43,175 bases of DNA from Gammaproteobacteria bacterium (GTDB taxonomy: Bacteria; Pseudomonadota; Gammaproteobacteria; Pseudomonadales; Azotimanducaceae): contig JAPOVY010000051.1 of assembly GCA_026707905.1 (NCBI GenBank), positions 1-43,175 on the forward strand. Reading direction: 5' to 3'. The position numbers and the translations under genes were made by a program. Below are positions 1 to 43,175 of this stretch, one piece after another; positions within the stretch are counted from its first letter, which is position 1, and each line of letters opens with the position of its first letter. The notes below the pieces were generated by a model. It had not been told where the DNA came from, did not search any database, and saw only the letters and a program-made list of their open reading frames with translations.

Positions 1-2
1 CA

Positions 3-1556
3 TCACCATTGTGGGGCGTCCCATTTGCAATCAAAGACAACATCGATTTAGCAGAGATTCCGACAACAGCGGGTTGCCCTGACTTTGCGTATGTGCCGGA
101 GCAATCTGCTTTTGTTGTATCGCGACTTATCGAAGCAGGCGCAATACCTATTGGTAAAACAAACCTAGACCAATTCGCAACCGGTTTAACTGGTACTCGA
201 TCCCCGTACGGCGCAGTACCCAATGCGATCGACCCAACGTACATTGCAGGCGGTAGCAGTAGCGGCTCAGCTGTTGCGGTAAAAAACGGGTCAGTACCGT
301 TCGCTCTTGGAACGGATACTGCGGGATCAGGAAGGATTCCCGCGGCTTTTAACGAGTTGATTGGATTTAAGCCATCGCGAGGCTGGTGGTCGACGAGAGG
401 TGTAGTACCCGCATGTCGAAGTCTTGACTGCGTGTCGGTGTTTACAAATACAGTCGCAGATGCAAGTGTTGTCGCTGACGTCGCAGGTAGCTTCGATAGA
501 GAGGAATCATTCGCACGCTCTATCGAGCAAGCTTCGTTCGGTCGTTCAAGTCCGCAGATAGGTTATCTGAATCCGATCAAATTACCTTGGGGTGAAGATT
601 CAGAGTGTGCGAATTCCTATCGTGCCTGCACCGACAATCTTCTTAATTCTTCGCTTTCTATTGATCCAGAACCCTTTCTGATTGCCGGACGTCTTTTGTA
701 CGAGGGTCCGTGGTTATCTGAACGTGTTGTCGCAGTTGGAGATTTCATCAAGAACCACCGAGCTTTCATTCACCCTGTCACTTTATCAGTCATTGAGTCC
801 GCACCGAAGCTGTCGGCTGTGGAGTGTTTTCAGGCACAGTATCAACTTGCGGAATTGCGACGGAAGATTGAATTGATATTCGAGGAAATCGATGTTCTCG
901 TTATGCCTACCGTACCGAAACACTATACGTTGTCGGAAGTAGAGAAAGAACCTCTCGCGACGAATTCTCATCTTGGTACATTCAGTCATTGTGTCAATCT
1001 ACTTGATCTTTGCGCTGTCGCGATCCCCATTAGTGCGACGTCAATGGGATTGCCATTTGGTGTCACGATGGTGAGTAAGGTTGGATTTGACACGGCTTTA
1101 CTGCAGGTTGCCGCTACCATGCTCGGCGAGGAAACGAGAACGTCTTCCGCCACTCTGAGCGAAGAGATGTGTCTCGCCGTATGCGGCGCACATATGTCCG
1201 GGCAACCTCTAAATCATGAGCTCAAACGGCGTGGTGGGAGGAGAATACGGGTTACACGAACAAGCCCTCGATACAGACTCTATGCCTTACCGGACGGTAT
1301 CCGTCCAGCGTTGGTACGCTGCGAGTCTGGGGGTGCGACGATTGAGCTTGAGGTCTGGACGCTACCTAAAACGAAGCTAGGAGGACTTATTGCGTCGGTC
1401 AACAGTCCGCTTGCAATTGGGTCGGTCGAACTTGAAAACGGTGATTGGGTGAAAGGATTCGTTGGCGATTGCACCGCGACGGACGAGGCGGTGGACATTA
1501 CGTATTACGGTGGTTGGCGAAATTTCCAGCTGTCTACCAAGACCTCACGGACATAA
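3..1556 (+). CDS. atzF: Allophanate hydrolase, 5'-truncated by window edge
   Basis: Hydrolyses allophanate to ammonia and CO2, the second step of the urea carboxylase route, in the cytoplasm. The frame is open to the window edge (SPLWGVPFAIKDNID), so the TTG at 9 is an internal Leu and the true start lies upstream. Counting from position 9, the amidase-signature Ser-cisSer-Lys triad is visible: Lys9 in AIKDN, the cis-Ser in GGSSSGS (81-87), and nucleophile Ser107 in GTDTAGSGR. Residues from about 385 to the end (CGAHMSGQPLNHEL onward) match the small C-terminal domain typical of allophanate hydrolases, which separates this from plain amidases and from GatA. A urea carboxylase gene would be expected upstream, outside the window. 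It is followed by a strong hairpin and a convergent gene. Confidence 0.9.
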   Translation, partial: SPLWGVPFAIKDNIDLAEIPTTAGCPDFAYVPEQSAFVVSRLIEAGAIPIGKTNLDQFATGLTGTRSPYGAVPNAIDPTYIAGGSSSGSAVAVKNGSVPFALGTDTAGSGRIPAAFNELIGFKPSRGWWSTRGVVPACRSLDCVSVFTNTVADASVVADVAGSFDREESFARSIEQASFGRSSPQIGYLNPIKLPWGEDSECANSYRACTDNLLNSSLSIDPEPFLIAGRLLYEGPWLSERVVAVGDFIKNHRAFIHPVTLSVIESAPKLSAVECFQAQYQLAELRRKIELIFEEIDVLVMPTVPKHYTLSEVEKEPLATNSHLGTFSHCVNLLDLCAVAIPISATSMGLPFGVTMVSKVGFDTALLQVAATMLGEETRTSSATLSEEMCLAVCGAHMSGQPLNHELKRRGGRRIRVTRTSPRYRLYALPDGIRPALVRCESGGATIELEVWTLPKTKLGGLIASVNSPLAIGSVELENGDWVKGFVGDCTATDEAVDITYYGGWRNFQLSTKTSRT

Positions 1557-1714
1557 AGTAGATGCTCGACTATCGGTTTTGGTATTTAGACGATCATGAT
1601 CGTCAGCGTTCTAGTTTTATCGCGAGTGATTGATATGACCGATCAATTTCACAGCTTGCTATTGCTTTGAAGGCAAACCGACCTTCGGTAATTTCAGACG
1701 CAGATTCGAAGATT

Positions 1715-1741
1715 CGCACCTGGGTCTAGAGCCCAGGTGCG
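1715..1741. terminator. Perfect 10-bp hairpin between convergent genes
   Basis: The arms CGCACCTGGG (1715-1724) and CCCAGGTGCG (1732-1741) are perfectly complementary around a 7-nt loop. The hairpin lies between the end of the allophanate hydrolase (+) and the end of the coiled-coil gene (-), so it could stop transcription from both sides. Neither side has a proper T-tract, so intrinsic termination is not certain; it may only protect 3' ends. Confidence 0.5.
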
Positions 1742-1761
1742 AGGTGAACAGACTACCTCAG

Positions 1762-2106
1762 CTAGTTCGCGAACTTCATTACGCCATCAGCGATCACCGC
1801 TAATCCGGCGAGCGCGGCGATCATAAAGAATGCACTCGCTACTGGCATGACATATTCAATGAGCTTGAAATGTTTGTCGATTGCCTGAAATCGCGCGTCC
1901 ATTTCTGAACGCAGAGAAGCGAATTCCTTCGCCATCTCTTTGGTCATCCTTGACTCCGAGTCGGCGATACTTTTCAGCATGCGATCAAATCCAGTTTCGA
2001 CCATTTCATCCACAACCATCAGTGTGCCATCAGCCTGTTCGGCGTTGAAGCCGTGTTCTTCTTCTAACTTCCGTCGAAGTGCATCGGCGCGGTTAAGCGT
2101 CATCAT
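1762..2106 (-). CDS. Small coiled-coil protein with C-terminal membrane anchor
   Basis: A 114-residue protein. The first ~80 residues are charged and heptad-like (LRRKLEEEHGF..., SESRMTKEMAKEFASLRSEMDARF) and predict a coiled coil; residues about 85-108 form one hydrophobic helix, so it is probably an inner-membrane protein with a cytoplasmic coiled coil. The architecture resembles the DUF1640/CCDC90-like small bacterial proteins, whose function is not established; this is a resemblance by eye. The start was set at the ATG at 2106 because a strong GGAGG (2113-2117 on the complement) sits 6 nt upstream; the upstream GTG-type start at 2130 would run over that site. If its promoter lies above 2455, its leader would contain the stem-loop series at 2231-2450. 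Confidence 0.7.
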   Translation of the reverse strand: MMTLNRADALRRKLEEEHGFNAEQADGTLMVVDEMVETGFDRMLKSIADSESRMTKEMAKEFASLRSEMDARFQAIDKHFKLIEYVMPVASAFFMIAALAGLAVIADGVMKFAN

Positions 2107-2230
2107 GACACACCTCCCCGGGTGCTTCAAAGAGCATTGTAAGAAGCAAACGCGACGGGCGCAAAACCAATTTCTTGATCCTGCGCGAAGGTAAATTCGT
2201 CATTCGCGAAGACCCGCGATTGAACGAAAT

Positions 2231-2450
2231 GTTCCGTCGAAACGGAACGATGTAGAAAGTCAACATGGTGTTGTCCTCCTCTTTCGATGAGGACCAACAC
2301 CCCATCCGGGGATTGCTCCCCAGATGGGTTGAGTCGACTCACGAGGAGTCGACGACGTTAAATCGAGGTACACATGACGCCTTGAAAAGGCGCCATGCTG
2401 TATGCCGGTCTCAGTACCGGATGGCATCTCTACCGCTAAATTCGTAGCGG
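2231..2450. other. Chain of seven consecutive stem-loops, candidate structured RNA
   Basis: Seven different inverted repeats follow each other almost without gaps. They are: GTTCCGT/ACGGAAC (2231-2248, 4-nt loop); GGTGTTGTCCTC with GAGGAC-c-AACACC (2267-2301); CCCATC-c-GGGG with CCCC-a-GATGGG (2301-2328); GTCGACTC/GAGTCGAC (2333-2353); GCCTT/AAGGC (2379-2391); ATGCC plus GGT with ACC plus GGCAT (2402-2427, one 4-nt bulge); and CCGCTA/TAGCGG (2433-2450). The sequences differ, so this is not a repeat family. There is no convincing gene in 2107-2800 on either strand. It could be a structured leader of the minus-strand coiled-coil gene, a separate RNA on either strand, or DNA cruciform sites. On the minus strand the first hairpin has a UUCG-type loop. 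The strand cannot be decided from the sequence. Confidence 0.55.
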
Positions 2451-2455
2451 CCACG

Positions 2456-2800
2456 ATAAAGGCTCATTCTGACATTCACGACATCGAAGTGCTCACGAGC
2501 AAACCGATTCGGCAAGTCGATATATCAACTGTCTAGTTGGTTTAGGATCACAGCGCCAAAGTCATCGCAATTCCCGTTAGGTGAGAATTAGCAACAAGTT
2601 GCTCGTCTGGAGAGTTAACCTGTATCAAATCCATGTGTGAACATCCATCGTCGAGTGCAAATTCGACGCAAGAGCGCCGGAGCGTGTGTCGAAAATCGTT
2701 TCATCTGATGTCGTAGATTTGGTTTTAGAACTCGTCATGAAGATGGCATCGAACGAATAGACTTATGCGGAAGGTATAAAGATTTTTCGGTTACGAACTC
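2456..2800. other. Gene-free stretch upstream of secreted nuclease
   Basis: No supported gene. It holds further small inverted repeats (AGCAA/TTGCT near 2588-2602; CGTCGA/TCGACG at 2649-2654 and 2663-2668) and an AT-rich segment just before the start at 2801 that may carry that gene's promoter. No clear sigma-70 hexamer pair could be assigned. Confidence 0.4.
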
Positions 2801-3601
2801 ATGATGGGAAGTAAAGGTCTCCCCTGTTCCCGACTGTCAAACACAGTATTCGCGCTTGTGACGGTCTGTAGTCTCGGATTGGCACAGATCACATCCGCAC
2901 ATTTGGACGGTGTGAATGCAAATGGATGCCATACACCAGGTGGCGAAGATAGTGGCAATCCCTGTCACTGCCATACGGATAGCGATTTCACCGAGGAACT
3001 TGCTTGCGAAAACGGCGCACCAGTCCAAGAAGGTTCGGAGAGCGACGATGATATGAACGACGAAGGTTCTGACGAGGATCAAAACGCTTCACCAACGACG
3101 TGGCTTGGTCTGCGCGTCGAAGATCAGCTTGAATGTGATGGCGAAGGCCAACGTTACATTCGGGATCACTATGCATACGACTCCGATGCTGACATAACCA
3201 TTGCACATACGATGGGGGGTATCTATGGTCCGTATGAAGACCTATGCTTCGACAGCTACAGGGATGTAACGGTTGAACACATGGTTTCAGCGAACGAAGC
3301 ACACAAGAGTGGCATGTGCGAACGCGACATCGTAGAGCGCTACAGATTAGGCAACGATTTGCTGAACTTAACGCTAGCAAGTGGCAGCGTGAATAGCTTT
3401 AAATCCAACAAGGATCCTGGCGAGTGGGAACCAGACCACAACGCGTGCTGGTATGTATATCGCGTCATTGAAGTAAAACGGAAGTACGACATGTCGATTG
3501 ATGAGAGGGAACGCGATGCAATGAAAAGGATATTGGCAGATTGCTCCGTAGAGGACATCTACCTCGTTCCACGTGACGATTGCGCACTGCCAGAAGAGTA
3601 G
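2801..3601 (+). CDS. Secreted HNH-family nuclease (DUF1524/GmrSD C-terminal type)
   Basis: A 266-residue protein with a signal peptide: basic start, hydrophobic core at about 15-29, likely cleavage after TSA (33). A short Cys/His-rich segment follows (AHLDGVNANGCHTP...NPCHCH, 33-58), like the GCH...YHCH motif seen in secreted bacterial proteins, then an acidic Asp/Glu/Ser linker (about 74-97). Residues 100-260 match the secreted HNH endonuclease fold of the DUF1524 group: VEHMVSANEAH with the putative catalytic His160, LLNLTLAS (about 188-194), NSFKSNKDPGEW (about 198-209) and the CWYVYRVIEVKRKY block. It probably cuts extracellular nucleic acid for phosphate or carbon, or for competition. 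Tandem ATGs at 2801 and 2804; either may be used. Confidence 0.8.
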   Translation: MMGSKGLPCSRLSNTVFALVTVCSLGLAQITSAHLDGVNANGCHTPGGEDSGNPCHCHTDSDFTEELACENGAPVQEGSESDDDMNDEGSDEDQNASPTTWLGLRVEDQLECDGEGQRYIRDHYAYDSDADITIAHTMGGIYGPYEDLCFDSYRDVTVEHMVSANEAHKSGMCERDIVERYRLGNDLLNLTLASGSVNSFKSNKDPGEWEPDHNACWYVYRVIEVKRKYDMSIDERERDAMKRILADCSVEDIYLVPRDDCALPEE

Positions 3602-3620
3602 CGCTTCCGCGCCATTGCCG

Positions 3621-3636
3621 TAGCTCGAACGAGCTA
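3621..3636. repeat. Short inverted repeat after the nuclease gene
   Basis: TAGCTC (3621-3626) and GAGCTA (3631-3636) flank GAAC. This may help end the nuclease transcript, but no T-run follows, so it is only a weak terminator candidate. Confidence 0.25.
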
Positions 3637-3739
3637 AGAATCCGGTACGTCGTCAATATACCCTTGCTCAATTAGTCGCAGCTCACTGGCTTAATACGCT
3701 AGATGAGTTTTCGCGTAGGTGGACAGAATTAGAAATCCG

Positions 3740-4000
3740 ATGAGTGACGCGGTCCTTAAATTCGATCTTGAACATAAGCAGTTCGTGATCCACGTGGACG
3801 AGACCAATGCGCTGGAACTTTATGTCGACAACTGTCTGCGCAAGCGCGACGACAGCTTAGATCCGGTCGGCTACGTATGGACCAACGTTGAACTCAATTG
3901 GGAAGAGCATCGCTACGTAGAAGCACGACTGACGCGTGCGTCACGTGCATTGCATGTCACGGTAAACCGCGAGACCGTGTTTAACGAGTTACTCGGTTAG
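3740..4000 (+). CDS. Small hypothetical protein, acidic
   Basis: About 86 residues from the ATG at 3740 (MSDAVLKFDLEHK), or 93 from a GTG at 3719; neither has a strong ribosome-binding site. It is acidic, soluble and without a signal peptide or membrane helix. The beginning (KFDLEHKQFVIHVDETNALELYVD) and middle (GYVWTNVELNWEEHRYVEARL) look beta-rich. I do not recognise the family. It ends 2 nt before the convergent RND permease gene. Codon use resembles the neighbours, which supports a real gene. Confidence 0.5.
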   Translation: MSDAVLKFDLEHKQFVIHVDETNALELYVDNCLRKRDDSLDPVGYVWTNVELNWEEHRYVEARLTRASRALHVTVNRETVFNELLG

Positions 4001-4002
4001 TG

Positions 4003-7000
4003 CTACCCAGCGGGAGCCGGTACACCAGTGGGCTGATTGTCTTGAACTGGTAGCCGATCAACCGCCGCGCGATTCCAGCCAATGTCCGCCAATGCTCTAA
4101 TCCAGGTAGGAATCAGTATCAACGTAATCATGGTCGCAAACAGAATACCAAAAGCGATCGAAATCGCCATGTTGACGATCATTTTCGCTTGAGACGACTG
4201 CTCGAAGAGAATCGGCATTAGACCAAGGAATGTAGTCAATGAGGTTAGCAGGATAGCTCGGAATCTCGCCTTGCCTGAGCTCGTGATTGCGCTGACGAGG
4301 TCCGCACCTTCAGCGAGCTTACGCTTGACGTAGTGAACCAGAATCAAGCTGTCGTTAACGACCACGCCGCTCAGTGCCATACAACCAATCATTGAAACAA
4401 AGTTGAATACGATCGTCCCGTCAAAGAGCGCACGCATGATCCAATGCCCGAATACTGCACCGATAATGCCAAACGGAATAACGCTCATGATCAGTATCGG
4501 CAGGAGATACGACTTTAATGGGATCGCCATTAGCGCGTAGATAGTAACGATAGCGAACGAGAAGGCAACGATTAGCGAGTTAACGCCGACCATCTCATCG
4601 CGTGTGGTTCCTCCGACTTCCCACGTCACGCCCGGATAGCGAGCTACTAAATCCGGTAAGAAATCCCGTTGTGCCGCAGCCAGAATTTGCTGAGGATTAA
4701 CGAGTCTGCGCTCCGCCTCTGAAGAAATAGCGAGCGTGCGAGCGCCGCTTTCCCTTCTTATCGAACTGTATCCAGTTTCTTCTCGATACTCAGCGACGGT
4801 GTCGAATGGTGCGCTTGAACCGTCCGGTAACCTCACCCACATATTGTCGAGCGTTCCGATCGAAGAACGTTCATCCTTCGGATACTTGACCATGACCCGA
4901 AGATTCGTGCTTCCTCGTTGTATTCTCTGAACTTCCGCGCCATAGAGTGCATAGCGGACTTGTCGACCTAAATCACTAAGTGTCAAACCCGCAGCCTGAC
5001 CGGCCGGCTTGACTGCGAGCCGCATTTCCCGCGGTCCCGCTGTAGCAGAACTCTGAACGTTGAATAAACCATTGAAGTCGCGAAGGTAATTGACAAGCTC
5101 TTCGCCCGCACGTTCTAACGTGTCAGGATTCTCACCGCGAAGGTTGATGTCTAGATCAGAACCACTTCCCATTCTCTGGGACGCGGAGATACTCAGGTCT
5201 TCGGTGTGTGCGAGATCGCCGACCTTTTCCCGCCATCGACGCGCGACTTCCGCTGTAGTAACAGGTCGCTCACCGAGTTTCGAAAGCTCGAGCTGAAAGC
5301 GTGCCTCCGTGTTATCGTTTCGCGTGTAAGCGAAAACGTTTTGAATAACCGGATCGCCGGTCTCTTCGAGAAACTCTGCCTGTAATTCGTCTAGGGCTCC
5401 GTTTATGTGATTGATGGTGTCAATCATCAATTGGTCTGGTGCACCTTCAACGATCGTTACTTCGCCACGCACAAAGTCACTTACGTTTCCGGGGAAAAAC
5501 CCGAACGGAACGACGCCACTCGCGACCAACATCGACGCGCCGACGAGTAGCATGAAGAAAAACGAAAGGGTCGCGTAACGGAATTCCATGCACCGCCGCA
5601 GTAATGGAATATAGACGTTATCAACGAAGCGAGCTAGTTGCTTCTGTGTCCAATCTGCTACCACATCCCATCGACCGTGGGACGACTTCATCAACGCTAG
5701 ATGAGATGGCAATATCAACTTGGACTCGACGAGTGAAAAGAGTAGACAGAAAATAATGACACTCGTGATGGGTATGACGATGTTCTTGATTGGGCCGGTC
5801 TCGAACATGAGTGGCATAAACGCGGCGACGGTCGTTAGCACACCGAATGTTGCTGGTACCGCAACACGCTGTGCGCCTCGAACGATATTTGCAACGTTGT
5901 AGCCTTTCTGCATGGTCTCCGCATGCGCGCTCTCAGCAATGATGATCGCGTCGTCCACGACAATGCCGATGACAACGATGAATCCAAAGAGACTCGGCAT
6001 ACTGATTGTGACGCCGAGCGCTGGTAGAAATATCACCGCGCCAAGAAACGCGACCGGAAGTCCAAACACCACCCAAAACGCTTCACGCAGGTGTAGGAAA
6101 ACACCAAGTGCTAGAAATACCAAGCATGCGCCGAATAAGAGGTTTTTAAGCATCATCTTGAGATGCCCTTCGAGGTAGTAAGCGGAACTACCCCATGTCG
6201 TCAGATCGATCGATTTCGGAAGCGTGTGTTGACGCTCTTCCGCCCATTCTGTAACCGCCGCAGCGATATCGACGTCGTTCTCTTTACCACGGGCGAGCGC
6301 TTGGATACCGATTGAAGGTTTTCCATTGAAGAGCGTGATGTTCTGAAAGTCGACGAATCCGTCATGGATCGTTGCGATTTGCCCAAGATTTAGTGTCGTT
6401 CCGTCTGGGTTAGTAAGGATCGTAATTTGCTCATACTCTTCACCCGTATACGCCTGTCCGGTCGCTCTTACTCGAATGCTGCCACTTTGTGTTTCGATTG
6501 CACCACTGGACACATTGACCGACCATTGCCGAATGATCTGTGCAACGCGTTCGAGGGTTAACCCGTAGCGCTGAAGGGTTGATTCGCTGATTTCGATGCG
6601 GATTTCATAGGGTCGGACACCGTTTAGCTCGGCGTACGAGACATCATCCAGTGCAATGACCTCTTTCCGCAACTGTTCTGCTACTTCCGCCAACGTCCGC
6701 ATGTCGACGTCTCCAGAAACCTGCACGGCAATGGCTTGAGGTTTAAACATCGTCATTTCACCAACGCGTGGCGGATATGCGTCAGGCGGGAACGAGCTGA
6801 TCGAGTCGACGGCCGCTTTAACCTCATTCGTTACCTCGATAAGGTCATAACCAGTAGCCAGTACGATCGTTACTTGCCCATTACCTTCGTTTGACCACGA
6901 GTAGTACCGATCGACGCCCTCGATGTCTTTGATCGCCTCTTCGATTTTGATCGTAATCGTCTCTTCGATATCTTCGGGTGAAGCGCCAGGATAGCTCATG

Positions 7001-7245
7001 GACACGTTAATGCGCTCAGTCTCGAACGCCGGCATCGTTTCAACTTTGATGTTGAAGAGCGTGTAAATCCCGATCCCAACGACTAGAACCCAGATGAGGT
7101 TTGCTGCCACGTGGTTGGTTGCAAACCACCCAATCAAGCCGGTTACGCGCTGATCATCAGCTTGGTTCGCGTCGGTATTTGATGACTCATGACCTTGCGC
7201 CGACGGGTCTAACTCCGAGCCCTGATTGAATACGTCGTCACTCAC
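4003..7245 (-). CDS. RND-family efflux permease (AcrB/MexB-like)
   Basis: A 1080-residue inner-membrane proton-driven exporter, the pump of a tripartite RND system, close to the usual ~1040 residues with a ~35-residue hydrophilic N-terminal extension. TM1 is at about 49-66 (NLIWVLVVGIGIYTLF) and the first periplasmic porter domain follows (YPGASPEDIEE). The proton-relay Asp pair is present in TM4 as IVVDDAIII (Asp431/432). The second half repeats the fold, ending with the helices around 990-1050. It starts with GTG at 7245 inside the last codons of the adaptor gene (8-nt overlap), so the two are translationally coupled. No outer-membrane TolC-type gene is adjacent. Substrate is unknown; the family is close to drug/multisubstrate exporters. 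Confidence 0.93.
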   Translation of the reverse strand: MSDDVFNQGSELDPSAQGHESSNTDANQADDQRVTGLIGWFATNHVAANLIWVLVVGIGIYTLFNIKVETMPAFETERINVSMSYPGASPEDIEETITIKIEEAIKDIEGVDRYYSWSNEGNGQVTIVLATGYDLIEVTNEVKAAVDSISSFPPDAYPPRVGEMTMFKPQAIAVQVSGDVDMRTLAEVAEQLRKEVIALDDVSYAELNGVRPYEIRIEISESTLQRYGLTLERVAQIIRQWSVNVSSGAIETQSGSIRVRATGQAYTGEEYEQITILTNPDGTTLNLGQIATIHDGFVDFQNITLFNGKPSIGIQALARGKENDVDIAAAVTEWAEERQHTLPKSIDLTTWGSSAYYLEGHLKMMLKNLLFGACLVFLALGVFLHLREAFWVVFGLPVAFLGAVIFLPALGVTISMPSLFGFIVVIGIVVDDAIIIAESAHAETMQKGYNVANIVRGAQRVAVPATFGVLTTVAAFMPLMFETGPIKNIVIPITSVIIFCLLFSLVESKLILPSHLALMKSSHGRWDVVADWTQKQLARFVDNVYIPLLRRCMEFRYATLSFFFMLLVGASMLVASGVVPFGFFPGNVSDFVRGEVTIVEGAPDQLMIDTINHINGALDELQAEFLEETGDPVIQNVFAYTRNDNTEARFQLELSKLGERPVTTAEVARRWREKVGDLAHTEDLSISASQRMGSGSDLDINLRGENPDTLERAGEELVNYLRDFNGLFNVQSSATAGPREMRLAVKPAGQAAGLTLSDLGRQVRYALYGAEVQRIQRGSTNLRVMVKYPKDERSSIGTLDNMWVRLPDGSSAPFDTVAEYREETGYSSIRRESGARTLAISSEAERRLVNPQQILAAAQRDFLPDLVARYPGVTWEVGGTTRDEMVGVNSLIVAFSFAIVTIYALMAIPLKSYLLPILIMSVIPFGIIGAVFGHWIMRALFDGTIVFNFVSMIGCMALSGVVVNDSLILVHYVKRKLAEGADLVSAITSSGKARFRAILLTSLTTFLGLMPILFEQSSQAKMIVNMAISIAFGILFATMITLILIPTWIRALADIGWNRAAVDRLPVQDNQPTGVPAPAG

Positions 7246-8458
7246 TGAATTTCACCCTCATACCCGGCAAAGGTTGGTCGATCGGTGTTATGCACACCAA
7301 ATCGCCTTCATCGAGTCCCTCAGAAATAAATGCCGAATTACGATCTGATCGAATTATCGTAAGCTCCCGTGGATATATCTCGTTCGCGTCATCGACTACC
7401 CACGCGATATTGCCGTCATATAGAGCGTGACGAGGTACGACGTATACGTCCCCAGCTTCTCGACCTTCAATCTGAGCATTTACAAACGTGCCGAACAGTA
7501 GCGGATGATCATGTAATGTACCGCTCTTGTATGGGTTTTCCACTTGAGCTACAACATGAACCACCCGGGATGAGTCGTTGACGATTCCTTCCGATCTCAC
7601 AATCTTGCCTTGCCACGTAGCCGGTTCATCACGACCGATGTCGGCAGTTAGTGTGACCGGTACCGTACGGTCTCTTGAGAAATGCTCAAGATCGAGGAAT
7701 TGGAAATCTCTAAGGGACACCGGTAGTCGCACTTCAGCGAGGTCGATGGATACGGTTGTAGCGATTTGTGCCCCAGTATTAACAAACTGTCCGAGGTCTG
7801 CGAGTTTCTCAAGGATCATGCCGTCGAAAGGCGCACGGATGATGGTTCGATCGAGATCCTCCTCAGCCTTCTCGAGCGCAGCTTGATTTAGGTCCAATTC
7901 AGCAAGTGCTTCGGCTAGTTGCGGTTTTCGTAAGGTTAGGTCAGACGGCTCATCGTTTTCATTTGACAGACCTTGAAGCGTATTCCAGTTATCCAATGCT
8001 TGCGCAGCAAGTGCTTGTTCGGTCTGTAGGAGTGTTTTTGATTTGGCTAGATCTGCTTGAGCGCGCTTGAGTGCAGTTTCGTAGTTTCGCGGATCAATGC
8101 GCGCCAAAACCTCGTTACGTGAAAAAAAGCCGCCGCTTTCCAGATTTTGGGACACCTCAACGATATGCCCCGTGACTTCCGACACGATTGTTGTACGCGT
8201 GCGCGGCGTTGCAACACCTTGGGAAACGACTGAGAACTGCACAGGTTCTCGCTTCATCGTCAAAACTTGCACAAGTAGGGCGGGAGGTTCGACTTCGAAT
8301 CGTGGTGGGGTAGGTGGTTCGCGGGTCAGCGTCGCGTAAACCATTCCCACCGCAGCCGCTACAAATGTAATCGGAAGTCCAACTTTTAGCAAAGTTAGTA
8401 GAAATCGTTTAGGTCGCTTGACCGTCTTCGATTCGGTGAATTCAGGTGTGTCTGTCAA
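7238..8458 (-). CDS. RND efflux periplasmic adaptor (membrane fusion protein)
   Basis: A 406-residue adaptor linking the RND pump to an outer-membrane channel. An N-terminal anchor helix is at about 19-45 (RFLLTLLKVGLPITFVAAAVG), followed by the beta-barrel/lipoyl half (SVVSQGVATPRTRTTIVSEVTGHI), a coiled-coil hairpin (about 125-205, ALKRAQADLAKSKTLL to EKAEEDLDR), the second lipoyl half (TIIRAPFDGMI) and the membrane-proximal domain. It has no lipobox. The only plausible start in frame is TTG at 8458, because a TAA lies about 17 codons upstream with no ATG or GTG between. It overlaps the permease by 8 nt. Confidence 0.9.
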   Translation of the reverse strand: MTDTPEFTESKTVKRPKRFLLTLLKVGLPITFVAAAVGMVYATLTREPPTPPRFEVEPPALLVQVLTMKREPVQFSVVSQGVATPRTRTTIVSEVTGHIVEVSQNLESGGFFSRNEVLARIDPRNYETALKRAQADLAKSKTLLQTEQALAAQALDNWNTLQGLSNENDEPSDLTLRKPQLAEALAELDLNQAALEKAEEDLDRTIIRAPFDGMILEKLADLGQFVNTGAQIATTVSIDLAEVRLPVSLRDFQFLDLEHFSRDRTVPVTLTADIGRDEPATWQGKIVRSEGIVNDSSRVVHVVAQVENPYKSGTLHDHPLLFGTFVNAQIEGREAGDVYVVPRHALYDGNIAWVVDDANEIYPRELTIIRSDRNSAFISEGLDEGDLVCITPIDQPLPGMRVKFSE

Positions 8459-8834
8459 TTCTGATGTAGTGGCGCCCGACGCCGATTTAGGCTCGGAGAG
8501 CGCGGCTTACGACTCCTTTTTATGGCGTGTGCGATCTTGTGAAAATAGCGTACGTGAAAAGTCGGGTGAAGTGATCGCTGACGAATTCAAATACGTGCAT
8601 GACCGTGCGCGGGATAAGCGTTCGCGAATTGTCGAAGCTCTTTGATACGAAATGCACGGCACGTATAGGATTTATCAATTATATTGGGGTGGAGCGATTG
8701 TTGAAGTTGCGTCACAGCAGGGCGAATCGGTTCAAATCGGTCCTTAGTAGACGACCAACTCACTAATTCGTTGCCGTAATTCATCCAAATAGTTAAACTC
8801 CTGTCGTTTCAACCTCGACTCGTCGGTTTGGAGT
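8459..8834. other. Divergent intergenic region between efflux operon and PhyH gene
   Basis: 376 bases between two divergent starts. It should contain promoters for both directions, but I could not assign hexamers with confidence. Short open frames here have no recognisable domains or ribosome-binding sites and are taken as chance. No repeat or RNA gene was seen. Confidence 0.4.
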
Positions 8835-9611
8835 ATGTCGCGAGCTGCAACTCAATTTAGCCACTTTGAACCTGCGTTGTTCGCATCGAAAGGCTATATC
8901 GTGAGAAAAGGGTTAATCTCGCCGCCGATGATCGCGGAGCTCAAGTCGGTGACTGAGCATGCGCTCGATCCCTTGATCGGTCCAGTTGAATTTGAGGCAG
9001 AGGTGGGTTATCCGGGCGCGCCAGAAACGCGTGACGCAAGCGGTGGCGACACACCTCGACGATTGTTACATGCGTACGCGAGAGATTCTGTATTCGCAGG
9101 TCTGGCGACTTTACAGTCGATCCGTAACACACTCGTCGCGGTTATGGGAACTGAGGACGTGCACTTGAGTCAAAACCACCATAACTGCGTGATGACCAAA
9201 CATCCTGGCTATTCAAGTTCAACGAGCTGGCATCAAGACATTCGCTATTGGTCGTTTGATCGAGCGGAGCTCGTGTCAATTTGGTGTGCATTCGGGAATG
9301 AAACGCGAGAGAACGGCGCACTCTCCGTGATCCCTGGTAGTCACGTTGAAAACGTCGAACGCGGCCGTCTCGATCGCGATTTATTTTTGCGGACGGACCT
9401 TGAAGAAAACCAAAATCTACTTGAACGTCAAAAACAGGTCGAACTTGATGCAGGAGACGTCCTGTTCTTCCATTGTCGCTTGTTCCACGCAGCAGGACGA
9501 AATGAGTCTGATGCCATCAAATTCTCGGCAGTTTTCACCTACCACGACGGAAATAACCACCCAATTCCAGGTACGCGGTCCGAACGCTATCCGGCGATTC
9601 CCCTGAATTAA
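8835..9611 (+). CDS. Phytanoyl-CoA dioxygenase (PhyH) family protein
   Basis: A 258-residue Fe(II)/2-oxoglutarate-dependent oxygenase of the PhyH family. The iron-binding facial triad is visible: His133-x-Asp135 (SWHQDIRYWS) and distal His218 (LFHAAGRNES). The 2-oxoglutarate-binding basic residue 11 positions later is Lys229 rather than the usual Arg, a mild departure. The segment GALSVIPGSH is typical. The start is the ATG at 8835; a GGAG lies unusually close (1 nt) upstream, so initiation may be weak. Substrate unknown: family members hydroxylate acyl-CoAs, betaines, ectoine and others. The Smr-domain gene follows 21 nt later on the same strand. Confidence 0.85.
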   Translation: MSRAATQFSHFEPALFASKGYIVRKGLISPPMIAELKSVTEHALDPLIGPVEFEAEVGYPGAPETRDASGGDTPRRLLHAYARDSVFAGLATLQSIRNTLVAVMGTEDVHLSQNHHNCVMTKHPGYSSSTSWHQDIRYWSFDRAELVSIWCAFGNETRENGALSVIPGSHVENVERGRLDRDLFLRTDLEENQNLLERQKQVELDAGDVLFFHCRLFHAAGRNESDAIKFSAVFTYHDGNNHPIPGTRSERYPAIPLN

Positions 9612-9632
9612 ACCGCCGTATAGCAGAATTAC

Positions 9633-10220
9633 ATGGACGACGCCATGAATGAATTTGAGCGCGAAATGGCGAAGGACGGTGTGGAGAAAACCGATCCTAC
9701 AAACCGCGTCGAAACGTCGAATGGACCCAACGAACCTACACCCGGGCAACTCGGCGCACGCGACAATGCAGTGGGTGATTCGCAGCGAAATTACTTACGT
9801 GACTTCCTTGACGACATGAACCGTGTTTCGCCTGATCATGTCTTCAATTGGCGCCGCGATGGTGCGCAAACTGAGGTCGTTAGTCGGTTGAAACATGGTC
9901 ACTATTCATCGGGCGACCAAATCGATCTTCATCACAAATCGATTCGCGAAGCGCACGAGTTAATTTGGACATTTCTTTCAGATGCACTCGCCGAAGGACA
10001 TCGAACCGTATCGATCGTCCACGGCAAAGGCGCAAAATCGAACCAACCTGCGCAACTAAAGAGTTACGTTGGACAAGCCCTTCAAGATCACCACGATGTA
10101 ATTGCTTTCTGTACAGCGCCGCCCGAACAAGGAGGCGCAGGAGCTACGCTCGTGTGGCTACGCAAGTCTGAGGAGGAAAAGGAAGCGACGCGCGAACGCA
10201 TCCAGAGCAGGCTGGGTTAA
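9633..10220 (+). CDS. Smr-domain protein (SmrA/B-like nuclease)
   Basis: A 195-residue cytoplasmic protein. The N-terminal ~85 residues are charged and low in complexity. The Smr domain (about 95-185) carries DLHHKSIREA (98-107) and HGKG (130-133), the two hallmark motifs. Stand-alone proteobacterial Smr proteins act as nucleases; E. coli SmrB cleaves mRNA at collided ribosomes, but here the exact role is inferred from the domain only. Its end overlaps the convergent acyl-CoA dehydrogenase gene by 4 nt, so there is no room for a separate terminator. Confidence 0.88.
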   Translation: MDDAMNEFEREMAKDGVEKTDPTNRVETSNGPNEPTPGQLGARDNAVGDSQRNYLRDFLDDMNRVSPDHVFNWRRDGAQTEVVSRLKHGHYSSGDQIDLHHKSIREAHELIWTFLSDALAEGHRTVSIVHGKGAKSNQPAQLKSYVGQALQDHHDVIAFCTAPPEQGGAGATLVWLRKSEEEKEATRERIQSRLG

Positions 10221-11332
10221 ATCCGCCCCTTTTCCAGGTCGAGTTTTCCTCGAACGAGGTTCAATCTAAGTATGTCGCTTGCGCCTTCAGCAAGTCGCCA
10301 AGCTCGAACGCGACGGTAAAGTTCCTCGAGTGGGTGCCCGGTCTGCAAAGCCATACCGCCATGCAGCTGAATCGCCATATCGACGATTTCACCGATCGTC
10401 TCGCTGCAAAAGACCTTACTGGCGATGACTTCATTGATGACGTTCTCACCTGATTCCGCGATACGTGCTGTTCGATACAGCATGCTACGAGCTGCAAAAG
10501 CTTTGATTCGCATGTCGGCATAGCGAAGGCGGACGCCTTCTTTGTTTCCCAATGGTTCTCCACTTCGATGGGGCGCCTGCAAGTGTTCTGTGGTCCGTTG
10601 GATCACCCATCGCATGAGACCAACACTTTGTGCGGCGAATACTAAGCGTGTATCACCTATCTGATCCATCGCACGCGGCATACCACGGCCTGGTTCACCG
10701 ATCACGTGGGACCGCGGAACTCTCACATCCCGGAAGCGCATGGACGCATGGTGACTACCATCGATTGAACCAAACGTTTGAACGATCTCGATCCCCGACG
10801 TCGCCATGTCGATCAGGAGCATCGCGGGTCCTTGTCCCTCGATATCTACCATCGCATTGATGTAGTCCGCCGTAGCACCACCGGTTACGTAGGACTTTTG
10901 ACCATTGATAACGAGTGTTTCTCCGTCGATAGCGGCCCAAGTCTTGCGTTCGGCATCGTCTGGTTCGGTAAAGGCGAAAGCTCCCCGTTTCTCTCCCGCA
11001 AGCATCGGTGCAAGGTAGTGGCTTTTCAGAGGTTCTCCAACGCCTTGCAGAACGCCGGGTTGTGGGCCAAATAATCCACCCACGTGACATAAGTTGAACG
11101 CCCCTAAGGTTTCGTGAACGACGACAGACTCGAGAGGACCTGCGTCTAACCCGCCGTGTTCCTTGGGCTGCGAAAGACCATAAATACTTGCTTTCTTGGA
11201 AGCGGCAGTAATACGTGCTCGCCGTTCTTGCGATTCAAGCGACTCGTCTTGAAGCACGCTGCTAATTTCTACACAGAGATTCTCGACTTGGTCGCGACGG
11301 GCTTTTAGTTCCGTTGATAAAGATTCGGGCAT
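10217..11332 (-). CDS. Acyl-CoA dehydrogenase family protein
   Basis: A 371-residue FAD-dependent dehydrogenase that would introduce a 2,3-double bond into an acyl-CoA. All three domains are present: the N-terminal helices, the beta domain with FAFTEPDDAE and INGQKSYVTGGA, and the C-terminal helical domain with the catalytic Glu at about 349 in LAEGASDILRL. VRLRYADMRIKAFAARSML and IQLHGGMALQTGHPLE are typical of the family. It is the last gene of the cmoA-cmoB-wHTH run, 38 nt after the small membrane protein, so it may be cotranscribed with them. Substrate chain length cannot be read from the sequence. Confidence 0.88.
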   Translation of the reverse strand: MPESLSTELKARRDQVENLCVEISSVLQDESLESQERRARITAASKKASIYGLSQPKEHGGLDAGPLESVVVHETLGAFNLCHVGGLFGPQPGVLQGVGEPLKSHYLAPMLAGEKRGAFAFTEPDDAERKTWAAIDGETLVINGQKSYVTGGATADYINAMVDIEGQGPAMLLIDMATSGIEIVQTFGSIDGSHHASMRFRDVRVPRSHVIGEPGRGMPRAMDQIGDTRLVFAAQSVGLMRWVIQRTTEHLQAPHRSGEPLGNKEGVRLRYADMRIKAFAARSMLYRTARIAESGENVINEVIASKVFCSETIGEIVDMAIQLHGGMALQTGHPLEELYRRVRAWRLAEGASDILRLNLVRGKLDLEKGRI

Positions 11333-11370
11333 TTAGTGTTTCTTCGGATGTGCTATTTTGTAGAGAACTT

Positions 11371-11739
11371 TTAGATGAACATTGAGCCGAAAGCAAAGAA
11401 GGTGGATATCCCAAACAACACCATGATGGATGCCCAAATCGTCCAAAAGACCCAGTTTTCTCTGCGTGCGTGGTTCCGCACTAACGCCTCGACGTCCTCG
11501 GGATCCATGGCGTAAATTGAAGATGGTAGAGCGTAGCGAGTAATCCCGTCACCACGACCCGGTAATTTCATAAAGAGGTCGTTCGTTTGATCTAACGTCC
11601 GTTTAATCGTGACGATATCGAGTCCAGTTGCGTCCCTAATCTGGATTGGGTGGAGGGACCGCTCTTCGTGATCGCAAAAACTGCGATAAATTGCGAGAAT
11701 CCGGCCGGTGTTCCCTCGAAAGCGAAATATCCCTAGCAT
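11371..11739 (-). CDS. Small winged-helix-like protein with C-terminal membrane helix
   Basis: A 122-residue protein that I do not recognise. Residues about 10-75 read like a winged helix: helices around ILAIYRSFCDHEERSLHPIQI, a candidate recognition segment DATGLDIVTIKRTLDQTNDLFMKL, and a wing-like turn PGRGDGITRYAL. Residues about 95-118 (WVFWTIWASIMVLFGISTFFAF) are one membrane helix, so it may be a membrane-tethered regulator. Its ATG follows the cmoB stop with no spacing (TAG-ATG), so it is translationally coupled to cmoB. Function unknown. Confidence 0.6.
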   Translation of the reverse strand: MLGIFRFRGNTGRILAIYRSFCDHEERSLHPIQIRDATGLDIVTIKRTLDQTNDLFMKLPGRGDGITRYALPSSIYAMDPEDVEALVRNHARRENWVFWTIWASIMVLFGISTFFAFGSMFI

Positions 11740-12660
11740 CTAGTTTGCTCGATGTGCGGTCACGATAGCCCGTTTTGGCGCCGGGTGACCTTCGATTGTG
11801 AGTGAATTATCAGATGGGTCAAGTGCAGCACTCAACGATTTAAACGGCATGTATTTCGTTGCGCGTTGTTCTTCGATCGTGGTTGTTGATATGTCAACGC
11901 ATTTTGGCTCGACAAATCCGGCGTCACGTAGTTTAGTTTCAAGCGTGCTAACGCGTGGAATCAAATAGACGTTTCGCATTCCTGCGTAACGATTTTCAGG
12001 AAGGATGTCCTCGTCTGCGATGATGGATTCAAGTACAACTTGACCCCCGGGTTGACAGCGGTCGAAGAGTGCCCGCAGATGCGAATCAGCATCTCGTTGA
12101 TGGTAGACCACACCCATCGAAAGCACGATGTCAAACTCGCTTTGTGCAGTATCACGGTCAAAGCGCGCTGGCACGACAACGTTCGGGGATCGAACGAACC
12201 AATTCACCAACGCCGCTTGAAGGGCATAGAGTAGGTGACCGTCAATTCCCACCACTGATCTGGCACCCGCGTCTAGTGCACGGAAGCCGAAATAACCGTT
12301 TCCACAACCGATATCAAGGATGTTTTTATTCTGCCACTGTATGTGAGAACACAGTCTCGCCCATTTGAAATCAGAACGCCATTCTGTGTCGATTACTCGC
12401 CCAAACAGATTGAGCGGACCTTTCCGCCACGGAATCAGGTTGTCTATCGCTTGACCAAGCACATCGCCTTCAGCTATGGAAAGTTCGCCTGGAAGGCCGA
12501 CTTCAAGCGTGTCGCGGAACTGAGTGTGCGACGATCGAATATTCGGAAGGTGCTCAAACGTGGTAAGCCAATCCGCGAGCTTCCCGTGACGCAACTCTGA
12601 CATTTTGATAGGAAATCCGGCAATTCGCCAACTCGATTCCAGCCACTCGCGAAATCTCAT
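11740..12660 (-). CDS. cmoB: tRNA U34 carboxymethyltransferase CmoB
   Basis: Transfers the carboxymethyl group of carboxy-S-adenosylmethionine to 5-hydroxyuridine at tRNA position 34, making cmo5U and widening wobble decoding. At 306 residues it is near the usual ~320. The diagnostic LIPWRKGPL (75-83) and a class I SAM-binding motif DIGCGNGY (116-123) are present, followed by the GIDGHLLYALQA and MGVVYHQRDA segments conserved in CmoB. It overlaps cmoA by 4 nt (ATGA type), which fits the paired enzymes. Confidence 0.95.
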   Translation of the reverse strand: MRFREWLESSWRIAGFPIKMSELRHGKLADWLTTFEHLPNIRSSHTQFRDTLEVGLPGELSIAEGDVLGQAIDNLIPWRKGPLNLFGRVIDTEWRSDFKWARLCSHIQWQNKNILDIGCGNGYFGFRALDAGARSVVGIDGHLLYALQAALVNWFVRSPNVVVPARFDRDTAQSEFDIVLSMGVVYHQRDADSHLRALFDRCQPGGQVVLESIIADEDILPENRYAGMRNVYLIPRVSTLETKLRDAGFVEPKCVDISTTTIEEQRATKYMPFKSLSAALDPSDNSLTIEGHPAPKRAIVTAHRAN

Positions 12661-13382
12661 GATCGGGCAATGAGCGACACCCAGTTGAGCAATTGGAACC
12701 AGACGGTTACCCGGCTGAACCCCGCTTCGTTCAAACGGTCGAGATGTGTTTCAAGCGAGTCAATGACCATGACTTTTTCTAGAGCGTCACGTTTCTGCGT
12801 GATTTCAAGCTCGGAATAGCCTTTCGCACGCTTGAACGAATGGTGATAGTCAACGAATTCAGGGTCTGATTGGATCTTTTCGGTCAAGATAAACAAGCCG
12901 TCATCACGCAAACCGCGACGAATCTTCGTTAGCATGCCTAGCCGGTCATCTGGCTCAATGAACTGCAGAACCAAGTTCATCGCTGCGACATCAACATCGT
13001 CGAAGTTACTGTGTAGAACATCTTGAGTAATGAACATTACGCGTTCATCTGCGATCTCAGTCCGCGCCGCATTGATCATCGCTTCCGAGTTGTCGATTGC
13101 TACGATTCGGGTTCGGGGATCAGTGAGTTGATTCAATAACGACTGTGTTACGGCGCCGCGTGAACATCCTAAATCGAGACAGAGCAACGGGCGTTGCACG
13201 GTTTGACTATGCGCCGCTGCGAGTACGCCGATGAGTTCGACCACCACGTCGTAACCGGGCACGGACCGTCGCACCATGTCGTTAAAGACCCGGGTAACTT
13301 TTTCATTAAACGTGAAATCTTGGACGGAAGCCAGTTTTTCTGCGTAGAGCTGATCTGACGAATCTGGCACGTCCTTATTCAT
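12657..13382 (-). CDS. cmoA: Carboxy-S-adenosylmethionine synthase CmoA
   Basis: Makes carboxy-SAM from SAM and prephenate, the donor used by CmoB. At 241 residues (usual ~247), the start was set at the ATG at 13382 because family alignment begins near MNKDVPDSSDQLYAEK; the longer frame to 13502 would run through the ppk start. The family segment DFTFNEKVTRVFNDMVRRSVPGY (22-44) and the SAM motif LDLGCSRGA (69-77) are present. Its start codon lies only 12 bp from the divergent ppk ATG, so promoters of each gene must lie inside the other's coding sequence unless one start is wrong. Confidence 0.94.
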   Translation of the reverse strand: MNKDVPDSSDQLYAEKLASVQDFTFNEKVTRVFNDMVRRSVPGYDVVVELIGVLAAAHSQTVQRPLLCLDLGCSRGAVTQSLLNQLTDPRTRIVAIDNSEAMINAARTEIADERVMFITQDVLHSNFDDVDVAAMNLVLQFIEPDDRLGMLTKIRRGLRDDGLFILTEKIQSDPEFVDYHHSFKRAKGYSELEITQKRDALEKVMVIDSLETHLDRLNEAGFSRVTVWFQLLNWVSLIARS

Positions 13383-13394
13383 AATAGGAACAGG

Positions 13395-15491
13395 ATGAAT
13401 ATCTCGCGATCGGATATAGCGGGAATGCGCAGTCTCAATTATCCGAAGTATTACGTCAATCGAGAGCTTTCGCTTCTCGAGTTCAATCGGCGCGTGATTC
13501 AACAGGCGCGGAACGAAAAGTTCCCGTTGCTGGAACGACTGCGGTTTGTTTGTATAGCTAGCTCAAATCTCGACGAGTTTTTCGAAATTCGCGTTGCCGG
13601 ATTGCAGCAAAGGCGAAAGTACGGTCAATTTCGACGTGGTCCAGACGGTCTATCGGTCGAGGAGCAGCTTGAGCAGATCGCACAGGTCTCGCACGAGCTC
13701 GTCAATGAGCAATACGAGATCCTGAATGACATCTTGATTCCTGCATTGCGCGACCGTGACATCTACTTCCTCAAACGGGATGAATGGACGCCGGATCAAC
13801 AAACGTGGGTTCAACGCTATTTTCGGGACGAGTTGCTCCCAATTCTGAACCCGATTGGTCTTGATCCTGCACATCCTTTTCCACCGGTCACCAACAAGAG
13901 TCTGAACTTCATCGTTTCATTAAAAGGAAAAGACGCGTTTGGTCGAAATGTTGAACTAGCGGTCGTTCAGGCACCACGGGCATCGCCACGTGTCATTCAG
14001 CTACCAATGGATATTTCTGGCCATGAGTTCGATTTCGTACTCCTTTCGTCCGTGATCCATGCACACGTCGATGAGCTTTTTGCGGGAATGGAGGTTCAAG
14101 GTTGCCATCAGTTCCGATTTACACGGGACAGCGATTTGCTTGTTGACGAAGAGGAGGCGACTGATCTGCTATTAGCTGTGGAAGGAGAGCTGTCAACTCG
14201 ACGATTCGGCGATACGGTCCGATTGGAGATCGCAGAAGACTGTCCAAACGACGTCGTTGACTACCTGCGAGGTCAGTTCGACTTAGCAGAAAACGACGTC
14301 TACTTGTGTTCGGGACCTGTCAATCTGATGCGTCTGAATCAGGTACCGGATTTAGTCGATTTGTCGGATCTGAAATTTCCGTCCTTTTCGCCAGGTGTTC
14401 CCAAGCGTATTAAAGCAGCGACCGACATGTTTGAAGCGATTCGAGATGGCGATTTGATCCTGCACCACCCATACCAATCGTTCGTTCCTGTTCTTGATCT
14501 GCTGAGGCAAGCCGCGATTGACCCGAACGTCATATCGATTCGTCAAACGCTCTATCGAACCGGACAAGATTCGCCCGTCGTTAAAGCCCTCATTGATGCG
14601 TCGAATCGCGGAAAGGAGGTCATGGTTGCTATCGAATTGCGAGCAAGATTTGACGAGGCTGAGAACATCGAGCTCGCACAAGCACTGACAGAGGCCGGTG
14701 TGCAGGTGGTGTTTGGACTTGTCGGTTACAAGACGCACGCAAAGATGGTGTTAATCATCCGGCGGGAGGATAACGAGCTCAAACGTTATGCGCACTTAGG
14801 AACCGGGAACTATCACCCTCGTACGACTCGTCAGTACACGGACTGTGGGTTACTCACCTGTAATCCTGAAATTACTGAAGACGTGCTCATGGTGTTCAAG
14901 CAGCTGACGTCGAAGGGTCACCCTCACGCGCTTCAACGCGTATTCCAATCACCATTCGCGTTTTTCGATCGGCTTGTAGCGCTTATTTATCGAGAGATTG
15001 AGCATGTTCGTGACGGTCGAGAAGGTCGCCTGATCGCGAAGATGAACTCATTAGAGGAACCGGGCGTAATTCGTGCGTTGTATCGAGCGTCTCAAGCGGG
15101 TGTAGAAATCGACCTCATCGTAAGAGGTATTTGCTGCTTACGTCCAGGGATTCCCGGTGTGTCAGAGAACATCCGAGTGCGTTCAATTGTCGGTCGTTTT
15201 TTGGAACATACACGAATCTTCTACTTTCAGAATCACGACCAACCTGAGATTTTTATGTCCAGTGCGGACTGGATGACGCGCAACATCTTCAATCGGGTTG
15301 AACTCGCGTTTCCGATCATCGACGAGAAGCTGCTACAAACGATCTTACGCGACGGCTTGGAGATTTACTTGAAAGACAACGTTCAAGCTTGGCTAATGCA
15401 GACGAATGGGAGTTATGTGAGTGCAGAAAGGTCGCCGGAGGATACCCAGGTGAGTGCACAAGAGACACTATTACGCTTGATGAAGCTTTGA
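13395..15491 (+). CDS. ppk1: Polyphosphate kinase 1
   Basis: Reversibly polymerises the gamma-phosphate of ATP into polyphosphate. At 698 residues it is the usual length for Ppk1. The N-terminal domain (NRELSLLEFNRRV, SSNLDEFFEIR), the head domain, and two phospholipase-D-like C-terminal domains are all seen; the autophosphorylated His is His448 in GYKTHAKMVL, followed by HLGTGNYHPRTTRQYTD. It may start at the ATG at 13395, with AGGA nearby, or at Met11 (13425), which would leave more room from the divergent cmoA. It converges with ppx, 15 nt apart, pairing synthesis and degradation of polyphosphate. Confidence 0.96.
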   Translation: MNISRSDIAGMRSLNYPKYYVNRELSLLEFNRRVIQQARNEKFPLLERLRFVCIASSNLDEFFEIRVAGLQQRRKYGQFRRGPDGLSVEEQLEQIAQVSHELVNEQYEILNDILIPALRDRDIYFLKRDEWTPDQQTWVQRYFRDELLPILNPIGLDPAHPFPPVTNKSLNFIVSLKGKDAFGRNVELAVVQAPRASPRVIQLPMDISGHEFDFVLLSSVIHAHVDELFAGMEVQGCHQFRFTRDSDLLVDEEEATDLLLAVEGELSTRRFGDTVRLEIAEDCPNDVVDYLRGQFDLAENDVYLCSGPVNLMRLNQVPDLVDLSDLKFPSFSPGVPKRIKAATDMFEAIRDGDLILHHPYQSFVPVLDLLRQAAIDPNVISIRQTLYRTGQDSPVVKALIDASNRGKEVMVAIELRARFDEAENIELAQALTEAGVQVVFGLVGYKTHAKMVLIIRREDNELKRYAHLGTGNYHPRTTRQYTDCGLLTCNPEITEDVLMVFKQLTSKGHPHALQRVFQSPFAFFDRLVALIYREIEHVRDGREGRLIAKMNSLEEPGVIRALYRASQAGVEIDLIVRGICCLRPGIPGVSENIRVRSIVGRFLEHTRIFYFQNHDQPEIFMSSADWMTRNIFNRVELAFPIIDEKLLQTILRDGLEIYLKDNVQAWLMQTNGSYVSAERSPEDTQVSAQETLLRLMKL

Positions 15492-15506
15492 GGATGCTAC
15501 TCCGAC

Positions 15507-17015
15507 TTAGATCTCTTTGACACCGAGCTTGACGCCCGCATCCAGCAGTACGTTTGATTCTTGCTCTAGATCCATCCTCGTCAATGGGTGTGCGTTTAAC
15601 CATTCCCGATCGATCTCCACTAAATATGCGTCACCTTTTCTCCTGAACTTGATTGCCGCTGGCTCTGTGTCTGAGCGATTACGTCGAAAAGTTACGGCAA
15701 GGCGCAAGATCAAACAAACATGCATGAGGGATTTCCCATGGGGCATTGGTTCTTCCGTTTGCAGTCGACGACGATGGGTTCTGACAAGCCACGCGAGTTG
15801 CGATTGTTCGGTTAGCGTAAATCCCGGCATATCAAGGTTCTCGAGTAAATACGCGCCATGTTTGTGATACGCACTATGAGAGATACCCATCCCGATTTCG
15901 TGGAGCATAGCGGCCCATCGAAGTAACTGTCTTTCGTCCTCGAATTCCTCCGTTCGTTTCGGAAATAGTTGATCAAACATTGACAACGCAGTTTGTGCGA
16001 CCAAGGTGGCGTGGTCGCGATCGATGTGAAAACGAGGTATGAGGGCTCCTACTGATCGTTCTCGTATATCGACGTCGTGAGCACGACCTACCAACTCGTG
16101 TAGCAGGCCTTCTCGAAGTGCATCACTTGAGACTTCAAGCGTGTCGAGTTTGAGCGTTTTGAACAGCCCAAGCAACATAGCAACGCCGCCAGGTAATGAC
16201 TGGGCTCGGCGTAAAGAACACCAGGTAGGGTCGATGTCATCGATATGGCCAAAACAAACTAAGCGCCGACTTAACTCCTTAAGCGTCGACTTCGTAATTC
16301 CTTCAGCGCTGAACTGAGCAATCGCGTTTTGTATTGCGAGGATCGTCCCGCTTGTACCTACGGCGAGCTCCCAACCATGGGTGCGGAAGCTGTGCTCAAC
16401 GACTTCGAGTTCAAGTTGCATGTCTTGAACGGCGTTTGCCATTCGTGATGTGGCTAGTTTTCCTTCTTTGAACCAGCGTTCGGTCATTGAGATACAACCG
16501 ATGTGGATGCTCTCACTGAGATGAGGCTCAAATCGATGTCCGGCGATCAACTCCGTGCTACCGCCGCCAATGTCGATAACGAGGCGCAAATCGGCGCGAC
16601 TCTCGATTGACCGTGCAACAGCAGCATAGATCAACCGTCCTTCTTCTCTGCCACTAATGACATCTATGTTGTGGCCGAGAATTGATTCGGCTTGACTAAT
16701 GAACGCGTCACGATTAGCCGCTTGCCGAAGTGCGTTAGTTCCGACTATGCGTACGTTGTGTTGTGGTAGTGAACGAATGCGTTGACTGATTCGACGAAGG
16801 CTGGCAAGTGCTAAGTCAATACGTTCTTGCGATAGTGAGCCATTGGTTTCGAGTCCGGCCGCCAGCCGGGTCATTTCTCGATGGCGATCCAAGACCTGGG
16901 TTGAGCCGTTTCGATCGCGCGCAACGAGCAGGTGAAAGCTGTTGGATCCTAGATCGAGCGCTGCATAGGTGTCGCTCGCAGAGATTACTGAGTCGGGTTG
17001 TTCAGACTCGTCCAT
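15507..17015 (-). CDS. ppx: Exopolyphosphatase / guanosine pentaphosphatase (Ppx/GppA)
   Basis: Removes terminal phosphates from polyphosphate; GppA relatives also convert pppGpp to ppGpp. At 502 residues, it has the ASKHA-fold N-terminus AALDLGSNSFHLLVAR, the second phosphate loop LVIDIGGGSTELI, and a C-terminal HD-like helical domain (about 310-500, with LLRWAAMLHEIGMGISHSAYHKHGAYLLEN; given here as context, key residues His and Asp in LHEIG). It lies tail to tail with ppk. Ppx and GppA cannot be told apart from sequence alone; the neighbour favours Ppx. Confidence 0.93.
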   Translation of the reverse strand: MDESEQPDSVISASDTYAALDLGSNSFHLLVARDRNGSTQVLDRHREMTRLAAGLETNGSLSQERIDLALASLRRISQRIRSLPQHNVRIVGTNALRQAANRDAFISQAESILGHNIDVISGREEGRLIYAAVARSIESRADLRLVIDIGGGSTELIAGHRFEPHLSESIHIGCISMTERWFKEGKLATSRMANAVQDMQLELEVVEHSFRTHGWELAVGTSGTILAIQNAIAQFSAEGITKSTLKELSRRLVCFGHIDDIDPTWCSLRRAQSLPGGVAMLLGLFKTLKLDTLEVSSDALREGLLHELVGRAHDVDIRERSVGALIPRFHIDRDHATLVAQTALSMFDQLFPKRTEEFEDERQLLRWAAMLHEIGMGISHSAYHKHGAYLLENLDMPGFTLTEQSQLAWLVRTHRRRLQTEEPMPHGKSLMHVCLILRLAVTFRRNRSDTEPAAIKFRRKGDAYLVEIDREWLNAHPLTRMDLEQESNVLLDAGVKLGVKEI

Positions 17016-17252
17016 TACTGCAACAGTTGATAGATCGAGTGAACTGAGATTTCGTAACTAGAAAAATCAGCGTCTCTCGCACATGCTTCACGCGCGCATT
17101 ATCGCGATTTGTTAGCCGAATCTCCGAACTACCAGTCCGACCAAATACCGAAGTAGCGAAGCTAGTTTTGGGAGTGGCGTTACATTTGCGACTGTCGTAG
17201 TCTGGAACCGTCGCTTCTATGATTCATCGCTCTCTAGCGTTGTTGAATCCCT
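17016..17252. other. Divergent intergenic region, ppx and glyoxalase-like gene
   Basis: 237 bases between divergent starts. No gene, RNA or repeat was identified, and no promoter could be assigned with confidence. Confidence 0.3.
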
Positions 17253-18143
17253 GTGACAGTAAATCCCGTACTACGTCTTCGACAGATATGTCTCTTAGCC
17301 TACGATCTTGAGTGGACCTCGAATCTGCTGTGTGCTGCATTCGACGCAAAAGTTGTGTTTCGGGATCCAAATATGGCTGCAGGAGGGAATCTCACCAACA
17401 CGCACATTCGATTAGGTGACTCGTTTCTTGAAACGGTCTGTCCTTCCGACCGCGCGTGGAAGGATTCCACTACGCAGACGAGACTGCTAGAACGAAACGG
17501 AGACTGTGGTTACATGGCAATTGTGCAAGTACCGGACGTTTCAGTAGCTTCACTGTCGATGGCTGAACAAGGGAATGCGATCGGGATGGTTTCTGGCGGA
17601 TTGATCCAATGTCCTGGAGAACCGGGCTCCGGTTTCGCAGATATGAAATCACGAAACTACGTGTTGGGTGAACCACTTCCGAAGAATGAAGGTACGGTTG
17701 CTGGGGTGAACGTACAGTTTCATCCTCGCGACTTTGGTACCCTCGCCGAAATCCAGGAGAACTGGCCAGGGCACGATGAGTTCCCGCGAAATAAAGGTGC
17801 TTATTTCCCCGCAGGGAATGCGTGGCAGAGAGACGTCGATTCGCGCCCTCATGGTGGCGTGACAACTGGTTTCGCTGCGGTCGAGATTGCCCCACGCGAT
17901 TCGGATCCTATCGAGGTCTGTGCTCGGTGGCAAAGAGGACTAGGCGCAGGATGCTGGCTTGATCAAGACCAACCATCGATGCTTCATTTGGCTGCTGGGC
18001 AGACGATGCGGTTTGTCGAACCTGGATCGGACGGTAGAACGGGTGTGGTAGGCGTTGACTTGTGGTCTATACCGGGTGGTCGAAAAATGTTCGACTCGTT
18101 GGACATTTGCGGAGTTACCTGGCGACTCGTTGAGCCAGCCTAA
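17253..18143 (+). CDS. Glyoxalase-like (VOC superfamily) protein
   Basis: A 296-residue cytoplasmic protein with two paired VOC-type beta-alpha-beta modules: the first begins LRLRQICLLAYDLEWTSNLL (residues 7-26) and the second around GFAAVEIAPRDSDPIEVCARW. The segment TNTHIRLGDSFLETVCP is typical of the glyoxalase-like group (Pfam Glyoxalase_3-like, by resemblance). The usual metal-binding His/Glu set is not fully obvious, so the reaction is not predicted. The start is GTG at 17253; no strong ribosome-binding site is seen. Confidence 0.7.
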   Translation: MTVNPVLRLRQICLLAYDLEWTSNLLCAAFDAKVVFRDPNMAAGGNLTNTHIRLGDSFLETVCPSDRAWKDSTTQTRLLERNGDCGYMAIVQVPDVSVASLSMAEQGNAIGMVSGGLIQCPGEPGSGFADMKSRNYVLGEPLPKNEGTVAGVNVQFHPRDFGTLAEIQENWPGHDEFPRNKGAYFPAGNAWQRDVDSRPHGGVTTGFAAVEIAPRDSDPIEVCARWQRGLGAGCWLDQDQPSMLHLAAGQTMRFVEPGSDGRTGVVGVDLWSIPGGRKMFDSLDICGVTWRLVEPA

Positions 18144-18157
18144 TTGATAGCGGATGA

Positions 18158-18172
18158 ATCGTTCTGAACGAT
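18158..18172. repeat. Short inverted repeat between convergent genes
   Basis: ATCGTTC (18158-18164) and GAACGAT (18166-18172) form a near-palindrome between the glyoxalase-like gene (+) and DUF1330 gene (-). No T-run follows on either side, so it is a weak terminator or a binding site; low confidence. Confidence 0.2.
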
Positions 18173-18276
18173 GTTCGATTCGTTGGGGATTGACGGAAAT
18201 TGCTACTAAACGGCGCTGATACTTCTAGCGAACCAACATCGAACAGAGTGTCGAACCTGCTTACCGAACGTGTGAT

Positions 18277-18690
18277 CTACTGTATAGGGCCCATCTGTTT
18301 GACCTTGATATTAAGTTGACCGGCAAGTCCCGAGCTCCGGTGTTTAGAAGCCTCCACAAATTCAGGTAGGGAGGTCATGTTTCGAAACGCTTCGAGCGAT
18401 GGGTATTCAACCAACGCGACCATGTCCCAGTTTTCTTCGATCTCCCCTAATAGTAGACCCGTAACCGCTCCACTAAAGATCAACCGCCCACCTACCTTTT
18501 GGATGCACTGTGCAGCGACTTGACCATAGCGTTGATAGGCTTCACGTCCACTAGATCCGCTGTCAGAATCGTTTTCGGCCTTCTCTTTGAATTTGAGCAG
18601 ATTCAGCATCACAAACGGTCCGTCTTCTTCTTGACTGAAGAAGTCCATCGCGACCTGCATATCGGGCGTGACTTGGTTTTTAACTTCCAT
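18277..18690 (-). CDS. DUF1330 domain protein
   Basis: A 137-residue cytoplasmic protein of the ferredoxin-like dimeric alpha/beta-barrel type. FVMLNLLKFKEKAE (31-44), YGQVAAQCIQKVGGRLIFSG and the motif VEYPSLEAFRNMTSLPEFVEA are characteristic of DUF1330. Biochemical function is not established for the family. The ATG at 18690 is preceded by GGAG at a 7-nt distance. Just upstream lie the remains of an amidohydrolase gene on the same strand. Confidence 0.85.
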   Translation of the reverse strand: MEVKNQVTPDMQVAMDFFSQEEDGPFVMLNLLKFKEKAENDSDSGSSGREAYQRYGQVAAQCIQKVGGRLIFSGAVTGLLLGEIEENWDMVALVEYPSLEAFRNMTSLPEFVEASKHRSSGLAGQLNIKVKQMGPIQ

Positions 18691-18767
18691 GGTATTTCTC
18701 CATTGTCAGGGAACTAGCTTCAGATTGCGACGGTGCTGTTCGAGTCGGTCGCTGTCGGTTCATATTT

Positions 18768-19738
18768 TCAACCAGCGTGCCGTAGGACCTTACCGGCGTG
18801 TGTATCAGTAGATGTACCATCCAGTACATTGAACTGACCGTTGACTAATGTTGCCTTGTAACCACTGCTTGGCTGTGTAAGTCGCGGTGCACCACCTGGA
18901 AAATCATGAACACGATGTGGGTATCCCTCTGCAACGGTGGTTGCGTCAAAAACGTTGATGTCTGCCCAATTTCCTGGCTTCAACGCACCGTGGTCGGTCA
19001 ATCCAAGGATTCTTGCAGGAGCACTGGTTAAGCGTCGAATGCCTTCGCCCATGGAGAACAGGCCTTTCTCGCGAATCCAATATGCCAAAACAAACGTCGC
19101 CCAACCGGCGTCCATGACGTACGTCACGTGCGCGCCCGCATCACCAACGCAGGGTAGGACGAGTCCACCGTCAAACATATCGCCCAGCGCTTTGAGATTC
19201 TGGTTTTCTTCGACGAAGTTGAATAGAACTCTACCACCTGATTCCGCGGTTAACCTTAGAAATGTCTCGCACCAATGTTCATCTGCCCGTTCGGCCATCC
19301 GTTTGAGGCAGTTATGGTCACCCATACTATGATCGGGCGATTCATCGTTACCGAGATAGAACACCCATTCAGAATCGATTGGCGCGGAATATCCTCTACC
19401 GTTTCCATCATCCCGGCTAAGAGCTCGCGGTCGGTGGGTTTACACGGCGCAAATGTCACGCCACAGTTTCCCATCAATGCGGTCGTTACACCGTGCTAGG
19501 AGACAGGCGTCAAGTCACGATCCCACCCGATCTGTGCGTCGAGATGAGTATGTAGATCAATAGAACCGGGCGTGACGGTCAAGCCTTCCGCATCGAATTC
19601 AGATTGACCTTCTACTGCGACCTTGCCGACTTCTATCACTTTACCGTCGTTGATTGCGACGTCTGCGACCTGAGGTTCGCCGCCTAATCCATCGACGACA
19701 TCGCCAGCGCGAATAACTAGGTCTGGTTGCGTGCTAAT
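18768..19738 (-). pseudogene. Decayed N-acyl-D-amino-acid deacylase-like amidohydrolase
   Basis: A remnant of the family that is intact at 29850-31505 and 41646-43175. The N-terminal part reads from about 19738 (ISTQPDLVIRAGDVVDG, no normal start codon, ATT or ATC in its place) to DLHTHLDAQIGWD, then an in-frame TAG at 19496-19498 replaces the conserved Trp of SxxWHGVTTAL. The frame continues (MGNCGVTFAPCK...DIPRQSILNG) to about 19370, where about 230 codons are missing compared with the paralogue. The C-terminal third resumes in another frame (FYLGNDESPD to the end, including GDAGAH). Three independent lesions, including a TAG rather than TGA, make recoding unlikely. The C-terminal piece could be expressed as a 198-residue fragment from GTG 19364, but it lacks the metal-binding HTH motif. 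Confidence 0.88.
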
Positions 19739-19883
19739 GATCTGTCTCCGCTAAGGAAATCGAAAGGATAGCTTACTCTTCAATACCGTGAAACTAACGA
19801 ACGTCGAGAATTTGTCTGGCATCGGATACCGACTGATGGCGTCGGATTGTTCTAGCACCGCAGTATCGATCAGCCGAACAGTA

Positions 19884-20531
19884 TTAAGGTCGATTTAGTA
19901 TCTGAGGGAGAAGGTCACCGAGTCGCTCTAACTGATAAGTTGCTTTGGATAGATCTTGCGTAGCCGTAAACTCATTGTGTACGACAGCACAGTCGATGCC
20001 TGCTGCGACCGCTGCGCTCAGACCACGTTGAGAATCCTCAACTGCAAGCGCGACTTCCGGACCGATTCCAAATCTTTTAAGGGCTTCGAGATATGGGTCC
20101 GGGTGTGGTTTGCTGTTTTCATATGCGTCGCGTGTTACGACAAAGTCAACCTTCGAAACTATGGTCCTATTTCGATGGATTAGTTCAAAGTCTTCCGGAA
20201 GTGCTGTTGTCACGATCGCAATTCGATAACGATGCGCAAGTTCCGTTAGTACCTCCACAACGCCTTCGATATCGATGGGTTCAGAAGCAAGTAACTCACG
20301 ATATAGTGAATTGCGTCGGTCTCTTGCTTGTTTGATCTCAACGTCATTCGCGCCGACTTGCCGAGCCAAATCCCATACATTCTTTCCAACCGCCATCAAC
20401 GATAGATACTCAGATAGTAGAAGATCGACCCCTAAATCCGCAACGCAAGACTGAGTCGCTCGAAAGTAAAGAGGTTCGGTGTCGACGAGGACGCCGTCGT
20501 GATCTAAAAGAATGTGGGTATAGGACTTCAA
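19884..20531 (-). CDS. HAD-family hydrolase (phosphoglucomutase/phosphatase-like)
   Basis: A 215-residue haloacid-dehalogenase superfamily phosphatase. Motif I is LLDHDGVLVDTEP with nucleophile Asp10 and acid/base Asp12, a helical cap domain follows (about 16-80), motif II is IVTTALP, motif III is the Lys in SKPHPDPYLEAL, and motif IV is VEDSQRGLSAAVAAG. The cap and motifs fit the beta-phosphoglucomutase/sugar-phosphatase subgroup, but the substrate is unknown. The start is TTG at 20531, since no ATG or GTG lies in frame nearby. Confidence 0.85.
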   Translation of the reverse strand: MKSYTHILLDHDGVLVDTEPLYFRATQSCVADLGVDLLLSEYLSLMAVGKNVWDLARQVGANDVEIKQARDRRNSLYRELLASEPIDIEGVVEVLTELAHRYRIAIVTTALPEDFELIHRNRTIVSKVDFVVTRDAYENSKPHPDPYLEALKRFGIGPEVALAVEDSQRGLSAAVAAGIDCAVVHNEFTATQDLSKATYQLERLGDLLPQILNRP

Positions 20532-20760
20532 TTCGGCATCATCCGTTAGCTCTATCGCCGCGCGAATACGGTAGCGGCTCTATCTCGCAATCGAACGATG
20601 ACAAGACCGATTTACACTGATTAAGCCGTAAACCCTGTTCAATCGCTTCGAATGGGGTTGATCATCTGAATGATTTCGTGTGAACTTAGTCATTACAGAG
20701 TTGAGCGTCGCCATTGACACTATTGAATCATGTCTCATTTCTCCAAGATGGCTATACTCG

Positions 20761-20856
20761 ATGAGCGGAATAGGCATGATGGTTGCGAATGATCGAAACA
20801 CGACAACAACGGTCGTCACCGTCCGCAATCTGAAGGAATCTGCGAAGGAGAGCTAG
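20761..20856 (+). CDS. Possible 31-residue leader or remnant ORF
   Basis: ATG at 20761 opens a 31-codon frame whose TAG ends 4 nt before the next gene's ATG. The end reads VVTVRNLKESAKES, which looks like the first strand and turn of a ribbon-helix-helix antitoxin (TVRNLxExxK), but then stops. It could be a short leader peptide coupled to the hydrolase gene, an antitoxin fragment, or chance. No ribosome-binding site was found for it. The rest of 20532-20860 contains nothing recognisable. Confidence 0.2.
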   Translation: MSGIGMMVANDRNTTTTVVTVRNLKESAKES

Positions 20857-20860
20857 AAGG

Positions 20861-22246
20861 ATGCGAAAGATAGGTTTTTTCTTTGGGTTATGCGTTTGCT
20901 GCTTCGTAGCGACGCACGCGGCTACGGTTACAGGGCCTATATCGGGCGGCGAGCGCGGAACACCGTTTTCTGCGGTTGATGTTTCTGAAATGGGTTACGT
21001 AACCGAAGAGTTCTTTGTCGAAGGAATAGCGAACGCATACAGACTCAAGGAAGGTACTCATTCACCAGACGGCAAATGGTCATCAGAACGATCGGATACG
21101 ACAGCGCCTTTTAAGACGCGAATGTTGGTCGTGCGACCGATTGAATCGGATCGTTTCAACGGCACTGTAATCGTTTTCTGGCTGAACGTAACGGCAGGAT
21201 TCGAATTAGGTTCCGCTGCGGGTGAAGCGCTTCGAGGCTACGCTTGGGTCGGGGTATCGGCTCAGAAAGTAGGTGTCGACGGATTTCCGCAAGACCCACA
21301 AGGATTGAAGGCTTGGGATCCGGTTCGCTATGGGTCACTCGTGCATCCCGGAGATGCGTATTCGTACTCGATCTTCACACAGGTCGCTCGCGCCCTAAGT
21401 CCTGACCGAGACCAGAGCGTGCTCGATCCTATGGGTGGCTTAGCTGTCGAACGACTGATCGCCGTGGGCGCATCACAATCGGCAATGAGATTACGAACCT
21501 ACATCAATGGCGTTCACCATGTCGAAAACGTGTTTGACGGGTACATACCGTTTATCGATTTCGGACGCGTATTCCCGTTCGCACGGGAAATGAGTGGTGA
21601 ACGTCGGGGTGGGAATAGATCGGCGATTCGAGATGATCTCGATGTGCCAACCATCGTCGTTAATTCGGAAACTGAAGTACCCAGTTACTACGGTGTTCGA
21701 GAGGATGACACAGATCGATTTCGCTACTGGGAGGTAGCCGGGACGTCACACGTTTCGGTTCCTCGTCCGGAAGAACAGACGTCTGGTGCAAATTGGTTGG
21801 CGTATACACCGGTATATAACGCAGCAATTCGACATCTGCACGTTTGGATAAAAGACGATGTCGCGCCGCCGAAAATGCCTCGAATCAAGGTGAATCCAGC
21901 CGCGCAGATGCCTGAGGTCGTGCGTGACATTCATGGTAATGCCGTAGGTGGAATTCGGCTTCCAGATTTGGAAGTACCGTCGGCTGCTCACACCGGCTTC
22001 GGTACACCTCAAGAAGGTACTCGATTCGGCTTCCTATATGGTAGAGCAGAAGATTTCGATCAAGAGAAACTCTCGACCTTATATCCGGATGGTGAAACCT
22101 ATTTGATCGCGTGGAATACAGCCCTGAATCGATCTGTCGAACAGGGCATGGTGTTAGCTGAAGACGCGTCAGCGATGCGAGAACAAGCGTCGCGATGGGC
22201 AGCACGTTTGGACGCGGCGGCGACTCAAGTTTCTGGTGGAGAATAA
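20861..22246 (+). CDS. Secreted alpha/beta hydrolase domain protein
   Basis: A 461-residue exported protein with a signal peptide (MRKIGFFFGLCVCCFVATHA, residues 1-20). It resembles the alpha/beta-hydrolase group of the Abhydrolase_10 type. The nucleophile elbow is VGASQSAMRL with Ser205, and a likely catalytic His is His297 in AGTSHVS; the acid may be Glu270 or Glu272 in VVNSETEVPS. Substrate unknown: probably an ester or amide in the periplasm. AAGGAG lies 13 nt upstream of the ATG and overlaps the end of the short upstream frame; AGAAGG sits directly before the ATG. Confidence 0.8.
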   Translation: MRKIGFFFGLCVCCFVATHAATVTGPISGGERGTPFSAVDVSEMGYVTEEFFVEGIANAYRLKEGTHSPDGKWSSERSDTTAPFKTRMLVVRPIESDRFNGTVIVFWLNVTAGFELGSAAGEALRGYAWVGVSAQKVGVDGFPQDPQGLKAWDPVRYGSLVHPGDAYSYSIFTQVARALSPDRDQSVLDPMGGLAVERLIAVGASQSAMRLRTYINGVHHVENVFDGYIPFIDFGRVFPFAREMSGERRGGNRSAIRDDLDVPTIVVNSETEVPSYYGVREDDTDRFRYWEVAGTSHVSVPRPEEQTSGANWLAYTPVYNAAIRHLHVWIKDDVAPPKMPRIKVNPAAQMPEVVRDIHGNAVGGIRLPDLEVPSAAHTGFGTPQEGTRFGFLYGRAEDFDQEKLSTLYPDGETYLIAWNTALNRSVEQGMVLAEDASAMREQASRWAARLDAAATQVSGGE

Positions 22247-22351
22247 GGTAAACCGAGCGAGACCCTCAAGCAGTAGCGTCCATTGGCTGATGATCGCATG
22301 TGAATGTTGAAATTGGACATTAGCGATCTATTCGCACTCGGAAGGCTGACG

Positions 22352-22374
22352 TAGGTCCTCGCAAAAGGGACCTA
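22352..22374. terminator. 7-bp hairpin between hydrolase and ybjQ ends
   Basis: TAGGTCC (22352-22358) and GGACCTA (22368-22374) can pair around a 9-nt loop between two convergent genes. No T-tract follows on either strand, so its role as a terminator is tentative. Confidence 0.35.
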
Positions 22375-22382
22375 AATACGGC

Positions 22383-22703
22383 TTATTCGTCTTCGATGAT
22401 GACCGCCGTGCCATACGCGAGTAGCTCAGCCGCAGACTGAGCCATAACAGACGTTCCGAAGCGAACGCAAATGATTGCGTTGGCACCGAGCGCCTGCGCT
22501 TCCGCTTCCATCCGATCGATACTTTGTTCTCGACTCTCCGCAACGAGTTTTGCGTATTCTCCGATTTCGCCGCCGACGATATTTCGCAAACTCGCAATAA
22601 CGTCATGGCCAAGATGTCGGGCTCGAACCGTGTTACCACGAACTAAGCCAAGTGTTTTTACGATGCGTTTCCCAGGTACGGTATCTGTTGTAACGATGAG
22701 CAT
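22383..22703 (-). CDS. ybjQ: YbjQ/UPF0145 family protein
   Basis: A 106-residue cytoplasmic protein with the family layout MLIVTTDTVPGKRIVKTLGLVRGNTVRARH and a C-terminal block GANAIICVRFGTS...AELLAYGTAV. The family forms pentameric rings and is annotated as a putative heavy-metal-binding domain, with no firm function. It starts 2 nt after the small membrane protein's stop, so the two are cotranscribed. Confidence 0.9.
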   Translation of the reverse strand: MLIVTTDTVPGKRIVKTLGLVRGNTVRARHLGHDVIASLRNIVGGEIGEYAKLVAESREQSIDRMEAEAQALGANAIICVRFGTSVMAQSAAELLAYGTAVIIEDE

Positions 22704-22705
22704 CT

Positions 22706-22948
22706 CTATACCTCAATGTCCTTGTATTTGTCGTGTTTCTGCGCTTTGAATCGATCGCGAATGACAGAAGCCATCAGCAGTGCGAAACCTACCAAACCGG
22801 CAACCCCCAGAAGCTTTACCCAAATAGGGATCGGCGCAGCGAGCAACATGATGATGACATAAACACCCCCCGCTGCTGCGGCGACGCAGAGGATTGAGAT
22901 TAACACCCATCCAGCCGTGGTCATATTCTTCGAGATTTGATCTGGCAT
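22706..22948 (-). CDS. Small inner-membrane protein, two helices
   Basis: An 80-residue protein with two hydrophobic helices (about 11-35 and 42-62) joined by a short PIPIW turn and a basic, hydrophilic C-terminus (RDRFKAQKHDKYKD) that is probably cytoplasmic. A clear GGAGG lies 9 nt before the ATG. It is paired with ybjQ (2-nt gap), an arrangement also seen for ybjQ-type genes with small membrane partners, so it may anchor or gate the YbjQ ring; that is inference. Confidence 0.75.
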   Translation of the reverse strand: MPDQISKNMTTAGWVLISILCVAAAAGGVYVIIMLLAAPIPIWVKLLGVAGLVGFALLMASVIRDRFKAQKHDKYKDIEV

Positions 22949-22997
22949 CTTGGCGTTTCCTCCAGTCTAGTTGAAAGAACGGTTGTTGGTTTGGTAC

Positions 22998-23885
22998 CTA
23001 GAAGAGCGGAACTCCTGGTACTTTCACGGGTACACGATACAGGTGATTTGACGAAGTCATGTAGAAAGTGAGGTAGTCATCGCTACCCCAAGTGAAATTC
23101 GCGCAGAATGCTGGCGTCTGGATAACGCCTAAGCATACGCCATCCGGCGCGTAAATGTGCACCCCACCAGGTCCACAACAATAGACATTGTCGTTTGCGT
23201 CTACTTTTAAACCATCAGGTGCGCCGGCACCTTGGCCTGTCGACCGACCGAAAACATCGCCGCCAGTCAGTGTGCCATCGTCATCCACATCGAATTTGCG
23301 GATATGCATCTCCGGTGTATCAGCCACGTATAGGAATCGCTCGTCCTGAGTGAACGCAAGACCATTCGGTTGCGTAAAGTCGTTTCGCAGCATCACCAGT
23401 TCACCTGTCTCTCCGCTGATCTTGTAGACCGCGGTAAAGTCCAGCTCGAGTTCACGCGGTATACCGGTGTGATCGGCTCTGCCGAACGTAGGATCCGTGA
23501 AGAAGATATCGCCATTGCTACGAACGACGATATCGTTAGGACTATTGAGTTCTTTTCCGTCCCAGTGGCTTGCGAGTACATTGATCGTGCCGTCTGGTTC
23601 TTCTCTCACCACCCGACTCGTGCCGTGCTCACACGACAGTATGCGACCTTCCTTGTCGTACGTGTTACCGTTGGTCAGGTTGCTAGGCTCGCGATAGACT
23701 GTTACGCCGGTTTCTTCTGACCAGCGATGCATTCGGTTTCCGGGAATATCCGAAAAAGTCAGGTGTTTTTCAACGGGATGCCAGATAGGTCCTTCAGTGA
23801 AACCAAATCCTTCACCAAGCACCTCTAGTTCTATATCGTCGCTGACGATTTCGAGTACGCGCGTATCTCTAATTTCAATACCCAA
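22998..23885 (-). CDS. SMP-30/gluconolactonase family lactonase
   Basis: A 295-residue six-bladed beta-propeller hydrolase, probably opening a sugar lactone. Recognisable blocks include GFTEGPIWHPVEKHLTFSDI (27-46) with the metal-binding Glu, LNSPNDIVVRSNGDIFFTDPTFG, and PNGLAFTQDERFLYVADT with PDGLKVDANDNVYCCG. No signal peptide, so cytoplasmic. It lies 27 nt downstream of a PhyH-like gene on the same strand, which suggests a shared catabolic task. Substrate not predictable. Confidence 0.87.
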   Translation of the reverse strand: MGIEIRDTRVLEIVSDDIELEVLGEGFGFTEGPIWHPVEKHLTFSDIPGNRMHRWSEETGVTVYREPSNLTNGNTYDKEGRILSCEHGTSRVVREEPDGTINVLASHWDGKELNSPNDIVVRSNGDIFFTDPTFGRADHTGIPRELELDFTAVYKISGETGELVMLRNDFTQPNGLAFTQDERFLYVADTPEMHIRKFDVDDDGTLTGGDVFGRSTGQGAGAPDGLKVDANDNVYCCGPGGVHIYAPDGVCLGVIQTPAFCANFTWGSDDYLTFYMTSSNHLYRVPVKVPGVPLF

Positions 23886-23912
23886 GTCGACTCTCTTCTT
23901 TAGTGATGATGT

Positions 23913-24809
23913 TTACGCGAACGGATCCGTGCCAGTTTTCATGAAGGGGCCGACACGTTCTGGATGGTCGTTGTGTTCTTTGTAGGGGTACAAAGACTCG
24001 AGCCCTAGAACTCGTTCAAGTTCTGGATATTTGGTAAGCAAATTACTACTGAGCTCATCGCGATTCCATAGATGAATCGGTCGCATGTGCATTCGCATGA
24101 AAACCTGTACGAGGGTTACGCGAAGACCGGGATTTTGTCGTGGTTGCGAACCATGCCATGTCGAGCCGTGCCATACGGCGAGTGAGCCTGCTTCGCCCTC
24201 GAGCGTTACGACTGGGAAGGGGGTCTCTTCAAGTGAGGATTCGTGCGGCAAAGTTGCGCGTCCATATCGATGACTGCCCGGTACGAATACAGTGGGTCCG
24301 TCGTCTGCGGAGTTGTAGTCAGTACAAAGCCATGAGAGATTTGCGACGTGGGCGATGTGCCCGCCTCCGGGCGGTATGCCGTGTGCGTCGCTGTGCAATC
24401 CCAAGCCGTGCTTGGTCTTCGGCTTAATGATCCAAGTATGTCCTGCTAATACAGCGCTTTGCCCGCAAAGCCAACGGGCCATTGTGAGGACACGTGGATT
24501 GAGAGCCGCCTCGACGAAGACCTCGTCTTCCTGGAGTAGATACCACGAGTTGATGAATGATTTTTTGACGCCCTCTGCAGACGGGTCTTCGGGATCGCCG
24601 ATATTTAGGTCATTACGTTTTTCACATGTGCGGATGATTGCGTCCCGCAGGCGTGTGACAAAGTCCTTATCAGCACCCATCTTCTCAGGTGGAATGACGG
24701 TCAATCCATACGCTTCGAGTTCTAGTGCGTGCTTGAGTAAATCGTATTTCTCAAGATCTTGCATGAGACCGTCAAGATTAGGTTGCGCGCCTTGAGCCGC
24801 TATATTCAT
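23913..24809 (-). CDS. Phytanoyl-CoA dioxygenase (PhyH) family protein
   Basis: A 298-residue Fe(II)/2-oxoglutarate oxygenase. From the ATG at 24809, the metal triad is His139-x-Asp141 (GLHSDAHG) and His219 (STWHGSQPRQN), with Arg230 for 2-oxoglutarate, so all key residues are present. GPTVFVPGSHRYGRA is a PhyH signature. A TTG at 24827 would add six residues; ATG was preferred. It is followed by the SMP-30 gene. Substrate is unknown; it is clearly diverged from the other two PhyH-like proteins here. Confidence 0.88.
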   Translation of the reverse strand: MNIAAQGAQPNLDGLMQDLEKYDLLKHALELEAYGLTVIPPEKMGADKDFVTRLRDAIIRTCEKRNDLNIGDPEDPSAEGVKKSFINSWYLLQEDEVFVEAALNPRVLTMARWLCGQSAVLAGHTWIIKPKTKHGLGLHSDAHGIPPGGGHIAHVANLSWLCTDYNSADDGPTVFVPGSHRYGRATLPHESSLEETPFPVVTLEGEAGSLAVWHGSTWHGSQPRQNPGLRVTLVQVFMRMHMRPIHLWNRDELSSNLLTKYPELERVLGLESLYPYKEHNDHPERVGPFMKTGTDPFA

Positions 24810-24848
24810 GTGTGGCTTGAAATCCAAAAGCGAGGTCGAAGTTTACAA

Positions 24849-25274
24849 CTATGGTCGATACTGGGACTCGATCACTTCTCGAAGGACGTCGTCGCGTTGA
24901 TCGAGCAGATGAGTGTTCGCCCATTCTCGCAGTTCGCGCATCGGAAATTGGCGACCAGGGCACGTTGTTTTTTTATCGCGCCTGACTTGGCGATGTGCGC
25001 CAATCTGCACGGCGGGATACCGTAATTTGAGATCGAGTAGTAAGTCTTTAAGCGCTTGTAACTGACGAGGTGGCACCGATTCTGTATCGAAATCACCCAC
25101 GAGCTGAATTCCAATCGAGTTAGGATGTTGCGTACTTAAATCGTCGCTTTCGAGATGTTCGATCGTGGCGTCTGCGCCGATACGATAGTGAAACGAATCT
25201 CGATAACAGCGACCGTGATGCAGGAGTACGAATTTCTTCGCGCCGATTGGACGTTTCGGTGATGTGTTACTCAA
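24849..25274 (-). CDS. PGRP-type N-acetylmuramoyl-L-alanine amidase, no signal peptide
   Basis: A 141-residue amidase_2/PGRP-fold protein. In the longer numbering from 25328, visible elements are VLLHHGR (37-38 for the paired His), FHYRIGADATIEHL, HPNSIGIQLVGDFD, AHRQV (His112) and TTCPG (Cys123), matching zinc ligands His/His/Cys of T7-lysozyme-like amidases. TTG at 25274 begins one base after the upstream stop and is preferred; the GTG-type start at 25328 would overlap the upstream gene by 53 nt. It lacks a signal peptide, so it may be cytoplasmic (muropeptide recycling, AmpD-like) or exported another way. It is coupled to the glutaredoxin-DinB gene. Confidence 0.78.
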   Translation of the reverse strand: MSNTSPKRPIGAKKFVLLHHGRCYRDSFHYRIGADATIEHLESDDLSTQHPNSIGIQLVGDFDTESVPPRQLQALKDLLLDLKLRYPAVQIGAHRQVRRDKKTTCPGRQFPMRELREWANTHLLDQRDDVLREVIESQYRP

Positions 25275-25275
25275 C

Positions 25276-26019
25276 TTAGTCCCATACCTCAATCGGAATC
25301 GGCAACCCGTCGAATAAACCTTCGTCACTTGTAGGCATGATCGAAGTATCTATGTCGTGCATAAGGCTAGCGAGTTGACGTAGATGTTGAGCGATGTGCC
25401 AAGTACTGCGTTCGAGTACGTAGTGGAGTGACGCGAAGCCAAAATAAGTTTCGACACTTTTTTCGTAATCGAGAGTCTCGACCGACAGTATTGCCGCAAG
25501 ATCTTTGATAGATGAGTGGAGTTGAGCGCGCGACGACTCACGACTCACTTCCGCATCTGCAGCCGTCGTGTCAAATTTTGAAACGCCCGTGGCAACGCGT
25601 TGATAGACCGCTGCGATTTCGCACATGTGCTCCACGAGGTTCCAGACCGTTCGATCACGACCTGGGATCTTTATGCCATGAGCGGATTCCGGAATGCGAT
25701 TTATCGCACGATCAAGAATAGTTAGAAATGCGATTTGCCGTTTGATGAGTTCCGCAGGAGAGAGTTGCGGTTCTGAGTCGTAGTCAAGTCCGACAAGACT
25801 TGCTACTTGCTGTAGATCGACTCCGTGTACGGCTTGGTCGCCGACCGCAACGATGGGTACCGTCCTGAAACCGAGTCCTTCAAGTTCCGCACGCCGCGTC
25901 GCGTCTTCTCGAATGTTCGCAGACTCGAACTCAACCGCACGGGTCGAGAGGAATTCTTTAACCCGTAAGCAGCTCGTTCATCCAGGTTGCCAATAGACGA
26001 CTGGATGGGTCAGGTTCAA
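25276..26019 (-). CDS. Glutaredoxin-DinB fusion, candidate UxxC selenoprotein (in-frame TGA)
   Basis: 247 codons if TGA 25978-25980 is read through. The N-terminal ~85 residues are glutaredoxin-like: VVYWQPG-TGA-TSCLRVKEFLSTR, then ALEGLGFRTVPI-like block ELEGLGFRTVPIVAVGDQAV with the cis-Pro. The TGA sits exactly at the first Cys of CxxC, giving UxxC if decoded as selenocysteine. The C-terminal ~150 residues form a DinB-like four-helix domain (RTVWNLVEHMCEIAAVY, VLERSTWHIAQHLRQLASLM). No start codon exists between the TGA and GTG 25635, and the frame has no other lesion, so the whole glutaredoxin half would be lost without readthrough. The start is TTG 26019, overlapping the VOC gene's TGA, with GGGAG 11 nt upstream. 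Alternative: Cys-to-stop mutation. Confidence 0.75.
25939..25966 (-). promoter_or_regulatory. Candidate bacterial SECIS stem-loop after the in-frame TGA
   Basis: Reading the minus strand, 11 nt after the TGA, ACGGGT (25966-25961) pairs perfectly with ACCCGT (25944-25939) around a 16-nt loop, with a possible further U-G pair. The loop centre is about 25 nt from the TGA, within the distance known for bacterial SECIS elements. It does not clearly place a G at the first loop positions as the consensus prefers, so support is moderate. Confidence 0.4.
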
Positions 26020-26477
26020 TTTTCGTCGGACTCCCAATAGGGAGAACTATTTAGCGGTCCAACATTTTCACCTAGCTGGATCAAGACCCCGTGCGAGCTC
26101 TTCGGAGAAATAAACGCGTCGACACCGCCTTCATCTTTGCTGAAGTGTTTGTCCACTACACGCACACCCGCGTTTTCTAGCTCATCGACCCTATCGACGA
26201 GTTCAGGTGTTTGAAGCGTGATGTGGTGAACGCCTTCGCCGCGCTTTTCTAAATACCTCTGTAAGAATCCATCCGGATTGATTGGTTCCAATAGCTCGAT
26301 ACAGAAGCCCTGCAGATCAAGAATCCCAAGGCGAAAGTCGCCGCTGTGATGGTCAACGACACGTTGCATCGTCGCACCCATCGTTCCTTCCCAGAACTTA
26401 CGGGCTTCATCGATACTGTGAACGGCAAACCCGATGTGATCGAGTTTGCCGATCGGCGATTTACTCGACTCGCTCAT
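26016..26477 (-). CDS. VOC protein, methylmalonyl-CoA epimerase-like
   Basis: A 153-residue glyoxalase/bleomycin-fold protein. KLDHIGFAVHSIDEARKFW opens the first module and GVHHITLQTPELVDRVDEL the second; the His of LDHIG and of VHHIT plus Glu in FCIELLEP match the metal ligands of methylmalonyl-CoA epimerases. The ending HGVLIQLGE is also typical. It may interconvert branched acyl-CoA epimers, in keeping with the CoA enzymes nearby. Its stop overlaps the TTG start of the glutaredoxin-DinB gene (TTGA), so the two are translationally coupled. Confidence 0.82.
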   Translation of the reverse strand: MSESSKSPIGKLDHIGFAVHSIDEARKFWEGTMGATMQRVVDHHSGDFRLGILDLQGFCIELLEPINPDGFLQRYLEKRGEGVHHITLQTPELVDRVDELENAGVRVVDKHFSKDEGGVDAFISPKSSHGVLIQLGENVGPLNSSPYWESDEN

Positions 26478-26517
26478 AGCAGTAGTTTAGTTTCACCTGC
26501 TTTGGGCCACGGACTCT

Positions 26518-28173
26518 CTAGGTAGTGAGCCAACCGAACTGTTGCGGTTTACGTCCAGCACGAGGATTGAGCGGAACATTGATTAACGTCGGTCCATCGA
26601 AAGCCATCGCATCGTCAAGTACACCGCGCAAATCTTGGGGATCTTCGACGTAGTAGCCCTTACCACCTAACGCTTCCATCATGCCTTCGTAATGTGCACC
26701 ATAGGTCAAGATGCCCGGAGGTACCGTTTGACCTTCCTTAAGTGGACCGATACCGCCACCGATGCCGCCGTTGTTCAATACGATCAGTTTGATAGGCAGT
26801 TTGTACCGCACCATGGTTTCTATTTCCATTCCAGAAAACCCGAACGCAGAGTCGCCTTGAACCGAAACAACAGGTTGGTCAGGATTGGTGACTGCGGCTG
26901 CGATTGCGAACCCGAGGCCGATACCCATTGTGCCGTACGTACCGGCGTCGAGACGATGACGAGCACGCTTGTTCAACATTTGAGTACGCCCGATGTCCAT
27001 CGTGTTAGCGCCTTCGCCGATGATGATTGCGTCGTCGGGAAGCCATTCATTGATGTCCTTGAACGCACGGTAGTAATTCATTGGCGTCGCATCGTCTTCG
27101 ATCATGCCTTTAACTGCTTCCGCGTTATCGTCAGCCTTTGCCTTCAGAGTCTGTCGCCATGCGGTCTCGTCTGGATAGAACCACTGTCTGTTACCGAGCG
27201 CGGTGTTGAGTTGCTTCGTAATCGCTTTGCCATCACCGACTAGTGCAACTTCAGACTGCACGTTTCGTCCAATTTCCTCGGGGTTGATATCGAGTTGGAT
27301 GATGCGTACGTCCTTATTGAAACGCGGTGGCAACCCGAAGTGCATGATCCAGTTCAGTCGTGCGCCCATCAAGAACACGACGTCGGCTTCACGAAGTGCG
27401 GTACTACGTGCAGCACCTACGGACAAAGGATCATCGTCCGGCAATATGCCTTTGCCCATGGGCGAAGCAAGGAAAGGAAGTTGCGTACGTTCGATGAACG
27501 CACGTACCTCATCTTCTGCCCTCGACCATGCCATACCCTTGCCGACTACAACAAGAGGTTTCTCCGCAGACTCAAGCGCATCCAATGCGCCTTCGATCGC
27601 GTCGGGGTCAGCTAAAGTTCGTGGTGGCGCCGGGACAGTCGAAACGGGTTGAAGATCGTCCTCTTCGACCTCTGCTCGAATGATGTCGTCTGGGAAGTCC
27701 AGATAAACCGGACCAGGTCGTCCAAAAATCGAACTTTGAACGGCTTGTGCGACGTAGTAGGGAATACGTTCCGCGTGTTCGATGTTGTGAGCGTACTTGC
27801 AATATGGCGCAGCTAGTTCGGTCTGCCGTTCCTCCTGAAATGCCCCCATACCATTCTGATACACAGGCGAGGCGCCGCCGATCAAAATCATCGGCCAGCA
27901 GTTCTCTTTCGCGTTTGCTAATCCGGCAAAGGCATGGATCACACCTGGACCAGAGACGGTAAGACACGCTTGCGGGCGACCGGTGAGATAGCCTGCGGCA
28001 TGTGCCGCATAGCTAGCCGCCTGTTCGTTTCGCATCCCAATGTAGGTGATGCCTTCGTTTTGCGCGGCTGCAGCCACGCCCTGAACAGGGAAACCGACGA
28101 TGCCGAACATGTAGTCGACACCTTGTTGCTTGAGGCTCCGCGCCATCAAGGTTGCGCCATTTACAGTAGCCAT
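26518..28173 (-). CDS. ThDP-dependent 2-hydroxyacyl-CoA lyase / oxalyl-CoA decarboxylase-like
   Basis: A 551-residue enzyme of the thiamine diphosphate family, cytoplasmic. Cofactor-activating Glu50 is in MRNEQAASYAAHAAGYLTG; the ThDP/Mg motif is GDSAFGFSGME (440-450) to NNGG (467-470); the middle domain carries PLVVVGKGMAWS. ALREADVVFLMGARLNW and the overall pattern fit the oxalyl-CoA decarboxylase/2-hydroxyacyl-CoA lyase clade rather than acetolactate synthase. The active-site loop reads AFQEERQ, with Gln where oxalyl-CoA decarboxylase has Tyr, which favours the lyase: 2-hydroxyacyl-CoA to aldehyde plus formyl-CoA. The VOC gene follows 40 nt downstream. Substrate is not proven. Confidence 0.82.
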   Translation of the reverse strand: MATVNGATLMARSLKQQGVDYMFGIVGFPVQGVAAAAQNEGITYIGMRNEQAASYAAHAAGYLTGRPQACLTVSGPGVIHAFAGLANAKENCWPMILIGGASPVYQNGMGAFQEERQTELAAPYCKYAHNIEHAERIPYYVAQAVQSSIFGRPGPVYLDFPDDIIRAEVEEDDLQPVSTVPAPPRTLADPDAIEGALDALESAEKPLVVVGKGMAWSRAEDEVRAFIERTQLPFLASPMGKGILPDDDPLSVGAARSTALREADVVFLMGARLNWIMHFGLPPRFNKDVRIIQLDINPEEIGRNVQSEVALVGDGKAITKQLNTALGNRQWFYPDETAWRQTLKAKADDNAEAVKGMIEDDATPMNYYRAFKDINEWLPDDAIIIGEGANTMDIGRTQMLNKRARHRLDAGTYGTMGIGLGFAIAAAVTNPDQPVVSVQGDSAFGFSGMEIETMVRYKLPIKLIVLNNGGIGGGIGPLKEGQTVPPGILTYGAHYEGMMEALGGKGYYVEDPQDLRGVLDDAMAFDGPTLINVPLNPRAGRKPQQFGWLTT

Positions 28174-28359
28174 TGTGTTCTCCTAAGTCCGCAGCGGGTG
28201 AATAACGTGGCCGCGGCAGTATCCACGATCGTGTAGGTCAAGACAGGGCTCAAGCGAAACGCCGACAGCTGCTAAAGCAGTGCACGACGCGCTCAAACTA
28301 GCGTGGGATTTTAGTTTAAGGGTGAGTGCGCACCTTCATACCGCGTCGTTGATTTGAGA

Positions 28360-28836
28360 TTAGAGTATCGTCTTCAACGTGTTGGCGATTTCGTCGGGTG
28401 TAACCTGCGGCTCGAAGCGCTCAAGGACGTTGCCATCACCGTCAATCAGGAACTTTGTGAAGTTCCAACCGATGTTGGGTTTACCGTTGGGACGCGATTT
28501 CTGTGATGTGAGCCACTGGTAGAGCTCACACGCACCGTCGTCGCGAACTTCAACTTTGCTGAAGAGTGGAAAGGTTGCCCCATACTGTGACTGCGCGAAC
28601 TCACAGATCTGTTCGTCGCTACCAGGTTCCTGTTCACCGAATTGGTTGCAAGGGAACCCCAATACCGTGAATTCCTTCGTCGCGAAATCCTGTTGTAGTT
28701 TCTCAAGTCCTTCATACTGACGTGTGAAACCGCATTCACTAGCGACATTGACAACGAGACAATGCTTACCTTTGAACTGATCGAACGACACGTCATTACC
28801 GTCGATCGCTTTCATTTTGAAGTTGTGAAATGACAT
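28360..28836 (-). CDS. Glutathione peroxidase, cysteine type
   Basis: A 158-residue thiol peroxidase that reduces hydroperoxides. The active site is VASECGFT with Cys35 (encoded by TGC, not TGA), then GFPCNQFGEQEPGSD with the catalytic Gln and second Cys, and NIGWNFTKFLID with the Trp/Asn of the tetrad. There is no signal peptide. It starts 8 nt after the enoyl-CoA hydratase stop, so the two share a transcript. The next gene downstream begins 186 nt later and may have its own promoter. Confidence 0.93.
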   Translation of the reverse strand: MSFHNFKMKAIDGNDVSFDQFKGKHCLVVNVASECGFTRQYEGLEKLQQDFATKEFTVLGFPCNQFGEQEPGSDEQICEFAQSQYGATFPLFSKVEVRDDGACELYQWLTSQKSRPNGKPNIGWNFTKFLIDGDGNVLERFEPQVTPDEIANTLKTIL

Positions 28837-28844
28837 GTTTTTCC

Positions 28845-29678
28845 TTAGAACCCTCTAAATTTCGCTTCCCGCTTCTCACGAAAAGCTTCGCGTCCTTCTA
28901 CCGCGTCTTGCGAAAGCCCTACCAGTGGAATTACGGACTCAGACCACTGCATGGCAGTGTCGAAATCCATGTGTGCAGTTCGTATTGCCAACAGCTTGCC
29001 GACTTTTTGGCCAATGGGAGGACCTGCTTCGAGTTCTAGGGCCAACGCCATCGTTTTCGACTCAAGCTCCTCCGGTTCGACAAGGTAATTACTGAAACCG
29101 GCTTCGTGCGCTTCTTCTGCACTCATGAATCGTCCAGTCATCATCATTTCCATTGCCTTGCGCCACCCTAACACGCGAGGGAGAGACCAAAAGCCACCTA
29201 AGTCTGGGTAGAGCCCGCGCTTGACGTAAGCGACCTGAAATCGAGCTGCAGTTGAGACGACCGCCAGATCGCAATGACTTGCTAAATCAAAACCTGCTCC
29301 GACACACGGTCCGTTCACACTCGCGAGAATCGGAACTTCCATACGACGAAGTGCTATGTAGGTCTCCGTCTCGTGTCGGAAATTCAGCCGGTACCCTTCA
29401 ATGTCCTGCATTTGAGGCGTCAATCCTTCTGGTTTAGGGTCAGGATCAGGATTCGCTGCGCCGCTGAAATCCATACCTGCACAAAAGCCTCGACCTGCTC
29501 CGGTGATGACGATACATCGCACGCTACGATCGAATCGCGCATCAAACAGAATGTCGCGAAGTTCGCGCAGCAACGGAAAGGTCAGTGCGTTCAGCTTCTC
29601 GGGACGGTTGAGTGTGATCCAAAGGATCCCATCGGTTTCGCCGCGTCTCTCCGTTAATAAAGGTTGATCGTCAGACAC
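28845..29678 (-). CDS. Enoyl-CoA hydratase/isomerase family protein
   Basis: A 277-residue crotonase-fold enzyme. LWITLNRPEKLNALTFPLL begins the fold; oxyanion-hole segments are GRGFCAGMDFSG and NGPCVGAGFDLASHCDLAV, the second with the GxGFDLA pattern. The crotonase catalytic Glu of the second region is not obvious (KRGLYPDLGGFWSLPRVLG carries Asp), so isomerase or hydrolase activity is possible. A loop insertion of about 20 residues (NPDPDPKPEGLTP) follows the first oxyanion motif. It heads the minus-strand run with the peroxidase 8 nt downstream. Confidence 0.85.
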   Translation of the reverse strand: MSDDQPLLTERRGETDGILWITLNRPEKLNALTFPLLRELRDILFDARFDRSVRCIVITGAGRGFCAGMDFSGAANPDPDPKPEGLTPQMQDIEGYRLNFRHETETYIALRRMEVPILASVNGPCVGAGFDLASHCDLAVVSTAARFQVAYVKRGLYPDLGGFWSLPRVLGWRKAMEMMMTGRFMSAEEAHEAGFSNYLVEPEELESKTMALALELEAGPPIGQKVGKLLAIRTAHMDFDTAMQWSESVIPLVGLSQDAVEGREAFREKREAKFRGF

Positions 29679-29775
29679 TGTTTCTGTACTTCCCTGCCAT
29701 TTGAATAAGTTTCAGATTATTTACAAGGCGAGATTCACGAAGTATGGAAACGAGTGAAGGTCCTATTGAAACACC

Positions 29776-29808
29776 GAATATCGCGGTATTTTTAATCTGT
29801 GGATATTC
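29776..29808. promoter_or_regulatory. Inverted repeat upstream of amidohydrolase, possible operator
   Basis: GAATATC (29776-29782) and GATATTC (29802-29808) are perfect inverted copies separated by an AT-rich 19 nt, ending 41 nt before the start at 29850. The position and symmetry suit a repressor site or part of a promoter region, but no known operator was recognised. Confidence 0.3.
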
Positions 29809-29849
29809 CATTAATATTGCCTGTTACCTGTAGTTAGCGAGGCATCCCT

Positions 29850-31505
29850 ATGAGCCATGATCTAGTGATCCGCGGTGGGTCTATTGTCGACGGTACCGGA
29901 GCGGAACCATATTCAGGAGACATCGCTGTTGACGGTGATCAGATCACAGCCATTGGCCAGGTAGAAGGTCAAGGCAAGGAAGAAATCAGTGCGGATGGCT
30001 TGGTTGTATCGCCAGGTTTCATCGACCTACATACGCACCTCGATGCACAGATCGGATGGGATCCACAAGTCACTTCCGTTTCGTGGCACGGCGTTACGAC
30101 GGCATTGTTAGGAAACTGCGGCGTCACGTTTGCACCATGTAAACCGAGTGACCGCGAGTTTCTTGCCGGCATGATGGAAACGGTTGAGGACATTCCGAAG
30201 AATGCGATCTTGCATGGTTTGCCTTGGAACTGGGAGTTCTATGGCGGCTATCTAGATGCACTGGAAGCGTTAGGACCGTCGATCAATATCTGCGGGCTTG
30301 CAGGGCACTGTGCTGTTCGGTTTTACGTGATGGGTGAACGGGCCGTCGAAGAACCAGCAACCGATGATGAGATCAAGCAGATCGCCGAACTCGCTGGACA
30401 ATCCGTTAAAGAAGGTGCGTTCGGGTTTTCGACGAATCGACTTCCAGGTCATCGTCTCCCAGATGGACGTTCGATCCCCGGTACGTTTGCAGACCGCGAC
30501 GAGCTACGCGCAGTCGCGAAAGAGGTTGGTAAATACGGCGGCTTCATGCAAACCGTATCCGACTTCAGAGACTTCGATGCGGAAATGGATTTGATCGCTG
30601 ATGAGGCCCGTACCTCACGTGGTGCATTGTTTTCGTCAGCTGCTGAGATCGGTACCGAGCGATTGAATGATCGTGTTTCGGCGATGCTCGCGGAAGGACT
30701 TAACGTTACGTCTGTGACCGTTCCGAGAAGCGGCGGTGGGGTAGGTGGTCTCTCGACAGACAACTTTTTCCGCACCCCTGCATGGAATGAACTCCGCAAG
30801 TTACCGATTGAAGGTCGCCTGAAAGCGATTCGCGATCCAGAACATCGCGCGAAGCTTGTCAATGAGATCAAAGGGCAGAATGAGCAGGTTGTAAATGGAT
30901 TGAAACGGTGGTTCTACATGGGTGATGGTCTTCGACCATGCTACACTCAGGATTTGGATCAGAACCTCGTTGAAATGGCTAACGCGGCAGGCGAACACCC
31001 AGTTGAGACGTTCATACGCATTTCGGACGAAACAGACGGCAAAGCCTTGTTCCACATGCGCGGGTTCAACGTTGACCTGAGTCAGCTCCAGAAACTGATT
31101 GAAACCGAATGGGCAATGCCCGGTCTGGGCGATGCCGGTGCACATGTTAGTCAGATGATTGACTCCGGCTGGTCAACATTCATTCTCTCGCACTGGCATC
31201 GGGACAGTGGCGTTTATTCGATTCAAGAAGCCGTGCGTAGAATTACTGCCGTGCCAGCCAACGTACTCGGTTTAAGTGACCGTGGCGTTCTAGCGGAAGG
31301 CAAGAAAGCCGACATTAACGTCTTCGATATTGCCAAACTTGAAGAGCGAATGCCGGAAATCGTGCATGATTTTCCTTTTGGTGCGCCGCGATTTATTCAG
31401 CGTGCTGCCGGATATCATGCAACTGTCTGCAACGGACAGGTTGTACTTCGTGACGATGAGTTGACTGGCGATTGTGCTGGTCGAGTGTTGCGGAATTCGG
31501 CGTAA
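29850..31505 (+). CDS. N-acyl-D-amino-acid deacylase-like amidohydrolase
   Basis: A 551-residue metal-dependent amidohydrolase (D-aminoacylase/dihydroorotase-like family 3). The metal site includes His61 and His63 in DLHTHLDAQ, Cys90 in GNCGVTFAPC, and Asp at about 428 in LGDAGAH; the C-terminal small domain has KKADINVFD and ATVCNGQVV. It probably removes an N-acyl group from an amino acid or related amide. It is about the length of the intact paralogue at 41646-43175, with long identical stretches such as GMMETVEDIPK, and of the dead copy at 18768-19738, so the family has expanded here. A strong terminator follows. Confidence 0.87.
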   Translation: MSHDLVIRGGSIVDGTGAEPYSGDIAVDGDQITAIGQVEGQGKEEISADGLVVSPGFIDLHTHLDAQIGWDPQVTSVSWHGVTTALLGNCGVTFAPCKPSDREFLAGMMETVEDIPKNAILHGLPWNWEFYGGYLDALEALGPSINICGLAGHCAVRFYVMGERAVEEPATDDEIKQIAELAGQSVKEGAFGFSTNRLPGHRLPDGRSIPGTFADRDELRAVAKEVGKYGGFMQTVSDFRDFDAEMDLIADEARTSRGALFSSAAEIGTERLNDRVSAMLAEGLNVTSVTVPRSGGGVGGLSTDNFFRTPAWNELRKLPIEGRLKAIRDPEHRAKLVNEIKGQNEQVVNGLKRWFYMGDGLRPCYTQDLDQNLVEMANAAGEHPVETFIRISDETDGKALFHMRGFNVDLSQLQKLIETEWAMPGLGDAGAHVSQMIDSGWSTFILSHWHRDSGVYSIQEAVRRITAVPANVLGLSDRGVLAEGKKADINVFDIAKLEERMPEIVHDFPFGAPRFIQRAAGYHATVCNGQVVLRDDELTGDCAGRVLRNSA

Positions 31506-31588
31506 TTGCTTGAATTCGCCAACTCACCTGGAGAAGAGATAGGCACCGTAAACGACAACTAGACATCAGTCACAAATCGTTGCAAGTG

Positions 31589-31617
31589 AGCCCCACATAT
31601 TCGTGTGGGGCTTTTTA
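31589..31617 (+). terminator. Intrinsic terminator after amidohydrolase
   Basis: AGCCCCACA (31589-31597) and TGTGGGGCT (31604-31612) form a perfect 9-bp GC-rich stem around a 6-nt loop, followed by TTTT and further T-rich sequence. It is a textbook rho-independent terminator and separates the amidohydrolase from the sulfatase cassette. Confidence 0.92.
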
Positions 31618-31649
31618 TTTGTACTCGCGAAATCCGCACAATATGACAT

Positions 31650-33122
31650 ATGACGACTACAAAGCCGAATCTCATATTCATATTCGCAGATCAAATGCGC
31701 GGCGATTGCTTAGGCGCTGTCGGAGGGGAAGCGCTTACACCAAACCTTGATCGACTTGCAGCGCAGGGGATTCTGTTCAACAGGTGTATGTCAAACTCGC
31801 CGTTGTGTGTCCCTGCTCGAACATGCCTAATGACCGGACAGTTGGTTCGGGAGAACGGGATTTGGAGTAATCGCAGCGGCGCTGACCCTTTAGGTCCGAG
31901 CCATGTTCGCAACATCCGAGATGCTGGTTACCACACAGCGGTCATTGGTAAGACGCATCTTTGGCGACACAGTGCAGGTGGGAAACCAGGTGTGCACGTG
32001 AAAGAGATGCAACATGTGCTAAATCAATGGGGGTTTGACGATTGCCTCGAACTTAACGATCCGATTGAAACGGCATGGATGGATTGCCACTACACAGATC
32101 ATCTTGCTGCAAATGGGTGGCTCGATATGCATCGTAAGTTCATTCGAGCGTGGTTTGCAGAAATGCGCAGTGGCAACATGACGCCCTGGGGACAAGAGCC
32201 TTCACCGGTACCTCCTGGCGAAGACGAGGATTCCTTCATTGGACAGAAGGCGGTTGAATGGATCGAGAGTTATGCTGATTCGAAACCGTTTTATCTGCAA
32301 ATCCAGTTTACTGGTCCTCATGACCCGTACGATGGTCCGACACGGTATCGCGAAATGTACGCGATCGACGAGCTGGACGCGGGCGAACTTCAATTGGAGG
32401 AACCCCCGAGCCGCGGACTCGAACGCTTTCGTAATCGCTCCCCATCCGTAGCTCGCGCGACCCGATTTCAACGCCAAAGATGGCGTGCTTGGTATTTCGC
32501 GAACGTCACATTGATCGACGAATGGATTGGTCATGTCGTCAGCGCGCTAGATCGGGAAGGTCACTTAGACAATACTTGGATCATCTTTAATTCAGATCAT
32601 GGCGAAATGCTAGGTGACCATGGTCTACAAGGAAAAGCCGTGTTCTATGAGGAAGCGATGCATGTGCCGTGTCTGATCAGCCCACCTGGCTTTGCTCGCT
32701 CGTTAAAGAGCGATGCACTCATCGAACAGATCGATTTACCCGCGACGATGTTGGCGTTGACCGATGCGTCGCCTCTTACTGATAGTCTCGGGAAATCTCT
32801 TCTACCATATCTTGAGTGTGAGGAGGACGACCCGTCGATCCATCGAGGTAAGTCAGCCGTGCTTAGCGAGTTGTTTGGTCAAACAGCGATCACAACTGAA
32901 CGTTTCACGTTGTCGATGCGTATCGAAGACCAGAAACCAGACCTTCTGTTCGATCGAAATGAGGACGTTGGTGAGACGCGGAACTTCGTTGATCACTCAG
33001 ACTATCAAGACGATGTGAATCAAATGATCGACACCTATGTACGCCCGTTTGAAGAACGAACGAACGCGGCATTGCTCGCGGAATATCGAGAGTACGTTGA
33101 GACAACTGGGAGTATCAACTAA
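31650..33122 (+). CDS. Sulfatase (arylsulfatase/choline-sulfatase type)
   Basis: A 490-residue type I sulfatase with the formylglycine signature Cys53 in SPLCVPARTCLMTGQ. NLIFIFADQMRGDCLG opens the fold with metal-binding Asp residues, GKTHLW gives the substrate-sulfate-binding Lys/His, and FNSDHGEMLGDHGLQGKAVFYEE carries the second metal Asp and His. There is no signal peptide, so it acts in the cytoplasm or is atypically exported. A FGE/anaerobic maturase is needed and is not in the window. The larA-like gene starts 3 nt later. The substrate could be a sulfate ester of a hydroxy acid, judged only by neighbours. Confidence 0.9.
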   Translation: MTTTKPNLIFIFADQMRGDCLGAVGGEALTPNLDRLAAQGILFNRCMSNSPLCVPARTCLMTGQLVRENGIWSNRSGADPLGPSHVRNIRDAGYHTAVIGKTHLWRHSAGGKPGVHVKEMQHVLNQWGFDDCLELNDPIETAWMDCHYTDHLAANGWLDMHRKFIRAWFAEMRSGNMTPWGQEPSPVPPGEDEDSFIGQKAVEWIESYADSKPFYLQIQFTGPHDPYDGPTRYREMYAIDELDAGELQLEEPPSRGLERFRNRSPSVARATRFQRQRWRAWYFANVTLIDEWIGHVVSALDREGHLDNTWIIFNSDHGEMLGDHGLQGKAVFYEEAMHVPCLISPPGFARSLKSDALIEQIDLPATMLALTDASPLTDSLGKSLLPYLECEEDDPSIHRGKSAVLSELFGQTAITTERFTLSMRIEDQKPDLLFDRNEDVGETRNFVDHSDYQDDVNQMIDTYVRPFEERTNAALLAEYREYVETTGSIN

Positions 33123-33125
33123 AAC

Positions 33126-34403
33126 GTGAAAGTACCGCTCTTATACGGCAAGAAGACACTCGAGGTTGAGCTTCCAGATAGCCTCGATGTCACCGTGATC
33201 CGGAAACCAGATATGCCGCTGGTTGCGGACCCATACCGTGCGACGGTGGGTTGTTTGGAAAGCGTGGTAGAGCGCGCACTTGGTTGTCGAACCGCATGTA
33301 TCTTGGTTTGCGATGTCACCAGGCCCGTACCCAATAGCTTGTTTCTACGGTCCTTGATTGAGCAGCTAATGACTGCGGGTATCGATCGCAAGAACATCAC
33401 GATTCTGATCGCAACCGGTCTTCACCGACCGAATGAAGGCGACGAGCTTGCTTCGCTCATCGGGGACGATTGGGTTCTCGACAACATTCGAATCGTCAAC
33501 CACGTTGCACGAAATGATGAAGAGCATGTTGATCTTGGTGTCACACGTTCTGGTACGCCCGTGAAGCTGGATCGGCGTTTCCTCGACGCCGACTTTAAGG
33601 TCGCTACGGGATTAGTTGAACCTCACTTCATGGCCGGCTGGTCAGGTGGACGGAAAGTCATTGTGCCAGGCGTCGCGCATGCCGACACCATTCGAACGCT
33701 ACACAGCGCACGATTCATTGAAGATCCGCTTACCCGAGAATGCAATCTGGAAGGAAATCCTTTGCACGATGAACAGCTTGAAATCGTCGCGATGGTGCGT
33801 GATCGATGTCAATCAGGTATCTACGCGCTAAATACAGTTATCGATGAAGCTCGCCAATTGGCGTTTGTGAACTTCGGTGAGATCGAGAGTAGTCACGCCG
33901 AGGCAGCACATTTTGCCGATAAGTACTGCGTTGTTGATGTCGGAAAGAGATTTGATGTGGTCGTGACGTCAGCCGCCGGTTTTCCGCTAGACCTCACTTA
34001 CTATCAAGCGATAAAAGGGTTTGTGACGCCGTTGGACATTCTTAAGAGCGATGCGACACTTGTCGTCGCGAGTGAATGTGCGGAGGGAATAGGTTCGGAG
34101 AGTTTTCGAAAGTCGCAACGATTACTGTTGCAGGAAGGTCCGAACACGTTTTTGCGTCGAATCGAAAAGAAGCGGCTTGCGGATATCGACGAGTGGGAAA
34201 CCGAAATGCAGTTGAAAGCAACTCGTGCTACGCGAGTACAGCTATATAGTGAAGGATTGCGAGGAATAGACCGCGAGTTAACGGGTGTTGAGATGGTTGA
34301 TTCTCTACAGGAAGCCGTTGATGCGAGCATCTCACGAACGGTGGACCCAAGCGTAGCCATCATTCCCGAAGGACCCTATGTTGTACCGCGTTACGCGGCA
34401 TAA
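33126..34403 (+). CDS. LarA-like nickel-pincer 2-hydroxyacid racemase/epimerase
   Basis: A 425-residue member of the lactate racemase LarA superfamily (DUF2088). The catalytic and cofactor residues known from LarA are all in register: His100 (TGLHRP), His167 (EPHFMAGWSGGRK), Lys177, which binds the pyridinium cofactor, and His193 (TLHSARF). DVTRPVPN (63-70) is also typical. It likely inverts or epimerises a 2-hydroxy acid; lactate itself is not implied. The cofactor-making genes larB, larC and larE are not in the window. The start is GTG 33126, 3 nt after the sulfatase stop. Confidence 0.86.
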   Translation: MKVPLLYGKKTLEVELPDSLDVTVIRKPDMPLVADPYRATVGCLESVVERALGCRTACILVCDVTRPVPNSLFLRSLIEQLMTAGIDRKNITILIATGLHRPNEGDELASLIGDDWVLDNIRIVNHVARNDEEHVDLGVTRSGTPVKLDRRFLDADFKVATGLVEPHFMAGWSGGRKVIVPGVAHADTIRTLHSARFIEDPLTRECNLEGNPLHDEQLEIVAMVRDRCQSGIYALNTVIDEARQLAFVNFGEIESSHAEAAHFADKYCVVDVGKRFDVVVTSAAGFPLDLTYYQAIKGFVTPLDILKSDATLVVASECAEGIGSESFRKSQRLLLQEGPNTFLRRIEKKRLADIDEWETEMQLKATRATRVQLYSEGLRGIDRELTGVEMVDSLQEAVDASISRTVDPSVAIIPEGPYVVPRYAA

Positions 34404-34406
34404 GTT

Positions 34407-34412
34407 AAGGAG
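34407..34412 (+). promoter_or_regulatory. Strong ribosome-binding site for the GTG start at 34418
   Basis: AAGGAG lies 5 nt before GTG at 34418 and after the larA-like stop, which settles the start of the double CoA-transferase. Confidence 0.75.
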
Positions 34413-34417
34413 CTAAT

Positions 34418-36787
34418 GTGTCGAAGGCATTCCCCGACATTCGAGTATTAGATTGTTCGAGCCGGCTTTCTGGCGCGTGGGCGGCTCGATTGTTTGGTGA
34501 CTTTGGGGCTGATGTCATCCTTGTAGAACCAGAAGCAGGTCACGCGTTACGTCATGAAGCGCCTTTCACTGAAGAAGGCGAGTCACTGCTACACGCTTAC
34601 GCGAACTGGAACAAACGCTCAGTTATGGCGTCAGACCACCACCTGGATGAACTGGTGGAATCCGCAGATGTCGTGGTGACGACAACCGTTGATTTGCCTA
34701 AGTGTCTCGAGTCATGTCGAGAGGACGTGATTCACCTTTCGATCACGCCTCATGGGTTAACGGGACCACTAGCACACGTCCCAGGCAACAATCTCACAGC
34801 ATGTGCACGCGTGGGTTGGAGTGCGATCAATGCATGCGAGAACGAACCGCCCCTGCAGCTTCCTCACAATCAGACAGGTTACATCGCAGGCGTTGCGGGA
34901 TTCGTGAGCGCGGCTGCTGCACTGTACCGCCGAAGCGTCCAAGGCGGCGGTGAACGATGTGATGTCAGTGAGATGGAAGCGATGTCAAACACGTGTGCGC
35001 CGTGGGCACAAGTCGGCATATTCGTCGGTGGTAATCGCATGGCACACGGTCCCAACGGTCGACGTGAACGTGGGCGCCCAGGTCCACTGTGGCAGTGTAA
35101 GAACGGTGCTATCAACTTCGGATACGGCGACTGGAAAGAGTGGACCAGCGCGTTCGAATTTCTGGGACGTCCAGACATAGCACACGATCCAAACTTCATC
35201 CCTTCTTGGGGAAGACATCAAAAAGACACGCGACCTGTGCGGGCGGGACTTGCTGATGCAGTTTCCACTATGGATAAGTGGCATGTGTTCCACGGTTTAG
35301 CGGAACGGCGATGTATTTCAGGCGTCGTTCAGAACGCTCAAGAACTCGCAGAGAGCGAGCATCTCCACGCACGCGACTTCATTATTGAAACCGAAGTGGG
35401 TGACAAAGCACTGAGCACAACTGGTCCCTTCGGCAAACTCTCGTCCACGCCATGGACGTATTCGCGTCGAGCGCCGAAACTTGCCGAACATAGCCGCACG
35501 ATCGAAAAGCCTATCTCGAGATCTGTAACCTCTCCGCCAGAAGGTAAACGCCAGTTACCACTGAAGGGCGTGCGCGTTCTTACGTTCACACAAGCGTGGT
35601 CGGGTACATTTGGTACTCAATTGCTGTCTCTGCTTGGTGCTGACGTCATTCAGATCGAGTCTCGACAGCGACCTGACGTGTGGCGAGGTGCTGGTGCGCC
35701 TGTGCCGCCGACCTTACGTGATCTTGGCATTGAACAAAACCCGCTCAATACGAATGGGATGTACAACACTGTGAACCTAAACAAACGAGCGATCACGTTA
35801 GATATGGCGGATCCCCAAGGGAAGGCGATGTTCTGGGAGCTCGTACCGAAGTTTGACGTACTCTGTGACAACTTCTCGCCACATGTGATGAGTAACTGGG
35901 GTGTTACGCTTGAGTCGTTGCGTGAGAAACGACCGGACATTATTTTTGCGTCGCTTTCAGGTTACGGTCGAACGGGTCCGCTTGCGGAGTATCCCGCGAA
36001 TGGTGCGACGACCGAACCGATGGCTGGATTGGCGGCAATGCATGGCTACAAGGGAGATGTAGCGCAGAACACCGGCGGATTGATTCCTGATCCAATCACG
36101 GGGTACTACTTTGCGGCGACAATTCTCGCCGCGCTCAATCATCGAAACACTACAGGTGAAGGTCAACGTATCGATGTTTCGATGATCGAAGCGGTGGCCG
36201 CACAGTGCGGCGATGCGATCTTAGAGTATTCGGCGACAGGTGAAATCCGAGGACCCTCTGGTAATCAACATCCGCTATATGCACCTCATAACGTCTATCT
36301 CACAGCCGATGAGGAATGGATCGCCATCTCCGCCGAAAGCGATGAAGCGTTTTCAGCATTTTCGAGAGTGAGTGGAATTCATGATGAAAGATTCGCCACT
36401 GCCGTATCTCGCAAAGAGCTCGAAGCGGACGTCGATGCTGCGATCAGTGCTTGGACGAGTGGCTTGAATCTTGACGACGTATGTGATGCACTTGAACGTA
36501 CGGGTGTGACATTTAGCCCAGTCTGTGAATTTGAGTCAGTCTATCGTGCACCCAGTGAGCAATACGCTGAGCGGGGATATCTGGTGCCGATTGAGCACCC
36601 TGAGTGTGGCACCCATTACTACCCTCTCAATCCGTGGATTTACGCCAATACGGACCGTGGGTCCATTACTCATTCGCCGTGTTTCGGACAGCATTCGAAG
36701 GAAGTCTTCGCTAATGAATTAGGTCTTAGCGACGCGCAATACGACGAGCTTGAGACGAGAGGCGTGACCGGTACAACGAAGATCTAG
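34418..36787 (+). CDS. Double-domain class III (CaiB/BaiF) CoA-transferase
   Basis: A 789-residue protein made of two fused class III CoA-transferase units, about 1-365 and 383-785, where the family norm is one ~400-residue unit. Each half has the CoA-binding start (LDCSSRLSGAWAARLFGDFGADVI; LTFTQAWSGTFGTQLLSLLGADVI, cited as positions 11-34 and 388-411) and the active-site strand, CDVSEMEA (181-188) and IDVSMIEA (585-592). In both halves the position of the canonical nucleophilic Asp of formyl-CoA transferase is Glu (187 and 591), as in some family members. The N-terminal half has lost more conserved blocks and may be structural. It would move CoA between organic acids. The next gene starts 9 nt on. 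Confidence 0.86.
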   Translation: MSKAFPDIRVLDCSSRLSGAWAARLFGDFGADVILVEPEAGHALRHEAPFTEEGESLLHAYANWNKRSVMASDHHLDELVESADVVVTTTVDLPKCLESCREDVIHLSITPHGLTGPLAHVPGNNLTACARVGWSAINACENEPPLQLPHNQTGYIAGVAGFVSAAAALYRRSVQGGGERCDVSEMEAMSNTCAPWAQVGIFVGGNRMAHGPNGRRERGRPGPLWQCKNGAINFGYGDWKEWTSAFEFLGRPDIAHDPNFIPSWGRHQKDTRPVRAGLADAVSTMDKWHVFHGLAERRCISGVVQNAQELAESEHLHARDFIIETEVGDKALSTTGPFGKLSSTPWTYSRRAPKLAEHSRTIEKPISRSVTSPPEGKRQLPLKGVRVLTFTQAWSGTFGTQLLSLLGADVIQIESRQRPDVWRGAGAPVPPTLRDLGIEQNPLNTNGMYNTVNLNKRAITLDMADPQGKAMFWELVPKFDVLCDNFSPHVMSNWGVTLESLREKRPDIIFASLSGYGRTGPLAEYPANGATTEPMAGLAAMHGYKGDVAQNTGGLIPDPITGYYFAATILAALNHRNTTGEGQRIDVSMIEAVAAQCGDAILEYSATGEIRGPSGNQHPLYAPHNVYLTADEEWIAISAESDEAFSAFSRVSGIHDERFATAVSRKELEADVDAAISAWTSGLNLDDVCDALERTGVTFSPVCEFESVYRAPSEQYAERGYLVPIEHPECGTHYYPLNPWIYANTDRGSITHSPCFGQHSKEVFANELGLSDAQYDELETRGVTGTTKI

Positions 36788-36796
36788 CAACTAGGC

Positions 36797-37759
36797 ATGC
36801 CAACGTTCCTTATGTTACCGCCGGTAGACGTAGAGCAACGCACGTGGGCGAAGCGACTTCAAGCAGATTGTCCTGAATTCGATGTCAAGGTCATTGAGGA
36901 CGAAGGCGAACTAGCTCAAGTATTAAGTTCTGCCGATGCCGGATATGGCTGGGTGCCGCCAGACGCGTTACCTTACGCGAAAAATCTGAGATGGCTTCAA
37001 AACCCAATGGCTGGTCCGCCACCGGATTACTACTACCAAGCGCTCGTCGAACATCCTGTGGTTGTCACCAACCCGAGAGGTATTTACTCCGACCACATTG
37101 CACATCACATCTTGATGTATATGCTGGCTTTATCGAGAGGTTTACCGTACTACTTGGATGCCCAACGGCAGAACCGTTGGGACCGGAATGCGAGGCGACG
37201 AGGCTATGTTGACATCGCAGATAGCACGGTTTTGATCAATGGTGTTGGTGGTATTGGGGCGGAGGCGGGAAGGCTTTGTTTGTCTTTGGGTGCGACGGTA
37301 ATAGGAATTGATCCGCGCGGTGAAGAGTTGGTTGAGTTTGAGGTTTTACACCCTGATGCACTGGATGGCGTATTACCTAGTGCCGACTTTATCGTGACTA
37401 CGGTACCACATACGCCTGAAACAGAATTCATGTGGCATAGAAGCCGTTTCGCCGCCATGAAGACAACGGCCTACTTCATCAACGTAGGTCGAGGCATGAC
37501 CGCGAAGCTGGACGATCTGGTTGATGCGCTTCAGAAGCAAGAAATCGCCGGTGCAGGATTAGACGTGTTCGAGATCGAGCCTCTACCCGAAGATCATCCC
37601 CTTTGGAAATGTGAGAACGTAATCATTACACCTCACGTTGCAGTGGCGGATGCTGTCAACATCAGCGAGCGACGCTATGAGTTATTGCTAGATAACGCTC
37701 GTCGCTTCGTCGCGAATGAGCCGTTGCGAAATGTCGTGAATAAAGCGCTACGTTATTAG
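36797..37759 (+). CDS. D-2-hydroxyacid dehydrogenase (NAD(P)-dependent)
   Basis: A 320-residue oxidoreductase of the D-isomer 2-hydroxyacid dehydrogenase family. The nucleotide-binding loop is GVGGIG (149-154) with Asp172 at the end of strand two, which favours NAD. The catalytic triad is Arg232 (NVGRGM), Glu261 (EIEPLPEDHP) and His280 (ITPHVA). It would interconvert a D-2-hydroxy acid and a 2-oxo acid. Together with the LarA-like enzyme, it could oxidise an L-hydroxy acid after racemisation. It lies between the CoA-transferase and the dioxygenase with 1 to 9 nt gaps. Confidence 0.9.
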   Translation: MPTFLMLPPVDVEQRTWAKRLQADCPEFDVKVIEDEGELAQVLSSADAGYGWVPPDALPYAKNLRWLQNPMAGPPPDYYYQALVEHPVVVTNPRGIYSDHIAHHILMYMLALSRGLPYYLDAQRQNRWDRNARRRGYVDIADSTVLINGVGGIGAEAGRLCLSLGATVIGIDPRGEELVEFEVLHPDALDGVLPSADFIVTTVPHTPETEFMWHRSRFAAMKTTAYFINVGRGMTAKLDDLVDALQKQEIAGAGLDVFEIEPLPEDHPLWKCENVIITPHVAVADAVNISERRYELLLDNARRFVANEPLRNVVNKALRY

Positions 37760-37760
37760 A

Positions 37761-38576
37761 ATGGGAGCTATGGAAGCACGTAACCAGTATGTACCCACTC
37801 AAGTACGCTATCTTGCGCCGAGCTGGGGTGAAACGAACGAACTACCGCGGATTTTCGATCGCGACTCGCGACGCGCAAATACCGAGAAGGTTGATGTACT
37901 CGTGCGCGACGCTCGAGCGGTCGCCGATGAAATCAGCTTGGACTTCAACGGCTTCGAGTTGTTCGAATATCGGTCGCCCATTTCGGATTTTGGCGACACT
38001 AAGGCGGTAAGCGAGGTTTACCGACCGGCGGTTGCCGAGTTTGTGCGCAAAATAACCGGTGCTAGCGAGGTACTCATAACCAACCACTTGATTCGGACCG
38101 AAGACAAGAGTGACTTCAACAAGGCGTATGCGCGTTTCGTGCATTGCGATTACAGTTTGAAAACCGCTCGTTCGGCTTCGCTGAATCTTCTGAAGAACCG
38201 TAGTCTGGATGTGGACGCATACGAGGATGCTCAATTCGCGTGGTTCAATACTTGGCAACCATTCGACCATCCCGTACAAGAAAATCCGTTAGCCGTACTC
38301 GATGCGTCAACGATTCATGAAGGCGACATTGTGGATTACGTATATGGTGGTACGGGTAAATCAAGCAAGAGTTCGATGCCTCTCCGTCGCGAACGGCATC
38401 AGTTTTATTACTATAAAAATATGCGACCGGATGAGGTATTGCTCATCAAACAACTCGATACAAGAAAAGGTCGTGCGGGTGTATCCCCTCATACTTCGTT
38501 TATCGATCCGACTTCACCAAGCGACGCTCTACCTCGCCGCAGCATCGGAGTCCGCATGATGGCCGTCTTTGAATAG
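37761..38576 (+). CDS. CmcJ/NvfI-like Fe(II)/2-oxoglutarate dioxygenase family protein
   Basis: A 271-residue protein resembling the CmcJ/NvfI (gibberellin-A4-desaturase-like) family, best known from fungal and actinobacterial natural-product clusters. The probable iron ligands are His128-x-Asp130 (RFVHCDYS) and His244 (SPHTSFIDP), and Arg259/260 (PRRSIGVRMMAVF) for 2-oxoglutarate. It starts at ATG 37761, one base after the dehydrogenase stop, or at the ATG at 37770. It is the last gene of the five-gene run. Reaction unknown: hydroxylation, desaturation or epoxidation are all known in the family. Confidence 0.8.
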   Translation: MGAMEARNQYVPTQVRYLAPSWGETNELPRIFDRDSRRANTEKVDVLVRDARAVADEISLDFNGFELFEYRSPISDFGDTKAVSEVYRPAVAEFVRKITGASEVLITNHLIRTEDKSDFNKAYARFVHCDYSLKTARSASLNLLKNRSLDVDAYEDAQFAWFNTWQPFDHPVQENPLAVLDASTIHEGDIVDYVYGGTGKSSKSSMPLRRERHQFYYYKNMRPDEVLLIKQLDTRKGRAGVSPHTSFIDPTSPSDALPRRSIGVRMMAVFE

Positions 38577-38620
38577 AAAAGCCATTGTCGTGGAATTTGC
38601 AGTCGAGTAAGTCGATAAAT

Positions 38621-39412
38621 CTAGATCGGTTCCTTGTGGACTTTCCAGGCTAGTTCGGCTGGCCACTTACGAGCCCAATCCACAGAAGCAAATGAAAACG
38701 GGGACGTCGCGTCTTCCGGCGCAGGTAGTTCGAAAAGCGCGTCGATCACAAACCCAGATTCTCGGAACAAGCTGATCCATTCGCTGGGTGTCAAGTGATA
38801 CTCCACACCATCACTGCCATCTTCACTCCACTTGGTTCGATACGCATCGAAATACGATCGTTGTAACGTCTCTGTCCACTTTCCATCTGGTTCGTCTAAA
38901 CCGTTGTCTGCCATAAAGGAGACCATGTGATCTGTGTAGATCACAAGGCTGGCGTTTGGTTTTAATACACGAGAGACTTCTGGAATCCACTGATACGGAT
39001 CTGCCCAAAGCGCAGCACCGTACTCTGAAATAGCGAAATCGAACGTTTGAGATGTAAATGGCAGTTTTTCACCGAATCCTTGAACGAGAGAGATTTCTAT
39101 TTGATGACGTTTACTCAACTGAACAGCCGTCTCGATTTGATTATCGGTTGGTTCAAGCCCAACGGCTGTCGCACCACGATCTGTCATCCATTTGAGAATG
39201 TAGCCCGTTCCGCATCCGACGTCCAGGCAGTATTTACCTTGAAGGTCCGTCGGCAGCAACTCCAATTCATCATCCGATCGACTCCACAGTCCCCATGTCG
39301 GTTCGTTCTTTTGCCAGTTTTGTTCGCCGAGCTGACGGAACCAAATTGCTGACTGTTGCCACTTGGCACGATTTAGACGTTGAGATTCCGTGAGCTGGCG
39401 TTCGTTGTCCAT
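38621..39412 (-). CDS. Class I SAM-dependent methyltransferase
   Basis: A 263-residue soluble methyltransferase of the Methyltransf_11 type. SAM-binding motif I is CLDVGCGTGYILKWM (about 67-81), motif II includes VGLEP with the acidic residue, motif IV is FDFAISEYGAALWADP and post-motif VLKPNASLVIYTD. The substrate is not clear; the acceptor region near WSEDGSDGVEYHLTPSEW suggests a small molecule. It converges with the dioxygenase gene across a 44-nt gap with no visible terminator. Confidence 0.85.
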   Translation of the reverse strand: MDNERQLTESQRLNRAKWQQSAIWFRQLGEQNWQKNEPTWGLWSRSDDELELLPTDLQGKYCLDVGCGTGYILKWMTDRGATAVGLEPTDNQIETAVQLSKRHQIEISLVQGFGEKLPFTSQTFDFAISEYGAALWADPYQWIPEVSRVLKPNASLVIYTDHMVSFMADNGLDEPDGKWTETLQRSYFDAYRTKWSEDGSDGVEYHLTPSEWISLFRESGFVIDALFELPAPEDATSPFSFASVDWARKWPAELAWKVHKEPI

Positions 39413-39549
39413 CTTGAGGGAGCTTTACTGCTTAATTTCGAAAACTGCTTCTGAGTAATCCAGTAATAGTGTGGGAAAACGGCGAGCTGAATCCCCTGAT
39501 TATTCTCTGAATGTAAGGGGAGAAAGCTTCTGTCGAATTGGTAGTAATA

Positions 39550-39738
39550 CTAGGTTACGGTGACGGTAATCCGCTTCCCTAGCCTACGCAATACCGAATC
39601 TATTGTTGAAGTTTGCGTCGCATGGTCTGGATTCAGTATGCGACTTAACTCGTTTTCGGCAAGGTCGAAGTTACGAGCTAGTTGACGTTGTGACAAACCC
39701 GCCGATGTGGCGAAGATTCTCGAATCACTTGGATTCAA
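39550..39738 (-). pseudogene. HicB-type HTH antitoxin remnant
   Basis: A 62-codon frame whose end, AGLSQRQLARNFDLAENEL (14-32) and ILNPDHATQTSTIDSVLRRLGKRITV, is the C-terminal Xre-type HTH of HicB antitoxins. The N-terminal RNase-H-like half of HicB is missing and the frame is closed by TGA upstream, with only a TTG (39738) as start and no ribosome-binding site. It points away from the hicA-like gene and overlaps its first 32 bp on the opposite strand. It may be a broken antitoxin after rearrangement, or a free-standing DNA-binding antitoxin of unusual layout. Confidence 0.6.
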
Positions 39739-39898
39739 AGAGGTTAGGCAAAAAGAATCTCACAAGCGATATCGTCACCCAGATGGTCGGAGCACAACTC
39801 TTCCCATTCGCCGTGGACGTGACGTTTCTCCCATTGTTCTCCGACTAATCCGTCGTGACATTGATAGTTCTGTCGAGGATTTTGGAGCTAGGCGCTAG
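39707..39898 (+). CDS. hicA: HicA-like mRNA interferase toxin
   Basis: A 63-residue HicA/YcfA family protein with the double-stranded-RNA-binding-like fold: AKILESLGFKEVRQKESHKRY with catalytic His19 (ESH in place of the usual GSH), HPDGRSTTLPIRRGRDVSPIVLRLI. It would cut mRNA when free of its antitoxin. The GTG at 39707 is the first start after an in-frame TGA; about five residues are missing at the N-terminus compared with common HicA. No co-directional hicB follows as usual; a HicB-like HTH lies on the opposite strand. Confidence 0.72.
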   Translation: MAKILESLGFKEVRQKESHKRYRHPDGRSTTLPIRRGRDVSPIVLRLIRRDIDSSVEDFGARR

Positions 39899-40162
39899 CT
39901 AAACAGCAACAGGTATTCACAAATGCTGGCCACGACCGTACTTTATTAAAGCTAAATAAAGACACGGAATATTCCGATACTAAAGTCCTACGTACATCGA
40001 AAAACGTTGTTCACAATTTGATCCATGCAGGAGCTGCGTCAAACGTCTAGTTGATGTAGGGTCAGGAACGCGTCTTTAGCACACACCGTCGCGTATGGTC
40101 GAAGCGAACAGTTCACATAGATGATCCACACGGATCAATCGATCAGGTCTCTTGAAGAAAAC
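39899..40162. other. Gene-free stretch after hicA
   Basis: 264 bases without a supported gene. It contains an AT-rich inverted repeat CTTTATT/AATAAAG at about 39940-39960, perhaps ending the hicA transcript, and otherwise nothing recognisable. Confidence 0.3.
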
Positions 40163-41452
40163 TCAATAGTCGCTAAGAGAATCAGATCTGGAGTTGAACA
40201 ATCGAACGACTGTACCAGCTGAACTAGGATTGGTTCGGACTGACTCAACCGTTCCGTCTTCTCCTGACATGGCGAGATAAGCCTTCATACGCATACTTGA
40301 AAGTGGGTGAAGTTCACCAGCGCCGAATGGCCACACCCCCTCATCCGCCTTTATGTTCCCGCAAATCGTACGGGCATGCGGTGAGAGTTTTTGCCAAATT
40401 TCGTGAGGCATCGTGCGTTGAAAATGTTTGCCGGGTCGCGAATTAGCAGAATACTCAACACTCGGTAAAGCTCGGATTTCATTCGAGAGGTTTGGTGTTG
40501 CACCGTGCCAACAACGAGTGTCTCTGAAAATAGCACTTCCCGCGGGTGCACCAACGAGTGTTGACAGCCGCATCCACTCCGGTTCATCGTAGATCGACGG
40601 TGGAGGGGAGAGATTTGTATGTGTGCCTGGAATCTGACGGATCGGACCGTTTTCCCACGTTAGATCTGTCATTGTGAAATTAACCGTGACACCTGTATTA
40701 GCGACATCCATAACCCGACGTTGTGATTTGAAGTCGAGATCCTTAAATTCCTTATTCGCGTCAAGATTTAAGCGGTTCAATCTCAGCACACGTTTGAGCC
40801 GTGCTTCGCCATCTTGCTGCTCATCAAGTCCGTCGGTGTGTAGATGCTGGTATTCGATCGCGCCAGGTAGACTAAGGTCGCCCCCGCCGCCCCAAACAGA
40901 GTAGTCGGACGATCCGAAAATCTCACACAGAATTGGCGTTGTTGTCGGCATGTCGATGATGTCAGCCCATGCCGGTTCGTGCATCATTTGACGTGATGCG
41001 GAGCAAGTGCCGTAGCAATACCGATGGGGTAGTCGCCCGGTTTCCTGAACGTACTTTCGTTCATTGTCGTGCGGTTTCGACAAGATCGTTCTTAGGTTCC
41101 TTTCACACGCTTCACGCATCGCTGTCAAATGCTCTAGGTTGAGTGCGTCCTTGACGACTACAAATCCGTCACGGTGGAAGATGGTGGCAGCTCGTTGGAT
41201 TTCGGACGGTTCACAGATCTCAAGCCCACGGATGCCGTTGTTTTCGCGTAGGTGTTGCCTCAGAGCTAGCACTTCCGGATGGTTTCGAACGCGCTGAGAC
41301 GGCGCTCTCGGATCCGGTTCGCCGTAGTCTAGGTCCCCTGTCACGAAATCGCCGGATTCGTCAACATGCTCATTCGGAGGGAGGTTCTCATCCCAACCTA
41401 CTTTCGTGGGACCAGACACCCGTAATGACGCGAGTTCATGCGCTATTGTCAT
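40163..41452 (-). CDS. Phytanoyl-CoA dioxygenase (PhyH) family protein, long form
   Basis: A 429-residue Fe(II)/2-oxoglutarate oxygenase, longer than usual for PhyH because of an ~80-residue N-terminal extension. The catalytic core begins near FHRDGFVVVKDAL; metal ligands are His205-x-Asp207 (HLHTDGLD) and His316 (CWHGATPN), with Arg327 for 2-oxoglutarate, all present. An insertion (about 210-250, rich in Lys/Arg and Asp) separates the HxD from the core strands. It lies downstream of an amidohydrolase on the same strand, but an intrinsic terminator stands between them, so it probably has its own promoter. Substrate unknown. Confidence 0.87.
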   Translation of the reverse strand: MTIAHELASLRVSGPTKVGWDENLPPNEHVDESGDFVTGDLDYGEPDPRAPSQRVRNHPEVLALRQHLRENNGIRGLEICEPSEIQRAATIFHRDGFVVVKDALNLEHLTAMREACERNLRTILSKPHDNERKYVQETGRLPHRYCYGTCSASRQMMHEPAWADIIDMPTTTPILCEIFGSSDYSVWGGGGDLSLPGAIEYQHLHTDGLDEQQDGEARLKRVLRLNRLNLDANKEFKDLDFKSQRRVMDVANTGVTVNFTMTDLTWENGPIRQIPGTHTNLSPPPSIYDEPEWMRLSTLVGAPAGSAIFRDTRCWHGATPNLSNEIRALPSVEYSANSRPGKHFQRTMPHEIWQKLSPHARTICGNIKADEGVWPFGAGELHPLSSMRMKAYLAMSGEDGTVESVRTNPSSAGTVVRLFNSRSDSLSDY

Positions 41453-41548
41453 AGTGTCACGATTTACGAGAGAATTCGATTCATTCGTAGAGCAAGTTTA
41501 ATCCGCACACCCCAAATTTTGGTCTAAACCAATACAAGCAGTGATCGA

Positions 41549-41581
41549 AAAAAAGGGCAGGGGAAACTCCCTGCCCTTTTT
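41549..41581. terminator. Bidirectional intrinsic terminator
   Basis: GGGCAGGG (41555-41562) and CCCTGCCC (41569-41576) form a perfect 8-bp stem around GAAACT, with A-run on the left and T-run on the right, so it can terminate in both directions. On the minus strand it ends the amidohydrolase transcript. Confidence 0.93.
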
Positions 41582-41645
41582 GTGTCTTCGTCGGCGCGGT
41601 GTATGGCTTAAAGCGCTAATGCCCTCACTGCGCCGAATCGTCGAC

Positions 41646-43175
41646 TTAGCGCTCGAAGCTTCGCAAGACCTCGCCCGGGTGATTACCGGTGTGTTCGTCA
41701 TCTCGCAAGATAACTTGACCATTGCAAACCGTCGCGTCGTAGCCTTCAGCGCGTTGGATGAAACGCGGTGCGTTACCCGGGAAGTCGTGCACTAATTCGG
41801 GCTGACGCTCTTCTAGTTTCTCCATATTGATGACGTTTACGTCAGCGCGTTTTCCGGTACTCAACGTACCGCGATCGCGCAATCCGAGGACACGAGCTGG
41901 TTCACCGCTAATACGACGAACAGCTTCCTGCAATGAATAGACACCCTTATCTCTATGCCAGTGAGATAGTACGAACGTTGACCAACCGGAATCGATCATC
42001 TGGCTCACATGAGCACCGGCGTCGCCGAGACCCGGCATCGCCCACTCCGTAGTGATCATAGCTTCGAGTTTTTCGAGATTTACGTTGAACGAACGGACGT
42101 GAAACTGTGCTTTACCATCGGTTTCAAGCATGTAACGAAGCCAAGTCTCGGCGGGATGTTCACCCGCTGCCTCGGCCATGTCATACAAACTCTCATAACG
42201 AGACTGCGTGTACTTCGGTCGTAGTGCATCGCCCATGTAATACTGTCGCTTAAGCGGTCGCATCATTTCGTCGTGGTGCGGATGGTTCTTAATTTCGTCG
42301 ACCAACTCTTTGCGGAATTCCGCATCTTTTATCGCTTCCAGTCTTCCTTCGAGCGTTTCGATCTCACGGAGCTTGTTCCATGCTGGTGTTCGGAAGTACA
42401 GATTGTGTGCGAGTCCAACGACGCCACCGCCGCTACGAGGAACCGTAACTGCGGTCACATCAAGTCCTTTCTTACGCATTGCAGAAACTCGCTCATCGAA
42501 GATGGCACCGTGCTCCGCGATCGCACTGAAGAGCACGGGTCCGGTTCTTGCCTCAGCTTCAAGCAAGTCAATTTCATTTTCCAAGTCACCAAAGTGCGGT
42601 ACGACTTGCATAAGCCCACCGTTATCGCCTACCGCTTTGGCGATCGCTAAGAGCTCTTCGCGACTCGCGAATGTGCCCGGAATTGGTCGACGATCAGGCA
42701 GCGTATGACCAGGGTGTCGGTTGACGGAAAAGCCGATCGCGCCTTCTTTTACCGATTGCCCTGCTAGCGCAGCAATCTGCTCGATTTCTTCTGGCGTCGC
42801 CTGTTCTTCGATAGCACGTTCGCCCATAACGTAAGTGCGTGTAGCGCTATGCCCGACCAAGCCGGTGATGTTGATCATGGGACCGAGTCTTTCAAGACTG
42901 TCCAGATAACCCCCATACGTTTCCCAATCCCAGGGCAGACCCGTCAGAATCGCGTATTTCGGGATGTCCTCGACGGTTTCCATCATCCCCGCCAGAAACT
43001 CTTGGTCCTCTTTCTTACAGGGAGCGAAAGTCACGCCACAGTTCCCTAGTAGCGCGGTTGTGACGCCATGCCATGACACGGACGTAAGTTTTCGATCCCA
43101 GCCTGCTTGAGCGTCCAAATGGGTATGGAGATCAACAAATCCTGGGGTTACTGCGCGACCCTCTGCGGAGATCTC
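41646..43175 (-). CDS. N-acyl-D-amino-acid deacylase-like amidohydrolase, 5'-truncated by window edge
   Basis: The frame is open to the window end (EISAEGRAVTPGFVDLHTHLDAQ), so the TTG at 43118 is an internal Leu and about 50 N-terminal residues lie outside. It is a close paralogue of the 29850-31505 enzyme, sharing SWHGVTTALLGNCGVTFAPC, GMMETVEDIPK, GQSVKEGA and MPGLGDAGAHVSQMIDSGW. The metal-site HTH, Cys and Asp residues are intact. It should hydrolyse an N-acyl amino acid or related amide in the cytoplasm. The two intact copies differ in the middle (e.g. around GPVLFSAIAEHGAIF), so substrate preference may differ. Confidence 0.87.
   Translation of the reverse strand, partial: EISAEGRAVTPGFVDLHTHLDAQAGWDRKLTSVSWHGVTTALLGNCGVTFAPCKKEDQEFLAGMMETVEDIPKYAILTGLPWDWETYGGYLDSLERLGPMINITGLVGHSATRTYVMGERAIEEQATPEEIEQIAALAGQSVKEGAIGFSVNRHPGHTLPDRRPIPGTFASREELLAIAKAVGDNGGLMQVVPHFGDLENEIDLLEAEARTGPVLFSAIAEHGAIFDERVSAMRKKGLDVTAVTVPRSGGGVVGLAHNLYFRTPAWNKLREIETLEGRLEAIKDAEFRKELVDEIKNHPHHDEMMRPLKRQYYMGDALRPKYTQSRYESLYDMAEAAGEHPAETWLRYMLETDGKAQFHVRSFNVNLEKLEAMITTEWAMPGLGDAGAHVSQMIDSGWSTFVLSHWHRDKGVYSLQEAVRRISGEPARVLGLRDRGTLSTGKRADVNVINMEKLEERQPELVHDFPGNAPRFIQRAEGYDATVCNGQVILRDDEHTGNHPGEVLRSFER

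Follow-up and report, generated by a model that had tools for sequence, protein, structure and literature searches.

A probable selenocysteine-containing glutaredoxin fused to a DinB/YfiT-fold domain in a gammaproteobacterial genome

Glutaredoxin (Grx) selenoproteins and cysteine-containing glutaredoxin-DinB fusions are each already known kinds of protein. Table 1 of the 2026 inventory of prokaryotic selenoproteins (PMC13188914) lists 119 selenoprotein families or subfamilies, including Grx, AhpF-N/Grx-like and UXX-star, and it gives the selenocysteine (Sec) form of Grx (PF00462, UxxC) as experimentally verified. The second relevant group is the DinB/YfiT superfamily, with the bacillithiol S-transferases BstA-H, mycothiol S-transferase and EgtB. 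According to the available part of PMC5815605, eight proteins of this superfamily transfer bacillithiol in a metal-dependent manner and have a His triad in common, and no superfamily member is named there with a glutaredoxin domain or selenocysteine. Finally, fusions of both domains with Cys are found on plasmids of Roseomonas, Variovorax, Caballeronia and Rhizobium, annotated as 'DinB family protein', 'glutaredoxin domain-containing protein' or 'hypothetical protein'.

With the locus described here, the bacterial selenoproteins appear to gain a two-domain family, whose gene is cut at the TGA in an ordinary ORF list. The window, that is, the whole stretch of 43,175 nucleotides that was analysed (contig C82 [GenBank:JAPOVY010000051.1] of a 157-contig, 3.49-Mb assembly that is 93% complete), carries on its minus strand a gene that very probably encodes a selenoprotein, a two-domain Sec-glutaredoxin/DinB-fold protein in which UGA 25978-25980 is read as Sec. 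Like Sec-Grx, it has the glutaredoxin fold, with Sec (here predicted) as the first residue of the redox motif and Cys at +3, but, unlike the entry in PMC13188914 Table 1, which is without a second domain, it is fused to a DinB/YfiT-fold domain. With the DinB/YfiT superfamily, as presented in the available part of PMC5815605, it shares the four-helix bundle and the His...HxxxH triad. The plasmid Cys fusions have the same two-domain architecture and are 31.5-41.5% identical to one of the Sec proteins (L054) over at least 99% of the latter; however, they have TGC or TGT in the 6 of 13 records in which the codon was read, show no SECIS-like signal and do not keep Arg27. UXX-star and HUGP/GUXX-star (NF041212, NF041211 and NF045501) are likewise selenoproteins distantly resembling glutaredoxin, and one of them is a fusion, but PMC13188914 Table 1 mentions no DinB domain in their case. 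The window protein scores 29.4 of the 66 bits needed for NF041212, 20.4 of 100 for NF041211 and 19.3 of 325 for NF045501. Of the NCBIfam models (release 20.0, June 2026), Grx and UXX-star included, none reached its cut-off in the three members tested, and the scores with Uxx_star (NF041212, cut-off 66 bits) were 29.4, 28.5 and 36.7. A DinB fusion is absent from Table 1 of PMC13188914, and the word DinB is absent from the available main texts of PMC13188914, PMC9312934 and PMC2398784. A full-text literature search, judged by titles and the opening lines of abstracts, gave no description of a selenocysteine Grx-DinB protein; a member may possibly be present among the 'Grx-like' sequences of the metagenome selenoproteome papers.

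The frame of the gene contains a single in-frame TGA, at residue 14, which takes the place of the first redox residue in a YWQPG-U-TSC glutaredoxin, and is otherwise intact. An earlier note on this DNA had placed this TGA where YWQPGCxxC glutaredoxins have their first redox Cys, in an otherwise undamaged 247-codon frame, and had stated that the glutaredoxin half has no internal start, the first being GTG 25635; this description is correct. The sole ORF of at least 80 aa in the frame starts at GTG 25635, is 119 aa long and covers the DinB half only. The start of the gene is likely TTG 26019-26017, as judged from its overlap with the stop of the upstream VOC gene: the TGA stop and the TTG start overlap as TTGA. 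If the downstream Amidase_2 gene starts at TTG 25274, it lies 1 base past the TAA stop. Coordinates are collected in the table below.

Features of the putative Sec-glutaredoxin/DinB-fold locus (positions in the window)
Feature	Position	Strand	Basis or remark
Sec-containing glutaredoxin-DinB fusion gene (predicted)	25276..26019	minus	247 codons + TAA stop; translation, Pfam, alignments
In-frame TGA, codon for the predicted Sec14 in the UTSC redox motif	25978..25980	minus	codon counts across loci
Cys17 codon, second residue of the UxxC motif	25969..25971	minus	Cys in 75/75 Sec forms and 21/21 Cys forms
Glutaredoxin domain, residues 7-63	25831..26001	minus	PF00462, 43.5 bits; Foldseek BC3987, TMt 0.88
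DinB/YfiT-fold four-helix-bundle domain, residues 103-216	25372..25713	minus	PF12867; Foldseek DR0053 (6iz2), TMt 0.72
Codon of His131, first putative metal-triad residue	25627..25629	minus	His in 96/96 loci
His208-xxx-His212, the other two putative metal-triad residues	25384..25398	minus	both His in 96/96 loci
Predicted bacterial SECIS hairpin (distal hairpin)	25930..25948	minus	7-bp stem, UGA-to-apical-loop 36 nt, -8.1 kcal/mol
CGUGC apical loop of the predicted SECIS hairpin, with conserved G	25937..25941	minus	G in 75/75 Sec loci
Proximal stem, 25966-25961 with 25944-25939	25939..25966	minus	alternative fold, partly conserved
Upstream gene, glyoxalase/VOC family	26016..26477	minus	PF13669, 64.8 bits
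Downstream gene, N-acetylmuramoyl-L-alanine amidase-like (Amidase_2)	24849..25274	minus	PF01510, 40 bits

The TGA is conserved far beyond the window. In the first set of loci, the motif [YF]WQPG-TGA-[TS][SG]C is kept in 31/31, and on this sequence pattern chance can therefore be excluded as the origin of the in-frame TGA. With a single protein as query, 134 of 390 genomes in the window's order gave matches; 5 are full-length relatives with one TGA each, and the other 129 have a best E of 1.7e-7 or worse, the rows listed covering mainly the glutaredoxin domain. With an alignment as query, the gene was found in 30 of the 206 genomes of the window's family (E<=1e-14), each with one TGA, located in all 30 at the redox column. 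Within the window's own genus, the search did not detect it in 9 of 18 genomes. Among 398 genomes of the phylum, one further genome, G514 (E<=1e-14), also with TGA, was found among the matches listed, in a search that scored at most six candidates in the rows shown and may miss members. In the order to which G514 belongs, 68 of 76 genomes have the gene and all 68 have a TGA copy, a tally counted by hand from the match rows with three partial matches, the redox column itself being read in 33 of the 68. Two of these genomes, G996 and G1001, have a full-length stop-free copy besides the TGA copy; two more stop-free rows in this order are fragments short of the codon. Across the class of G514 (337 genomes), the gene is present in 28 (E<=1e-15), 16 with TGA and 12 with Cys only; 4 of the 16 are from G514's order, and G1285 has both forms. 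The TGA form on contigs JAPOXV010000026.1, JAPOVV010000110.1 and JAJECH010000012.1 corresponds to loci L056, L055 and L022, respectively, and was not counted twice. The Grx-DinB fusion is common in two groups of the phylum that are only distantly related to each other. Downstream of the TGA, dN/dS is 0.08-0.39 in eight close pairs and in both halves; by this measure the whole post-TGA frame is under purifying selection. The earlier note had looked to close relatives for retention of the TGA, and in the family it is retained without exception, with the rest of the frame constrained.

The codon at the redox column alternates between Sec and Cys. In 97 loci (31 of the first set and 66 further ones, the column being placed in all 97 by the motif with U or C), it is TGA in 76, TGC in 14 and TGT in 7. 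Since L085 duplicates L054, there are 75 distinct Sec loci to set beside the 21 Cys loci. The earlier note had proposed to look for such an alternation at this column. The locus agrees with what is expected of bacterial selenoproteins, a UGA within the frame at a conserved functional position where other homologues carry Cys. Thirteen plasmid records carry the fusion, and the codon is Cys in all 6 in which it was read (Roseomonas marmotae, three Caballeronia, Variovorax and Rhizobium leguminosarum). On a 69-row tree (48 Sec and 21 Cys rows, 28 near-copies having been removed beforehand), which is unrooted, uses all columns and does not give the direction of change between Sec and Cys, parsimony requires 2 Sec/Cys changes, of which the starred branches force only 1. 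Sec and Cys forms occur together in three genomes, G996, G1001 and G1285. These genomes and the many matched Sec and Cys forms offer a natural test of what Sec brings to a glutaredoxin. Arg27, which is encoded within the distal hairpin, is present in 75/75 Sec loci versus 1/21 Cys loci; this contrast may come partly from shared ancestry, because the Sec forms cluster on the tree. A separate observation is that the Gly preceding the redox position is replaced by His (WQPH-U/C) in four Sec members (L131, L134, L137 and L139) and three Cys members (L144-L146), possibly a subgroup with a functional difference.

The genome that contains the window also contains the machinery of Sec decoding, in all four components that had been named for a search: a tRNA-Sec(UCA) gene (71.1 bits, cut-off 47; called tRNA-SeC(tca) by ARAGORN), selA (536 bits, cut-off 268), selB (405 bits, cut-off 242), which adjoins selA, and selD (263 bits, cut-off 125). 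The selD gene (G000:C108:25481-26380, L018) lies inside a 745-codon open frame; its SelD part has CGGC and is stop-free. By eye, and by analogy with the Ndh-SelD fusions described in the available part of PMC2398784, the first part of this frame looks like an NADH-dehydrogenase domain.

With selA in 170 of its 206 genomes, the window's family is rich in the selenocysteine trait. For this reason, co-occurrence of selA with the fusion gene within the family (29/30 gene-bearing versus 141/176 other genomes, p 0.034) is weak evidence, and the test was therefore redone in the class of G514. There, selA is present in 11/12 Sec-bearing, 3/12 Cys-only and 2/20 gene-less genomes (Fisher p 0.0028 and 6.6e-6, p-values that serve only as a guide as the genomes are related). 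This set comprises all 12 Sec-bearing genomes outside G514's order (G1285, with both forms, being classed as Sec-bearing), all 12 Cys-only genomes, and 20 gene-less genomes that are the first no-match rows of the class search and hence non-random. In the order of G514 itself, 18 of 76 genomes were tested, and selA was found in 14/14 with the gene and 3/4 without. The two gene-bearing genomes without selA, G806 and G1024, are each 77% complete.

Within the coding region, a hairpin distal to the TGA (25930-25948) is most likely the SECIS element. Folding was scored in 24-nt windows along 31 genes against synonymous-codon permutations within each gene. The mean z at +30..+53 past the TGA is -2.36, with all 31 loci negative, and the next lowest window between -12 and +324 reaches -0.99. 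Over all distinct Sec loci, z at +30..+53 is negative in 75/75 and below -1.64 in 50. The mean is -2.44 for the Sec loci of the family, -1.82 for other Sec loci and +0.13 for Cys loci, with values below -1.64 in 28/30, 22/45 and 0/21, respectively. The hairpin is paired in 92.4% of cells, versus at most 44.8% if one partner is slid by 1-3 columns, and at least 6 of its 7 pairs form in 27/31 loci. It also covaries: 20 cells show two-sided changes against a shuffle mean of 8.3, and the covariation score is 0.347 against 0.209, with 0/500 shuffles as high. The number of its pairs with a two-sided change (4 versus a mean of 2.7; 86/500) and of further pair types (10 versus 8.6; 118/500) does not stand out from the shuffles. 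The outermost pair swaps between C-G and G-C through a silent Leu third position and a Glu/Asp change. The conserved loop G is followed by U in 72/75 Sec loci and by G in the other 3. In L070, L071 and L072 the hairpin is 3 nt closer to the TGA (CUCUCC-GUGC-GGGGAG), and the loop still opens with GU. As the hairpin encodes Ser25-x-Arg27, which is tightly tied to Sec, a coding-region RNA element may here shape the protein.

The available part of PMC13188914 gives rules for bacterial SECIS (bSECIS) elements, namely a loop of 3-9 nt, a stem of 4-16 bp and a G in the first two loop positions, together with a spacing of 16-37 nt and an energy of -7.5 kcal/mol or lower (Fig. 2 legend). We applied them in our own coding of the published model. 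The window's hairpin satisfies these values with a loop of 5 nt and the stem, spacing and energy given in the table, although it is not the minimum-energy fold there. All coded rules are satisfied by 21/30 family and 39/45 other Sec loci (60/75) and by 1/21 Cys loci; 15/75 Sec loci miss the energy rule. The bSECIS energy is better than in 95% of codon permutations in 23/30 family and 11/45 other Sec loci (34/75 Sec loci) and 1/21 Cys loci.

A competing fold is a proximal 6-bp stem, 11 nt past the TGA, to which the earlier note had drawn attention. This stem exists and in the window it folds more stably than the distal hairpin, but it is not the conserved, covarying element of the family. It shares bases with the distal hairpin, so the two are mutually exclusive. 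In the window's isolated 57-nt RNA starting at the UGA, the minimum-energy fold is the proximal stem rather than the distal hairpin; over the window and five close relatives, that fold is either this stem or a long-range structure related to it. The proximal stem persists in the window when folding starts from +12, as if the ribosome covered the beginning. The distal hairpin appears in the minimum-energy fold of 18/30 family, 37/45 other Sec and 0/21 Cys loci, and the proximal stem (at least 5 pairs) in 5/30, 0/45 and 0/21. The proximal stem also shows more two-sided cells than shuffles (11 versus 4.4). However, it is paired in 73.3% of cells against the 92.4% of the distal hairpin and is complete in 8/31 loci, and was set aside as a family-wide SECIS. 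The distal hairpin is preferred because it is family-wide, covaries and fits the bSECIS rules, whereas 16 nt lie between the two arms of the proximal stem. In the window itself and among its closest relatives, either of the two could act as the SECIS.

These data bear on three other readings of the TGA. If the gene were a pseudogene, a nonsense mutation would have split the glutaredoxin half from the DinB half, leaving a gene in decay or one expressing the DinB part only, which would agree with an ORF list that gives only the 119-aa DinB fragment. Against this, the TGA is kept in every family genome with the gene (30/30), a TGA copy is found in 68/68 genomes of a distant order, both halves past the TGA remain constrained in the eight pairs, and every other codon read at the column is a Cys codon. 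The pseudogene reading was rejected on the conservation of the TGA over 75 distinct loci and appears to us very improbable. A single-base sequencing or assembly error is a natural concern in a metagenome-assembled genome of 157 contigs, but the same codon is found in many separate assemblies, including the single-contig G938, G922 and G514, and we rejected this explanation as one with practically no chance of being correct. Reassignment of TGA (for example, to Trp) or general stop readthrough would keep the frame open as well. However, TGA ends other genes in the window, the upstream VOC gene among them, the column holds Cys in every homologue that lacks TGA (21/21), and the full Sec machinery is present, as is a SECIS-like element that goes with the TGA forms. 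On these grounds both variants were rejected, and there is hardly any likelihood left for them. Decoding of the TGA as Sec, taken alone, is by sequence comparison nearly certain, and Sec decoding, the domain architecture, the Sec/Cys alternation and purifying selection are all supported by the comparative data. In the predicted scheme, SelB and Sec-tRNA(Sec) would decode the UGA with the help of the coding-region SECIS hairpin, and the 247-residue product would have an N-terminal glutaredoxin fold with a Sec14-Thr-Ser-Cys17 redox centre, followed by a C-terminal DinB/YfiT-fold four-helix bundle with His131, His208 and His212.

Domain searches, in which U was read as C, agree with this architecture. 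Residues 7-63 match PF00462 Glutaredoxin above its cut-off of 22.9 bits. Residues 103-216 match PF12867 DinB_2 with 19.1 bits, below the gathering cut-off of 24.8, which 3 of 8 further members tested do pass (29.4, 35.6 and 42.2 bits). In the 31 first-set members, the glutaredoxin domain is detected in all and DinB_2 in 25 (E<=0.01). Because the DinB_2 cut-off is missed in the window and the result is mixed in relatives, we use the term DinB/YfiT-fold domain. An AlphaFold model built with the 31-row alignment has a mean pLDDT of 91.6 and a pTM of 0.87. In Foldseek searches against the PDB, the N-terminal half of the model matches the thioredoxin-like BC3987 (3zit; E 2e-3), and the C-terminal half matches DinB/YfiT proteins, namely, besides 6iz2, 2p1a (TMt 0.72) and 1rxq (TMt 0.56-0.58), with E of 4e-3 to 8e-3. 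Glutathione S-transferases, which gave the only Foldseek match with E below 0.001 and many of the high rows, were rejected as fold matches (TM about 0.3, rmsd about 15 Å). The best PDB profile matches are the glutaredoxins 7c10 and 7c12. A profile of the DinB half aligns the triad with the His...HxxxH of the DinB-like chain 2p1a, but weakly (E 0.094) and in rank behind two unrelated chains. The four-helix bundle of the predicted model is accompanied by a His...HxxxH triad that is invariant in all 96 loci (75 Sec and 21 Cys), and from this conservation the site likely binds a divalent metal.

The potential function of the protein may be considered in this context. In the mechanism that we consider most likely, the metal of the DinB half would bind a low-molecular-weight thiol, which in these Gram-negatives is glutathione, or a conjugate of that thiol, in the manner of DinB-superfamily S-transferases, and the Sec-glutaredoxin half would reduce the mixed disulfide or conjugate so formed. 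The invariant His triad suggests such a Sec-Grx-coupled transferase or reductase for these thiols. With Sec instead of Cys, the attack on the mixed disulfide or conjugate would be faster. Such coupling of thiol activation at a DinB metal to Sec-glutaredoxin reduction, with metal and chemistry proposed from the fold and the invariant residues, has something under an even chance of being correct. Still more tentatively, the protein could represent the first selenoenzyme of the DinB/YfiT thiol-transferase superfamily, an undescribed family in which a glutathione-activating metal site is joined to a product-resolving Sec-glutaredoxin. Alternatively, the DinB half could be structural or could recruit a substrate, and the selenoprotein would be an ordinary Sec-glutaredoxin, a disulfide reductase, acting on a protein or on a catabolic intermediate of the neighbouring genes. 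This is in keeping with the neighbours seen within the genus (TPP enzyme, VOC protein, PhyH dioxygenase and SMP-30 protein) and with a glutaredoxin domain found in 31/31 members when DinB_2 is found in 25. On the other hand, the invariance of the His triad in 96/96 loci suggests catalysis, and most of these neighbours are not kept outside the genus; we consider this alternative possible, at roughly one chance in three. If the DinB half is indeed a thiol transferase, selenium chemistry would reach into a large and mostly uncharacterised superfamily.

The gene neighbourhood was compared in 36 regions, and there is no general conserved context for the Grx-DinB gene across them. Positions 22998-28173 of the window hold co-directional genes for an SMP-30 protein, a PhyH dioxygenase, an AmpD-like amidase, the predicted selenoprotein, the VOC protein and a TPP enzyme, and this set is partly retained in the same-genus relatives L157, L158 and L180, and also in L051. 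Since co-directional genes are partly kept in relatives of the genus, this arrangement suggests a catabolic operon. The amidase gene next door, which the earlier note regarded as coupled to the fusion, is present as an amidase-like neighbour, but both it and the VOC gene are restricted to the window's genus among the 36 regions. Outside the genus, a PhyH-like gene lies near L155, which is from another genus, a TPP enzyme gene lies near L115 and L176, and amidase-signature genes lie near 4 scattered loci, these labels having been assigned by eye from shared blastp groups. Finally, the window of this Sec-capable genome also contains a glutathione peroxidase gene (28360-28836, minus strand), whose active-site motif NVASECGF has Cys at the position where some relatives carry Sec.
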